DNA from: a candidate division Zixibacteria bacterium SM23_81
Lineage (GTDB): Bacteria > SM23-81
Direction of reading: 5' to 3'
DNA length: 64,000 nucleotides
Assembly: GCA_001304015.1 (NCBI GenBank)
Contig: LJUY01000011.1
Location: 1-64,000, forward strand
Position 1 is the stretch's first letter; each line of letters begins with the position of its first letter. The notes below the pieces were generated by a model that was not told the DNA's origin, ran no database searches, and saw only the letters and a program-made list of their open reading frames with translations. Below, piece by piece: positions 1 to 64,000 of this stretch. Made by a program: the position numbers and the translations under genes.

Positions 1-2
1 AA

Positions 3-998
3 CGAGGAGATATCTTCACCGATTACCGAGTATCCTCTACCGGGGATGACGTGGCCATTCTGTTCTCCCATCATCGGGGAGCCTTGAATGAGAAAATCCA
101 CAAACTGGCCTGGGATGCCTTTGTCGAGGGAACTAATGTGGCTCAAGAACAGGGCTTATATGGAGCGGGACAAGACCTACTGAAAGACGCATTTACCGGA
201 AACGTAAAGGGCATGGGGCCAGCGGTGGCGGAGATCGAGTTCGAGGAGCGCCCCAACGAGCCCTTCCTATTGTTCGCCGCCGACAAAACGGACCCCGGAG
301 CGTATAATTTGCCTCTCTTCCTGAGCTTCGCCGATCCCATGCACAACTCGGGATTGATCCTCAGCCCCAAAATGAGCCAGGGCTTTCGTTTCGTCATCAT
401 GGATGTCTCCCATATTGAGGGTGATCGGATCATCGAGCTCAACGCTCCCGAGGAGCTTTATGACATCGCCGCACTCTTAAGGGATAACGAGCGGTTCGTC
501 GTGGAGGCCATCTACTCGCGGCAAACAGGGGATCAAGCCGTGGCCGTGAGCACCACGAGATTGCACAACATCGCTGGCAAATATACCGGCAAAGATGACC
601 CGGTGATGCTGGTGAGAGTCCAGGGGGGGTTTCCAGCAACCGGAGAGGTACTTTCCCCCTACAGCATCGGACATTTCGTAGCTGGGTTTATGCGAGGTAG
701 CCATCACGGACCTCTCATGCCCGTGAAGAACAACTCGCCCATCTCTTTCTTCGACGGACCCCCGGTGGTGACTTGTCAGGCCTTTTGCGTGCACGATGGT
801 GAGCTCACCGAGTCCGCTGATGCCTTTGATCACCCTTATTGGGATTGGGTTCGTAACGAGGTTTCGCGCAAGGCCACCGAGCTCCGTCGTCAGGGCTTCT
901 CCGGTCCGGCGATGCTGCCTTACAGCGAGCTGGAGTATGGAGGTATCGTGGAGAAGATGGCCAAGCTGGATGAGAAGTTTACAGTGCGGAAAACCTAG
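3..998 (+). CDS. Fructose-1,6-bisphosphate aldolase/phosphatase (archaeal-type, bifunctional), 5'-truncated by window edge
   Basis: Open frame continues to the window start (RGDIFTDYRVSSTGDDVAILFSHHRG); family-like segments ADKTDPGAYNLPL, GSHHGPLMPV, FDGPPVV. Confidence 0.88.
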   Translation, partial: RGDIFTDYRVSSTGDDVAILFSHHRGALNEKIHKLAWDAFVEGTNVAQEQGLYGAGQDLLKDAFTGNVKGMGPAVAEIEFEERPNEPFLLFAADKTDPGAYNLPLFLSFADPMHNSGLILSPKMSQGFRFVIMDVSHIEGDRIIELNAPEELYDIAALLRDNERFVVEAIYSRQTGDQAVAVSTTRLHNIAGKYTGKDDPVMLVRVQGGFPATGEVLSPYSIGHFVAGFMRGSHHGPLMPVKNNSPISFFDGPPVVTCQAFCVHDGELTESADAFDHPYWDWVRNEVSRKATELRRQGFSGPAMLPYSELEYGGIVEKMAKLDEKFTVRKT

Positions 999-1009
999 AG
1001 CAGAGTTGC

Positions 1010-1378
1010 AGTTGGCTGGAAAAAACAGTAAGCAGTAAAAGGCGAATGGCAATAGCAACGGCAATGGCAATGAAAAAGGCGATGGCAGTTTGCAGTGGCA
1101 GTTGGCAGCAAGCAGAAACTAGAAGCTGGTTTATGGTTGTGGAAGCTGGTATGGAGGCTAGAGGCTAGATGCTGGAAGCTAGACAATACCATTTCTTATA
1201 GCTTCTATCCAGGATCTAGCATCCAGGATCCAGGATCTGTTTTCTTCACGAGTCTCGAGTCTCTGGTCTCATTTTTCACGGATACCGGTCCCCGTATCCC
1301 AGTTTTCTCACGATCAACGATTAACGATCCACGATTAACGCGTCTCGATTTTCGATTCAACGACGTACAAGGAGACAT
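1010..1378 (+). repeat. Intergenic mosaic repeat, copy A
   Basis: Word repeats (ggcaatagcaacggcaatggcaat; ggaagctggtatggaggctagaggctagatgctggaagctag; ccaggatctagcatccaggatccaggatc) and terminal cacgatcaacgattaacgatccacgattaacg; matches reverse complement of 16661-16990. Confidence 0.9.
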
Positions 1379-1381
1379 GAA

Positions 1382-1630
1382 GTGGCATTGATGATCGGCG
1401 AGGAATGTATCGCCTGCGACGCCTGTGTGTCGGATTGTCCCAACGATGCCATCAACGGGGGCGATCCCATCTACATCATCAATCCGAACTTATGCACCGA
1501 GTATATGGGCGCCTACGATGAGCCCCAGTGCGCCTCCATTTGTCCGGTGGATTGCATCTTTCAAGATCCCGATTACGAGGAAACTCACGAGGAGCTTTTG
1601 GCAAAGTATCACCGTCTCCATCCAGACTAA
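1382..1630 (+). CDS. 2[4Fe-4S] ferredoxin (YfhL-like)
   Basis: CIACDACVSDCPNDA and CASICPVDC cysteine motifs; GTG start after aaggaga. Confidence 0.9.
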   Translation: MALMIGEECIACDACVSDCPNDAINGGDPIYIINPNLCTEYMGAYDEPQCASICPVDCIFQDPDYEETHEELLAKYHRLHPD

Positions 1631-1670
1631 ATCTTGGGCGGTAGACAACCATAAGAGTTACTCCCCGGCA

Positions 1671-1705
1671 GGGCAAGTGAGAGAGGCTCACCTGCCCTTT
1701 TCTTT
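1671..1705 (+). terminator. Rho-independent terminator after ferredoxin
   Basis: gggcaagtgag-agagg-ctcacctgccc stem-loop followed by ttttcttt. Confidence 0.75.
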
Positions 1706-1806
1706 GCTTCTCCGAGGCGCGGGAGCACAGTAGGCGAAAGAAAGCTTTCGGATTACTCCTCTGGAGGTGTTTCTCCTTAAGTTGACGGCTTTCGATAAAA
1801 AATAAC

Positions 1807-1835
1807 TTGACCTCGTTTCGCTTGTGATGTAAATT
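1807..1835 (+). promoter_or_regulatory. Putative sigma70-like promoter upstream of rnfC
   Basis: TTGACC, 17 nt spacer, TAAATT, located between a terminator and rnfC. Confidence 0.4.
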
Positions 1836-1883
1836 GACCATTCTTAGCTGTTTCCATCCCCTTTCTTCCTGTAGGAACTCTGG

Positions 1884-3209
1884 ATGTTTGCTAAAAAAAC
1901 GTTTCCTGGCGGAAGCCACCCACCAACAAACAAGAGGCGAACTCAGGCTTCGATGATTCAGGATATGCCCCTTCCGCAGAGGGTGGTCATTCCCCTGCAC
2001 CAGCACACGGGGGCTCCGGCGCAACCCATCGTCGCCGTGGGCGACGAGGTCAAAGCGGGTCAAAAGATCGGCGAAGCTCAGGGCTACGTCTCCGTTCCCG
2101 TACACGCCTCTATTAGCGGAAAGGTAACGGCCATCGAGCCTCACCTACACCCTCTTGGCGGTCAACTTCCCGCCGTGATCATCGAGGGAGATGGCCGCGA
2201 CACCTGGCTTGAGCAACCCGGCGAGGCACGGCAAACATCCCAGTCCGATTCTAAAGCCATGGTGGAGGCAATCAGGGAAGCAGGTATCGTAGGCTTGGGC
2301 GGGGCGGCCTTCCCTACCCACGTGAAGCTCTCGCCTCCCGAAGGGAAATCCATCGACACCTTCATCCTCAATGGCGCCGAATGCGAGCCATACCTCACCG
2401 CCGATCACCGGTTGATGGTGGAAAATACCGAGGAGATCGTGGCTGGGGCAAAGATCATTTTGAACATCCTCAACTGCCATCGGGGAATCATAGGGATCGA
2501 GGCCAACAAACCAGACGCCCTCGCGGCCATGCGCGAAAGAACTCGGCAGGAAAAGGAATTGGAGGTAGTAGCGCTTCAGGTGAAATATCCTCAGGGTGCT
2601 GAAAAACAGCTCATCTGGGCCATCACCAAGAGAGAAGTGCCCTCGGGCGGGCTGCCCATGGACATCGGCTGTGTCGTTCAAAATGTGGGTACGGCCAAAG
2701 CCATCTTCGACGCGGTCGTTTCAGGAAAACCGTTGGTTGAGCGAGTGGTCTCCGTCACAGGTCCCATCGTCAAGGAGCCGAAAAACCTTCGGGTACGAAT
2801 TGGCACTCTGTTCGAAGAGCTGATTCAGCAGACCGCTGGAACTGTTGAAAATCCCGGTAAGCTGATCATGGGCGGACCCATGATGGGCTTGGCACAGGTC
2901 TCAAGTCAGGTGCCGGTGATCAAGGGAACCTCCGGAGTGTTGCTTATACCTACCGACCAAGCGGTCATCCCCGAGCCGCAGACCTGCATTTCTTGTGCCC
3001 GATGCGTGGACACTTGTCCCATGAAGCTTGTGCCCACAGAGCTGGGGAAGCTGGTTCAGCATTCTCTTTTCAAAGAGGCTGAGAAGCTGGGCGTGCTGGA
3101 TTGTATGGAATGCGGCACCTGCTCATACATCTGTCCCTCTAAGATCAACCTCGTCCACCTGTTCAAGTTCGCCAAGGCCAAAATTCTCTCTGAGAAAAGG
3201 AAAAAATGA
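1884..3209 (+). CDS. rnfC: Rnf electron transport complex subunit C
   Basis: TFPGGSHPP N-terminus; GLGGAAFPTHVKL; CISCARCVDTCPM and CMECGTCSYICPS Fe-S motifs; first gene of rnf order. Confidence 0.95.
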   Translation: MFAKKTFPGGSHPPTNKRRTQASMIQDMPLPQRVVIPLHQHTGAPAQPIVAVGDEVKAGQKIGEAQGYVSVPVHASISGKVTAIEPHLHPLGGQLPAVIIEGDGRDTWLEQPGEARQTSQSDSKAMVEAIREAGIVGLGGAAFPTHVKLSPPEGKSIDTFILNGAECEPYLTADHRLMVENTEEIVAGAKIILNILNCHRGIIGIEANKPDALAAMRERTRQEKELEVVALQVKYPQGAEKQLIWAITKREVPSGGLPMDIGCVVQNVGTAKAIFDAVVSGKPLVERVVSVTGPIVKEPKNLRVRIGTLFEELIQQTAGTVENPGKLIMGGPMMGLAQVSSQVPVIKGTSGVLLIPTDQAVIPEPQTCISCARCVDTCPMKLVPTELGKLVQHSLFKEAEKLGVLDCMECGTCSYICPSKINLVHLFKFAKAKILSEKRKK

Positions 3210-3210
3210 A

Positions 3211-4269
3211 ATGGCACAGGAGGCTCCGGCGGAGGAAAAACTTCTGCACGTCTCTGTCTCTCCTCATCTCAGGGATACAGTAAGCGTACCGAAGATCATG
3301 CGTTCGGTAATCTTGGCTCTGACGCCTGCCTTGATCTGGGCCGTCTACATCTTCGGCCTTCGGGCTTTATGGTTGGTCCTGGTGGGAATGATGTCGGCAG
3401 TTTTGACCGAGGCCATCTGCCAGAAAATCATGGGGCGGCCGATCACCGTCTCAGATGGCAGCGCTGTGGTGACGGGGATGTTGCTGGTATACTGTCTGCC
3501 GCCGGGAGTGCCTTTTTGGATGCCGATGGTGGGCAGCGCTTTCGCCATCGCCATAGGCAAACAGGCCTTCGGGGGCTTAGGACATAATCCATTAAATCCA
3601 GCCCTCTTAGGCAGAGCTTTCCTCCTGGCCTCCTGGCCTCTTCATATGACTACCGACTGGCGGGCCCCTGCCATGGGCACCATGTCGGGCATCGATGCCG
3701 TGACGAATGCCACGCCTCTGGCTGTGCTCAAGGAGGCGCACAAAGTTTTGGCTGACCCCGTTTCGACCACGGAGCAGGTGGTCCAGGCGAGAGAGGCCGT
3801 CGCCCAGCTCTCTTCGTCATATGGAAACCTCTTCTTCGGCAATGTGGGTGGTTCTCTGGGAGAAACCTCAGCTCTCCTATTGCTTGTTGGCGGCTTGTAC
3901 CTGATGTTCAAGCGATACATCGGTTGGAAAATCCCTCTGACGTTCTTGGGCATAGTGATGATTCTGACCAGCGCCTTTGGCGGCGCGGATGGCCTTTTCA
4001 CTGGAGACGCATTGTTCCACCTGCTGTCTGGGGGATTGATTCTGGGGGCTTTCTTCATGGCCACGGATATGGTGACCACGCCGGTCACCTTTCGGGGCCG
4101 CCTGATTTTCGGTGCCGGTTGCGGCGTGATCACCTCGGTCATCCGGCTTGTGGGTGGATATCCCGAGGGTGTATGTTACTCCATCTTACTGATGAACGCT
4201 TTCACTCCACTCATCGACCGATGGACCAGACCCAAAAGGCTTGGGGAAAAGGGCCTACGCCAGGAATAA
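3211..4269 (+). CDS. rnfD: Rnf electron transport complex subunit D
   Basis: Membrane protein with SDGSAVVTGMLLVYCLPPG and ATDMVTTPVT (flavinylation-site-like); start ATG 3211 rather than ORF start 3028. Confidence 0.93.
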   Translation: MAQEAPAEEKLLHVSVSPHLRDTVSVPKIMRSVILALTPALIWAVYIFGLRALWLVLVGMMSAVLTEAICQKIMGRPITVSDGSAVVTGMLLVYCLPPGVPFWMPMVGSAFAIAIGKQAFGGLGHNPLNPALLGRAFLLASWPLHMTTDWRAPAMGTMSGIDAVTNATPLAVLKEAHKVLADPVSTTEQVVQAREAVAQLSSSYGNLFFGNVGGSLGETSALLLLVGGLYLMFKRYIGWKIPLTFLGIVMILTSAFGGADGLFTGDALFHLLSGGLILGAFFMATDMVTTPVTFRGRLIFGAGCGVITSVIRLVGGYPEGVCYSILLMNAFTPLIDRWTRPKRLGEKGLRQE

Positions 4270-4369
4270 GGAGCAGGTGCCCGGTCCCCAAGGAATAAAT
4301 TTGACAAGGCCAGATATCGGAAGTTACCTGGATCCTCATAAATTCAACCTCTTTGTACGGGAGTGAACC

Positions 4370-5050
4370 ATGCATTCCACAGCTCGATTGGTCTTCGCCC
4401 TCACCATTACCTGCTTGGGCTCAGCGTTGGCCCTGGCCGCCATTCACGGCCTCACTGAGGCTCCCATTCAAGAGCAAAAACGGTTGGCCACAATGAGGGC
4501 CGTCCAGGAAGCCCTGCCGCCCTTTGACAACGATCCAGTGGCTGACACCCTCCAGATCATCCTGGAGGAGGATGAGGTGGGAGCGGAGAAAATGCTCACC
4601 GTCTATCTGGGCAGACAGGGGAATACAATAACCGGGGTCGCTTTTCCCGTATTTGGAGAGGGCTATGGGGGCCTCATTCACATCATGGTGGGCATCAACC
4701 TCAAGGGAGAAATGAGCGGCATCAAAGTTCTAGAACACCTGGAAACCCCTGGGCTGGGGGCAAAGATCGAGGAGTCTTCCTTTACAGACCAGTTTAAGAA
4801 TAGATCTTTGGAAAATTCTACGCTGGTTAACGGTAACCTGGCCGTGAAGAAAGACGGCGGAGACCTGGACGCCCTGACCGGAGCAACTATTTCACCCCGA
4901 GGTATGGCCATGGCCGCCAGTGCAGGACTCAAGATCTTTCAGAGACATGGGACACAAATTCTGGGTGCGCCCCAGGAACAGGACACCACCATGACGATCC
5001 CAGAGGTTGGGGCTCTGGAGGAAGAGCCTCAAAAAGCGACAGAAGACTAG
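4370..5050 (+). CDS. rnfG: Rnf electron transport complex subunit G (FMN-binding)
   Basis: DALTGATISPRG motif for covalent FMN, N-terminal TM, operon position. Confidence 0.93.
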   Translation: MHSTARLVFALTITCLGSALALAAIHGLTEAPIQEQKRLATMRAVQEALPPFDNDPVADTLQIILEEDEVGAEKMLTVYLGRQGNTITGVAFPVFGEGYGGLIHIMVGINLKGEMSGIKVLEHLETPGLGAKIEESSFTDQFKNRSLENSTLVNGNLAVKKDGGDLDALTGATISPRGMAMAASAGLKIFQRHGTQILGAPQEQDTTMTIPEVGALEEEPQKATED

Positions 5051-5068
5051 AAAGCGGGAAAAAGCACT

Positions 5069-5665
5069 ATGAGTGTGGCCACGGAGTTTACCAAGGGTTT
5101 CATTCGGGAAAACCCCCTCTTTCGGCTGGTGCTGGGTATGTGCCCGGCTTTGGCAGTCACCACCATGGCCATCAACGGTGTGGCCATGGGTCTAGCCGCC
5201 ACGGCAGTGCTAGTTGGATCGAATCTGGTCATCTCCATCCTGCGCCGGTTCATCCCGTCTCAGGTTCGCATCCCCGTCTTCATCGTAGTTATCGCCTCCT
5301 TCGTGACGATTATCGACATGGTCATGGCGGGATATTTTTATGAGCTTCATAAGGTATTGGGACTGTTTATTCCCCTCATCGTGGTGAATTGCATTATTCT
5401 AGGCAGAGCCGAAGCGTTCGCCTCCCGCAATCCGATCCTCCTGTCATTGGCTGATGGCCTGGGTATGGGGCTGGGCTTCACACTGGCCTTGGTGATCCTG
5501 GGCAGCGTAAGGGAAATCCTGGGCAGCGGCACCATCTTCGGAGTCTCTATCTTTGCTTCGGGATTCGAACCGGCGGTAATTATGCTCTTGCCACCGGGAG
5601 CTTTCTTGGCCCTGGGTCTTCTGTTGGGTCTGATGAACAAGTTGACAAAGGCGGAGGAAACATAA
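5069..5665 (+). CDS. rnfE: Rnf electron transport complex subunit E
   Basis: [26 protein letters not shown]; polytopic; operon position. Confidence 0.95.
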
Positions 5666-5666
5666 C

Positions 5667-6248
5667 GTGGGCGAGTTTTTCATTATCCTGATTAGTGCAG
5701 TTTTGGTCAATAACTTCGTTCTGGCGCGATTTCTGGGCATTTGTCCCTTCTTGGGTGTCTCTAAGAAGACTGACACCGCCCTTGGGATGGGCATGGCGGT
5801 CATCTTCGTCATGACTCTGGCCTCCATCTTCACCAACCTCATCCATAACTTGGTACTGATCCCCTATCACCTGGAATTTCTCCAAATCGTGACCTTCATC
5901 CTGGTCATCGCTTCATTGGTCCAGCTAGTAGAAACGGTCCTCCGCAAACTCAGCCCAGCCTTGTACCATGCCCTGGGCATTTACCTTCCACTGATCACCA
6001 CCAACTGTGCTATCTTGGGCCTGGCACTATTAAACGTCATCAAACAGTACGACCTGACTCGTTGTATTGTCTTCGGCCTGGGAGCTGGATTGGGATTCAC
6101 CCTGGCCCTGCTGATCATGTCCGGCATCCGGGAACGTTTGCAGTTCGCCGACGTTCCCAAACCGCTCCGCGGGGTGCCCATCACCCTCATCGTGGCCGGA
6201 CTGCTCTCCATGGCGTTCATGGGTTTTTCGGGATTGGTGAAGATGTAA
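5667..6248 (+). CDS. rnfA: Rnf electron transport complex subunit A
   Basis: [26 protein letters not shown]; polytopic; operon position. Confidence 0.96.
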
Positions 6249-6263
6249 GGGAGCAAATTAAGG

Positions 6264-7283
6264 ATGCAGAGCAGCACATTACTGGCCCTTATCGCCTTGG
6301 GAGCACTGGGTCTGTTGTTCAGCGCTGGCCTCGCCTACGCCTCCAGGAAATTCGCTGTCGAGGAAGATCCCCGGGTGATACAGATCCTTGATGTCCTGGC
6401 CGGCGCCAATTGCGGGGCGTGTGGTTATCCCGGCTGTCGTGCCTTCGCCGAGGCGGTGGTCGAGGGAAAAGCTCCCATAAGTGCCTGTACCCCGGGAGGA
6501 ACCGAGTCGACCAGCAAAATTGCCAAAATCATGGAGATGGAGGCTGAGGAGGGCGAATATGTCCCCCAAGTGGCTGTGGTGCGTTGTCGGGGTGGCTTTA
6601 AAGAAGCCCGAACCTTGTTTCAATATTATGGCTTGCAGGACTGCGCCGCTGCCCAATTGGCTGCAGGGGGCTCCAAGGCTTGTGCATATGGTTGCCTGGG
6701 GTTGGGCAGTTGCGTGCGGGTTTGTCCCTTCGAGGCCCTCACCATGGGCGATAACGGTCTTCCCCTGGTGGACGACAAAAGGTGCACTGGCTGTGGGCTG
6801 TGCGTTTCCGCCTGTCCCAGAGGGATCATCCAGCTCATCCCGCGCAGTGCTCAGGTCTACCTGGCCTGCGTCTCTCAGGAAAGGGGAAAGAAAGTCAAGG
6901 CCGTTTGCTCGGTCGGCTGTATCGGCTGCGGTCTCTGTTCCAAACCCAAGGTCACGCCGTCTGGAGCCATCACCATGGCCGACAGCCTGCCCGTGATTGA
7001 TTACACCAAGGGTGCTGGCGAGCTGGTGGTGGCTGTGCACAAATGTCCCACTAACAGTTTTGTAGATAAGATCGTTCATCGGCCCTGGGTTTCCATCGAC
7101 ACCAAATGCGACGGCTGCGGCATCTGTAAGGAGATCTGTCCAGTGGACGCCATCGAAGGCGAGCAGAGCCATCAGCATAAAGTCATCACGAATAAATGCA
7201 TCGGCTGTGGCATCTGCGTGCCGAAATGCCCCCTTGCGGCCATCTCCATCCAAGGCGCCCTGGGCTATACGGAGGAACGTTGA
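6264..7283 (+). CDS. rnfB: Rnf electron transport complex subunit B with polyferredoxin C-terminus
   Basis: GANCGACGYPGCRAFAEAVV plus several CxxCxxC(x)nCP motifs (CTGCGLCVSACP, CDGCGICKEICP, CIGCGICVPKCP). Confidence 0.95.
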   Translation: MQSSTLLALIALGALGLLFSAGLAYASRKFAVEEDPRVIQILDVLAGANCGACGYPGCRAFAEAVVEGKAPISACTPGGTESTSKIAKIMEMEAEEGEYVPQVAVVRCRGGFKEARTLFQYYGLQDCAAAQLAAGGSKACAYGCLGLGSCVRVCPFEALTMGDNGLPLVDDKRCTGCGLCVSACPRGIIQLIPRSAQVYLACVSQERGKKVKAVCSVGCIGCGLCSKPKVTPSGAITMADSLPVIDYTKGAGELVVAVHKCPTNSFVDKIVHRPWVSIDTKCDGCGICKEICPVDAIEGEQSHQHKVITNKCIGCGICVPKCPLAAISIQGALGYTEER

Positions 7284-8035
7284 GAACCAGACCGCGGGAC
7301 GAAAAGCGGATGGCTTTTCTAGAGCATCTGGAGGAGCTCCGCTGGAGGATCCTGAAGTCCCTGGCTGCAGTGATCATCGCCTCCATCGTGGCATATATCT
7401 TCTCCAGCCATCTCCTTAACTTGCTCATCAGGCCGGTTCCCCCCGACGTCCAACTGATCTTCACCGCACCTGCCGGAGCCTTCCTCATCAGAATCAAGAT
7501 CTCCCTCATCTTCGGTCTGTTGGGAGGTGTCCCGGTCCTTTTTTATCAAGCCTGGAAGTTCATCTTCCCAGGCCTTTTTGACTCAGAAATCAAGCTGGTT
7601 TCCGTGGTGGTGCTCTCTGGCACCGTTTGCTTTCTGCTGGGAGCCGCCTTTGCGCTCTTTATCATTCTTCCATTAGGGTTGCGATTCCTATTTAGCTTTC
7701 AGACCGCTCAGCTGATGCCTATGCCGGACATCAACAATTATGTCGGCTTTGCCGGTCGATTGTTCTTGGCCTTCGGAGTGGTTTTTGAACTACCCTTGTT
7801 GTCCTTCATTCTGTCAAAGATGGGAATTCTGACGCCCTCCTTTCTGCGCAGGCAACGTCGCTACGCCATTGTGGTCATCTTCATCGCTGCCGCCATCCTA
7901 ACACCGCCGGATGTGATCACCCAGGTACTGCTGGCAGCGCCTCTGATTTTACTTTACGAGATAAGCGTTTGGATCTCGGCCGCCGTGAGCAGGGAGCAGC
8001 AAGACAAAAAGCAAGACACCATCGAGAAAGAGTAA
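7280..8035 (+). CDS. tatC: Sec-independent (Tat) translocase subunit TatC
   Basis: MAFLEHLEELRWRILKSL and six-TM family pattern; candidate TTG start 7280 overlapping rnfB stop, or ATG 7310. Confidence 0.92.
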   Translation: MRTRPRDEKRMAFLEHLEELRWRILKSLAAVIIASIVAYIFSSHLLNLLIRPVPPDVQLIFTAPAGAFLIRIKISLIFGLLGGVPVLFYQAWKFIFPGLFDSEIKLVSVVVLSGTVCFLLGAAFALFIILPLGLRFLFSFQTAQLMPMPDINNYVGFAGRLFLAFGVVFELPLLSFILSKMGILTPSFLRRQRRYAIVVIFIAAAILTPPDVITQVLLAAPLILLYEISVWISAAVSREQQDKKQDTIEKE

Positions 8036-8250
8036 AAAAATAAGCAGTAACAGCTGACAGGGAAAATACTCTCCACAAAGAAAATCTCCTTCCCGAGATA
8101 GATTACAGGGAAGATATCCTGCCCCAGCCCTGGAGCTTAGTGGCTCCTGCCCTGCGTCCTGCTGAATGAGCTCTTGAACTTTCTCATATTAGATGGGCCG
8201 CGGACCTATTCGATCACCTCAGGTAGGAGTCGGCCATGGTCAAAATTTTG

Positions 8251-8280
8251 TTGACCCGAGGAAGCGAATTTTTATATCTT
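8251..8280 (+). promoter_or_regulatory. Putative promoter upstream of apbE
   Basis: TTGACC then 16-18 nt then TATATC/TATCTT. Confidence 0.3.
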
Positions 8281-8325
8281 AGGTTTATGTAAAGAACCCC
8301 CTTCTCCTCTCAGAGGGATGTTCCC

Positions 8326-9396
8326 TTGGAAAACAAACTGGGCAAATTATTGACTACGGCTTTCGTGACCGCGCTGGTGGCGCTGGCCATAGCTCGCCTA
8401 GGGACCCTTCGTGAAAATCCATTGGCTAGACACCGGAGCCGGATCATAATGGATACCGTGGTGACCATCCAGATTTACGAGAGCGATTCGCTCCAGATCG
8501 AGAGGGCCGTAGAGGCCGCCTTCTCAGAAATTGAGCGCCTGGAAGGAATGTTGAGCGTATGGCTACCCAGCAGCGACATCAGCAAGATTAACGACGACGC
8601 CGGGAGCAGTCTGGTCTCGGTATCCCCGGAGACGTGGCAGGTCATCGCACGTACCCAGGAGATTTCTCTTCTGACGGATGGAGCGTTCGAGATCACCGTG
8701 GGCGCCGTTATGCGACTGTGGGACTTCCAAAACCAAGGAGCCCCAATCGCCGATCAGGCTGCTCTCCAGAGAGGCCTCAGCTTCGTGGATCCCCATCAGG
8801 TTCTCCTGGACAGCATCCGGACAAAAATCGGCCTGCGCGGACGAGGAGCAGCCCTTGATCTGGGTGGTGCGGCCAAGGGATATGCCGTAGACAAGGCCGT
8901 TGAGGTCTTGAGGAAAAAGGGGGTCAAAACAGCCCTTGTGGATGCCGGAGGCGATATCAGATTGCTGGGCAGAAAGCCCCTGGGAGAGACCTGGAAGATT
9001 GGCATTCGACACCCTCGGGCCCAGGGGGAAATCATCGAGGTTCTCGAGGTGGACTCAGGTGCAGTGGCGACCTCAGGGGACTACGAACGTTATTTCGACC
9101 GAGACGGTGTTCGATATCACCATATTCTGAATCCCAAAACGGGCATGCCTGCCAGGGGTGTTGTGAGCGTCACCATCCTGGCCAAAACGGCACTGGAGGC
9201 AGATATTCTATCTACTGCCGTTTTCGTCTTAGGTCCCGAAAAGGGCATGAACCTGATCGAACAATTGAACAAAGTTGAGGGGATTATCTACTTTGAGGGA
9301 CCAGAGAAGCTCCGCCGGCTGGTCTCCTCTGGCTGTCCCCTCAGCAAGAAAGAAAACGAACTTTCCACTACACCTTTCTCGGCAAGGAGGTCTTAA
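8326..9396 (+). CDS. apbE: FAD:protein FMN transferase ApbE
   Basis: MDTVVTIQIY, DLGGAAKGYAVDKA, DAGGDIRLLG, HHILNPKTGMPA, TALEADILSTAVFVLGPEKG. Confidence 0.93.
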   Translation: MENKLGKLLTTAFVTALVALAIARLGTLRENPLARHRSRIIMDTVVTIQIYESDSLQIERAVEAAFSEIERLEGMLSVWLPSSDISKINDDAGSSLVSVSPETWQVIARTQEISLLTDGAFEITVGAVMRLWDFQNQGAPIADQAALQRGLSFVDPHQVLLDSIRTKIGLRGRGAALDLGGAAKGYAVDKAVEVLRKKGVKTALVDAGGDIRLLGRKPLGETWKIGIRHPRAQGEIIEVLEVDSGAVATSGDYERYFDRDGVRYHHILNPKTGMPARGVVSVTILAKTALEADILSTAVFVLGPEKGMNLIEQLNKVEGIIYFEGPEKLRRLVSSGCPLSKKENELSTTPFSARRS

Positions 9397-10625
9397 TGAT
9401 CTGCAATAAACCTTCAAGATTCTTGTGCGTCCTGTTTGTCTCCCTCATCGTGGCTCTCTTATTGTCCTGCGCTGCACCTCAGCAGGGAGCAAAGCCCACT
9501 GTGGTCACCGACGAAGAGGCGTTGCGAGAACAGGCGCGTGCCGACTCCCTTCGCGCGGTTCGGGAAAAAGAGATCAAAATCGCGAAAAGCACCGGGCAAG
9601 AATACCATAAAAACAAACAGTACGCCGACGCCATTCCCCATCTGGAAAGGGTGCTCGAGCTGGATCCCAAGAACGAGAACACCTACTATAGGCTGGCAGA
9701 CTGCTATCTCCAGTTAAATGAACTGGATAAGGCTCAAGAAGTTTACCAACGAGCCATATCCGCAGATCCTGAAAACGGACATTACTACCAGTACCTGGGT
9801 TACATCTTGGATAAAAAGGGCTTACATCAAGAGGCCATAGAGGCTTACGAGCGGGCTGTGGATCTGATGCCGGAGAGCGTGGAGGCACACCTGGCCCTGG
9901 CCAACCTCTATCTGGGGCAACAGATGGATGGCCCAGCCATAGAGGAATTCTCCCGGGTGGCCGAGCTGGATTCCACCCGAAGAGAGGTCCTGGTGGTTTT
10001 GTCAAAGCTTTACACCAAGCACGACGAAAAAGAAGCCCTGGCCGACACCTACGAGCGGATGTTGAAGCTAGACTCCAACGATAGAGTCACCATGCTGGAG
10101 TTGGGAAAAACCTACACCGAATTGGGAAAGAACCAGGAGGCGGTGCTGCTGCTGAGAAAGTTGACCGAGATGGAGCAGGAGAACGTCAACGCGTGCCTCT
10201 ATTTGGGGACAGCTCTCAATAACATGGACAAGTGTGAGGAGGCCATCACCGTCTTTAATAGAGCTTTGGCGTTGGAGCCTAAAAATCTCCGGGCTATGAG
10301 TGACCTGGCTTACTCTTACAGCGAGACGGGCAATCATACCAAGGCCTGGAATATGTTGAAAAAGGTGGCCCAGCTAGATTCCGAATATGCTTATAGGTTC
10401 GTAGTCCAAGGGGAAATTTATGAAAACGAGGCCGAGCCGTTCATCAAGGCCGACGGCACGGTGAAATGGGATGGGAAACTGAAGTACGAAAAGGCGGTGG
10501 GAGAATACAAGAAGGCTCTGAAGGACCCAGAGTGGGGACAGTACGCACGTCACAAGATCGAATACCTAACCCCATTTTTGCCCACAGAGGAGGATCGGTT
10601 TTTCCATGGCAAAAAGGGACAGTGA
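9396..10625 (+). CDS. TPR-repeat lipoprotein
   Basis: Lipobox-like ALLLSCAAP; repeated 34-aa TPR units (YYRLADCYLQLNELDKAQEVYQRAISADPEN etc.). Confidence 0.88.
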   Translation: MICNKPSRFLCVLFVSLIVALLLSCAAPQQGAKPTVVTDEEALREQARADSLRAVREKEIKIAKSTGQEYHKNKQYADAIPHLERVLELDPKNENTYYRLADCYLQLNELDKAQEVYQRAISADPENGHYYQYLGYILDKKGLHQEAIEAYERAVDLMPESVEAHLALANLYLGQQMDGPAIEEFSRVAELDSTRREVLVVLSKLYTKHDEKEALADTYERMLKLDSNDRVTMLELGKTYTELGKNQEAVLLLRKLTEMEQENVNACLYLGTALNNMDKCEEAITVFNRALALEPKNLRAMSDLAYSYSETGNHTKAWNMLKKVAQLDSEYAYRFVVQGEIYENEAEPFIKADGTVKWDGKLKYEKAVGEYKKALKDPEWGQYARHKIEYLTPFLPTEEDRFFHGKKGQ

Positions 10626-10637
10626 CCATGAGAGCGC

Positions 10638-11093
10638 TCATTCTAAGAGTTTCTTGAGTTCTTCCATAAACTCCTTTTTATCTTTAAATTTACGATAGAC
10701 CGAGGCGAACCGGACGTAAGCCACTTCATCTAGCTGGTGCAATTTCTCCATCACCAGCTCACCGATCTCCTTGCTCTTCACCTCGCTTCTGGAGAGATTA
10801 GACAGCTCGTTTTCGATCTCCTCCACAAGGTAATCAATACGTTTGGTGCTGACGGGGCGCTTCTTGCAGGCGGTGACGATCCCTTGGAGAAGTTTCTGTC
10901 GATCATAGGGCTCGCGCCGCCCATCGTTTTTCACCACGGTTAGGGCCACTTTCTCTATGTACTCATAGGTGGTGTAGCGTTTTTCACACTTCAGACACTC
11001 CCGCCTTCTCCTGATGGCTCTGCCCTCCTTGCTGGAGCGAGAGTCCACCACTTTGTCTTCCTCAAATCCGCAGAAGGGACACTTCATCTGCAC
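10638..11093 (-). CDS. nrdR: Transcriptional repressor NrdR
   Basis: MKCPFCGFEEDKVVDSRSSKEGRAIRRRRECLKCEKRYTTYE. Confidence 0.96.
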   Translation of the reverse strand: MQMKCPFCGFEEDKVVDSRSSKEGRAIRRRRECLKCEKRYTTYEYIEKVALTVVKNDGRREPYDRQKLLQGIVTACKKRPVSTKRIDYLVEEIENELSNLSRSEVKSKEIGELVMEKLHQLDEVAYVRFASVYRKFKDKKEFMEELKKLLE

Positions 11094-11190
11094 ATCTCCC
11101 TTTTAACTGCCGGAAGGCAAATCTCCTCTCTTTCAACCCGAACATTGACCTCCACCACCACCCTCACCCAACACACAGAGATAGAACAAA

Positions 11191-11637
11191 TTACTCCTTC
11201 AATCGGGAAACCTCAATGCCCGCCTCCTGGATCATTTCTCGGGACAGATCGTCCGCATACCCTTGAAGATAGACCACTCTCTTGATGCCAGCATTGATGA
11301 TCATCTTGGTGCATAACACACAGGGGAAATGGGTGGAATAGAGAGTGGCTTCTTTGATACTGACACCGAAAGTTGCAGCCTGAATGATGGCGTTTTGCTC
11401 GCTGTGGGTGCCCCGACAGAGCTCATGACGCTCTCCCTGAGGAATTTTCAGCCTCTCTCGCAAGCAACCCACCTGTTCGCAGTGCTGTAAGCCCGCAGGG
11501 GCTCCATTGTAGCCGGTGGCCAGGATTTTCTTTTCCTTCACTACGATGGTTCCCACCTGTCGTCTCAAACAGGTGGCTCGCTGAGCCACCCGCCTGGTGA
11601 TGTCCATAAAATACTCATCCCAAGAAGGTCTTGGCAC
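11191..11637 (-). CDS. dCMP deaminase / ComEB-like
   Basis: [32 protein letters not shown] zinc deaminase motifs. Confidence 0.92.
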
Positions 11638-11686
11638 GGGGAGAGTCCCTCACAGACAGAAGCTGGTCCTCGCGAGGCCGAAAAGG

Positions 11687-12295
11687 TCAACCAAGAAGCG
11701 CCAGGCTCAGCTGAGACCATGCTTCCAAAGAGCCCCGACGAGCCTTTAGCTCCTCTAGGGGCATAAACCCACACTTGGTTATCTGACGCTCGCGCTGAGC
11801 GACAGCTGGTTGGTCCAGATCCCAAAGGTGCACTATGCCAAAGTGGACCTGGCCCACTGGCGTGGAGTCGTCGTTGATCAAGGCCACAATTCGCTCTCGA
11901 TGCTCGGCTTCGACCCGGACCTCTTCGGCGACTTCTCGAGCAGCGGCGGCCATGTAAAAAGTTCTTGGGGACGTAAAGAGATTCAAATCCTGTGGCTGAA
12001 TATGACCTCCGATGCCAATAGAGCCTTTGGCTCGCAGCCGACCTTCACCGGCCTCTTTTCCGCGTACATAGCTGAAAACCAAGTCCTTACATCTGAGAAT
12101 CACATAGGGAATCAACTGCTTTAGAGCGGGATCACGCTCCGCCTGGCTGCGTTGAACAAACCAGTTATTCCCTTCCTCCAGAATGGTGAGAAGGTAACGC
12201 TCAACGTCTGTGGACAGCCCCTGAAAGCGGCCCAACTCGTTCAGTAACCGACTTTGGAACACCAGAACGTGCTGTCTATCGGGGCCCTTTGCCAT
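11687..12295 (-). CDS. NUDIX-like hydrolase
   Basis: GIGGHIQP...REVAEEVRVE nudix-box-like region. Confidence 0.75.
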   Translation of the reverse strand: MAKGPDRQHVLVFQSRLLNELGRFQGLSTDVERYLLTILEEGNNWFVQRSQAERDPALKQLIPYVILRCKDLVFSYVRGKEAGEGRLRAKGSIGIGGHIQPQDLNLFTSPRTFYMAAAAREVAEEVRVEAEHRERIVALINDDSTPVGQVHFGIVHLWDLDQPAVAQRERQITKCGFMPLEELKARRGSLEAWSQLSLALLG

Positions 12296-12351
12296 TTCAC
12301 ACCCTTTCTACGAGCACGCCTGTACTCACTTCCTTCAATGGATTCGGCCTT

Positions 12352-12891
12352 TCACACCCTTGGTGTTTCGGGAAAGTCCAGGTTCGGTTGACCCACACTG
12401 CTGATGTAGTTAGTATAGGTGGCCAGAGCCATAGTGCCCAGAATCTCCACTATCTCCTCATCCCCAAAGCCTTTATTTCTGAGAGTTTCCAAATCCTCGT
12501 CGGGCACATTTCCCTTGGTCTCCAAGACATGTCTCACGAATCCCAGAATTGCGGCTTCCTTGGGGTCTGCAGCCTGAAATCGGCGGGCATCCAAACACTC
12601 CTGTGCCGTGAGCAGGTTGCCATCCTGGGCCATCTTGGTGTGGGCGGCCGCGCAATACTCGCATCCATTGAACTCCGATGTAGCCAGAATGACGAGCTTC
12701 TGCAAACGCCCGCCCAGCTTTCCCGCCATAAGACTGGCGTTGAGCTTCAAAAAACCGTCAAAGCCCATGGTCGAATTGGCCATACAGCGAAACATGTTGG
12801 GAATCAAACCCAAGCTTTTCTCTACCTTGCCAAACAGATTTCGGACCAAACCACTGGCTTGCTCCACCTCGATTTGCCTCATTCTGGGCAT
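12352..12891 (-). CDS. Carboxymuconolactone decarboxylase/AhpD-like protein
   Basis: ILATSEFNGCEYCAAAHTKMA (CxxC-x3-H). Confidence 0.88.
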   Translation of the reverse strand: MPRMRQIEVEQASGLVRNLFGKVEKSLGLIPNMFRCMANSTMGFDGFLKLNASLMAGKLGGRLQKLVILATSEFNGCEYCAAAHTKMAQDGNLLTAQECLDARRFQAADPKEAAILGFVRHVLETKGNVPDEDLETLRNKGFGDEEIVEILGTMALATYTNYISSVGQPNLDFPETPRV

Positions 12892-12968
12892 GACGCCCCT
12901 CCCTTCTGATGTAGATTACGTAATTCCGAAAACGGTTTTTGTATCAGATCGACGGGATTTTTCACACC

Positions 12969-14225
12969 TCACAAATCCGGGTATAGAGGAAAAGCCTCGC
13001 ACAGCTCTCGCACCTTTCCCTTCACACCAGCATAAACCGACTCATCGCCCACATGGTGGATCACCTCGGCGATGAGTCGACCCACCTCCCTCATCTGATC
13101 TTCCATCATCCCCCTGGTCGTCAGGGCCGGCGTGCCCAGCCGGATGCCACTGGGGTTGAAGGGCGTCCGCGGATCAAAGGGGATCATATTCTTGTTGCAG
13201 GTGATGTGGGCTTGATCCAAGGCCTCTTCAGCCTCTTTGCCGGTAAGCTCTTTATTGGTCAAATCGACTAACAGCAGATGATTGTCCGTGCCGCCGGAAA
13301 TGAGCTTGAAATCATGGGCCAACAACTCTTCAGCAAGGGCCTTGGCGTTTCTGACTATTTGCTGGGCATACTCCTTGAACTCCGGCTTGGAGGCTTCATG
13401 AAAGGCCACCGCCTTGGCGGCGTTGACATGGTCATGGGGACCACCCTGAAGCCCTGGAAAGACCGCCCGGTCTATGTCTTTGGCGAATTGCTCCTGACAC
13501 ATGATGATCGCCCCTCTGGGGCCTCGCAACGTCTTGTGAGTGGTTGTGGTGACCACATCGGTAAAGGGAAAGGGACTTTGATGAACACCCCCCACGATCA
13601 GGCCAGCGATGTGAGCGATGTCGGCCATGCTCACAGCCCCAACTTCCTGGGCAATTTCGTGAAAGGCCACAAAGTCGATCTCCCGAGGATAGGCTGTGGC
13701 TCCAGACACGATGATTTTCGGCTTCTCCTGACGGGCCAGTTTGCGCAGCTGGTCGTAGTCGATCAGGTGGGTTTCGGGATGAACTCCATATTGGACGGCG
13801 TGGTAGGCTTTTCCAGAGAAGCTCACTTTGTGCCCGTGAGTCAGATGACCCCCGTGGGCCAGGTTCATCCCCATGATGGTGTTCCCGAAATCGCACAGGG
13901 CTACGTAGACGGCGACGTTGGCCGGGCTTCCCGAGTATGGTTGGACATTCACGTGCTGCGCCCCAAAGAGCTTCTTGGCCCGCTCGATGGCCAGATCCTC
14001 GGCCATGTCTATAAAGACGTTGCCACCATAGTACCGCTTGTGGGGGTATCCCTCGCTGTACTTGTTGGTCATCACGCTGCCCAAGGCGGCCAGAACGGCT
14101 GGGCTGGCGAAGTTCTCCGAAGGGATCAGCTCCAGCCCGTATTTTTGGCGTTGGATTTCACCCTCCATGGTCTCGGCGATCTGCGGATCCACCTGCCGTA
14201 AGATGTCCAGATTGTTCGCGTTCAT
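12969..14225 (-). CDS. glyA: Serine hydroxymethyltransferase
   Basis: [28 protein letters not shown], family-wide match; start ATG 14225. Confidence 0.97.
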
Positions 14226-14251
14226 GTTCGCCTCCTGACCTTGTAGCACTT

Positions 14252-14689
14252 TTACAACATCAAATTATCCAACTTTTTAATCCGCCGCAGATGTCTGCCA
14301 CCCTCAAATTCCGTGGTCAGCCAAACGTCCAGAATCTTCACAGCTTCCTTAGGAGGAACATTCCAGCCGGAAAGCACTAGCAGGTTGGCGTCGTTGTGTT
14401 GTCGGGACATCCGAGCTGCTTCCGGATCGAAGCATAGCGCTGCTCGCACCCCCCGCACGCGATTGGCCGCCATGACCATACCCTGGCCACTGCCACAGAC
14501 CAGGATGCCCCTTTCATATTGGCCATTGGCCACCCCCCTGGCTACCTTGAAACCAATATCGGGATAATCCACCGATTCTTCCGAGAAGGTCCCGTAATCT
14601 ATGATCTGGTGACCCCTGGACTCCAATGGCTCCTTGAGGGCTTCCTTCAGCCGATAGCCGGCATGGTCACTCCCAACGGCGATCTTCAT
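14252..14689 (-). CDS. rpiB: Ribose-5-phosphate isomerase B
   Basis: [40 protein letters not shown]. Confidence 0.95.
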
Positions 14690-14705
14690 CCCAGCCCCCC
14701 GTTTC

Positions 14706-15605
14706 TCAACATAGCAACGCCCCCAGAGCGATAGAGTGGAGTTTGGTCCGGGCTGAGTCGGATCGGGACAACAGCACGATGGGCACCTTGGCTCCTAGAA
14801 CCACACCACCCACCTGAGCTCCTGCGAGATAGACCAACGCCTTCACCGAGATGTTGCCCGATGCCACATCGGGAACCAGGAGGATATCAGCATCCCCGGC
14901 CACTGTGCTTTTTACCCCTTTCATCTCCGCCGCCCTTCGGGAAACGGCGATGTCCATGGCCAAGGGGCCCTCTATCTCCGAAGGTGGCAGCTCTCCTCTT
15001 TGGCTCATCCTCACCAGCTCCGCGGCATCCACCGTTTCTGGTATTTCGGAATGCACGGTTTCCACGGAGGCCAAGACGGCTATCTTGGGCAACTGGATTC
15101 CCAATCTATTGGCCAAGAAGATGGCGTTTTTCATGATGTCCACCTTCTGAGCCAAGTTTGGCCGGATGACCATCCCGCCATCGGTCACCACCAGCAGTTT
15201 ATGGTATCCTCTCACCTCCACCACTGCCAGATGGCTCAGCAGGCGGCCAGTGAGCAACCCTCGTTCTTTCTCCAGAACCAGGCCTAGGATGGTAGGGGTG
15301 GCTAATTGGCCTTTCATCAGCAGTTCCGCTTGCCCCTGGGCCACCAACTCGATGGCCCTGCTGGCGGCGCTCAAGGGGTTTTTCTCCTCAACTTTCTCGA
15401 ACTCGGCGATGTCCACCCCTACTTCATGCGCGATCCTGTCCATCTGTTCGCCATCGCCCAACAATACAGGCTCGACGATGCCCATCTGGGCTGCTCTGCC
15501 CACCGCTGTGAGGATTTCCCCTCCCTGGGCGGCGGCCACGGCGAGTCTTTTGGTCCCTCTCTGCTGGACCGTTTTCAGCAGCTCAGCAAAGCTGGTCATC
15601 GGCAT
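14706..15605 (-). CDS. ptb: Phosphate butyryl/acetyltransferase
   Basis: LLMKGQLATPTILGLVL, VTDGGMVIRPNL, LLVPDVASGNISVKALVYLAGAQ; paired with a butyrate kinase-like gene. Confidence 0.88.
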   Translation of the reverse strand: MPMTSFAELLKTVQQRGTKRLAVAAAQGGEILTAVGRAAQMGIVEPVLLGDGEQMDRIAHEVGVDIAEFEKVEEKNPLSAASRAIELVAQGQAELLMKGQLATPTILGLVLEKERGLLTGRLLSHLAVVEVRGYHKLLVVTDGGMVIRPNLAQKVDIMKNAIFLANRLGIQLPKIAVLASVETVHSEIPETVDAAELVRMSQRGELPPSEIEGPLAMDIAVSRRAAEMKGVKSTVAGDADILLVPDVASGNISVKALVYLAGAQVGGVVLGAKVPIVLLSRSDSARTKLHSIALGALLC

Positions 15606-15721
15606 CTGTCCGGTTCCTCTCTGAGAGGTTCAGGCGACCTCGTTCCTTTGTGCGCAAACCTCTGCGGATCAACTTTTTTTCAAGCTGCCCGAACCAGCGC
15701 CCTAATCTCCCCCATAAGAGG

Positions 15722-16639
15722 TCAAGATACAGAGGTGAGCCACCCGTATTTGTCCTCTACATTACCCGAGACGATGGCGAAAAAACGCTCCTGAAGCTCC
15801 CGAGTGATGGGGCCACGAGTGCCAGATCCAACTGGAATTTTATCTACTGAGCTGATTGGGGTTATCTCGGCGGCGCTGCCTGTGAAAAAGAGCTCATCGG
15901 CTATGTAGAGCATCTCCCTGGGAATCAGTTGTTCGATAACCTTTAAACCCATTTCGTCGGCCAGGGTGATGACCGAATCCCGGGTGATACCTGGGAGAAT
16001 GGAGGCACCCAGGGGCGGGGTGAGCAGGGAGCCGTTCATGACCACGAAGAGATTCTCACCGCTTCCCTCGCTGACGTAGCCGGAGACATCCAGAGCGATC
16101 CCCTCCACGTAGCCATCCAAAAGGGCTTCCAGCTTGATCAACTGGGAGTTCATGTAGTTGCCACCCGATTTGGCCATGGGAGGGAAGGTGTTCGGGGCCA
16201 TTCGGCTCCAGGAAGAGATGCGCACGGGCACGCCCTTCTCGATGGCCCCCTCGCCCAGATACTTGCCCCATCGCCAGACGGCGATGGCCACGTCCACAGG
16301 GCAATTGGTGGGATCGACGCCCAGGTTTTTATAGCCACGATAGACCACCGGCCGGATATAGCAGTCCTTCAGCTCGTTCACTTTGATGAGATCGATGATG
16401 GCCTTGTTGATCTCTTCAGGGGAGTATGGCATCTTCATGCGGTAAATCTTGCAGGAGTTGAACAGCCTCTTGGTGTGTTCGTTGAGGCGGAAGATAGCCG
16501 GTCCCTTCATCGTGTGGTAGCAACGGAGCCCCTCGAACAGGGAGCTTCCGTAGTGGATGACATGAGAGAGAATATGGATCTTGGCATCATCCCAGTTGAC
16601 CAACTTTCCGTTCATCCAGATCTTCGCTGACTTCTCCAT
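15722..16639 (-). CDS. ilvE: Branched-chain amino acid aminotransferase
   Basis: [42 protein letters not shown]. Confidence 0.95.
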
Positions 16640-16660
16640 AAAAACTACCCCCCTTCAGCA

Positions 16661-16990
16661 CTAGAGATTCGTGAATCGAGATTCGAGACTCGTGAATCGT
16701 GAATCGTTGATCGTGAGAAAACTGGGGGACGGGGACCGGGATCCGTGAAAAATGAGATCAGAGACTCGAGACTTGTGAAGAAAACAGATCCTGGATAAAA
16801 GCAATAAGAAACGGTATTGTCTAGCTTCTAGCCTCCATACCAGCTTCCACAACCATAAACCAGCTTCTAGCTTGTGCTCACTGCCAAGGCCTTTTTCATT
16901 GCCATTGCTATTGCTATTTGCCATTCGCCTTTTACTGCTTACCGTTCTTTCCCTGCCAACTGCCACCATTCTTTTTCTGCTCACTACCGA
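16661..16990 (-). repeat. Intergenic mosaic repeat, copy B (reverse complement of copy A)
   Basis: Minus-sense text ctagaagctggtttatggttgtggaagctggtatggaggctagaagctagacaatacc... ccccagttttctcacgatcaacgattcacg matches 1113-1365. Confidence 0.9.
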
Positions 16991-17001
16991 CTAACAGTCG
17001 G

Positions 17002-18078
17002 TCACACCTTCTCATAATCCATGACCTGCTCCTGCCCAGTTAATACCCGCAGTGCACCCTGGGCCAGAGCCTTCATCTCGTCTTCTCCGGGAAAAACCAG
17101 AACTGGGGCGAGGAAACTCACCCTTTCCCTCAGTGAATTCACCAGATATGTGCTGTGGGCCAGGCCGCCGGTGAGCACCACCGCATCCACATCTCCCTTG
17201 AGGGCAGCGGCCATAGCGCCGATCTCCTTGGCGATTTGATAGATCATAGCATCGTAGATAAGTTTGGCCAGTTGGTCGCCTTCCTGGATGCGCCGTTCCA
17301 CTTCATCCCCGTTTTCGGTTCCCAAATAGGCCAGCAATCCTCCACGCTTGGTCATCCTGTCCAAAAGCTCAGCCTCGGTGAATTTTCCAGAATAGCAGAG
17401 TTTCACCAGACCCGTGGCGGGCAGGCCGCCGGCTCGCGTGGGCGCAAAGGGTCCACCGTTATTGGCGTGGCTCACATCGATCATCCGTCCCCGCCGGTAG
17501 GCGCTCACGGTGATGCCCGAGCCCAGATGTGCGGTGACCATATTAATCTCTTGATATTCTCTGCCCAAGGAAGCGGCCGCCTGGCGACATATCATCTTCA
17601 GGTTGAGGGCGTGGAACAGGCTCTCGCGTTCCAGCTCCGGCAGGCCAGAAATCCGGGCTTCGGGGATGAATTCGTCCACCGAGACGGGATCGACGATATA
17701 GGCGGGAATTCCGGCCTGGCTGGCCAGGTCATGAGCTAACACAGCACCAAGGTTAGAGGGATGATCGGCAAAAACATAGCCCTGGCGGATGTCGTCCAAC
17801 ATCTGGGGAACGACTTGATAAGTCCCGCTCTTCAGGGGCTTCAGGGCACCTCCCCGGCCAACCACGGCGGACAGCCGCCCCAGTTCAACTCCCTTTTTTT
17901 CCAGAAAGTTGAGGATGACATCCCGCCGAAATGCCTCCTGATCAATAGCCCGCTGAAAAGATCTCAGTTGGTTTTCCGGGTGACGGATCACCTCTACAAA
18001 CTCGGGAGACTCATCCTGGAAAATGGCCACTTTTGTTGAAGTTCCACCGGGATTGATGATCAGGAGGCGGTGAGACAT
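17002..18078 (-). CDS. buk: Butyrate kinase
   Basis: MSHRLLIINPGGTSTKVAIF, AHLGSGITVSAYRRGRMIDVSHANNGGPF; ATG 18078; upstream ORF extension is repeat-derived. Confidence 0.93.
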   Translation of the reverse strand: MSHRLLIINPGGTSTKVAIFQDESPEFVEVIRHPENQLRSFQRAIDQEAFRRDVILNFLEKKGVELGRLSAVVGRGGALKPLKSGTYQVVPQMLDDIRQGYVFADHPSNLGAVLAHDLASQAGIPAYIVDPVSVDEFIPEARISGLPELERESLFHALNLKMICRQAAASLGREYQEINMVTAHLGSGITVSAYRRGRMIDVSHANNGGPFAPTRAGGLPATGLVKLCYSGKFTEAELLDRMTKRGGLLAYLGTENGDEVERRIQEGDQLAKLIYDAMIYQIAKEIGAMAAALKGDVDAVVLTGGLAHSTYLVNSLRERVSFLAPVLVFPGEDEMKALAQGALRVLTGQEQVMDYEKV

Positions 18079-18094
18079 GTGGACTGCTCCAAAT

Positions 18095-18177
18095 GAACGT
18101 GTTTCGAGAATCGTGGATCGTGAAAAAAACATCCTGCGGATCATGCCAATCACGATTCACGAATCACGTGTTTTGCT
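18095..18177 (-). repeat. Short intergenic mosaic repeat, copy G (two inverted arms)
   Basis: Minus-sense cacgtgattcgtgaatcgtgatt...tttttcacgatccacgattctcgaaacacg; arms nearly complementary. Confidence 0.8.
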
Positions 18178-18951
18178 CTTCCCCCACTCCGGCTTCCGCT
18201 TCTCCAGGAAAGCCGTCATCCCCTCCCGAGCCTGACCGCTGGCGAAACAGAGGGCAAAGGCATCGGTTTCCAGAGCTGTTCCCGAACCCTGGTCAACCTG
18301 CAATCCTCTGTGAATCACTGCTTTGGCGAAAGAGACAGCCAAGGGGCCTTTGGTGGCGATCTTCCTGGCCAAGGTCATAGCCTCATCCAGCAGCCCATCA
18401 GCAGGGACAACCTTGTTTACCAGACCATAGGAGCAAGCTGTCTGGGCGTCGATGATCTCTCCGGTGAAGATGAGCTCTTTGGCTCTTGCCTCTCCGATGA
18501 GCCTGGCCAACCGTTGGGTACCGGCGAAGCCGGGAATGACGCCCAGATTTACCTCGGGTTGACCGAGGGTGGCCTGGTCTGAAGCCAGACGTATATCACA
18601 GGCCATGGCCAGCTCACATCCTCCCCCCAAGGCAAAGCCGTTGATGGCAGCAATGACAGGCTTCTCCATACTCTCTATCCTGTCGAGTACCCTCTGACCC
18701 TGTCGAGAGAAAGTCCGAGCTTCCAGGGAATCCATATCCCGCATCTCGGCGATGTCCGCACCAGCAACAAAGGCTTTCCCCTCCCCAGTGATGATCACAA
18801 CCTTGATGGCATCTTCTTGGCTAACATCCTTTAGGGCTGAGGTTAATTCTTCCAATATCCTAAAGTTTAAGGCATTTAGGCGGTCGGGACGATTGATTTT
18901 GACAAGTCCTACATCGCCCTCCCTCTCGACGATCAGGGTTTCATAATTCAT
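18157..18951 (-). CDS. Enoyl-CoA hydratase/crotonase
   Basis: AFVAGADIAEM, AINGFALGGGCELAMACDIRLAS, PEVNLGVIPGFAGTQRL. Confidence 0.94.
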   Translation of the reverse strand: MNYETLIVEREGDVGLVKINRPDRLNALNFRILEELTSALKDVSQEDAIKVVIITGEGKAFVAGADIAEMRDMDSLEARTFSRQGQRVLDRIESMEKPVIAAINGFALGGGCELAMACDIRLASDQATLGQPEVNLGVIPGFAGTQRLARLIGEARAKELIFTGEIIDAQTACSYGLVNKVVPADGLLDEAMTLARKIATKGPLAVSFAKAVIHRGLQVDQGSGTALETDAFALCFASGQAREGMTAFLEKRKPEWGKSKTRDS

Positions 18952-19017
18952 GATCCAGCCTCCTCAGGCCAATTCAAGGAGAAAAAACTCGCAAGTCATT
19001 TTCATCCATCTAGCCTA

Positions 19018-19443
19018 TTAGCCAAGCTCCAGGTGGGTGGGATTGGGCCCCAGCTCACGGACACGCTCGGTGAACTGCACGATCACATCTGCGAACTTTG
19101 TCCCCTCGCCGGCTGAAATCCATTCCAGATAGAGCCTCTCCGGCTCTATCCCAAACTGTGCCAGCAACCTCTTCGCCAAAGCCACCCTCGCCTGAGCCTT
19201 AAAATTGCCTGAGAGGTAATGGCAGTCGCCAGGATGGCAGCCGCCAACGAAAACCCCATCGGCACCCCGGGCAAAAGCGGCCAGAATGTGAGAAACATCA
19301 ATTCTTCCCGTGCACATCACTCTAACCAGAGACAAGTTGGCTGGATATTTCAGGCGGGAAGTACCCGCCAGGTCGGCTCCAGCGTAAGTGCACCAATTAC
19401 AGGCAAAGCCCACAATCTGCGGCTTCCACTTTTTATCGGACAT
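19018..19443 (-). CDS. mvhD: MvhD-like hydrogenase iron-sulfur subunit (HdrA partner)
   Basis: GFACNWCTYAGADLAG, RVMCTGRID, GCHPGDCHY. Confidence 0.9.
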   Translation of the reverse strand: MSDKKWKPQIVGFACNWCTYAGADLAGTSRLKYPANLSLVRVMCTGRIDVSHILAAFARGADGVFVGGCHPGDCHYLSGNFKAQARVALAKRLLAQFGIEPERLYLEWISAGEGTKFADVIVQFTERVRELGPNPTHLELG

Positions 19444-22400
19444 GGGAGAGAATCGCTCCTATCTGGGCTAAAATCTGTTCATCGCTATAATGTCTCATGA
19501 AGATGCATCCCGATGGGCAGGTGGCTCCGCAGGCTCCGCATCCCTTACACAACACCTCGTTCACCGTCATGATTCCTTTGTCCTCATCGAAGCTCAAAGC
19601 GCCATACTCACACACCGCCTCACAGAGGCGACATCCTGAGCAGAGATCCTCATCTATCACGGCAGTGATGGGCTCAATCCGCACCCTTCCCCTGGCCATG
19701 GGTGCGATGGCCGAGGCGGCTGCTCCCTTGGCCTGAGCCACCGCGTCCGGGATATCTTTGGGACCCTGACAACAGCCCGCCAAGTAGATGCCGTCGATGG
19801 CTGTCTCCACTGGGCGCAGCTTCGGGTGGGCTTCCATCAGGAAACCGTCCGCGGAGCAACCCAGCCTCAGTAGATTAGCCACGCCCTCGGTGTTGGCATT
19901 GGGGGTCATGCCGGCGGCCAGCACCACCAGATCCACCTCCAGCTCCACCGTCTGGCCCAGGAGCGTGTCCTCAGCTCTGACCACCAACCGCTCACCCTTC
20001 TTGTAGATTTCCGAGGGGTTGCCTCGCCGATAGACCACGCCCTCCTCTTTCACTCTCACGTAGAATTCCTCGAAGCCCTTGCCAAAGGCCCTCACATCGG
20101 TGTAAAAAACGGTCACATTAGCCTCGGGGTTTTTCTCCTTTATCAGGTGGGCCTGTTTGGTCGTGGCCATGCAGCAAACACGAGAGCAGTACTCGTTACC
20201 CACCGTCTCGTCCCGGGAACCCACGCAGAGAATGAAAGCTACGTCTTTAGGCTCCCGACCTGCCACAAGGATCTTGCCCGCGGTGGGACCCGAGGGGGAG
20301 GAAAGTCTCTCGAATTCCAGGCCGGTGATGACATTTTCATACTGGCTGTATCCCAGCTCCGGCTTCACCTGGGCGTCAAACTGATCAAATCCCGTGGCCA
20401 CCACGATGGTGCCTACCTGGGTTGATACGATCTCGTCCCTGAGGGCGTGATCGATGGCTTGGGGTTCACAGACCCGTTCGCACTCCCGACATTCGCAGCA
20501 GATGCCACAGTTGAGACATCTCCCAGCCTCCTCCACGGCTTCTTTCTCGGAGTATCCTAGAGTCACCTCCGCAAATCCCGGGATTCTCTTCTTGACCGGC
20601 AGCCTGCTCTCGGCTATTCTATCCCGTTTTGGACGATGGGCCAGGCCGGGGACCTCAGTAACCACCTGGAGATTGACTTCCCTTCCCTCTCGCAAATCCA
20701 CTCCTTTGACGAACCGGTCAATGGAAATGGCGACCCGTCTGCCGGCCGCGATGGCCTCAATCACTGTGGCGGGGCCGCTGACCACGTCTCCGCCGGCGAA
20801 TACTCCCGGCATATTTGTCTCCAGGGTAACGGGATCGGCCACCAGTGTCCCCCACGAGGTGACGTCTAGAGAAGCTTTCTTGGTGACGAAGGACAGGTCC
20901 GGATATTCCCCGATGGCCACCACCACCGCATCCGCATCCAGCTGGAAATGAGATCCTTCCAGTGGAATGGGCCTCCGTCGACCGCTCTCATCCGGGGCAC
21001 CCAGCTTCATTTTCTGACATTTCAACCCCACCACTTGCCCGTCTTTCGTCAAGATCCTCACCGGGATGCCCAGAAAATGAATCCGGACGCCTTCCGCCTC
21101 GGCCTCTTTCACCTCCTCTGAATAGGCAGGCATCTCTTCTCGAGATCGCCGGTAGAGGATGGTGACCTCCTGGGCTCCCAGGCGCACGAGAGACCGTGCG
21201 GCGTCCACGGCGGCGTTGCCTCCTCCGATTACCACCATCCGTCCCTTAATCTTGATCGATCGACCGGTGTTGAGCTTCTTCAGAAGATCCAGAGCGTAAA
21301 ATACTCCTTTGGCTTTCTCCCCCGGCACCCCCAGTTTCCTCTCTCCATAAGCACCGGTGGCCAGAAAGATCGCCCGATGCCCCTGCTCAAATAGCTCTGG
21401 AACGGTGAATTCCCGCCCCAAAGCAGAATCGGTCACCAGTTCAACTCCAAATTCTGTTATATAGTCGATGTCCTCTTGGAGTGCTTCTCGGGGCAGTCGA
21501 AATGCCGGAATGCCCAGGGCCAGCATCCCACCGACCATCTTCTCCGCCTCAAACACCGAGACGGAATACCCCCAGCTGGCCAAATCCCGGGCAGCGGTCA
21601 AACCGGCGGGACCAGCTCCCACCACGGCCACCTTTCCTTTCTTCCTGGAGTTCCCCGTGCCTCTCTTTTTGGGGGGAGAGGTTTGTTTCTGAGATCCTCT
21701 TCCCTCCTGGGCGATGAATCTCTTCAGGTGGCGTATAGCGATGGGTTGGTCCAGTTCCCCCCGCTTGCATTCATTCTCGCAGGGATGGGAACAGACCCGC
21801 CCGCAGACAGAGGCAAAAGGATTGGCCTCTCTCTCCAAGGCCAGGGCCTCCTGGTACTTCCCGCAGGTGATAAGAGCAATATAGCCTTGAACGTTAACCC
21901 CTGCAGGACAGGTGGCTCGACAGGGAGGTACTCCCGTCTTCTGGATGACGAATTTGTTGGGCACTGCCTGAGGGAAGGCTCTGTAAATGGCCTTCCGGGA
22001 GGAGAGTCCCATGTCGAACTGGTTAGACACATTCACGGGACAGACCGAGGTGCACTCGTCGCAGGCGTTACACTTAACCCAATCGACGTAGGGAGCCTTT
22101 CGGCGGATCTTGACGGTAAAATTGCCCACATATCCGTCAATCTCCTCCACCTCGGAATAGGCATAAAGCTGGATATTGGGGTGTCTTTCCACCTCCACCA
22201 TCTTGGGTGTCAAGATGCACGCGGAACAGTCCAGGGTGGGAAAGGTCTTGTCCAGCTGGGCCATGTGCCCGCCGATGCTGGGGTCCTTCTCCACCAAATG
22301 AACTTTAAATCCTGCATCGGCGATGTCCAGAGCCGTTTGGATGCCAGAAATTCCTGCGCCAATGACTAAGGCCTCTGGCACAACGGGTACCTCGCGCACA

Positions 22401-22828
22401 TCCATGGGCTCCAGCAAGGCGCTCCTGGCTACAGCAGAGGCCACCAGCCTTTTGGCCTTTTCGGTGGCTTCGGTTTCATCGTCGTGAACCCAGGAGCACT
22501 GCTCTCGAATATTGGCGATTTCCAGACAGTAGGGATTCAGTCCAGCCTCCTCGAGTGTTTTCCTGAAAGTGGGCTCATGCAAACGAGGAGAACAGATAGC
22601 TGTCACGACCCTGTTGACCCCTAGCTTTTCGATGTCCTCCACAATGAGCCTCTGCCCGGGGTCCGAACAGACATAGGAGTAATCTCGGGCTATGACCACC
22701 TCCGGCAAAGAGGCGGCGAACTTCACTACCTTGGAAACATCGACGGTGGCGGCGATGTTAACGCCGCAGTGGCAGACATAAACTCCGATCTTCCGGTCGC
22801 CTCCGGCCCCTTTTTCTTTTTTCTTCAC
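19433..22828 (-). CDS. hdrA: HdrA-like protein with inserted GltD-type NAD(P)H/FAD domain and C-terminal ferredoxin
   Basis: HdrA: VYVCHCGVNIA, GAGISGIQTALDIADAGFKVHLVEKDPSIGGHMAQLDKTFPTLDCSACILTPKM; GltD: CRATCPAGVNVQGYIALI, VCGRVCSHPCENECKRG, GPAGLTAARDLASWGYSVSVFEAE; ends CSGCRLCEAVCEYGA / CKGCGACGATCPSG. GTG 22828 preceded by ggaggagaag. Confidence 0.9.
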   Translation of the reverse strand: MKKKEKGAGGDRKIGVYVCHCGVNIAATVDVSKVVKFAASLPEVVIARDYSYVCSDPGQRLIVEDIEKLGVNRVVTAICSPRLHEPTFRKTLEEAGLNPYCLEIANIREQCSWVHDDETEATEKAKRLVASAVARSALLEPMDVREVPVVPEALVIGAGISGIQTALDIADAGFKVHLVEKDPSIGGHMAQLDKTFPTLDCSACILTPKMVEVERHPNIQLYAYSEVEEIDGYVGNFTVKIRRKAPYVDWVKCNACDECTSVCPVNVSNQFDMGLSSRKAIYRAFPQAVPNKFVIQKTGVPPCRATCPAGVNVQGYIALITCGKYQEALALEREANPFASVCGRVCSHPCENECKRGELDQPIAIRHLKRFIAQEGRGSQKQTSPPKKRGTGNSRKKGKVAVVGAGPAGLTAARDLASWGYSVSVFEAEKMVGGMLALGIPAFRLPREALQEDIDYITEFGVELVTDSALGREFTVPELFEQGHRAIFLATGAYGERKLGVPGEKAKGVFYALDLLKKLNTGRSIKIKGRMVVIGGGNAAVDAARSLVRLGAQEVTILYRRSREEMPAYSEEVKEAEAEGVRIHFLGIPVRILTKDGQVVGLKCQKMKLGAPDESGRRRPIPLEGSHFQLDADAVVVAIGEYPDLSFVTKKASLDVTSWGTLVADPVTLETNMPGVFAGGDVVSGPATVIEAIAAGRRVAISIDRFVKGVDLREGREVNLQVVTEVPGLAHRPKRDRIAESRLPVKKRIPGFAEVTLGYSEKEAVEEAGRCLNCGICCECRECERVCEPQAIDHALRDEIVSTQVGTIVVATGFDQFDAQVKPELGYSQYENVITGLEFERLSSPSGPTAGKILVAGREPKDVAFILCVGSRDETVGNEYCSRVCCMATTKQAHLIKEKNPEANVTVFYTDVRAFGKGFEEFYVRVKEEGVVYRRGNPSEIYKKGERLVVRAEDTLLGQTVELEVDLVVLAAGMTPNANTEGVANLLRLGCSADGFLMEAHPKLRPVETAIDGIYLAGCCQGPKDIPDAVAQAKGAAASAIAPMARGRVRIEPITAVIDEDLCSGCRLCEAVCEYGALSFDEDKGIMTVNEVLCKGCGACGATCPSGCIFMRHYSDEQILAQIGAILSHVR

Positions 22829-22893
22829 GCCAACTTCTCCTCCAGCGGCGAATGGGTTTCCCAATCTACCTCTTAACAAGGTCCAAAGGAGTC

Positions 22894-23373
22894 TTAGTCC
22901 TTGCTTTTCCAGGGGGTCACCCACTGGGCCACCCGCTCTTCAATCTGGCTCCTGTTTTCCTTTCTCATGGCCACAGCTAGCTGGCCGGCCACCTCGGCCT
23001 GGGGAAAAAGCATTCTCATGGTAGAAAAGGTGGCCTCCTCTCCCCGAGAAGCCATAGTACAAAACAGTGCCACCCTTTTTCCGCTCAGGTCTTGAGATTC
23101 CAAAAAGGCTCGCACGGCCGGCGCCGGTCGCGAGGCCCAGACGGGCGTGCCCACGAAAATGAGATCGTAGTCGCTGGACTGGCGCTGGAGAGGTTTCAAC
23201 TCGGTGGTCTTGTCCCGGACGGCATCCCGCCCCGAGCGAAGATAGCCCAGAAGACCCCTTCGATCCTTCTTGTCCACCAGCTCCTCGAGATCTGCCTTCA
23301 GTTCCCCAGCGATCATCTCGGCAACTTGCTTTGTGTTGCCCGTTCGAGAATAATACACTACCAGGGCTTTCAT
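22894..23373 (-). CDS. Flavodoxin
   Basis: MKALVVYYSRTGNTKQVAEMI; GTPVWASRPAPAVRAFL. Confidence 0.92.
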   Translation of the reverse strand: MKALVVYYSRTGNTKQVAEMIAGELKADLEELVDKKDRRGLLGYLRSGRDAVRDKTTELKPLQRQSSDYDLIFVGTPVWASRPAPAVRAFLESQDLSGKRVALFCTMASRGEEATFSTMRMLFPQAEVAGQLAVAMRKENRSQIEERVAQWVTPWKSKD

Positions 23374-23395
23374 AGATTCATCCTCTCAAGGCGGA

Positions 23396-24370
23396 CTAGT
23401 TCTCCTTCGCCTCGGCGATCTTCTCCGTCAAGGCCGGCACTACCTGAAACAGATCGCCGACGATGCCGTAATGGGCTACGGAGAAAATAGGCGCGTTGGG
23501 ATCTCTGTTGATGGCCACGATGGTCTCCGCGCCGCTCATCCCGGTAATATGTTGAAAAGCACCGCTTATGCCTACGGCCACATAGACTTTTGGCTTCACA
23601 GTACGACCTGACTGGCCCACCTGACGATCCGAGGACAGCCAGCCGGAGTCGGTGATGGGGCGGGAACATGCCAAAACACCACCCATGGCCTCAGCCAACC
23701 CCTCAACGATGGGCATGTTCTTCTCCTCTCTGATCCCCCGGCCCACGGAAACGATGATGTCGGCCTGGGTAATATCCACGTCACCCACCACCGCCTCTAC
23801 ATACTGGAGGAATTTCCGGCAGGTTATCTCTTCCGTCAGGGGGGAATCCACGGCCGCGATCTTACCCTTGAGATCTGATTCCTCGACGGGAAAAGCTCCC
23901 TGACGCAGGGTCACCATGCACGGCGTGCCGACGAAGGAGACCTCCGAAATTAGCTTCCCCCCATAGACCTGCCGGGTGGCCAAAGGGGCGCCATCTTTTA
24001 ATTGGATGTCCACACAGTCGGTGATTAAGGGAATTCCCAGCTGGGTGGCCAAGGGAGGGGCTAAATCCACACCAAAGGAGGTGTGTCCGATCATCGTCAA
24101 GCCCGGTTGTCTCTTCTTTATGATGTCGCCCAGGACTTTCTGGTAGGCATCAGCATTGAAATTCTCCAGTTTGGAGTCGTCCACCACCAAAACCTGATGG
24201 GCCCATTTTTTCAGAGTTTCTGAAAAAACCGCCACATCACGGCCCAAAAGCCCGGCCACCAGTTGTGCGTCAAGGGCCTGAGCCAGCTCTCTACCCTTGG
24301 AGAGCATCTCCAAGGTGACATCCCGGAGCTCTCCCATACGGTGTTCGGCCAAAACGAGAATCTCCTTCAT
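23396..24370 (-). CDS. etfA: Electron transfer flavoprotein alpha subunit
   Basis: VGRGI, GASRP-equivalent ACSRPITDSGW, GQSGRTVKPKVYVAVGISGAFQH. Confidence 0.95.
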   Translation of the reverse strand: MKEILVLAEHRMGELRDVTLEMLSKGRELAQALDAQLVAGLLGRDVAVFSETLKKWAHQVLVVDDSKLENFNADAYQKVLGDIIKKRQPGLTMIGHTSFGVDLAPPLATQLGIPLITDCVDIQLKDGAPLATRQVYGGKLISEVSFVGTPCMVTLRQGAFPVEESDLKGKIAAVDSPLTEEITCRKFLQYVEAVVGDVDITQADIIVSVGRGIREEKNMPIVEGLAEAMGGVLACSRPITDSGWLSSDRQVGQSGRTVKPKVYVAVGISGAFQHITGMSGAETIVAINRDPNAPIFSVAHYGIVGDLFQVVPALTEKIAEAKEN

Positions 24371-25168
24371 CTACACCACCCCCCTTTCCCGGAATATCTC
24401 AGCCAGCTTGGTGGATACCTCCTCCGGTGCCCCCTCCAAGATCTGAGCACCCTCTCCTTTGGGCGGGACAGACAGCCTCTCCAAAATGGTCTTTGAGCCG
24501 GCTCGGCCAACCTCATTTTCCGTCAGTCCCAGATCCTTAAGGCTCATGACTTTAATGGGCTTCTTCATGGCTTTACGAAGCCCCAATATCGAGGCATACC
24601 TGGGCTCGTTGATCCCTGTCTGGATGGTTAGGACGGCAGGCAGCTCGATTTCCAAAAGCTCATGGGTTCCCCCCTCCAACTCTCTTTCGATTTTAGCTTT
24701 ACCATCCAGAATCTGCAGGCCAGTGACCATGGTAGCGTGAGGCAGTTCTAGGAGCTCTGCCAGTGTGGCTCCCACTTGGCTGTAGCCGTCATCGCTGGCG
24801 TAACAGCCGGTCAAAACCAGATCAAATTTTATGGTTTTCAAGGCGCCTGCCAAGGTTTTCGCCGTGGCAAAGGCATCTGATTGGGCAAAGTGCTCATCCG
24901 TGAGCCTCACCGCCTCATGGGTGCCTTTGGCCAGAAGGGAGCGAATGGTCTTATCCGCCGACTCGGGGCCCATAGTGACCAGGGTTATGGTTCCCCCGAA
25001 TTTCTCTGTCAGGAGCAGAGCCTCCTCCACGGCGTAGTTGTCGGCTTCGTTTACGTCAAAGACCAACCGTTCTTTTTTGATGTCGCGTCCAGTGTCGTCC
25101 ACCATCACCTCTGCCTCTGCGGTCAGGGGAACCTGCTTCACGCAGACCACAATATCCATGATCCTCAC
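24371..25168 (-). CDS. etfB: Electron transfer flavoprotein beta subunit
   Basis: MDIVVCVKQVPLTAEAEV, NEADNYAVEEAL. Confidence 0.95.
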   Translation of the reverse strand: MRIMDIVVCVKQVPLTAEAEVMVDDTGRDIKKERLVFDVNEADNYAVEEALLLTEKFGGTITLVTMGPESADKTIRSLLAKGTHEAVRLTDEHFAQSDAFATAKTLAGALKTIKFDLVLTGCYASDDGYSQVGATLAELLELPHATMVTGLQILDGKAKIERELEGGTHELLEIELPAVLTIQTGINEPRYASILGLRKAMKKPIKVMSLKDLGLTENEVGRAGSKTILERLSVPPKGEGAQILEGAPEEVSTKLAEIFRERGVV

Positions 25169-25199
25169 CCCCTGCGTAGGTGGGAAATGCTATAAGCAA

Positions 25200-25583
25200 A
25201 CATGAATCGTGATTCGTGAATCGTTAATCGTTGATCGTGAGAAAACCGGGGTACGGGGACCGGGAAAATCCAAGACTCGAGATTCGAGAGGAAAATCCAA
25301 GACTCGAGATTCGAGATTCGTGATTTGTGAAAATCATAGTGGCAATTGGCAATGGCAGTCCCCTACCCCCAACCATCCCAGTAGGCAGTAGGCAGGAAGC
25401 AGGAGGCAGTGAAAGACGAGTGGCAGTTGGTATTGGGGAGCGGGGCAAATCTAAAATCTCAAATCTTCAATTTTCAATCTTCAATGCCTTTTTACATCGA
25501 TTCTCGAATCTCGATCCACGATTCACGATTCTCGTGTCTCGGCTTTTCAAGGATCAATCGAACTTCTCCAATAATCCGGGCTA
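25200..25583 (-). repeat. Intergenic mosaic repeat, copy C
   Basis: Minus-sense: attattggagaagttcgattgatccttgaaaag lead block, gaatcgtgaatcgtggatcgagattcgag arm, ggcagt/tgcc words, cccggtccccgtaccccggttttctcacgatcaacgattaacgattcacgaatcacgattc arm. Confidence 0.88.
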
Positions 25584-26583
25584 GAGAGCCGTCTCCACAA
25601 TCTCGATGAGATCTAGAACCCGAATTTTTTCCTCATTCCCGGTGGTTTTCACGGCGTCCTCAAGGGTTAGCAAACATCTCCCGGTTTCGATCCAGCTCCG
25701 CGAACTCCAGACCGGGTATCTTCCCCAAGATGCCGCGAGGCTCCTCGAAGATGTCGTTCTGCTTACCCAGAAAACAGGGATCATGATAAGTCACCCGCCA
25801 CCCCAGCTCTTTGGAGAAGCTCAGCCGTTCCTCCTGGATGAGCTCCCAGATGACCTGCGTATAGTGGCGGACATCGCCCTCGAATGGGGAGTACTCATTT
25901 TTAAAGACATTGAAACAATGGGGCGATGTGGTCATCAGCTGACGGGCACCACGTTCCTGGAAAAGCTTCAGGTTGTTCTCCTTCAACTCCTCGAACAGCC
26001 CCTCCTCACCCATACGTCGGACCTCGTTGCCACAGCAGGACTCCTCGATGCCTAGGATGCCAAAGGCGACGCCGGCTTTCTCCAGCACCTTCACCATCGC
26101 CCGGGCCAATTTCTGCAACCGGGGATCGTAGGCCACAGTGCATCCGACGTAATAGACCAAATCTAGCTTAGCCTTCGGGTCTGCTTCCCTGACCTTCAGG
26201 TCAGCGGCCCAATCGTTCCGCTTCTCCCTGGGCTTTCCCCAGGGATTGCCGTGGAGAAAGGTGCTCTCCAGAGCATCTCGCATGGTGGGTTGAATCCGCC
26301 CGCTCTCGATAAGCTGGCTGCGAACCTGGATGATCACATCCAAGGGCTTGATACCCTTGGGGCAGCGCGAGCTGCAGGTCATGCAGGTGGTGCATTGCCA
26401 AAGCTCGCTCTCCTCGGAATTGAAGGCCAGAGATGGCTGCAGAAGAATCTCGTTAAGAAGACCTCTGACGTTCAGGACGGAGTTTGTGGATACGGGGCAA
26501 CCCGCCGTGCACTTCCCGCACTGAACACATCGCAGCACACGATGCGCGCTGACAAGCTCTGGAGAAGAAACCTGAACTTCCAT
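25581..26583 (-). pseudogene. HdrD/GlpC-like Fe-S oxidoreductase, C-terminal CCG domain disrupted by apparent deletion plus frameshift
   Basis: Frame 1 (25660-26583): CVQCGKCTAGCP, CTTCMTCSSRCP, CCG1 ESCCGNEV, CCG2 start DPCFLGKQNDIFEEPRGIL...ELDRNREM then stop; the C-terminus LEDAVKTTGNEEKIRVLDLIEIVE resumes in another frame (25581-25784). Confidence 0.8.
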
Positions 26584-26618
26584 ATCTGTCCTCTCTCGTT
26601 GAGAGACACCAAAGACGG

Positions 26619-27752
26619 TTATCTCACAAGCTCCCTGGCGATGACCAGCCTCTGGATCTCTGAGGTGCCCTCGCCGATCTCGCAGAGTCGGACATCCCGA
26701 TAGTACCGCTCCAAGGGAAAATTTTCCATGTAGCCCCGGCCACCGAAAATCTGCATGGCCTGGTGGGTCACCAGGAAGCCCACTTCGGAAGCGTACAGCT
26801 TGGCCATGGCCGACTCTTTGGTGAACTTTTGTCCCCCATCCTTTAGCCTTGCAGCCAGGTAGATAAGCTGCCGAGCCGCCTCCACCTGGGTGGCCATGTC
26901 GGCTAATTTCCACTGGATGGCCTGAAACTGGCCGATAGGCCGTCCAAATTGCACCCGCTCCTTGGCCCGTTCGATGCTCTTATCCAGAGCCCCCTGAGCG
27001 ATGCCCAGAGCCATGGCTCCGATGCTGATCCTGCCCCCGTCTAGAGTGATCATGAACTGCTTAAATCCCTCTCCCTCTCTGCCCAGGAGATTCTCTTTAG
27101 GCACGCGCAGATCCTGGAAAAAAAGCTCGGCAGTATCGGCGCCCCGCAACCCCAACTTGTTCTCCTTCTTCCCCACCGAAAGTCCCGGCATCCCCTTTTC
27201 CAGAATAAATGAGCTGATGCCTTTCGTCCTCGGCTCTGATCCGGTCCTGGCCGTGATGACGAAGGTCTCGGCGACGCTGGCATTGGTGATGAAACACTTG
27301 GAGCCTTCGATGACGTAAGAATCACCATCCAAGACGGCTGTGGTCTTGGTGGCCCCAGCATCTGATCCCGCCTCCGGTTCCGTCAAACCGAAGGCACCAA
27401 GCGATGTGCCTCGAGCAAGGGGGGGGACATATTTTTTCTTCTGATCCTCCGTTCCAAACAGAAGGATTGGCGCGATGGCCAAGGAGTTGTGGGCGGCCAC
27501 GGTGATCCCAGTGGAGCCGCAGGCCCGGGAGATCTCTTCCACGGCGATGGCATAGCTGACAGTGTCCAACCCCAGGCCCCCATATTCCGGGGGATAGTTG
27601 ACGCCCATGATGCCCATGGCAGCCAGCTTGCGAATAACATTCCAGGGGAATTCTCCCTTTTGATCGATCTCAGCGGCTATGGGTTCGAGCTCCCGGAGGA
27701 CAAAATCGCGCATTCTCTGACGGAAAGTGACCTGTTCCGATGTCAGATTCAC
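26619..27752 (-). CDS. Acyl-CoA dehydrogenase
   Basis: GAFGLTEPEAGSDAGATKT, FGGRGYMENFPLERYYRDVRLCEIGEGTSEIQRLVIAREL. Confidence 0.95.
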   Translation of the reverse strand: MNLTSEQVTFRQRMRDFVLRELEPIAAEIDQKGEFPWNVIRKLAAMGIMGVNYPPEYGGLGLDTVSYAIAVEEISRACGSTGITVAAHNSLAIAPILLFGTEDQKKKYVPPLARGTSLGAFGLTEPEAGSDAGATKTTAVLDGDSYVIEGSKCFITNASVAETFVITARTGSEPRTKGISSFILEKGMPGLSVGKKENKLGLRGADTAELFFQDLRVPKENLLGREGEGFKQFMITLDGGRISIGAMALGIAQGALDKSIERAKERVQFGRPIGQFQAIQWKLADMATQVEAARQLIYLAARLKDGGQKFTKESAMAKLYASEVGFLVTHQAMQIFGGRGYMENFPLERYYRDVRLCEIGEGTSEIQRLVIARELVR

Positions 27753-27802
27753 CCTGAATCTCCCCTCATGTTAAAGGAACTAAGGCCCCAGAGCAGGCAC
27801 CA

Positions 27803-28942
27803 TCACCGCAGCAATCCTCTGGCGATGACCATCCTCTGCGCCTCTGAAGTTCCCTCGTAGATCTCGGTCAGCCGCGCATCTCGGAAATACCGCTCCACGG
27901 CATAATCCTTCATATACCCATACCCACCGTGGATTTGAAGGGCTTTTGTGCATACCCAGGTGGCCGTTTCCGAGGCGAAGAGCTTAGCCATGGAGGCCTC
28001 AGTGCTGAATCTAACCCCCTGCTCTTTAATGTGGGCGGCGCGATGGGTGAGCAGACGAGCAGCCTCGATCCGGGTGGCCATATCGGCCAACATGAACTGG
28101 ATGGCCTGAAATTGGCAGATGGGACGGCCGAACTGCTGCCGTTGCTTGGAGTACTGGACCGCCTCGTCAAAAGCCGCCTGGGCGATGCCCACGGCCTGGG
28201 CGGCGATGCTGATCCGTCCTGAATCCAGGGCCGTAAAGGCAATCTTTAGACCCTGCCCCTCCTCCCCGATGCGGTTTTCCTTGGGCACCCGGCAATTCTC
28301 GAAGACCAATTCGCTGACGTTCGCTGCCCGCATGCCCATCTTCTTCTCCCGGGAGCCCACGGAGAAACCGGGGTTACCCTTTTCCACTACAAGACAGCAA
28401 AGCCCCTTGGCCTTGAGCTCTTTGTTGGTAGATGCGAACAACAGGACCGTCCCGGCTAGACCGCCGTTGGTGATAAAGGTCTTAGTCCCGTTGACCACGT
28501 AATGGTCTCCGTCCAACACGGCAGTGGTTTGGACGTTGCCAGCATCCGTCCCAGCCTCCGGCTCGGTGAGGGCGTAGGATCCTATCTTCTCTCCTTTGGC
28601 CAGGGGGGGCAGAAATTTTTTCTTCTGCTCGTCGCTGGCGAACTCGGTGAATATGCCACAAACCAAAGAGTTATTCACGGCCACGGTCACGGCGGTGGAG
28701 GCATCGGCCCTGGCGATCTCCTCGATGGCCACCGCATAACTCACCGCGTCCAGACCAGCGCCTCCCAGATCCTCAGGCACCATCATCCCCATGAACCCGA
28801 GAGAGCCCAGCTCTTGGAGGATCTCTGGCGGAATTTCCTCATCCTCCTCGAATTTCGCCGCTTGTGGTTTCAACTGCTCCTGAGCGAATTTGGCAGCCAG
28901 CTCTTTGATCATCTGCTGGTCTTCGGTCAGGTCTACGTTCAT
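27803..28942 (-). CDS. Acyl-CoA dehydrogenase (paralogue)
   Basis: GSYALTEPEAGTDAGNVQT, HGGYGYMKDYAVERYFRDARLTEIYEGTSEAQRMVIARGL; ATG 28942. Confidence 0.95.
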   Translation of the reverse strand: MNVDLTEDQQMIKELAAKFAQEQLKPQAAKFEEDEEIPPEILQELGSLGFMGMMVPEDLGGAGLDAVSYAVAIEEIARADASTAVTVAVNNSLVCGIFTEFASDEQKKKFLPPLAKGEKIGSYALTEPEAGTDAGNVQTTAVLDGDHYVVNGTKTFITNGGLAGTVLLFASTNKELKAKGLCCLVVEKGNPGFSVGSREKKMGMRAANVSELVFENCRVPKENRIGEEGQGLKIAFTALDSGRISIAAQAVGIAQAAFDEAVQYSKQRQQFGRPICQFQAIQFMLADMATRIEAARLLTHRAAHIKEQGVRFSTEASMAKLFASETATWVCTKALQIHGGYGYMKDYAVERYFRDARLTEIYEGTSEAQRMVIARGLLR

Positions 28943-28979
28943 ATTTCCTCCCTTGTGGGATGCCACCGAATGGATCCCA

Positions 28980-29831
28980 TCACTCGTAATCGTAGAATCC
29001 CTTTCCAGTCTTTCTTCCCAGATATCCGGCCTGAACCATCTTGCGCAACAGATTACAGGGACGGTATTTAGAGTCGCAGAACCCTTCGTACAGCACCTCC
29101 ATAATGGCCAGGCAGACATCAAGTCCGATGAGGTCAGCCAGAGCGAGCGGCCCCATGGGATGGTTCATCCCCAACTTCATCACCGTGTCGATGTCTTCCT
29201 TAGAGGCCACGCCCTCCATGAGGGTAAAGGCTGCCTCGTTGATCATGGGCATCAGGATGCGGTTGGCCACAAAGCCCGGAAAATCACTGACCGCTACGGG
29301 CGTCTTGCCCAGTTTCTCCGTTAGCTCTTCGATGGTCTGGAAGGTCTCGTCGCTGGTGGCCAGCCCTCGTATCAGCTCCACCAATTTCATCACGGGAACG
29401 GGGTTCATGAAGTGCATGCCGATGACTTTTTCCGGCCGCTTGGTGACAGCAGCCAGCTCGGTGATGGACAGCGACGACGTATTGCTGGCCAGAATGGTCT
29501 CTGGAGGACAGAGTCCATCCAGCTGGGCAAACAGCTTTTTCTTCAGATCAAGATCTTCTGTGGCGGCCTCCACCACAACCTGCGAGCCCTTAACCGCCTC
29601 AATATCGGCACTGGTCTCTATGCGAGCGAGAGCCTTCTCCATATCATCGGCGCCGATGATCTCCTTTTTAACCTGCCGTTCCATGTTCTTCTTGACGACG
29701 GTCATGGCCCTATCTAAGACTTCCTGAGTCACGTCGGTCAGGATCACATCGTGCCCCGAGAGGGCACAGACGTGAGCGATGCCGTTTCCCATGGTTCCAG
29801 CGCCGACGATGCCGATCCGGGAGATGGTCAT
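28980..29831 (-). CDS. hbd: 3-hydroxybutyryl-CoA dehydrogenase
   Basis: IGIVGAGTMGNGIAHVCALSGHDV, SNTSSLSITELA, HFMNPVPVMKLVE; ATG 29831. Confidence 0.96.
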   Translation of the reverse strand: MTISRIGIVGAGTMGNGIAHVCALSGHDVILTDVTQEVLDRAMTVVKKNMERQVKKEIIGADDMEKALARIETSADIEAVKGSQVVVEAATEDLDLKKKLFAQLDGLCPPETILASNTSSLSITELAAVTKRPEKVIGMHFMNPVPVMKLVELIRGLATSDETFQTIEELTEKLGKTPVAVSDFPGFVANRILMPMINEAAFTLMEGVASKEDIDTVMKLGMNHPMGPLALADLIGLDVCLAIMEVLYEGFCDSKYRPCNLLRKMVQAGYLGRKTGKGFYDYE

Positions 29832-29837
29832 TGTCCT

Positions 29838-29980
29838 TCCTCCTTGAAAAGCCGTTAATCGTGGATCGTTAATCGTGAATCGTGAAAACCATAATTGCAA
29901 TTGGCAATGGCAGTAGCAATAAAAGAGTGTAAGCTACTACTGCCGACTATTTTCTTATTGCCATTGCCATTTTCATTTGT
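29838..29980 (-). repeat. Intergenic mosaic repeat, copy D
   Basis: Minus-sense aatggcaatggcaataag...tgccattgccaattgcaattatggttttcacgattcacgattaacgatccacgattaacg. Confidence 0.85.
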
Positions 29981-29982
29981 CT

Positions 29983-31176
29983 CTAAAGTAGCTCCACACA
30001 CATGGCCACGGCGTTTCCACCGCCAAGACACAGAGTGGCCAGGCCGACCTTCTTGCTCCGGTCGGCCAGGGCGTACAGCAGGGTCACCAACACACGGGTG
30101 CCGCTGGCCCCGATGGGATGACCCAAGGCGATGGCTCCACCATTGACGTTGACGCGATCCCAATCCCATCCCAGCTCTTTTCCATCGGCCAGGGCCTGGG
30201 CACTGAAGGCCTCATTGGCCTCGATGAGGTCGAAATCGCCGATGGTCATCTTCAGCTTGGCCATTAACTTCTTTACCGCCACTACCGGTGAATAAAACAG
30301 CCACTTGGGCTCGGTGCCGCCGGTGGCGTAACCCCGGATGATGGCCATTGGCTTGACGCCCAGCTTTTCGGCCTTCTCCCTGGCCATGACCACCACCGCC
30401 GCCGCTCCGTCGCTGAGGCCCGGTGAGTTTCCGGCGGTTAACATGCCGTCTTTCTTGAAGGCCGGCCGCAGCTTGCCTAACCGCTCTAACTTCGTGTTGG
30501 CCCGGGGGGTCTCATCGGTGTCGAAAATGATCGGCTCCCCTTTCCTCTGGGGGATCTCCACGGAGAGGATCTCCTCCTTGAACTTGCCCCCCTCAATGGC
30601 TTTGACAGCCTTCATCTGGCTATCGTAGGCATATCGATCCAGCTCCTCCCGGGTAAGCTTACTCTTCTCGGCGGTCAGCTCCGCCGCCATCCCCATGTGA
30701 AAGTCGTTGAAGGAATCCCACAAGCCGTCCAATATCATGCCATCCTTCAACTTCTGATCCCCGAACTTGAATCCCTTTCTGGCACCATGCAGTACATAGG
30801 GGGCGTTGCTCATGCTCTCCATCCCTCCAGCCACGATCACGTCCAGATCGCCCAGCCGAATGGCTTGCGCGGCAAGCTCCACGGCCTTCAGGCCAGACCC
30901 GCAGACTTTGTTGATGGTCATGGCGCCCGCCTCTGGGGGAATGCCGCCACCAATGGCCGCCTGCCGTCCAGGGGCTTGGCCGCAACCACCCTGCAACACC
31001 TGGCCCATGATTACCTCTTGTACCTCTTTAGGATCGATGCTGGCCCTGTTGACAGCCTCATTGATGACCATGGCGCCCAGTTGCGGGGCGGTGAAAGATG
31101 AAAGGGAGCCCAGGAAATTTCCGGTGGGCGTCCTGACGGCGCTGATGATGACAGCGTCTCGCGGCTTTGTGTCCAT
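29983..31176 (-). CDS. Acetyl-CoA C-acetyltransferase (thiolase)
   Basis: NKVCGSGLKAVELAAQAI, NVNGGAIALGHPIGASGTRVLVTLL, LCLGGGNAVAM. Confidence 0.96.
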   Translation of the reverse strand: MDTKPRDAVIISAVRTPTGNFLGSLSSFTAPQLGAMVINEAVNRASIDPKEVQEVIMGQVLQGGCGQAPGRQAAIGGGIPPEAGAMTINKVCGSGLKAVELAAQAIRLGDLDVIVAGGMESMSNAPYVLHGARKGFKFGDQKLKDGMILDGLWDSFNDFHMGMAAELTAEKSKLTREELDRYAYDSQMKAVKAIEGGKFKEEILSVEIPQRKGEPIIFDTDETPRANTKLERLGKLRPAFKKDGMLTAGNSPGLSDGAAAVVVMAREKAEKLGVKPMAIIRGYATGGTEPKWLFYSPVVAVKKLMAKLKMTIGDFDLIEANEAFSAQALADGKELGWDWDRVNVNGGAIALGHPIGASGTRVLVTLLYALADRSKKVGLATLCLGGGNAVAMCVELL

Positions 31177-31369
31177 TGCATACCTCCTACCAGAAAGTGA
31201 ATCTTTTCACAATCGACAATATACTAAAACAACAACTTCCTTCATAGAAGAAAATTTGCGTTGGCTATACCCGCCTTTGAATGATTCCCCTGAATCTCCT
31301 CAGTTCTTTCCTGGGTGTATCTCGTTCAAATTCATTCTTGAAATGGAGCCCGACCCTCTGGTTCTGTCC

Positions 31370-32218
31370 TCATTTTTCTGGAGATTGTTCAGCAGCCAAT
31401 TGCTGGACCAAATGGGTGACCAACTTTGCGGAATTGCGAGCCGCTATTTTGTAGAATTCTCTGTAATCTTGCTCGGCATCTTCATCAGATGTATCGCTGA
31501 GAGAACGAACTATAAGACATGAAACACCCTGCTGCCAACATATTTGAGCGATGGCTGCCCCCTCCATCTCTACTGCGTCAGCCTGAAAACTTTCGCGTAA
31601 CTCGATTTTCTTGGGAGAGGAGGAAACAAACACATCCCCCGTCACAATGATCCCCCTGATGACTTTGGGAAGCCTGCTAATTCCGCTGGTCTCTATCTTC
31701 TCAAATTGAACTTTTTTGTTCGCTGTCTCTGCCAGGGTTAAAAGCCGAGCGTCTGCGGCGAAGAAAACTGGATTTCTCTCTCCAGTTATCGGATTGCGCA
31801 CTCCCCAATTCTGGAGCCCATCCGTAGTAATGCTGCCCAGATCATGCTGCGCCGTCTTCGCAGCGATGACGATATCTCCAGGGAGCAAATCGGGATTTAT
31901 CCCGCCGGCTATTCCTGTAAATATCACTTCGCTCGGTTTAAAGTGCTCGATAAGGAGAGTCGTAACCATGGCGGCATTCACCTTGCCCGCTCCGGTTCGG
32001 GCCAGAACGATTTGCCGACCTTTTATCTCGCCGGATATGAACTGTATTCCCTCAATGTACTGTTCCCTGGCATTGGTGACCTGGCCCTCAAGCAACATGA
32101 TCTCCTCAGTTAACGCCCCCAGTATTCCAGTGACAGGCCCCTCTTCCGCGAAACACAGGTCACCGACCAATAGGAAAAAAGAGAGGCATATCGTTACTAT
32201 GAACTTTATGCACTGCAT
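31370..32218 (-). CDS. MTA/SAH nucleosidase-like phosphorylase-family protein with signal peptide
   Basis: GILGALTEEIMLLEGQV, FTGIAGGINPDLLPGDIVIA, VEMEGAAIAQICWQQGVSCLIVRSLSD; N-terminal hydrophobic segment ICLSFFLLVGDLCFAEEG. Confidence 0.85.
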   Translation of the reverse strand: MQCIKFIVTICLSFFLLVGDLCFAEEGPVTGILGALTEEIMLLEGQVTNAREQYIEGIQFISGEIKGRQIVLARTGAGKVNAAMVTTLLIEHFKPSEVIFTGIAGGINPDLLPGDIVIAAKTAQHDLGSITTDGLQNWGVRNPITGERNPVFFAADARLLTLAETANKKVQFEKIETSGISRLPKVIRGIIVTGDVFVSSSPKKIELRESFQADAVEMEGAAIAQICWQQGVSCLIVRSLSDTSDEDAEQDYREFYKIAARNSAKLVTHLVQQLAAEQSPEK

Positions 32219-32269
32219 GATCCTTCAGCATCCCTCTCGAAGACCGTGGATGGTTTATCGGCTTCGAAG

Positions 32270-32485
32270 CTCGTTACGTGAATCGTGATTCGTGAATCGT
32301 AAGTCGTTTTAAGAAAGGATCTTAAGATTTAGGACCCCACCTCCGCTTCAAAAATAGCACATCTAGATTTCTCACGGTATTTCCCAAATCCTGACTGGGC
32401 TGAGTAGGAAAAGGCAAATCTCCAATCGCCAATTTTCAATTTTCAAGCTTTTTGCATCGAGTCTCGGATTTCCACGAATCGCAAG
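32270..32485 (-). repeat. Intergenic mosaic repeat, copy E (diverged)
   Basis: Minus-sense gcgattcgtgg...attgaaaattggcgattggag...cgacttacgattcacgaatcacgattcacgtaacgagcttcgaagccg. Confidence 0.75.
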
Positions 32486-32488
32486 TAT

Positions 32489-33013
32489 CTACTCCTCCAA
32501 TTCCAGCTCCACGATGGGCTGTCCCGCGTCCACCAAATCTCCCGGGCTGGCGCAAATCTTCCTCACACGGGCCCGCCGTGGCGACTTGAGCTCGTTCTCC
32601 ATCTTCATGGCCTCAACGATGGCCAGGGTCTGGCTTCGTTCCACGATCTCTCCCTGGAGAACATGAATCTTGACCACCTGGCCGGGCATGGGAGATACGA
32701 CCGCAGAGGCAGCAGGAGCGGATTGCATTTGAAGGAAGGCCTGATCCTTTGGCAATTCCCGGACTTCCTCTACACGAAACTGCTTTCCATCGATGGAGAT
32801 GTATCTGAATTCTCTATCCCTGGCCAGATAGACTGTCAAGGAGCGATTTCCTAATTTTAGAGAGAGGCAGTTATCCGATATAGGCCACGCGTCAGCCTCC
32901 AACTGCCGCCCACCCATCTGCACGCGCCAGCGACCTGACTCACAGGCTAATGATACCCGGTGAACCTTTCCCTCGATGCTGAACTGAAACGATCTGCCCG
33001 CAGTTTTTGCCAT
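32489..33013 (-). CDS. Biotin carboxyl carrier protein (acyl-CoA carboxylase)
   Basis: MPGQVVKIHVLQGEIVERSQTLAIVEAMKMENELKSPR biotinylation domain. Confidence 0.93.
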   Translation of the reverse strand: MAKTAGRSFQFSIEGKVHRVSLACESGRWRVQMGGRQLEADAWPISDNCLSLKLGNRSLTVYLARDREFRYISIDGKQFRVEEVRELPKDQAFLQMQSAPAASAVVSPMPGQVVKIHVLQGEIVERSQTLAIVEAMKMENELKSPRRARVRKICASPGDLVDAGQPIVELELEE

Positions 33014-33079
33014 GGTGTGTTCGCCTTTCAAAGTTCAGGGCTCTAAGGGTATAAAGCCTCTCCTACAGGGCCTCTACCC

Positions 33080-34585
33080 CTAAAGCCCCCCAATCCTCCA
33101 CCCACCTCCCATCTGCCAAGGGCTAATTTTTCTCTCCCTGACGGGTAAGCCTTCCTTCTGAGCCCGGCTTTTCCCCTGAGCATCCACAGCCGCGCCAAGA
33201 AGAATGGCCTCTAAGAGGTCTTGGTCCAGCTCCTGTTTCCATGGCAGCATGTATTTTTCTAAAAAATCGGTGCGGGTGTTGCCGGCCACGAATTCCGGTT
33301 GGGAGACGATGTCCTGCAGGAAACCGACACTGGTTTGAATTCCCAGGATGACCATCTCCTGGAGAGCGGAGAGCATTCTGCGGCGCGCTTCCTCTCGATC
33401 TATACCCCAGGCAATCACTTTCGACAGAATGGGATCGTAGTGAACGGGCACCTGGCATCCCGAGTATATGCCGCAATCATGCCTTACTCCAGGGCCTCCA
33501 GGTTCGCGCAAGAAGAGCACCCGGCCGGAGGAAGGCATGAAACCATTGGTCGGGTCCTCTGCGTAAATACGGCATTCGATAGCATGACCAAACCGGTTCA
33601 CATCCCTTTGCTGAAAGTTCAGTTTTCGGCCCGAGGCGATGAAAATTTGCTGTTTGACCAGGTCTACCCCTGTGGTCAGCTCGGTCACTGGGTGCTCCAC
33701 CTGAAGTCTGGCGTTTACTTCTAAGAAGTAAAAATGGCCTTCGTCGTCCATAAGAAATTCCACTGTCCCAGCGTTGGTGTACCTGGCAGTTTTTATGACA
33801 GCTATGGCGGCCTCTCCCATCTCGGCCCGGAGAGCATCGTCCAATGCCACCGAGGGTGCTTCCTCGACGATCTTCTGATGCCTGCGCTGAATGGAGCACT
33901 CGCGCTCGAAGAGGTGGACCACGTTGCCCTCTTTGTCAGCTAACATCTGAAACTCAATATGCCGCGGCGCTGGAAGGTATTTCTCCAAATAGACGGATTC
34001 ATCTCCAAAAGCCCCCTTGGCCTCGCGCTTGCCGGCCTCCACGGCCTGGGCCAGCTCCTCAGGGCAGGCGATCACTCTCATTCCTTTACCACCGCCTCCC
34101 GCTGACGCTTTGAGCAGAACGGGATAACCGATCTGTTCCGCCTCGGCCAAAAAATGACCTATGTCCGACCCTTTTTCTTTCATCCCGGGGATGATCGGGA
34201 TGCCCGCCCGGCTCATGGTCACCCGAGAGGCCACCTTATCTCCGACCAACGCCAGGGCGCGGGAGTCCGGTCCGATGAAGATCACGTTCTCCTTCTCACA
34301 CCGTCTGGCGAAATCGGCGTTCTCGGCCAAAAAACCATAGCCGGGATGGATGGCCTGGGCTTTGGATTTCCTGGCGACGGCCAAGATGGCATCCATGTTC
34401 AGGTAGCTCTCCAAAGGAGCTGGGGGACCAACACACAGGGCTTCATCGGCCATCTGGACGTGCAAGGACTCCCTGTCCACCTCAGAATAGATGGCCACGG
34501 TGGAGATGCCCAGCTCTCGACAGGCTCTAATTACCCTCACGGCGATCTCGCCCCGATTTGCGACTAGCACTTTTTTCAGTTTCAT
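33080..34585 (-). CDS. Biotin carboxylase subunit of acyl-CoA carboxylase
   Basis: KVLVANRGEIAVRVIRACRELGI, KASAGGGGKGMRV, RECSIQRRHQKIVEEAP. Confidence 0.95.
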   Translation of the reverse strand: MKLKKVLVANRGEIAVRVIRACRELGISTVAIYSEVDRESLHVQMADEALCVGPPAPLESYLNMDAILAVARKSKAQAIHPGYGFLAENADFARRCEKENVIFIGPDSRALALVGDKVASRVTMSRAGIPIIPGMKEKGSDIGHFLAEAEQIGYPVLLKASAGGGGKGMRVIACPEELAQAVEAGKREAKGAFGDESVYLEKYLPAPRHIEFQMLADKEGNVVHLFERECSIQRRHQKIVEEAPSVALDDALRAEMGEAAIAVIKTARYTNAGTVEFLMDDEGHFYFLEVNARLQVEHPVTELTTGVDLVKQQIFIASGRKLNFQQRDVNRFGHAIECRIYAEDPTNGFMPSSGRVLFLREPGGPGVRHDCGIYSGCQVPVHYDPILSKVIAWGIDREEARRRMLSALQEMVILGIQTSVGFLQDIVSQPEFVAGNTRTDFLEKYMLPWKQELDQDLLEAILLGAAVDAQGKSRAQKEGLPVRERKISPWQMGGGWRIGGL

Positions 34586-34604
34586 GGCTCTCGCCCGGAA
34601 AGGA

Positions 34605-36449
34605 TTAGCGTTTCCCCCCGCCAGGTTTGGTTTTTTCCATTTCCTGCATTAGTTTCAGGCTCTGTTGCGCGATCTTGAGTACTTCCTCTGCCTCCCGTGG
34701 GTCTTCAAGCACGATCTCCAAAGCTCTTATGGCCGCTGAGCCACCGATATTTCCCAAAATTCTAGATGAACGTACCCGGACAAAATCATGCTCGCTGCCC
34801 AGGGCTTCAACGAGAGCCTTCACCGCCTTCTGACCGAAGTTATTCAGGGCATTCTCAGCATGTTCCCGCACCGTCCAGTAAGGATCGTTCAAGGCCTCGA
34901 TGAGAATGGGGATGGAGGAGACATTTAAAAGGCGCCCTAAGGCCCTGGCCGCCTCGGCCCTGACCTCCAAGGATCTATCAGAGACCAGCAACTCGTTGAT
35001 GGCTTTGGCCACGCGAGGACTCCTGCCGCCTATAATTCCTAAAACCCGTGTGCTGCCTCGACGAAGTTCCTCGTACTGCGAACCGAGAACGCCCAGGAGC
35101 GGGTTAATGGCCCGACTGTCGCGAAGTTTTCCCAGCACCAAGATGGCGGCCTTTCGGACATCCTGGTTGGGATCCTTCAGGGCTTCGATGGCCATCTTCA
35201 CAGCTCGGTTGCCCCCAATCTCGCCCAGGACAGTCAGGGCGTCCACTCGAGCCCAAGCAGCACAGGCGATCTTCTCCAGGGCGTCCTGCACCGTCTCCAC
35301 AACAGGGCTTTCCGGCAAATCCAGGAGTGACTTGAGAGCTGGAACGGCCCGGGAGTCCTTGAGCTCTCCCAATGCACGAATAAGGCGCAATCGAACCCTT
35401 AGGTTGCCGGTGGCCAACAGCTCCTCAACGAGAGGCTGGACGGGAAACCGGGGCGGGCTGAGGATCTCGGCCAGTTGATCGGTGACGTCCTGACCGATTT
35501 CCACCAGGGCCTCCGCTGCGGCCCGGCGAACCACAAAATAGCTATTTCCTAGATTGTTCATGGCCGGGACGATGGCCCGGGGATCCTTGAGCTTGCCCAG
35601 GGAAACCAGGATATTTTTGCGGAGAATTCTGCTTTTATTATGCTCCAGAGCGTCGATGAGCGAGGGAACTGCCTCGCAGCCGATCTTGATCAGCGCTTCG
35701 ACCGCCCGCTGGCAAACGCCCTTGTCGCTATCTCCCAAACGGGCCACCAGGAGCTCAATAGCTCTGAGATCACCAATTTCGCCCAGGGATTGTGTCACCG
35801 CAGAGCGCACCTCCCTTTCGGGATCATCGATGGCTCTGAGAAGTGCGGGAACGAATTCGGCCTCGTTCAGCTCCCCCATGACCTTGGCCACGGCCCTGCG
35901 CACCCGAGGGCTGGCAGAGAAAAGGTGCTCTTCCAAAAGATCGCGAGAAACCTCACCCATTCTGCTCAAGGCTTTGGCGACAGCCTCGTATACCTGTTCG
36001 TCCTCGGTACTCAGCAAGCGTATGAGCCGCTTTACGACCTCCTCACCACCTTCCTCCATCAGTACCCGAACAGCCTCCACCAGAGCCACGGCGGCGGCGT
36101 TGCGCACGGCCCAGTCCTGGTCCTCCAGCATGTTTACCAGGGGATCGATGGCCCTCGTTCCACCCAACTTCCCCAGAGCTAACACCGTTGCCCATCGCAC
36201 ATCGGCGTTCCGAGAGGAAAGCAATTTGGGCTTCAGCAGATCCTCAATGACGGATGCATCTCGAATCTTAGCCAGGGAAATCACCACCGCCTGAAGCACA
36301 TCATCGTCTGGATCTTTAAGGCCCTGTTTCAGCGCGACGACGGCCTCTTTGCCCGAGAGCCTCCCCAGGGCTAAGGCTGCTCTGCGTCTCTCTGCCCAAT
36401 CCACATCCTGGCATAGTTGACGAATCAAATTTGCGATCTTATCGCGCAT
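34605..36449 (-). CDS. HEAT-repeat protein (PBS-lyase-like repeats)
   Basis: About 15 or more tandem degenerate repeats of the type AIDPLVNMLEDQDWAVRNAAAVALVE. Confidence 0.9.
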   Translation of the reverse strand: MRDKIANLIRQLCQDVDWAERRRAALALGRLSGKEAVVALKQGLKDPDDDVLQAVVISLAKIRDASVIEDLLKPKLLSSRNADVRWATVLALGKLGGTRAIDPLVNMLEDQDWAVRNAAAVALVEAVRVLMEEGGEEVVKRLIRLLSTEDEQVYEAVAKALSRMGEVSRDLLEEHLFSASPRVRRAVAKVMGELNEAEFVPALLRAIDDPEREVRSAVTQSLGEIGDLRAIELLVARLGDSDKGVCQRAVEALIKIGCEAVPSLIDALEHNKSRILRKNILVSLGKLKDPRAIVPAMNNLGNSYFVVRRAAAEALVEIGQDVTDQLAEILSPPRFPVQPLVEELLATGNLRVRLRLIRALGELKDSRAVPALKSLLDLPESPVVETVQDALEKIACAAWARVDALTVLGEIGGNRAVKMAIEALKDPNQDVRKAAILVLGKLRDSRAINPLLGVLGSQYEELRRGSTRVLGIIGGRSPRVAKAINELLVSDRSLEVRAEAARALGRLLNVSSIPILIEALNDPYWTVREHAENALNNFGQKAVKALVEALGSEHDFVRVRSSRILGNIGGSAAIRALEIVLEDPREAEEVLKIAQQSLKLMQEMEKTKPGGGKR

Positions 36450-36452
36450 CCC

Positions 36453-36950
36453 CTATACCCTCTCGATGACGCCCTCACACCCCTCCCCCAGCCGTAGCCC
36501 CGTCACGATGCTGTGACAGTCTATGTTGGCCAAGAGCTTGACTGCGGCCCGAAAACAACCGATACGGGGACAGGTTAGGTCCCTCAAGGTGAATCCTTTT
36601 TCCAACAAATCTTTGCAACTCTCCACATAGGGACATAAGGCTACTTTCACCTCCAACTTGCTAGGCCTGACCTCCTTCAACTCAAACTGGCTGGCGTCTT
36701 TGAATAGTCCCGCCTTCACGCCTAGCTCGATGTAGCTCTCCACGGCCTCCTTGATGCTGTTGCCCTTACGGGCTCGCAGACCATATTCGTCCTCCAGGAC
36801 CCGCAAGAATTCTTCGGTGGCGTATTCATAGGCTCGGTTGCAGAACTTCCATGGTCGAGTTCCGTGAAAATCTCTTGCTGCTTGTTCCATGGCCGTCAGC
36901 CACACACGGGCCAGCATCCAACCCGCTTCTTCTAGGGGAACTTCCCTCAT
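36453..36950 (-). CDS. Conserved hypothetical cysteine-containing protein
   Basis: ORF between ackA and HEAT gene; ATG 36950 adjacent to aggaggac; C-terminal CPYVESC...LTCPRIGCFRAAVKLLANIDC (ORF could start 37010, overlapping ackA). Confidence 0.6.
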   Translation of the reverse strand: MREVPLEEAGWMLARVWLTAMEQAARDFHGTRPWKFCNRAYEYATEEFLRVLEDEYGLRARKGNSIKEAVESYIELGVKAGLFKDASQFELKEVRPSKLEVKVALCPYVESCKDLLEKGFTLRDLTCPRIGCFRAAVKLLANIDCHSIVTGLRLGEGCEGVIERV

Positions 36951-36990
36951 GTCCTCCTGTCTCCTTTCCCCGGCAATATGTGCATCGCCT

Positions 36991-38397
36991 TCACTTTTCG
37001 GATTCCTCAATGAGGCCCAATCGGAGGAGCTCTTGGTGTAAGGCCTCGGAACTTATCAGCCTGCCGATCTTCTCGCTGAGGTTAGCCGAAAGGGTTTTCA
37101 TGTCCATCTCGGTGTTAACCGCCCAGATGCGCAGCAGCTCAAGCCGATCGTCCCGGGTCAAACTGGCCAGTTCTGCGGACACCGTCTCCTCCAGGGTCTC
37201 CAGCTTCCGCTGCTCGGCCAGCAAAATTCTCTTGGTATCCCGAGCGATGGCCAACTCTTCGTCGGTGGGAATGACCAACACTTTCACTCGGCCGGAGCTG
37301 ATGATGCGCTGGTTGGCAGCGTTTTTCTTTGGATCAAGGGAGATGCCTAAAAATTCCAGCCCTTGACACGAATTCTCTCTCACCACAGAAGAGTTCTCTC
37401 CAATCCCACCGGTGAAGACCACCGCATCCAGACCGCCCATCTCGGCAGCGTAAGCCCCGATGTACTTCTTCACCCGCTGACAGAACAGATCGATGGCCAG
37501 CCTGTGTTGAGCACTTCCGGCCTCGGCTTCCTCCAAAATCTCCCGAAAATCGCTGGAGGTCTCGGTGATCCCCAAAAGGCCGCTTCGTTTATTGAGCAAA
37601 GCATTCACCTCATCAGGTGAAAGCCCTTCCCTTTCCATCACATACAGCACCAGGGCGGGGTCCAGGTCACCACATCGAGTGCCCATGAGCAGCCCCTCAA
37701 GAGGGGTGAAACCCATAGAGGAATCGATGGACAGACCCTGTTTGACGGCCGCTGCGCTGGCTCCATTTCCCAGATGGCAGGTCACTATTAACAGCTCCTT
37801 GAGGGATTTCTTTAAAACCTCGGCAGCCCGACGGGCCACATATCTATGCGAGGTTCCGTGGAAGCCATATCGCCTGATGTGCAGCTTTCTGTAGAGAGCG
37901 TATGGCAGCCCGTAGATGTAGGAGATGGGAGACATGGTCTGGTGAAATGCGGTATCAAAGACGGCCACATGCTTGACATGGGGCAATAGCCGCTGACAGA
38001 CCTCGATTCCCTTTAAGTTATGTGGATTGTGCAATGGCGCAAATTCGATGCATTCCCGAATGCTCTTGAGAACTTGTTCGTCGATGAGCACGGACCCGGC
38101 GAATTTCTCCCCGCCATGGACCGTTCGATGGCCCACCCCGGCGATCTCGGATTTGTCCTTGATAACGCCGTAGCGGGAATGCATCATGGTGGCGATGGCC
38201 AGGTTGATGGCTGCGTTGTGATCCAGAACCTCTTGCACTTCCTTGATTTCTGGTTTCTTCGCTGGGCGATAGCGCAAAAGGGCATTGGCAGAGCCGATCT
38301 TCTCCACAACGCCCCGGCACAAAAGACGTTCCGGATCCATCTCCACCAGCTGAAACTTCACCGAAGAGCTGCCACAATTCAGAACCAGTATTTTCAT
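36991..38397 (-). CDS. ackA: Acetate kinase with C-terminal extension
   Basis: MKILVLNCGSSSVKFQLVE, GVGHRTVHGGEKF, HLGNGASAAAVKQGLSIDSSMGFTPLEGL; about 75 aa beyond VIPTDEELAIARDT; ATG 38397. Confidence 0.95.
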   Translation of the reverse strand: MKILVLNCGSSSVKFQLVEMDPERLLCRGVVEKIGSANALLRYRPAKKPEIKEVQEVLDHNAAINLAIATMMHSRYGVIKDKSEIAGVGHRTVHGGEKFAGSVLIDEQVLKSIRECIEFAPLHNPHNLKGIEVCQRLLPHVKHVAVFDTAFHQTMSPISYIYGLPYALYRKLHIRRYGFHGTSHRYVARRAAEVLKKSLKELLIVTCHLGNGASAAAVKQGLSIDSSMGFTPLEGLLMGTRCGDLDPALVLYVMEREGLSPDEVNALLNKRSGLLGITETSSDFREILEEAEAGSAQHRLAIDLFCQRVKKYIGAYAAEMGGLDAVVFTGGIGENSSVVRENSCQGLEFLGISLDPKKNAANQRIISSGRVKVLVIPTDEELAIARDTKRILLAEQRKLETLEETVSAELASLTRDDRLELLRIWAVNTEMDMKTLSANLSEKIGRLISSEALHQELLRLGLIEESEK

Positions 38398-38483
38398 AAA
38401 AGACTCCTCAAAAGCAAAAGATTCTGTAGTGAGCTCGCCCAAAGATCCAGGAAATCAGCGCTGAATTTATCTTCCGTAATCCC

Positions 38484-39281
38484 TCATTCTCTGGCCCATC
38501 TGGGTTTTCTCTTCTCTAGGAAGGCCGACATTCCCTCCTGGCCTTCCGGGCTCACCCTCAAGGAGGCGATGACCTCGGCAGTATAAGCTTTGGCTTCCTC
38601 AAAGCTCATGCCCGGGATTTTTCGCAGGATCTCTTTGCATGTATTCAGGGCCTTAGGTCCACTGGTCAAGAGTTGGGACACACGCTCCTGTACGGCTCTG
38701 TCCAGATCCTCCAAGGGCACCACCTCGTTGACCAATCCAAACCGTAAGGCTCTTTCGGCCGTTAACCTCTCCCCCGTTATGAAGAACTCACGGCAGGTGC
38801 TCTCACCCACTCGCCGGATCACATAGGGGGAGATAACTGCTGGAACCAGACCCAGCTTAACCTCACTGAGGCTGAACTTGGCCGTCTGGGCGGCTATGGC
38901 CAGGTCACAGGCGGCCATGAGACCGGTGCCTCCTCCAATGGCGGCGCCGTTCACCCGGGCGATGGTGGGCAAAGGCAAGGCATAGATGGCATACATCAGC
39001 TCAGCCAGCGATTTTGATTCTTGCACATTATCCTCAAAAGAGTAGTCCTTCACCTTTCTCATCCAATTCAGATCGGCCCCGGCGCAGAAGGATTTTCCCT
39101 GACCGGTGAGGATCACGACCCGTATCTTGGCATCTTGGCACACGGCAGCGAAGGCATGGCCAAGCTCCTGAACCATGACCTCGTTGAAGGCATTATGCAC
39201 CTGGGGCCGGTTTAGGACCAGGCGAACGATTGAGCCCTCCCGGGAGAAGAGGATGGTTTCGTAGCTCTGTCGATCAGTCAT
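38484..39281 (-). CDS. Enoyl-CoA hydratase/isomerase family protein
   Basis: SFCAGADLNWM, RVNGAAIGGGTGLMAACDLAIAA, EVKLGLVPAVISPYVIRRVGE. Confidence 0.93.
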   Translation of the reverse strand: MTDRQSYETILFSREGSIVRLVLNRPQVHNAFNEVMVQELGHAFAAVCQDAKIRVVILTGQGKSFCAGADLNWMRKVKDYSFEDNVQESKSLAELMYAIYALPLPTIARVNGAAIGGGTGLMAACDLAIAAQTAKFSLSEVKLGLVPAVISPYVIRRVGESTCREFFITGERLTAERALRFGLVNEVVPLEDLDRAVQERVSQLLTSGPKALNTCKEILRKIPGMSFEEAKAYTAEVIASLRVSPEGQEGMSAFLEKRKPRWARE

Positions 39282-39428
39282 AGATATTTTCCCCGCAAAA
39301 GTTTTCAGAAAATTGGAGGTTTGTGAGCGGGAGTCTCGGATCGACGACCCCTACCTCCTTGAATCCCTTCTTTGCGAAATCCCCCAATTCTCTTATATGA
39401 TCGTCTTCCCCCAATAGGTTCGACGAAG

Positions 39429-40694
39429 TTAATCTCTGTGCACCTCCAGCAACCCATCCACGAAGGCTGCGGGAAGACGCAACATTCTGTAATAACCCTG
39501 GCGGTGCCTACCTATGACAACTGGATTCAACCACTCCCACACCAATTCTCCCTCGTGGGTCACTTCGAATACTCGCCCTTGATCACTTTCAGAGATGAAG
39601 GTGTTCCCGTTGGGAAGTCGCTGGGCTGCGCCTTTTCTGCAGGAGTAAAAATCATCTGGCGGATCCGCCATGTACTCCCACACAATGTACTCAGCAAGGG
39701 GATCTAGCTCCACCACCCTGGAGTACCTGCGCTGGGTGCCATTGTCGAATACGAGAATGTGACCATTTGGTAACATCGTCGGATGGTGTGGCTCCTCCAG
39801 ATTACCCTCGCCCCAGGCCCACAGGACGCGGTAGGTGTCTTTCTCCAACACGGCGATTTGGTTCACATTTCGGAAACAGACCAGCAAATTGCCCCGCTGA
39901 AAGCGCCCATCTTTCTCTCCCAAGTCGTTATCCGGAATTATGTTGACTGTATTCATGTGAAAATATTCTAAGTCTCGATGCACACGCAGCCTCCCGGGCG
40001 AAGCCGAGATTTTGCTCTCGGGAGGTGAGCTGCCACGGGTGCTGTCGAGGACAGTGTCCAGAAACGACCTGGTGTCGAGAACGCCTTTGAGTTGGGCCAA
40101 ATTTTTATATGAAGACCACCTATCCAGCTCCTCTCCCTTGGCACTTATATGCACCAGAGCATCGAACCACACTTGCTTGTCTCTGTGTGCCCAGCGCTCC
40201 TTCACGATGGCGTAGAACGAACCATCTGGCGCCTGAGCCACGTCATGGTGGGCCGACATCTTCTTTCTCCATATTAGGTCTGAATCCCAGTTAAGCCGGA
40301 GCAAATCTCCAACTTTTATGACCATCAGATCTCCGTTCTCCAACAAGACGGCGTGGTCGGCGATGACACCGCCCCTAGAGGAGTATTCCCAGCGATGCAC
40401 TTCTTGCCCCATCATGTCCAACAAGAACGCCTTCCCAGAGTGGTTGGTACAGTAAAAGTTGTAGCCAGCATAGCTCTTCTCCGGATCATAGAGAACAACC
40501 CCAGCCTCGTTCGCATCGACGAGGTCTTCGGAGTGGGAAATATAGGGTACGGAGCGTAGCATCTCTAACCGCTGATACCAGTCCGGCTTTTTCGAGGTAG
40601 CCTCATCGGCTAAGGTCCCAAATGGAATGGACAGGAGGAACAAGCCCGGCATAACCATCCTCATCAGTGTTCGCGTGTGACCGTAAAAGTTCAT
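39429..40694 (-). CDS. Arylsulfotransferase (ASST)-like beta-propeller protein, paralogue 3
   Basis: AHHDVAQAPDGSFYAIV, HHPTMLPNGHILVFDNGTQRRYSRVVELDPLAEYIVWEYMADPPDDFYS; signal peptide; ATGA overlap with previous gene. Confidence 0.78.
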   Translation of the reverse strand: MNFYGHTRTLMRMVMPGLFLLSIPFGTLADEATSKKPDWYQRLEMLRSVPYISHSEDLVDANEAGVVLYDPEKSYAGYNFYCTNHSGKAFLLDMMGQEVHRWEYSSRGGVIADHAVLLENGDLMVIKVGDLLRLNWDSDLIWRKKMSAHHDVAQAPDGSFYAIVKERWAHRDKQVWFDALVHISAKGEELDRWSSYKNLAQLKGVLDTRSFLDTVLDSTRGSSPPESKISASPGRLRVHRDLEYFHMNTVNIIPDNDLGEKDGRFQRGNLLVCFRNVNQIAVLEKDTYRVLWAWGEGNLEEPHHPTMLPNGHILVFDNGTQRRYSRVVELDPLAEYIVWEYMADPPDDFYSCRKGAAQRLPNGNTFISESDQGRVFEVTHEGELVWEWLNPVVIGRHRQGYYRMLRLPAAFVDGLLEVHRD

Positions 40695-42085
40695 TCCCAC
40701 CACCTCCACCTCTGCTGCAGCTTGTCCACCTGGGCTTTGGGCAGGCGCGTCAACCTGTAGAGGGTCTCGCGGCGCCCATCTCTGATGGACGGATTTAACC
40801 AGGTCCACACCACTTCTCCCTGCTGGGTCACCTCGAAAACATGCCCTTTATCGCTTTCACAGATGAGCGTATTCCCATTGGGAAGCCGCTGGGCTGAACC
40901 TCTGCCAAAGGAAAAAAAATCCTCCGGTGGCTCCGCCATGTACTCCCAGACAATGGCCCCGGCTACGGGATCCAGCTCCACCACCCGGGAGTATTCGCGC
41001 TCGACTCCATTGTCGAATATCAGGATATGGCCGTCTTCCAGCATCGTCGGATGATGGGGCCACTGCAACTGGCCCTCGCCCCAGGCCCACAGGACGCGGT
41101 AGGTGCCCTTTTCCAACACAGCGATCTGGTTGACATTCCGGAAACAGACCAACAAATTTCCCATCTGAAATCGCGAATCTCTTTCTCCTAATCCAGTAGC
41201 CGGGAGCACGCCGATGGTATTGGTGTGAAAGTAGTCCAGGCCACCACGACGCAGGGCCAACTCCTTCTTAACTTCAGCCGACCTCCTGTCCTCCTGCGAT
41301 GGGTCACTTTGGAGGTGTACGTGAAAGCGGCCGATTTCCTTGCCACTATGCGTTTTTGTTTTCTTAACCACGTCCGGCTTCCTATCCTCTGGCGACCAGA
41401 CACAGAGGGCGCTGTCCAGAATGGAGTCCAGAAACGACCTCGTGTCCAGAACGCTCTTGATCTCGGCCAAATGATCGTAAGTGTTCCACCTATCGATTTC
41501 CTCTCCGTCCGGCGTCAAATGCACTATAGCGTCGACCCTCACCCTCATCCCCCTGTGAGTTATGTACTCTCGGACGGCGACATAAAAGGATCCATCAGGT
41601 GCTGGAGCCACGTCATGATGCACCGCCAGTTCCTTTTTCCAGATCAGCTTCGAGTCCCAGTCGAGGCGGAACAGTTCCTGAAACATTTTGATGACTACTA
41701 AATCTCCGTTCTCCAACATAACGGCGTGCTCGGAGCCGCTGATCTCTTTCTGGGGGATATATGTCCATCTGTGCACCACCTGGCCGTCAATGTCCAACAA
41801 CAAAGCCTCGCCGGATGAGCTGGTGCAGTAAAGATTATAGCCTTCACAGGCTTTCTCTGGATCATAGAACAAAACGCCAGCTTCGCTCTCATTGGCCATG
41901 GATTCGGTCAAACTAACATAGGGCATAGAACGGAGCATTTCCAGCTGCTTTTTCCAACCTTCTGGCTTCTTCGAGGTCCGTTCGTCGCCCCGGATGCTCG
42001 TTGAAACCGAGATCAGAACCAGGCTCAGCACAACTATCCTCACCAGTCTCCGCTTGTAACTGCAAAAGCTCATTCCCGCCGCCAT
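40691..42085 (-). CDS. Arylsulfotransferase-like beta-propeller protein, paralogue 2
   Basis: Same family motifs as neighbours (HHDVAPAPDGSFYVAV, HHPTMLEDGHILIFDNGVEREYSRVVELDP); TAATG overlap with previous gene. Confidence 0.78.
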   Translation of the reverse strand: MAAGMSFCSYKRRLVRIVVLSLVLISVSTSIRGDERTSKKPEGWKKQLEMLRSMPYVSLTESMANESEAGVLFYDPEKACEGYNLYCTSSSGEALLLDIDGQVVHRWTYIPQKEISGSEHAVMLENGDLVVIKMFQELFRLDWDSKLIWKKELAVHHDVAPAPDGSFYVAVREYITHRGMRVRVDAIVHLTPDGEEIDRWNTYDHLAEIKSVLDTRSFLDSILDSALCVWSPEDRKPDVVKKTKTHSGKEIGRFHVHLQSDPSQEDRRSAEVKKELALRRGGLDYFHTNTIGVLPATGLGERDSRFQMGNLLVCFRNVNQIAVLEKGTYRVLWAWGEGQLQWPHHPTMLEDGHILIFDNGVEREYSRVVELDPVAGAIVWEYMAEPPEDFFSFGRGSAQRLPNGNTLICESDKGHVFEVTQQGEVVWTWLNPSIRDGRRETLYRLTRLPKAQVDKLQQRWRWWE

Positions 42086-43305
42086 TACCTTTTCATAAAC
42101 CTGTCCACCTGTTCTTCAGGAACGCGCGTCATCCTATAGACAGTAGCGCGGCTCTGCTTACCGACCATCGGACTTAACCACTTCCACACCATTTCCCCAT
42201 CCATGGTCACCTCGAAAGCCCGCCCCTTATTACTCTCACAGATGAGCGTATTCCCGTTGGGAAGCCGCTGAGTCGAACCTCTGTCGTATGAGTAAAAATC
42301 CTCAGGCACCTCTGCCATGTACTCCCAGACAATAGCCTCTGTCACGGGGTCCAGCTCCACTACTCGGGAGTATTTGCGCTTGATGCCATTGTCGAAGATG
42401 AGTATATGACCATTGGGCAGCATCGTCGGTTGGTGTGGCCATTCCAATTGACCCTCGCCCCAAGCCCAGAGCACACGATAGGTATCCTTTTCCAACACAG
42501 CTATCTGGTTTACGTTCCGGAAACAGACCAGCAAATTACCCATCTGAAATCGTGAATCTTTTCTTCCCAAAGGTGTGGCCGGGAGTAGATTCACAGTATT
42601 CATGTGAAAGTAATCGCGTTGGTAGCGGGACAGTATCCTGTACTCAGCTTCATCAAAGTTTTCACCCCTTTCCGACCAGTCAGCAAGAAGACCATCCAGA
42701 GCTGTGTCCAGAAACGACCTGGTGTCGAGAACGTTCCTGATGTCAGCCAAATGATCATAGGTGGACCACATATCGATTTCTTCGCCGTCCGCCGTCATAT
42801 GCACAAGGGTGTCGAACAACACTGACAATCCCCTGTGGGTTTTAGTCTCTTGAACGATGACGTAAAACGAGCCATCAGGTGCTGGAGCCACATCATGATG
42901 CACCGCCAGTGTCCTTCTCCAGATTAGCTCCGAGTCCCAATTGATCCGAAGCAGCCCCATCAATTTCACTATGATCAGCTCTCCGCTTTCCAGCATGACG
43001 GCATGACGGGAGAAGTTGCCCTGTAATCGCGGATAAGTCCATCGGTGTACCACTCGGCCCTCCATGTCCAGCAAAAAAACCTCTCCAGACGACCAGGCGC
43101 AGTATAAGTTATATCCGCTATAGGCCTTCTCTGGATTATAGAGCACCACGCCGGTGTCGGTCTCATCAACGGCGGTTTCGGAGTAACCAACATAAGGCAC
43201 AGAGCGGAGCATCTCCAGCCGCCTTATCCACTCTTCGGATTTCCTCGAGGTTTCTTCGTCAGCCCGGCTGCTCGTTGAGATTAAGACCAGACTCAAAACC
43301 AGCAA
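42085..43305 (-). CDS. Arylsulfotransferase-like beta-propeller protein, paralogue 1
   Basis: HHDVAPAPDGSFYVIV, HQPTMLPNGHILIFDNGIKRKYSRVVELDPVTEAIVWEYMAEVPEDFYS. Confidence 0.78.
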   Translation of the reverse strand: MLVLSLVLISTSSRADEETSRKSEEWIRRLEMLRSVPYVGYSETAVDETDTGVVLYNPEKAYSGYNLYCAWSSGEVFLLDMEGRVVHRWTYPRLQGNFSRHAVMLESGELIIVKLMGLLRINWDSELIWRRTLAVHHDVAPAPDGSFYVIVQETKTHRGLSVLFDTLVHMTADGEEIDMWSTYDHLADIRNVLDTRSFLDTALDGLLADWSERGENFDEAEYRILSRYQRDYFHMNTVNLLPATPLGRKDSRFQMGNLLVCFRNVNQIAVLEKDTYRVLWAWGEGQLEWPHQPTMLPNGHILIFDNGIKRKYSRVVELDPVTEAIVWEYMAEVPEDFYSYDRGSTQRLPNGNTLICESNKGRAFEVTMDGEMVWKWLSPMVGKQSRATVYRMTRVPEEQVDRFMKR

Positions 43306-43409
43306 GAGTATCGTCGCAAACTCGACGGTTCGTATACTCTCCAGCTATTTGCTCCTCAGGTTGTGAGTTGTGGCTTTCTGATTAACGGGCACAAATGTCC
43401 ATCGCATCG

Positions 43410-45017
43410 CTACATTCGAAAGACTCCGAATCGATGTTCGGGGATGGGAGCGTTGAGGGACATGCTAATCCCCAATCCTAAGGCCATCCGGGTATCGAGA
43501 GGATCCAGGATGCCATCGTCCCACAGACGGGCGGTGCTGATATAGGCGCTGCTCTCTTCCTCGTACTTCTTGAGAATAGGAGCCTTGAACTTCTCCTGTT
43601 CCTTCGAGCTCATGGTCTGGCCCTTCTTTCTTAACTTTTCAAGCTTGACAGTCAACAGAACGTTGGCCGCTTGCTCACCCCCCATCACGCAGATCTTGGC
43701 GTTGGGCCACATCCACAGCAACCGGGGATCATAAGCTCTTCCGCACATCCCATAATTGCCAGCTCCGTATGATCCACCCACGATGACCGTGAACTTGGGT
43801 ACGTCGGCGTTGGCCACAGCATGAACCAGTTTGGCCCCGTCCTTGGCGATGCCTCCATGCTCGTATTGTTTGCCCACGATGAAGCCTGTGATGTTCTGGA
43901 GAAAAAGCAGTGGAATTTTGCGCACAGCGCACATGCTGACGAAATGAGCCCCTTTCAAGGAGCTCTCCGAGAAGAGAACGCCGTTATTACCCAGAATACC
44001 CACCGGGTAGCCCATGATGCGGGCAAAGCCGGTGACCAAGGTGGGCCCATACAGCTCCTTGAATTCGTGAAACTCGCTGCCATCCACCAAGCGAGCGATG
44101 ATTTCCTTAATATTGAAAGGCTTACGCAGATCTCTGGGGATAATCCCATACATCTCCTCTGGATCGTAGAAGGGGTCCCTGGATTCAGTGGTCTCTAGTT
44201 GATGCTTGAGGGGAGTATTTAGATTTTGGACGATGTTACGGCAGATCTGAATGGCGTGCTCGTCGTTGAGGGCATAATGGTCCGAGACTCCCGAGATGCG
44301 GCAGTGGACGTCCGCTCCACCCAACTCCTCCTCCGTCACTTGCTCTTTGGTGGCCGCCTTGACCAGGGGTGGGCCTCCGATGAAAATGGTCCCCTGCTCT
44401 TTAACTATGATCGTCTCGTCGCTCATAGCCGGAACGTATGCACCTCCCGCCGTGCAGGAACCCATCACTACAGAGATCTGAGGGATGTTTAGCGCAGACA
44501 ACCGAGCCTGGTTGTAAAAAATGCGGCCAAAGTGCTCCTTGTCGGGAAAGGTGCCCGCCTGCAAGGGGAGAAATATGCCCCCGGAGTCAACCAAGTAGAT
44601 GCAGGGCAGGCGATTCTCCAAAGCCACTTCCTGAGCACGAACGTGCTTCTTGATGGTCATCGGCACGTAGGTGCCGCCCTTGACCGTGGCGTCGTTGGCC
44701 ACCACCAATACCTCTCGGCCGCGAATCACTCCCACCCCGGTGATTATTCCGGCACTGGGGAAACCATCATCGTACATCCCGTAAGCAGCCAGAGGGCTAA
44801 ATTCTAAAAAAGGCGTATCCGGATCGAAGAGCTTGTTCAGTCGCTCCCGGGCTGTGAGCTTGCCCCGCTCCTCGTGCTTTTTGTGGGCAGCTGGAGGGCC
44901 TCCTTTCTGGATTTTCTCCAGCCGCTCCTTGTACTCCGCCACCAGCTTGAGCGTGTGGTCGCGATTTTCCTTGAACTCACGACTTTTGACATCCACTTTG
45001 CTCTCGACGCGAAACAT
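43410..45017 (-). CDS. Acyl-CoA carboxylase carboxyltransferase (methylcrotonyl/propionyl-CoA type)
   Basis: [113 protein letters not shown]. Confidence 0.95.
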
Positions 45018-45044
45018 CCCATCTCTCCCCTTGCTGGTTTGCCG

Positions 45045-45443
45045 TTAGGAAACGATTGGGACGCACTTGTACCCATAACAGATGATTCCCGCCTGGCCCT
45101 CGTCCCGAATCCGACGAAATTCTACCTTGACGTTCTGCCCGATCTTTATAGAATCCAAAGGACAGTCGGCGATCTGGGCTGTGAGCCTGGTGCCTCCTTT
45201 CAGCTCCACGACCGCCACCGCGTAAGGAGCCTCGTCAGAAAACGGAGTCGGCGCCACGCGGATCACCGTGTAGGTCAGAACCGTTCCCGTATCGGGCAAT
45301 CTCACCGTCTCGAACTCTCGCGAACTGCAGCTGGGGCAGACAAGTCTCGGCGGAAAGGCTATCCGGCTACATTTTTTGCATTTTCCGGCCTCCAGCCGAT
45401 ATCGCTGAGGGATCTCCCGCCAATATCTCGCTGACGTTGACAA
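45045..45443 (-). CDS. DUF35 zinc-ribbon/OB-fold acyl-CoA-binding protein
   Basis: CKKCSRIAFPPRLVCPSCSSREFETVRL zinc ribbon, then OB-fold. Confidence 0.9.
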   Translation of the reverse strand: MSTSARYWREIPQRYRLEAGKCKKCSRIAFPPRLVCPSCSSREFETVRLPDTGTVLTYTVIRVAPTPFSDEAPYAVAVVELKGGTRLTAQIADCPLDSIKIGQNVKVEFRRIRDEGQAGIICYGYKCVPIVS

Positions 45444-45537
45444 TGCTGCCTCCTTCCAATGGCTTATTGTTCAATAGATTTTCGCTAAGTTCAGATCATT
45501 TAAATTTCTCACTCACAACTGGAAACGCCTTCTTAGC

Positions 45538-46689
45538 TCACTCTCCTTTTGCTTCGCACAGCAGATCTGCGCTTCTACACCAGGGCAGATCCAGCTGACA
45601 CCCCTGGAACAAAAAGCAAGTTCTTTTGCAGATCGAAACGAGCATGAGCATCACTGGTACTTCTATTAAGACGCCGACCACCGTCGCCAATGCTGCCCCT
45701 GAAGAGAGTCCGAAAAGCATCGCTGCCGTCGCGATGGCCACTTCAAAATGGTTGGAAGCCCCAATCATAGCAGCGGGGGCGGCGTCGTGATAGGAAAACC
45801 TCAGCAAGCGAGCCAAACCATATCCCAAACCGAAAATGAAGATGGTCTGGATGAAAAGCGGGATGGCAATCCACAATATGGTAAAAGGATTCGCTACGAT
45901 AATTTCCCCTTTTAAGGAGAACAGAACCACCAGGGTGGCCAGCAGAGCAACGATGCTCACCGGTGTAAGCCAATGCAAAAACTTCTCATTAAACCATTCT
46001 AGACCTTTTAATGTGATGATCCACTTCCGTGAAAGGTATCCTGTCACCAATGGTAAGGCCACATAGATGGCCACTGAAAGCAAAATCGTTTGCCACGGTA
46101 TGGGCATCGCGTTGACACCAAGCAGAAAGCCTCCCAATGGTGCATATAGGAAGAGCATGGCCAATGAGTTGATGGCAGACATCACCAAAGCATGAGCCAC
46201 ATTGCCCCTGGCCAAATAACTCCACATCAGAACCATGGCCGTGCAGGGAGCCACTCCTAACAAAATGGTGCCGGAAATATAACTTCGCCACAACTCCACT
46301 TCTTGCCCCGTTTTAATTATTTCTGTCCCGGGCAGAAAGCCCTTGAGAAGGTGCCCCAAGAACAATGTGGCGATGAGAAACATGGTAAAAGGCTTAATCG
46401 TCCAGTTGATAAAAAGGGTCAGAGCAACTGGCTTCGGTGTTTTAACGGCCTTTACTATTTGCCCAAAATCTATCTTGACCATGATGGGATACATCATGAA
46501 GAACAGGCAAATCGCGATGGGAATGGACACTTGATATACCGAAAGAGAGTCCAGTTTAATGGCGATCTCTGGAGCGAGTTTTCCCAAAACGATGCCGGCT
46601 CCAATACAAAGCAAAACCCAGAGGGTCAAATTCTTCTCAAAAATCGACAGATTTCTTTTCTCTACCGCCATGTTATTCTCTGCTTCCAT
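45538..46689 (-). CDS. ACR3-family arsenite efflux transporter
   Basis: [20 protein letters not shown], polytopic; [39 protein letters not shown]. Confidence 0.93.
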
Positions 46690-46752
46690 CTAAGCAAATT
46701 GGACGTGGGTGATAATGTGACAAGATTAAACCGAGATGCCTTATTTATAGCC

Positions 46753-47910
46753 CTAACCCCTTCGAAAGATATGCACCGCGGTGCTGCCGCCAGTGCCACC
46801 CATGTTCTGGCTTAGACCCAGCCTGGCTCCCTCCACCTGCCGCTCTCCGGCATCGCCGCGAAGCTGCTTCACGATCTCAATGGCCTGAGCCACGCCGGTG
46901 GCTCCCACCGGATGCCCCTTGGCTTTCAGCCCGCCGCTGGTGTTCACGGGAATCTTGCCCCCCAATGCGGTTAGGCCGCTCTCGGCCGCCTTCCCACCTT
47001 GGCCTTTCTCCACCAAGCCCAGGGCCTCTATAACGCAGATCTCGGCGATGGTGAAACAGTCGTGTACCTCGGCCAACTGCAGATCGCTGGGGCCCACGCC
47101 GGCCATCTGGAAAGCTCTCTCCGAAGCCATGGCGGTGGCGCTCAACCAGGTCAGGTCCTTCCGCGAATGCAGGGCGATGGTATCGGTAGCCTGTCCCGAG
47201 CCGATGATCTGGACCATGGGCTTTGTGCTCATCTTCCTGGCCATCTCCACCGGGCAGAGGATAACCGCCGCCGCCCCATCGGTGATGGGGGAGCAGTCCA
47301 GAATCCTCAAAGGGTCAGCCACCAGCACGGAGTTGAGCACGGCTTCCACAGTGACCTTGAAGGGATACTGCGCCAGGGGATTCATGGAACCGTGTTGGTG
47401 ATTTTTCACAGCCACCTGGGCCAGCTGCTCCCGGGTGGTTCCATAGTCGTACATGTGCCGGTGGGCCATCATGGCATAGAGACCCGGAAAGGTGATGCCC
47501 TGGTAATCTTCATATTCCTGATCGGCGGCCGTGGACAGGGCATAGGTGGCCTCACCACCGCTCACGTCTGTCATCTTCTCCACCCCGCCTACCAATACGA
47601 TGTCGCTCATTCCCGACGCCACCTCGAGAAAGCCTAGACGCAAGGCCACTCCTCCAGAGGCGCAGGCCGACTCGACCCGAGTGGCTGGGATGGAAGCTAC
47701 ACCTAAATAGTCGGCCATAAGAGAGCCCAGGTGCTCCTGACCCACGAAAAGCCCGCTGGTCATGCATCCTACGTACATGGATTCGATGTGATCGACACCG
47801 GCATCATCGATGGCTGCAAGGGCTGCTTCCACGAAGATATCCCGCATGGACTTCTCCCAGAGCTCGCCCCATCTGTTCATGCCCACGCCGATGACGGCTA
47901 CGTCTCTCAT
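46753..47910 (-). CDS. Thiolase (SCP2-like acetyl-CoA acetyltransferase)
   Basis: [72 protein letters not shown] 47910. Confidence 0.93.
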
Positions 47911-48053
47911 AGATTCCTCCCGGCTGAGTATTGCCTCATAGTTCTTCTCAAAAGCTTCTATGCACCTTTTTCTTTTTAGTCTTCCTCTTTGATGTCTCCT
48001 GTGGCTATCTCCTTTATCGCTCTCCTGTAACTCACTTCTCATTAGCTGTTTCC

Positions 48054-48992
48054 TTAAAGTGCCTCCTCTATGGCATTCTCTTCAATTTCTCTGGTAAGCA
48101 ACTTCTCTACAACTTCTCTGATAAACAGAGCATGAACAACTTCGGCCACCTTCAAAGGCTGTTTTTCCTCCTTGTCGGCAAACCACTGCTTGCTCAACAG
48201 CCCGGCGATAAATTGGATCTGTTCCTCGGGATGACTGGCACCGCCATACAATCTTCCCAGCTGGCTAAAAAAAACGGGGCCACCGCTGTAGCCTTTGAAG
48301 ATCTCCATATCGAAGCGAAAGGTCTTGTGCTTCTCCACGGGGAAGAGAGGATAGGAGGCGATCACGCCACCTCGTAAGATAGGAAATCCACCTTTGCCAT
48401 GAACGCCGTTCTGCGATGAGTAGCCCAAACACATCAGCGCATCCCCTGGATGAATCTCATATTTCTGAAATGTCCCTTCGTCGGCCAACAAATCCAGAGA
48501 GCTTAGTGGTATGTCAACATATCGGGGCAGCGAGACACACAGGGCGGCCACATCGGCATCTTTGTGTCGAATCCACAAGGGCTTGCCGTGGCGACGAATA
48601 TCAATCCACCAGGGACGCTCCTCCCACGATCCATCCCATCTCTTATCTCTCAAACCGAGTAGCGCCCGGTCATTCTGCAAGCTATCCAATAGATGATGTG
48701 AGGTGACCAGCACCGCTTTCCTGGGATCTTCTTTACATGGAAGATCAAAGACGAAGGCAGTGCCAAATAACAGCGAATCACCTGAGGTTATACCTTGCAG
48801 CTTAAAAGTGGACTCCATCAGGACTATATTCAGATCGACATACTCCTCTGCTGGGACCGTGGCATCAGCCACCGGAAACTGAGAGGGTCGCGGGCCCGTC
48901 CTCGCTGGACCTCGGGCGCAACATAGAAGGGTGAAGATAAGAAAGAGCAGAACCAAAAATATCCAGGCGAATTTATATCGTAACTGTTCCAT
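48054..48992 (-). CDS. Lipoprotein with trypsin-like serine protease fold
   Basis: Lipobox [18 protein letters not shown] (His), DADVAAL (Asp), [10 protein letters not shown] (Ser). Confidence 0.65.
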
Positions 48993-49369
48993 GTTTTCAA
49001 GACCGTTCAAAAAAGAGCTCCCGGAACCGAGGAAGCGGTAAAACTCTGCGACTCGCTGGGAGCTGAGAGATTTAGAGCACAAGTTTGAGCGAGGGTTAAA
49101 TGAATATGAAAAGAGAATGCTAATACAAGCAGAAACAAAATGGTGGGGAAAAAACAGGGCGGTTTCTTCTCAAGTGGTAATCGTATTAAAAAGTTGTTTC
49201 TGGCCATAAACATCACCTAGAGCTAAGGAATGAGGGCTGGGCACGAATCAGAATATGCACAACAACTTGTGGGAAGAGCTTATTATAATAACAAATTTTT
49301 GGGCTTTTGTCAATTGCGAAAGGGTGAAAAGAAGCGAATATTAGCAGGACAATGGGTGAGTACTCTTTA

Positions 49370-50611
49370 TTATCTACCTAGCCTTTCATCTATTTCTTGC
49401 CAATGAGTCTCTTCTATCGGTTTTCGAAGAAAATGCAGGATTCTTTTTTCCTTCAGCCCGTCCCATTTCATAGCAATTGCTCTCCTAGCGGCTTGCTTAA
49501 TTTCCTTCTCTGATTTTACGTCAATCACTACAATCTGGGGACCTTTAGTTCTTGGATCACAAAGCCAATCTATGATTCTTGCGTTAATACCTTTATCTCC
49601 AAAACTATATCCACTTATGACCACGCTATCGCTTTTATTCAATGATGTATGTAGTTGACAATACATATGAGTATATACGCCACTTGTATATTCTAGCATC
49701 TTATTGAACGTGCCAAGCAATATTAAATGACGGCTAGGTAAAAGCTCACGCCCTTCAGAATCCTTTATGCGGGCAATATCCGCCTTCCAAGGAATAACTA
49801 TCCTGTCGTATCTCCAATCTCCATTAGGAATCCCAATTCTTCGCCAGTTTACGGATCCATGTAGCTTAAATACACGAACTTTAATCGATTCCATAGAATA
49901 CTCATTTGGATTCCAATATCTGAGTTGACTCCCTGGTTCACCTTTAGGTTTGCTGAAGCCATCTGTAAATCCCACATCTTCATTATGTAGACAGCTCTCT
50001 AATACTAAATCATGATTTAAAGTAAAGATATCAACATAGGAAATACGGTCATTCCTGCAAGCAGCCATTATGCTGTTCAAGTGATCCAGACGACAGGGTT
50101 CCTTATTAAGCGAGTTCAAGGCTATGTCATGAATGTAATTAGTGACCTCTTCTGTATAATTCAGTAACTCTCCCTCAAAATCTCGAGGATTCCAAACACC
50201 CCGCCCAATTGTCTCCATAATCCGATTCTTGATTTCAGGCTTATTGAAGATTTTATCAATAAGGGGTCGAACCGCAGGATTATCATAATTACCTGATAAA
50301 TTGTCACGAATTTGACTAGCCATATAGAAAAGATCTTCATAATTAGGAAATCTGCCTTTGATATAATCTTTAATTTCACCAAATAAAACATATAAATAAT
50401 TTAAGTTGTGGCGAATATGGTACTCTGAATTTCGCGAATAGGCAGCTGCTTGATCTTTATCTATGAAGCGATATTCTCCATCTGAATCTCGGCATATTCC
50501 CTCACCTGAGAGTACTGTTTCAGTAATACTACCAGTTGAAGGCATCTGAGCAGGTATTGAAACTCCAGCACCAAGCAAAAAGACTATTCGCGACTTATAT
50601 GTAAACTCCAT
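49370..50611 (-). CDS. SIR2-like domain protein (candidate NADase effector)
   Basis: FLLGAGVSIPA, DIFTLNHDLVLE, VFKLHGSVNW, SVVISGYSFGDKGIN motifs; AT-rich. Confidence 0.83.
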   Translation of the reverse strand: MEFTYKSRIVFLLGAGVSIPAQMPSTGSITETVLSGEGICRDSDGEYRFIDKDQAAAYSRNSEYHIRHNLNYLYVLFGEIKDYIKGRFPNYEDLFYMASQIRDNLSGNYDNPAVRPLIDKIFNKPEIKNRIMETIGRGVWNPRDFEGELLNYTEEVTNYIHDIALNSLNKEPCRLDHLNSIMAACRNDRISYVDIFTLNHDLVLESCLHNEDVGFTDGFSKPKGEPGSQLRYWNPNEYSMESIKVRVFKLHGSVNWRRIGIPNGDWRYDRIVIPWKADIARIKDSEGRELLPSRHLILLGTFNKMLEYTSGVYTHMYCQLHTSLNKSDSVVISGYSFGDKGINARIIDWLCDPRTKGPQIVVIDVKSEKEIKQAARRAIAMKWDGLKEKRILHFLRKPIEETHWQEIDERLGR

Positions 50612-50655
50612 TATAATCCTTTGGACTATATTTAAAGACCCAGAAGTTATTGCAC

Positions 50656-51750
50656 TTAAGTTTCCAAAAAACTTATACCTTTTTTATACAGTTTAACACG
50701 TTTTTTTAACAATGAAATGTCATCTGGGAGATCCAGAAATTGCTCCATTTCCTCTACACTTGAGTATTTGGGTCCCTCAAAAATGTGATAAGTTAACAAT
50801 TTCTCTACATATCTTTTTAGTTGATAAACTAATGACTCAATTATTTCAACAGATTGTTCTGATTCATGTACATATTTATTTCTATAATCTTTTAAAATCC
50901 TCAGAGTCTGATTGTGATAATCACGGTTTTGAAAAAAGAAAATAGCTCGTTTTATTGCATCTTTGGAGGTTTGTGGGTTAAAAGTTAGAGATTCTAATAG
51001 ACTCCAAAGTTCTAAAAATGATTTATTTAGATCAGATTCATCAAGCGCTTGAGAGTATTTCAAAATCATTCTCTGCAATTCTTGCCGATATTTGCTCTTT
51101 GAGATATTTTTCCTAATAAGCTGCTCATATTTCCGCAAGTCATCCCAATCCTTGCTAATATCTTTACACGTTGAGATTTTTTCATAATTAGGCCTATACC
51201 AGAATGTTTCAGTTGCAAGTTCACCGGTCAGATTATGCAAAGTATGAAAGGGCCCTAAAATTATCTGATTTATTCTTCCTGGCTTGCCAAAAGTCATTCT
51301 AGACAAATTCACTTGGTTATAATAGAAATTCCATATTGCTCGAAGTAGATCAATTGTATCTATTGCCTTAGAACTGGCTTCATAGACTGAGCGAGCTCTA
51401 ACCTTCACTATAGCAACTGTATAATCTTTCGGAAAATCGCTATGAATAAAACGACGTGCCTTTTTTGGGATTTCTCCTCTATTATATTTTTGAGGAATAT
51501 ATCGTTTAAATATAATGCTGCAATCTGAAATGCGAATCCACTTAAGCATCTCAAAGTATTTTATAGAAATATTTGTTATCAATAAATATGATTGTCTAAC
51601 TTGCTTTTTAAACGCATTTTCTTTTTTGTTTATTTCTCTTAAAACAGTTTGCGCTGTAAATTTCTTCATTCTTCCCGCATGTTGAATAGCCTCTCTCACT
51701 ATTCTTTCCTTTTCTATCTCTGGTAATACTTCTGAAAAGTTGACACACAA
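50656..51750 (-). CDS. HEPN/Apea-like domain protein (candidate)
   Basis: C-terminal all-alpha region with LELWSLLESLTF...LRILKDYRNKYVHESEQSVEIIESLVYQLKRYVEKLL; RNKYVH = Rx4H motif; 44 nt from SIR2 gene; TTG start. Confidence 0.6.
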   Translation of the reverse strand: MCVNFSEVLPEIEKERIVREAIQHAGRMKKFTAQTVLREINKKENAFKKQVRQSYLLITNISIKYFEMLKWIRISDCSIIFKRYIPQKYNRGEIPKKARRFIHSDFPKDYTVAIVKVRARSVYEASSKAIDTIDLLRAIWNFYYNQVNLSRMTFGKPGRINQIILGPFHTLHNLTGELATETFWYRPNYEKISTCKDISKDWDDLRKYEQLIRKNISKSKYRQELQRMILKYSQALDESDLNKSFLELWSLLESLTFNPQTSKDAIKRAIFFFQNRDYHNQTLRILKDYRNKYVHESEQSVEIIESLVYQLKRYVEKLLTYHIFEGPKYSSVEEMEQFLDLPDDISLLKKRVKLYKKGISFLET

Positions 51751-51954
51751 TATTATTTGAGTAATATAATCTTCAACCCCTAATCCACTAAAAGTAGCTG
51801 CTTTACCCTTTCTGTAAGTCCGTCTGCTATTCAGTTTTTTCCTACAACTTGCGGATCATAATCTTTTTTCCATCGAGCGCACATAGTTTTTTTCCATCGA
51901 AATTAAATTTTGATATCATAGATTCTACTTTTCATTATTCCAAATCCCTTCCTC

Positions 51955-52040
51955 TCACCCCACCAAAACCCACCCGATCAGGAGCAAGATCAGCACAATT
52001 TCCGCCACCACGTTAAACCTCGCTCGCTGATGATCGGGTT
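51955..52040 (-). pseudogene. Remnant 3' end of a TauE/SafE-like gene
   Basis: Minus-sense aaRFNVVAEIVLILLLIGWVLVG* resembles C-terminus of intact neighbour RKFNLVVGIVLVLIALRIGWGLVG*; 1-nt deletion in gagcg(t)aag region. Confidence 0.75.
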
Positions 52041-52080
52041 ATTTTTAAATCGAATCAGCAATCTTATTGTGATCTGGTAT

Positions 52081-52944
52081 CTACAGATCTTTTTCTTTTG
52101 GAATTTTCAAATTATGATCAAGTTTCCTAACTTCCCACGGGGATTGTTTCTGATAATTTCCAGCTTTTAGCTCTTCCCAAAACTTCTTATGTGCAATACG
52201 AAGAACTTTCTGCACATAAAATTGTGCCCTCTTTGATTTTCGTGACCAGTCTATTTTATTCCATTCTTCCTCGCTTAACATACAACGGTCAAAAAGTCTA
52301 TGATGAGTGGGACAAAGTAGAAGAACATTACCCATACCTTTCCCTCCCCTTAAACGAGAAGGAATAATATGACAAACATCTATAGCGCGGTTTTCGCCAC
52401 AAATCTCACAAGGAATATTTTGCTTCAGCACAGCCTCATTTGTAAGCTTATGAAATGTTGCTCTTACGTAAGTTCCTTTTTGGAAAGGACGATTTTCAGA
52501 CGGTTTAAGAAAGGTCTCCCTAAAAATTCTAAATACCTCCTCCTCTAATAAATGTATCAAAAGCAGGCTGGAACCGCCGCGATGTTCTATGGCTTTTTTC
52601 TCAAAACTACGAAATATTTTTCCCAACTCATCAAGCATAACTTGAAACTCTTCATTTGTAAGGCCAGGAGGCCTAATCTCATTTTCCTCGCTGGGCATCG
52701 GTATCCATGAGCTTATAGGATTATATTCCTCTTTTTCATCATAGCGAACCATGCTTGTTCCATCGAGAGGAACACCATACTTCTTCAAAATCCCTGGCTC
52801 GGTTAAAAAAGTTTGAACCGCTTGAACTACTTCGTTTCTTAATCGAATGAATGCATTCGGCTCAGCTCTGTACGTTTGATATTCATTGAAAATACGGTGA
52901 ATATGATCTGTGACTCTAATACGAGGTTTTCGAATTTCATCCAT
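52081..52944 (-). CDS. HNH endonuclease-domain protein
   Basis: IPCEICGENRAIDVCHIIPSRLRGGKGMGNVLLLCPTHHRLFDRC. Confidence 0.85.
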   Translation of the reverse strand: MDEIRKPRIRVTDHIHRIFNEYQTYRAEPNAFIRLRNEVVQAVQTFLTEPGILKKYGVPLDGTSMVRYDEKEEYNPISSWIPMPSEENEIRPPGLTNEEFQVMLDELGKIFRSFEKKAIEHRGGSSLLLIHLLEEEVFRIFRETFLKPSENRPFQKGTYVRATFHKLTNEAVLKQNIPCEICGENRAIDVCHIIPSRLRGGKGMGNVLLLCPTHHRLFDRCMLSEEEWNKIDWSRKSKRAQFYVQKVLRIAHKKFWEELKAGNYQKQSPWEVRKLDHNLKIPKEKDL

Positions 52945-52989
52945 GAAAACCTCCTATGAAAAAAAAGAAACTCGCATGTTTTCCCCCCC

Positions 52990-53694
52990 TCACCCCACCA
53001 ACCCCCACCCGATCCTCAGCGCAATGAGGACTAGGACGATTCCCACCACCAAATTAAACTTACGCTCGCCGATGGTCATGTGCGTCCTGAAGCCAACGAG
53101 CAAGCCGATGATCACCCCAGGGCTGGCCAGAACGATTAACCTGACCACCTCTACATTCCACATCCCTACGGCGCCGTAGACGAACAGCCTCATGGCCCCG
53201 CCGATGAACAAAACGGCCACCATCACTTGGCGAAAGCGCGTCTTGTCCATCAAGGGGCGGGTGACGGCTACCACGAAGGGGCCACTGATGCCCACCAGGC
53301 CTCCGGTGAATCCCCCTATCACGCCACCGGCCCAGGGCTTGAAGAATCTACTCTTAAAAAATCTGGGCGGCAGAGGAAGATCATAGAGAATGAAATTTGC
53401 CCCGAAAAATAGAACGAACAGACCAATCAATCCCAGAACGAGCTGCGCGGGCGCGTAGCCAGCCAAGGAAGAACCCACCATGGTTCCCAGAAGCATAAAG
53501 CCAGACATGGTCAGGATGAAGCGCCAATCCTCTTTCTCATACCTGATGGCCAGGAGCATCCCCAACCCCACCAGCAGATCGATGAAGGCTGAGGCGACCA
53601 GTGAAATCCTGGGACCCAGTAGTAGCCCCACGGCAGGCACGAACACCATAGCTGGACCGAAACCCGTCAAGCCTTTCAGAAAGAAGGCTGTCAT
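52990..53694 (-). CDS. TauE/SafE family (DUF81) membrane transporter
   Basis: Polytopic, KGLTGFGPAMVFVPAVGLLLGPR; ORF probably starts upstream near 53738 (non-ATG) after taggaggt. Confidence 0.83.
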   Translation of the reverse strand: MTAFFLKGLTGFGPAMVFVPAVGLLLGPRISLVASAFIDLLVGLGMLLAIRYEKEDWRFILTMSGFMLLGTMVGSSLAGYAPAQLVLGLIGLFVLFFGANFILYDLPLPPRFFKSRFFKPWAGGVIGGFTGGLVGISGPFVVAVTRPLMDKTRFRQVMVAVLFIGGAMRLFVYGAVGMWNVEVVRLIVLASPGVIIGLLVGFRTHMTIGERKFNLVVGIVLVLIALRIGWGLVG

Positions 53695-53764
53695 ACAGAT
53701 GGCCCATATCAGCAGAAGCGTCTCAATCGGGTATCCCAGGATTTCCAGATAAACCTCCTAGGGT

Positions 53765-54000
53765 TTAAAACGGTTGATCTCGAAAATCATTTGGCGGTTT
53801 CGAAGCTCGTAACGAGACTCGAGATTCGTGATTCGAAAAAACCTGCCAACTGCTACTGCTATTTCCATTGCTATTGCCGATTTCCTCTGTATTTCTCACG
53901 AGTCTCGAATCTCGATTCACGATCCACGATTCACGATCAAAGGTTTTTCAAGGATCAATCGAGCTTCTTGAATAATCCGGGCTAAAAACGGTTGATAACG
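53765..54000 (-). repeat. Intergenic mosaic repeat, copy F
   Basis: Minus-sense attattcaagaagctcgattgatccttgaaaaacc lead block (as in C), gatcgtgaatcgtggatcgtgaatcgag arm, ggcaatagcaatggaaatagcagtagcagttggcag words, cgaatcacgaatctcgagtctcg arm. Confidence 0.88.
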
Positions 54001-54016
54001 AGAAAAGCACAAGCTA

Positions 54017-54622
54017 CTATAGCAGTCCTCTGGCTTGCAAAATCCCCTTCAGTTCAGGGGCACCGGTATAGGGAATCCCAAATATGCCCAGTTTGCAGGC
54101 GGCTTTTACATATTCCGGGATGTCGTCGACATAGATAATCTGAGTTGGATCTGTAGAAAGGGATATGGCCCGCTGGTAAATCCTCCTATCCGGCTTACAG
54201 TGACCCACTTCACAGGATAATATCAGGCTGTCGAAAAGGGGAAGCACATCATAGCGCTTTTTTACGTGTTCCACATGCCAGACATTTGTATTGGATAAAA
54301 GCAATAACCGCGATCTGCCCCTTTTCCTTAGCGCCTTTATGAGGTCGACGACCGGCCTGTTCTGGGTAAATATATCCGACCACATTTTCTTAAACTGATC
54401 CACGTCCAGCTTCACTTTTAGCGCTGCTGAACATCGTGCCGCGAAGGTCTCCGGCGAGATCTCTCCTTTATCAAACTCGTACTCCAGGCCCTCTAAAAAT
54501 ATTTTCCGATAGGCCAACTCCACACCAATATGATGCCTTCTCCCCACCTTCCGACAAAAAATGCGGTGATCGCAGAAAAGGACGACGTTTCCCAGATCAA
54601 AAATAACCGTCGTGTCTTTCAT
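54017..54622 (-). CDS. HAD-superfamily hydrolase (YihX-like)
   Basis: VIFDLGNVVLF, LLLLSNTNVWHVEH, CKPDRRIY, IIYVDDIPEYVKAA; ATG 54622. Confidence 0.9.
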   Translation of the reverse strand: MKDTTVIFDLGNVVLFCDHRIFCRKVGRRHHIGVELAYRKIFLEGLEYEFDKGEISPETFAARCSAALKVKLDVDQFKKMWSDIFTQNRPVVDLIKALRKRGRSRLLLLSNTNVWHVEHVKKRYDVLPLFDSLILSCEVGHCKPDRRIYQRAISLSTDPTQIIYVDDIPEYVKAACKLGIFGIPYTGAPELKGILQARGLL

Positions 54623-54735
54623 AGGATTTTGACGTATTTGACCCACATCCGCAAGTAACCCCCTCATGGGCTCAACTCGGATTTGCGCAAAGGACAATGA
54701 TGAGCTTGAGGACGATGAGTCAGATTACCCATCCC

Positions 54736-55674
54736 TTATGCAGGCGGATTCATTTTCCCAGGCGACCCTTCGACCCCCTTGGCCGGTTTTTCTATCTGTG
54801 TCGGTGAGATCTTCTCCTTCAGGAGCTCGCCGATCCCAGCGATGCTTCCCAGAATCCCCGAGGCTTCATAAGGCAGAAACACCTTCGTCGATTGGCCGTC
54901 GGCGATCTTCTGGAGGGCCTCCAGATACTTTATGGCGATCAAGTCGTTGGTCGGCCTGCCCGTGTGGATGGCCCCGAAGACGGTCTGGATGGCTTCGGCC
55001 TCCCCTTTCGCCACGGTCAGCTTCTGATACTTGTTAGCATCGGCCACCTTCTTGATGGCCTCGGCCTCGCCCTCGGCCTTGAGAATGGCCGACTGCTTGT
55101 GGCCCTCCGCCTCCAGGATCATGGCTCTTCTATCACGCTCGGCCTTCATCTGGCGGTGCATGGCATCGGTCACGTCCGCGGGCGGCTCGATCCTCTGCAG
55201 CTCCACCCGGGTCACCTTGGTGCCCCATTTGTCCGTCGCGTCGTCCAGAATCTCACGCAACTTTGTGTTGATGATCTCCCGGGAGGTCAACGACTCGTCC
55301 AGGGCCAGATCGCCGATGAGGTTCCTCAAGTTGGTCTGGGCCAACTTGGTGGCCGCTGTGTAGAAGCTGGCCACGTTGTAGGTCACCTTCACCGGGTCGG
55401 TGACCTCGTAGTAAACCACAGCGTCCACCTCCACGACCACGTTATCTTTAGTGATGACCCCCTGGGGCGGGACATCGACGACCTGCTCTCTCATATCCAC
55501 CTTGATCATCCGCTCCAGAAAGGGGATAATCAGGCTGAGTCCGCTGTCGGCGGTGCGCTGATACTTACCCAGTCGTTCAATCAAGCCCTTCTCCCAGGGT
55601 CGGACGATCTTGATGCCTTTGGCGGCGATAATCAGCAGGACAAAGGCCACGATGATAAAAGGCAATACGGTCAT
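54736..55674 (-). CDS. SPFH/stomatin-like protein (QmcA family)
   Basis: [70 protein letters not shown]. Confidence 0.95.
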
Positions 55675-56123
55675 TTTTCGCTCTCCTCTTCAACGGTTTT
55701 CACCACCATATGGGTTCCATCCAATCGAGTCACCTCCACCCTGCTCCCGACGGCTATCACCATATCAGTATCACTGTCCGCCCGCCACTCTTCTTTGTCT
55801 ATTCGGATTCGTCCGGTGTTCTTGGCGTTGTCGATCTCTTCCAGCACAAGACCTCTCTTTCCGATAAAGCGATCGGCTCCAATTCCCGGAGGTTGCTTCT
55901 TGGTGAATCGTTCGGCAAACTTCCGGGAGACGGCGAAAAGCACCCCTGAGACCACCACAAAAGTCGCCCACTGCCAGCCAGCCCCAAGGCCCAGAATGGC
56001 CAGAAGGCCCGCCACCAACGCGCCGATGCCAAACCACAGAAGAAAGAAGCCTGCCGTGAAGACCTCGCCGATGATGCATATGGCGGCAAGGATCATCCAG
56101 ATCCACCAGATGCTACTAGGCAT
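55671..56123 (-). CDS. NfeD-family protein
   Basis: Two TMs then OB-fold domain ([31 protein letters not shown]); overlaps SPFH gene by ATGA. Confidence 0.92.
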
Positions 56124-56145
56124 AATGCTACCTCCTTTTCGGGAT

Positions 56146-58027
56146 TTACTCGTTTACCTTGCCACATCTTTGTTTGATATGTCCTTGTTTGTCTTTTCCC
56201 AATGTCCTCGACGGTAGTCTTTTTTGACTATCCATCACCATGGACGCAAAATAATAAACACAACTGGCTGTCCCATCAATAGTCGGTTCATTTGTTGAAT
56301 AATCGCCGACATCATCGTGATAAACCGCCAAAGAGCATTGAAAAACAGAATATTCATCATCTCCTTCCAAATGTATATGTTTTAAATTCTCATAGATGCT
56401 GCTATAGACCGGCCCATCTAGCAAACCGCCATCGAGTCTGTAGCCATACAAATGGGTGAACGCCGAATGTAGGGTCTCGGGCATAATTACCATCTGGGGG
56501 TAGTCCAATAACCATACTTATGCCCCAGGGATTACACCCCAACAGCCAATCACGCATGGCAGTTTCCAGTTTCAAATAGCTGCTATCTCCCGAAAGCTTT
56601 CGATAAAGGTAACACTGCGTGATAAATGCTGCTACTAAATTATTGGAACACCAAATGAAAGGGATCCCCATCAAAAACGCATTGTCTTTAGCTCGCTGCC
56701 AAACTTTCTCAATACCTTGCTGATAATAATCTGCAAGTTCTTGTTTTAATTCATCAGGGACATTTTGAGCCAGTTCATAGTGGCCGATATTTATGAATGG
56801 ATACCACTGGTAATGGCGAGCAGTTTCTTCCCCTAACCAGGGTGTAATTTTCTCCTGTTGGCTATATTTGTAAGCATCATCTAAGAAATCTTTGTCGCCA
56901 GTCAGCGAATACATTTCTGCGGCCGCGAGTTCCATGTCATCAACCCAGTTGTCTTCTTCATAAAAATAGGGTGCCCTACAAGGTGCTGTCTGACAGACAC
57001 CTGGTTTCTCTCTTCCAAATTCATAAGCACTTAGCGCTTTTTCTTGAAGCACTCCGGCAAAAGTTGTATCTATATAGTAAAAGATCTCGGCTCCTAATGC
57101 AAAGGCAGATGCAAATTTCCCAGCTGTTGAGGCGACTCCGGTGGTTCTATTCTTATTTTCAAATATCCCTTGCGCTTTGCCGGAACAAAAATAGACCGGA
57201 CGCTCAAGTCCCCTGCTGTAGCTAACAGAATCCATCGTCGGCAAGCGAAAGCCAGCGTGGTCGCGATCATCTGCAACTTGGTTAAACATATAATTCTCGC
57301 TAGGATGCATCTTCATCAACCAGTTCAGACCCCATCGTGCTTCATCTAATATATCAGGGATACCATTTGGAGCCGGCATGCCACTTGCATCGTATTGATC
57401 GGCAAAGACAGAAGGATGATCACGATAGGCTAAGAGCAGCTGAAAGGTGGCGTTTGCAGAAGTTGCTGCATATTTCAAGTAATCTGAAGCATCATGCCAG
57501 CCCCCAGTAACATCGATATGAGTACCATCTGGCATAGGACCGTAAATGGTATAGCCATCACTCTTATGACAGGAATCGCTTAAAAAGGGATTGAAGCCAC
57601 AGCGTTGCTGCCGCAGGTATTTTAAAAGAAAATCAGCACTACCATCATATACTTTGTCATTTATTTTAAATATCGGTGATCGTATACCATCCATAAGCAA
57701 ATAATAATTTCCTTTCTTTTGAAACGAACTAAAATTCAATCGAAAAGTGCTGACAAAAGGCCCATATGCCCCCGTATCATTTATTTGTCCTGAAGACCAA
57801 ATTTGCTCGTTTGTAGCGGCATCATGTATATGAAATTGATCGCATTCCATACTGCTTTTACTGCATAGGACTGCGATCTTCACAGATTCTGAGAGATAGC
57901 CTAACTGGTTAATCCTAATCCAACTATTATCAGTCGATTGACTGCTCGTTGAACAGCCAATTACCAGCAGAAAAAGTGCTGATAGCGTTTTGCTTACTTG
58001 AGAAATACCTTGCACGGAGCACCCCAA
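56146..58027 (-). pseudogene. Glycoside hydrolase family 9 (lipoprotein), split by a frameshift near 56485
   Basis: ORF1 56402-58027: RINQLGYLSESVKIAVL, DVTGGWHDASDYLKY, GIPDILDEARWGLNWLMKM; ORF2 (ends 56146): HSAFTHLYGYRLDGGLLDGPVYSSIYEN...YHDDVGDYSTNEPTIDGTAS, the GH9 C-terminus. Confidence 0.85.
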
Positions 58028-58065
58028 TTAACTCATCTTACATCGTGTTCCTTTACACCAACGTC

Positions 58066-58704
58066 TCACCTCTTCATGCTGATGGTCAGCCCATCACCGA
58101 TGGGCAAAATGGTGCTCACCAGACGCGGGTCGGCGAAGACCTGTTCATTATATTCGTCCATGTGCTTGCTGAGCTCCTCGCGAAAGCCCATAGGCCGAAA
58201 CAGTGCATCGTCGGCGGCGATGACACCACCGGGTCGAATCAGCTGGATGCATTTCTCCAACATGACGGGATAGAGGGATTTAGTGGCATCCTGGAGGATC
58301 AGGTCGAAGGGTCCCACAAGATGGTGAACAAACTGGCTGGCATCGCCTTGAATCAACTCAACAACATCGGACAGGCCAGCCCGCTCCACGTTCCGTTTTG
58401 CCTCTTGATAAAACTCCTCCCTGGACTCAATGGCCATCAGATGACCGCCGGTTTTCTGCAAACCCTGGCCGAGAAAGATGGTGGAGTATCCGATGCACGT
58501 GCCGAACTCCAGGGCTCGCTTTGCCCTCATGACCTGGATCAGCCAATTCAGAAAGATGCCAACGTGGATCCCGATGTGCGGTGCCACATCCTCCCGGGTT
58601 TGATATTCCTTTTCCAGCTCCTTTAGAACCGAATTGGGATAGGAGAGAAAACCCTCAATATAGGAAAGTAATTGTTTCATTAGCGTCCCATCAAGAACGT
58701 TCAT
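58066..58704 (-). CDS. SAM-dependent O-methyltransferase (class I, CCoAOMT-like)
   Basis: ALEFGTCIGYSTIFLGQGL, FDLILQDATKSLYPVMLEKCIQLIRPGGVIAADD. Confidence 0.9.
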   Translation of the reverse strand: MNVLDGTLMKQLLSYIEGFLSYPNSVLKELEKEYQTREDVAPHIGIHVGIFLNWLIQVMRAKRALEFGTCIGYSTIFLGQGLQKTGGHLMAIESREEFYQEAKRNVERAGLSDVVELIQGDASQFVHHLVGPFDLILQDATKSLYPVMLEKCIQLIRPGGVIAADDALFRPMGFREELSKHMDEYNEQVFADPRLVSTILPIGDGLTISMKR

Positions 58705-58705
58705 G

Positions 58706-60790
58706 CTATCTCAACAACAATAATTTTCTCGCCTCAACCTCGTTTCCGGCCTTAATTTTGTAAAAATAAACGCCTGAAGCAACCGGAGATCCACCAGCAT
58801 CTTGACCGTGCCATACGCTGTGATGTCCTCCCGCCTTTATATGATCGTCGACAAGCGTTCTCACCTTCTGTCCCTTGATATTGTAAATCGCCAGAGATAC
58901 TTTTAAGTCCTCTTTCAAGTGATAGCTGATGGTTGTCTCTGAATTGAAGGGATTGGGATAGTTCTGATACAACTCCAACGTCTGGGGCGGAGTCGCGATC
59001 TGTACCACTTCAATACCAGTTTCGCTGACAGCCCTTCCATACATATGCACATCGTCTATATAGGAGCCGGGCTGCACATCACCTGCGTCGGATTTAAACC
59101 GAAACCGAATCTGAACCGTTTCGCCCACATATTTAGTGAGATCCAAGGCCAACATGGTCCACCCGCCAACATCGGGGATTACCGGATCGTCGTTGACGCC
59201 ACCCATGTGGCTGCAAAGAGGATAATACGTCTCTCCATTCGTGGTGATATCCAACCAGAGGGGGTCGTAGACATACCCCTGATTTTGATCCTCAACCCAG
59301 TTCCAAACCCAAAAGCTCAGATATGCACAGGAAAGACTGGTAAGATCGATGGGAGGTGATATAAGCCAACAATCTGCGTAATTTTCATATGTGTCGTCCA
59401 GATCCGTCCCCCAGCAGTTATCGCCAGAGTGAACGTCGGCAGGTCCATAAGCCGGGCTGCCCAACTCCCACTCGTCATAAGTTCCGCCATGAGTCCATCC
59501 ATTTTGTTTGCTTTCGAAATCGTCGAAGAAGACCGTGGTGAGAGCTTCAGGATTGACCTCTCTATAGAGCTGCAAAGCCTGCTGCATATCCTCTATGTAT
59601 CCATCAAGGTCTTTCAGCGCTAGTTTTGACTGGGCACTTTTCTGATAGTCATAGGCGCTTTGCACATTCGTCTGCTGAGCGGGAGTCAACTTTATACCCC
59701 AATACCGGGAATAGTAATAGAACACGGAATCTGTCAAAGAAAATGCCTCCTCTATCTTCTCGCTGGAATCGCTGAAAGCGATCCAACTAGCGGCCGAATG
59801 CGCACCCCCCCAATCAGGGCTATACATGCCCAAGGCAGGATCTGATGTGTGCCAGTATCCCTCAATGCCGCTGGGAAAAAACAGGGGAAATTCGTCTTCA
59901 GGATGACAGGCCAAAGTGACGATTTCATCTTGCGCAAAACAGGGATGTTGCCCCGTAGAAGTCTCCATCCTTATCCATCCATAATCTGGGACATAATAAT
60001 CTATAATCCAATGATGATCATAGTTGCCACCCCAGGTAGGCATATTGAGCAAGGTTCTGGCCGGAACTCCATTTGCTCGGAAAAGAGCTGCGCCTGCATG
60101 GGCATGTCCGGTACAGGAGCTGCCCCAGGTCAAGGCATACACAGCATCCAGGGCAAAGGGTTGGTGGGGCCACTCCCAGGGAATTGTCACACACCAATCA
60201 CGGATGTCATCGGCCAGTTCCATCAGATTCGTGGTAGTGTCCCGAACGATAGCCGCAATCGTCTGAACGATCTCGGCCTCAACCTGGACGCAATCTGTGG
60301 GCCGCAGCCACTTTTTGACAGAATCGGGCAGCTCTTCCAGCGTCGGTATGGGTACGGAATCTGGAAGATCTGCATAGGTATTCTCTTTTACAAACACCCA
60401 TGCTGTCCAATCTAAAGGGGCAGTGGGCGCTTGCTGCATTTGAGCCGCTATGATGACATTGGGCGGATTCAGGTGTACGAATCTGTAATCGATCAGCTGG
60501 GGGCTTTCCACTTCGATGAAGATGGGCGCCTGCTCTCCGAAACAGATGGGCATATGAAAATAGGCCTCATAGGTCTCGGTGCTCGAGCTGGCATTGATCT
60601 GGAGGTTTCCCACTGCCTTGCGCAGGTATACTTTCGTTGGCTGGCTCTTTCCACGCTCTGACACCTGTGCAAAAGAGGAGTACATCTCGTTCACCTCTTT
60701 CCATAAACCGTGTATTTCCTGGCTTGCTCCATCGGATGGGATAACAAAATTGAGAAAAACAATTGCGTAGAAAGCCATGCTGGCTTTCAT
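58706..60790 (-). CDS. Secreted transglutaminase-like protein with C-terminal secretion/sorting domain
   Basis: WGSSCTGHAHAGAALFRANGVPARTLLN...DHHWIIDYYVPDYGWIRME; C-terminal LYQNYPNPFNSETTISYHL...VASGVYFYKIKAGNEVEARKLLLLR. Confidence 0.85.
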   Translation of the reverse strand: MKASMAFYAIVFLNFVIPSDGASQEIHGLWKEVNEMYSSFAQVSERGKSQPTKVYLRKAVGNLQINASSSTETYEAYFHMPICFGEQAPIFIEVESPQLIDYRFVHLNPPNVIIAAQMQQAPTAPLDWTAWVFVKENTYADLPDSVPIPTLEELPDSVKKWLRPTDCVQVEAEIVQTIAAIVRDTTTNLMELADDIRDWCVTIPWEWPHQPFALDAVYALTWGSSCTGHAHAGAALFRANGVPARTLLNMPTWGGNYDHHWIIDYYVPDYGWIRMETSTGQHPCFAQDEIVTLACHPEDEFPLFFPSGIEGYWHTSDPALGMYSPDWGGAHSAASWIAFSDSSEKIEEAFSLTDSVFYYYSRYWGIKLTPAQQTNVQSAYDYQKSAQSKLALKDLDGYIEDMQQALQLYREVNPEALTTVFFDDFESKQNGWTHGGTYDEWELGSPAYGPADVHSGDNCWGTDLDDTYENYADCWLISPPIDLTSLSCAYLSFWVWNWVEDQNQGYVYDPLWLDITTNGETYYPLCSHMGGVNDDPVIPDVGGWTMLALDLTKYVGETVQIRFRFKSDAGDVQPGSYIDDVHMYGRAVSETGIEVVQIATPPQTLELYQNYPNPFNSETTISYHLKEDLKVSLAIYNIKGQKVRTLVDDHIKAGGHHSVWHGQDAGGSPVASGVYFYKIKAGNEVEARKLLLLR

Positions 60791-60857
60791 GATGTCCTCC
60801 TCAGTGAAAAACCACTTGTCCAATGAGTTCGGCTACCCTTCCATCCGCATAGGCAAA

Positions 60858-61295
60858 CTAAGGCAGGTGCTCTGCGCTCTCCAACCTCTTGCTCATGCTG
60901 ATCCGCTCCTCGACCTCATAGCCGAGACGTTTGTAGAAGGAGACGGCCTGAGCGTTTGAAGCCCGAACCTGAAGGTTGAGCTTGGGACAGCCCAGCTCGG
61001 CCAGACTCTTCTCCACCCTTCTCATCAGAGCCTTGCCGATACCCTGGCGGCGATGCTCGGGGCTGACGACCACATAGTAAACCCATCCACGGTGGCCATC
61101 GTAGCCGCCCATGGCCGTGCCCAGCAGCTCTGATCCTCGCATGGCCACCAGGAACAACTCCCTCTGAACGGAAAGTTTCCGTCGGATGTCCTCCTCGGGC
61201 ACGTTCCATGGTGGGGAGTCCGGAAATGCCCGGCGCCACAGGACCGCCACGGCTTTTTCATCTGATTCGATGTAAGATCGGATCTCTAGCGACAT
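60858..61295 (-). CDS. GNAT-family N-acetyltransferase
   Basis: VVSPEHRRQGIGKALMRRVEKSL...QAVSFYKRLGYEVEERISM. Confidence 0.92.
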   Translation of the reverse strand: MSLEIRSYIESDEKAVAVLWRRAFPDSPPWNVPEEDIRRKLSVQRELFLVAMRGSELLGTAMGGYDGHRGWVYYVVVSPEHRRQGIGKALMRRVEKSLAELGCPKLNLQVRASNAQAVSFYKRLGYEVEERISMSKRLESAEHLP

Positions 61296-61301
61296 ATTTC
61301 T

Positions 61302-62252
61302 CTACCTGACCGCTGGCGCCAGAGCTATCGCCTTAATGTCTATCTGCGACAGCAACATTCCCCCCAGCATCAAGACGCATCCAAACAGCTCCCGAACCGT
61401 GAGGACCTCCCCCAACATCAACCACCCGCCTATAACGGCGAAGACTGCCTCCAAGCTGAGTATTATGGCCGCGTGAGCGGGGTGAACCCTGCGCTGGGCG
61501 ACCACCTGAAGGGTATAGGCTACGCCCGTGGATATCAGGCCAGCATAGAGGATAGGGATGGCTGCTCCCAGAAGCCCCTGTCTAGTGATGGTCTCCACCA
61601 GACCCGCGACGATGAGGCTCATCGCCGAACAAGCTATAAACTGCATGAAGGCCAGCTTAACAGAATTGATCCTCGGTGAGAGCCAGCCAATGATATGCAC
61701 GTGACCAGCCCAGGCGAAAGCCCCCAGGAGAACTAAAAGATCGCCCCTGGAGATTGTGATCTTTCCAGCCACACTCAGAAGGTAGAGCCCTGTCACGGCC
61801 AACCCAGCGCCCAACCAGGCTTCTAGGCCAGCTCGCTGTCTCCAGCATAGACCCATAATGGGAACGATGATGACATACAAACCGGTGATGAAACCGGCCT
61901 TGCCAGCCGTCGTGTAGACGATCCCCATCTGCTGAAGAGATGCGCCCACAAAGAGGGCTGCGCCAGCCAGGCTGCCGCTCAGGAGGACTGCTTTCCCTCG
62001 TGCTCTTGGCAGCGCATCTTCGGATCCTGTTGGATGCCCCCGGCCGCGCAATAAAAACGGGATCAGCGCTATTCCGCCCATGGCAAAACGCACCGCATTG
62101 AAGGCAAAGGGGCCCACATGCTCCATGCCCGCGCGTTGAGCCACAAAAGCAAATCCCCAGATGGCCGCGGCCAGAAGGAGCAAGGCGTTGGATCTCCACC
62201 TGGGTTCTTTTTCCCTTTGGATACCCTCGATCATATCTCCTAACTGAACCAT
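61302..62252 (-). CDS. EamA/DMT-family transporter
   Basis: Ten hydrophobic segments; AAAIWGFAFVAQRAGMEHVGPFAFNAVRF; LSLEAVFAVIGGWLMLGE. Confidence 0.9.
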   Translation of the reverse strand: MVQLGDMIEGIQREKEPRWRSNALLLLAAAIWGFAFVAQRAGMEHVGPFAFNAVRFAMGGIALIPFLLRGRGHPTGSEDALPRARGKAVLLSGSLAGAALFVGASLQQMGIVYTTAGKAGFITGLYVIIVPIMGLCWRQRAGLEAWLGAGLAVTGLYLLSVAGKITISRGDLLVLLGAFAWAGHVHIIGWLSPRINSVKLAFMQFIACSAMSLIVAGLVETITRQGLLGAAIPILYAGLISTGVAYTLQVVAQRRVHPAHAAIILSLEAVFAVIGGWLMLGEVLTVRELFGCVLMLGGMLLSQIDIKAIALAPAVR

Positions 62253-62321
62253 GTGAAAGTTTCTTAGTGGGTCCTCGATTGAAAAAGATCCAAATTAAGA
62301 GAGCAGCGTCGAATAGGGGCT

Positions 62322-63221
62322 TTATTCGGAAACATCGCGTATAAATTTCTCCACAACCTCATCCAGAAGTCGATTGAAGGTCTCCGGATCCTCCATGTGG
62401 ATGAAATGACCCCTGCCTGGCATAAGAGACACATCGAAAGTTGGGAAATACCGCTTGTTAACTTCTACATTTGTGGGCCAGAGATCGGAGCTGATGCAAT
62501 GAAGGGGAGCACTGATCTCCGCGACCGCCTGATCGAAATCCTCTTCGTACCAGCTAAACATGGCCTCCATGGCTCCCATACCCACCTCGGGAAGTGCCGA
62601 TGACATATCGGCAGCCACTCGTCCCACCAGCGCCGAATCGGCCGTCGGAAGAAACATGGTGAGCACGAAGTTACGGGTAGCAGCCTCAAAATCTTCCCGC
62701 ATGGCATCGAGCAGCTTATCGAGTTCCTCCCGGAGCCATCTCTGGCCCATGTCTTGAAAATTGTCCACTCCAACCAGGCCAATGACCTGCTCCGGCATGT
62801 GTCGAGCCGCTTCTAAAATCACCGGACCGCCCATGGAATGTCCTACCAGGATGACCTGCTCCAGATCCAGCCTTTCCACCACCGACGCCACATCCCTACC
62901 AAAGGACGGGATAGTCCATCTCTCCCGATCGGTTCCCGACTTGCCATGGCCGGCCAAATCGAGGGTCACCACTCTATGTTTTTGGGAGAAGTAAGGGACC
63001 TGCGCGTCCCAGAAGCTCTGTTGACAGCACCAGCAGTGCACAAAAACCAGCGCGGGTCTGCCCGTCCCAACCACCTGGTACTGAATGGTAACCCCATCAT
63101 CTGAGGCGGTCATCCCAGTGGTAGGTGACTCAGGCCCTTCCTGGCAAGAAACAAAGATAAGGGCCACGAGTATCAAGGCCAGAGTGATTTGGAACCAGTA
63201 TGAAACCTGTATTGTTTTCAT
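62322..63221 (-). CDS. Alpha/beta-hydrolase lipoprotein
   Basis: Lipobox-like LIFVSCQEG; LVFVHCWCCQQSFWDAQ; VGHSMGGPVIL nucleophile elbow. Confidence 0.9.
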   Translation of the reverse strand: MKTIQVSYWFQITLALILVALIFVSCQEGPESPTTGMTASDDGVTIQYQVVGTGRPALVFVHCWCCQQSFWDAQVPYFSQKHRVVTLDLAGHGKSGTDRERWTIPSFGRDVASVVERLDLEQVILVGHSMGGPVILEAARHMPEQVIGLVGVDNFQDMGQRWLREELDKLLDAMREDFEAATRNFVLTMFLPTADSALVGRVAADMSSALPEVGMGAMEAMFSWYEEDFDQAVAEISAPLHCISSDLWPTNVEVNKRYFPTFDVSLMPGRGHFIHMEDPETFNRLLDEVVEKFIRDVSE

Positions 63222-63586
63222 TTTGCCGACTCGTCCTCCTCCATAAGGCCGAAAGCGTTGCCCTCTGTGTCTTGGCAGGTGGTATACCAACCCACGCCAG
63301 GGATGGCCATCTTGGGCTGAAGGACCTTGCCGCCTGCGGCGGTGATTTTCTCGATGAATTCATCCACCGAGGGAATACCGATGGTATTCAGCGTGAACTC
63401 CGAGGGATCCTGGCGCTTGGCGAGCCCTCCGTTGATGCCGGGCTCACTCTGCTTTCCAGTGGTGATAAGCCAATAATCCATGGGGCCTTCCCATTTGTGG
63501 ATGTGCCACCCTAACAACTCAGTGTACAACTTGATAGCCCGTTCCGGGTCTTCCACGCCGATGTCAAAATGAACCACTCGCGGCAT
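63218..63586 (-). CDS. VOC-family (glyoxalase-like) protein
   Basis: VVHFDIGVEDPERAIKLYTELLGWHIHKWEGPMDYWLI...DTEGNAFGLMEED. Confidence 0.92.
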   Translation of the reverse strand: MPRVVHFDIGVEDPERAIKLYTELLGWHIHKWEGPMDYWLITTGKQSEPGINGGLAKRQDPSEFTLNTIGIPSVDEFIEKITAAGGKVLQPKMAIPGVGWYTTCQDTEGNAFGLMEEDESAK

Positions 63587-63820
63587 GTCATCTCTTCCTT
63601 TGGGATCGAGGTTATCGTCTTCATTCTCTCGTTAAACATGCCTATGGGTGAAAAACTCCTCACTTCAGCAAGAACTTGTCACCATCTGGTCATTTCACAT
63701 TGAGAATCCCACTATCATCTCAGTCCGCTCTGGAAAATGACGGAACGCTATGCCTTCACTAACCCAGGCCATTTTCTCAGACAGCAGTCATCCAATAGCT
63801 GATACAAGAAGCCCTCTGAC

Positions 63821-64000
63821 CTAATTCAGATGCTCCTCAATCTGTCGCATCCGTTTGGAGATATCGTTGAGACGGAACTCGATAGAGTTCAGGATCCAGA
63901 ACTGGAAGTGTTCCACCTTCATCTCCCGATGGATCATCCAGATAATCTTGACGGACACCAAAAGAAGGCCCAGCTCGATGGAGAACAGCGGCGCCAAAGG
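63821..64000 (-). CDS. C-terminal fragment of hypothetical protein running off the window edge
   Basis: Open frame PLAPLFSIELGLLLVSVKIIWMIHREMKVEHFQFWILNSIEFRLNDISKRMRQIEEHLN*. Confidence 0.5.
   Translation of the reverse strand, partial: PLAPLFSIELGLLLVSVKIIWMIHREMKVEHFQFWILNSIEFRLNDISKRMRQIEEHLN

Follow-up and report, generated by a model that had tools for sequence, protein, structure and literature searches.

An EtfD/HdrD-like gene of candidate division Zixibacteria bacterium SM23_81 that lacks most of its second CCG domain

The gene and its operon

The window, a stretch of 64,000 nucleotides from the candidate division Zixibacteria bacterium SM23_81 (contig LJUY01000011.1), carries on its minus strand genes in the order thiolase, hydroxyacyl-CoA dehydrogenase, two acyl-CoA dehydrogenases, a broken EtfD/HdrD-like gene, etfB, etfA, a flavodoxin-like gene, an HdrA-like gene and an MvhD-like gene. 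The same order is found in Candidatus Zixiibacteriota bacterium CSMAG_1598, a member of the same family (hereafter the sister), where it is spread over two contigs that overlap within etfB. The features discussed are the following.

26619-27752, minus strand: acyl-CoA dehydrogenase, directly upstream of the broken gene, intact (NCBIfam acyl-CoA dehydrogenase families; 86% identical in the sister)
26583-25660, minus strand: truncated EtfD/HdrD-like gene, 307 codons (open reading frame and translation)
Residues 16-78 of its product: 4Fe-4S dicluster domain (Pfam Fer4_8)
Residues 143-227 of its product: CCG domain 1, complete (Pfam CCG, E 6.8e-21)
25676/25677, minus strand: deletion junction (blastn and single-gap alignment to the sister orthologue)
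25676-25581, minus strand: out-of-frame C-terminal remnant, CLLTLEDAVKTTGNEEKIRVLDLIEIVETAL and a stop, in the +1 frame (last 31 codons)
24371-25168, minus strand: etfB (electron transfer flavoprotein beta), intact (NCBIfam; 82% identical in the sister, dN/dS 0.08)
23396-24370, minus strand: etfA, intact (NCBIfam; 77% identical in the sister, dN/dS 0.12)
19433-22924, minus strand: HdrA-like gene with an inserted GltD/NfnB-like module (NCBIfam/Pfam)
19018-19443, minus strand: MvhD/FlpD-like protein (Pfam FlpD, 1.2e-54)

The truncated gene begins with an ATG at 26583 and ends with a TGA at 25662-25660, its protein finishing in DPCFLGKQNDIFEEPRGILGKIPGLEFAELDRNREMFANP, that is, in DRNREMFANP followed by the stop. 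The two N-terminal 4Fe-4S motifs are present (C19, C22, C25, C29, C64, C67, C70 and C74), and these eight cysteines are invariant in a 16-member alignment. The cysteines of the first CCG domain (C148, C183, C184 and C223) are likewise all encoded. The second CCG domain can be followed up to HDPC...DRNRE, after which the product continues with MFANP and stops, and Pfam recognizes one CCG domain in the window product against two in the intact orthologue.

A parallel operon lies on contig C99 of the same genome, in the order thiolase, hydroxyacyl-CoA dehydrogenase, acyl-CoA dehydrogenase, EtfD-like gene, etfB, etfA, acyl-CoA dehydrogenase and HdrA-like genes. Its EtfD-like protein is an intact paralogue, 53% identical to that of the sister and with all cysteines present. 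Both genes would code for electron carriers of fat breakdown in an uncultured organism. Linkage to etfBA and acyl-CoA dehydrogenases is shared by the window, the sister, C99 and one further relative (L042); another (L039) is linked to etfBA, and the relatives in Chloroflexi are linked to hdrA instead.

Several other features of the window were recorded. The module inserted in the HdrA-like protein is a GltD/NfnB-like NAD(P)-binding module of ~450 aa (about 20419-21945), which is missing from the HdrA of the sister (L134) and present in the Chloroflexi relatives L043-L045. Between etfA and hdrA the window has a complete flavodoxin-like gene (22894-23373, 159 aa); in the sister counterpart (L134, 3189-3347) only ~53 residues match, which suggests that the sister copy has decayed. 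Degenerate intergenic stretches of short words (of the types TCGTGAA/TCGAGAT, CAGTAGGCAG and AATCTTCAAT) occur at 25186-25580 and also at 16664-16716, 18104-18162 and 53909-53936. For the 422-bp stretch 25169-25590 there are 60 more partial matches elsewhere in the same genome, and some also in that of the sister, but the intergenic space of the sister at this site measures only about 70 bp. Moreover, three consecutive arylsulfotransferase-like (ASST) genes are located at 39429-43305.

The missing segment

The reference for the comparison was the orthologue of the sister (L038, G001:C8, record DAOVRJ010000237.1), which lies in the same genomic place, has 378 codons and both CCG domains, and is 78% identical to the window gene. 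The DNA alignment of the two contains one net gap, with 134 bp (one base short of 45 codons) absent from the window between GAGA and TGTTTGCTAACC; identity is 77% before the gap and 81% after it. The segment that is gone corresponds to residues 303-347 of the orthologue and takes with it C306, C307 and C345; the second CCG domain has five cysteines in all. The loss also puts the last 31 codons, C348 among them, out of frame, leaving C270 as the only member encoded of the set C270, C306, C307, C345 and C348 that is complete in the orthologue. Because the remnant translation is identical to the orthologue C-terminus at 26 of 31 residues, and was picked up in a search of its own genome at E = 2.4e-10, it is not a chance reading frame. 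The gene therefore carries a 134-bp frameshifting deletion relative to an intact orthologue, one of the two marks by which a pseudogene was judged.

An earlier note on this DNA, made from its letters, had described a protein that reads normally, stops after FANP and has its continuation in another frame, and this is confirmed by the remnant. Its proposal that a deletion or frameshift in an hdrD-like gene had removed the second set of CCG cysteines is borne out by the comparison with the sister. The loss had been put at 25668-25676 and at about 40 residues; the junction lies instead at 25676/25677 and 45 codons are affected. The missing block had been worded as CCGGGGG, which has to be corrected, since this clade has CCEGGGG...CPF.

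A +1 shift of the ribosome at the CCT TGA codons would lead exactly into the remnant frame, so that a programmed frameshift at CCU-UGA could be imagined to restore the C-terminus. However, the frameshifted product would still be without C306, C307 and C345, the relatives have a normal uninterrupted frame and no stimulatory element for frameshifting was identified. The chance that the gene is read in this way is considered negligible.

A rival of more weight is an artefact of assembly or consensus, in which the gene is intact in the organism and the assembler or a gap-closing step bridged a gap wrongly, or was led by chimeric reads or a minor strain. The assembly is a draft in 99 contigs, 92.6% complete and with 4% contamination, and a second gene of the window has an apparent frameshift as well. 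This is a GH9-family glycoside hydrolase gene (56146-58027, minus strand) interrupted near 56470, with profile positions 5-383 and 385-442 lying in different frames. On the other hand, the longest repeat common to the two breakpoint flanks in the sister measures 5 bp, so that a collapse in the k-mer graph is not expected. This 5-bp word is absent at the window junction. When the lost segment was sought on the other contigs of the genome only paralogues were found, with no strain duplicate or split contig. In addition, none of the six neighbouring genes that were aligned with the sister is interrupted, and when ~46 genes were scanned for coding potential no other clear frame switch came up, although the switch in the GH9 gene escaped the same scan. 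An artefact is judged unlikely on this evidence, yet it is by a wide margin the most serious of the alternatives, and it is with fair confidence that the lesion is taken to be real.

Relatives, constraint and the age of the lesion

The motif CCEGGGG...CPFC is kept in 11 of the 11 other members of the close subfamily that were examined, and the truncation occurs in none of them. One of these members is that of the sister, one is the paralogue within the same genome, and the rest come from NPL-UPA2, Chloroflexi, Cloacimonadota and a deltaproteobacterium; two were overlooked by the first motif scan and proved complete in the alignment. Like the window gene, the close relatives have the ferredoxin-like domain at their very start and no N-terminal membrane or heme domain; their open frames are of 377-432 aa. 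The 16-member alignment contains 45 invariant columns, which include C270, C306, C307, C345 and C348.

The 5' part of the window gene is conserved to the same degree as the neighbouring genes, its dN/dS against the sister being 0.122 and that of six neighbouring genes 0.079-0.126. None of 42 positions invariant in the outgroups is changed in it, and the codon changes in the remnant are 14 synonymous and 5 nonsynonymous out of 31. Thus the gene was under normal constraint for nearly the whole period after it separated from the sister, and the second mark of a pseudogene, a relaxation of selection or decay once the lesion had arisen, was not found in these measures. In a relative-rate check the window branch had slightly the larger number of changes with most of the close outgroups (at the most 18 v 9, 18 v 7 and 14 v 5), with chi2 values of at most 4.8 and no consistency; this slight lean does not convincingly point to a faster window branch. 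As there is no decay, the lesion must be either recent, much younger than the sister split, or not in the organism, and the absence of decay signs around the junction is as compatible with an artefact as with a recent event.

The conservation of the 5' part might also be expected of a short EtfD/HdrC-like variant that functions with the two cubane clusters and the first CCG domain only. Moreover, the loss of the same CCG motif has a parallel in an unrelated 614-aa membrane EtfD-like protein (L026, G034:C184, minus strand), where ~31 residues over the second CCG motif are lost in frame and the site reads ELPRSRN / LQEAGAKTLAVGCPFC. However, the break in the window is out of frame and splits the fold of the second CCG domain, and no close relative is without this domain; for the latter reason the genuine variant, which the earlier note had left to an alignment of orthologues, is disfavoured. 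The natural reduced homologues FadF and DgcB have lost the cysteines of the first CCG domain (cluster D1 of EtfD) and retain D2, the cluster of the second (PMC13083937). A different phylum was scanned with 146 genomes, of which 135 gave matches; among the matches listed, whose lengths were assessed by eye, no further case without the second domain was seen. A functional variant is therefore held to be very improbable, and it is slightly more improbable still that the window protein and, independently, L026 are both real and functional and that ETF-linked electron transfer can proceed without the noncubane cluster D2.

Likely function and comparison with known systems

Sequence, fold and neighbourhood place the gene nearer to EtfD/EMO than to the HdrD of methanogens; EtfD/EMO is the relative of HdrBC/HdrD that is linked to ETF. 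The description as hdrD-like in the earlier note is refined in this respect. The closest solved protein is the EtfD of Mycobacterium smegmatis, to which the orthologue matches by sequence at E 5e-62 and its AlphaFold model (pTM 0.84) at a Foldseek E of 1.1e-23 (9ojn). In EtfD the ligands of the noncubane cluster D2 are the cysteines of the second CCG domain (Cys637, 672, 673, 709 and 712) together with His583, and D2 may be where electrons from ETF arrive first (PMC13083937). The earlier note had spoken of a second catalytic cluster; the term catalytic does not suit it, the EtfD site being an electron-transfer noncubane cluster (PMC13083937).

The ancestral product would have been a soluble EtfD/HdrD-like protein with two cubane clusters and two CCG sites. 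From neighbourhood and homology, its role was most likely to carry electrons between EtfAB, which the adjacent acyl-CoA dehydrogenases would feed, and HdrA/MvhD. A recent deletion of 134 bp would then have cost the D2-equivalent site three of its five cysteines and put a fourth out of frame, giving a product of 307 aa instead of 378 in which this cluster presumably cannot form; the loss of function is deduced from what the sequence has lost. Such a loss can probably be tolerated because the intact paralogue is retained in the parallel operon on C99. A recent loss-of-function deletion tolerated in this way is the probable explanation of the locus, and the gene is a disrupted copy of an ordinary sort, its protein belonging to a known kind and not to a new one. 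In annotation the window copy should be marked as disrupted and is unfit for inferring a working ETF-oxidising route, for which the C99 paralogue should be used. Should the deletion prove to be fixed in the population, one of the two parallel acyl-CoA dehydrogenase/Etf/Hdr operons would be a natural knockout.

The CCG proteins of the GlpC/TfrB/LdhH type share the same domain order. The top NCBIfam score was obtained with the TfrB C-terminus (172 bits, cutoff 385); all scores fall below the curated cutoffs, and the protein belongs to no named equivalog. The heterodisulfide reductases HdrBC/HdrD (5ODC, 8RWN) resemble the present protein in combining an HdrC-like dicluster with HdrB-like CCG domains, and homologues of hdrA and mvhD adjoin the gene here. 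However, HdrC and HdrB match as separate chains and with weaker scores, and the present operon contains etfBA and acyl-CoA dehydrogenases and has no known disulfide substrate. The EtfD of M. smegmatis (PDB 9OJN; ETF:menaquinone oxidoreductase, EMO family) differs in its membrane/heme part, which is absent here (378 aa), and in its first CCG domain, which has CPHC and CT where the present protein has SPHC and CC, while the window copy is in addition without most of the second. It agrees in having two cubane 4Fe-4S clusters followed by two CCG domains, and in its linkage to EtfAB and acyl-CoA dehydrogenases.
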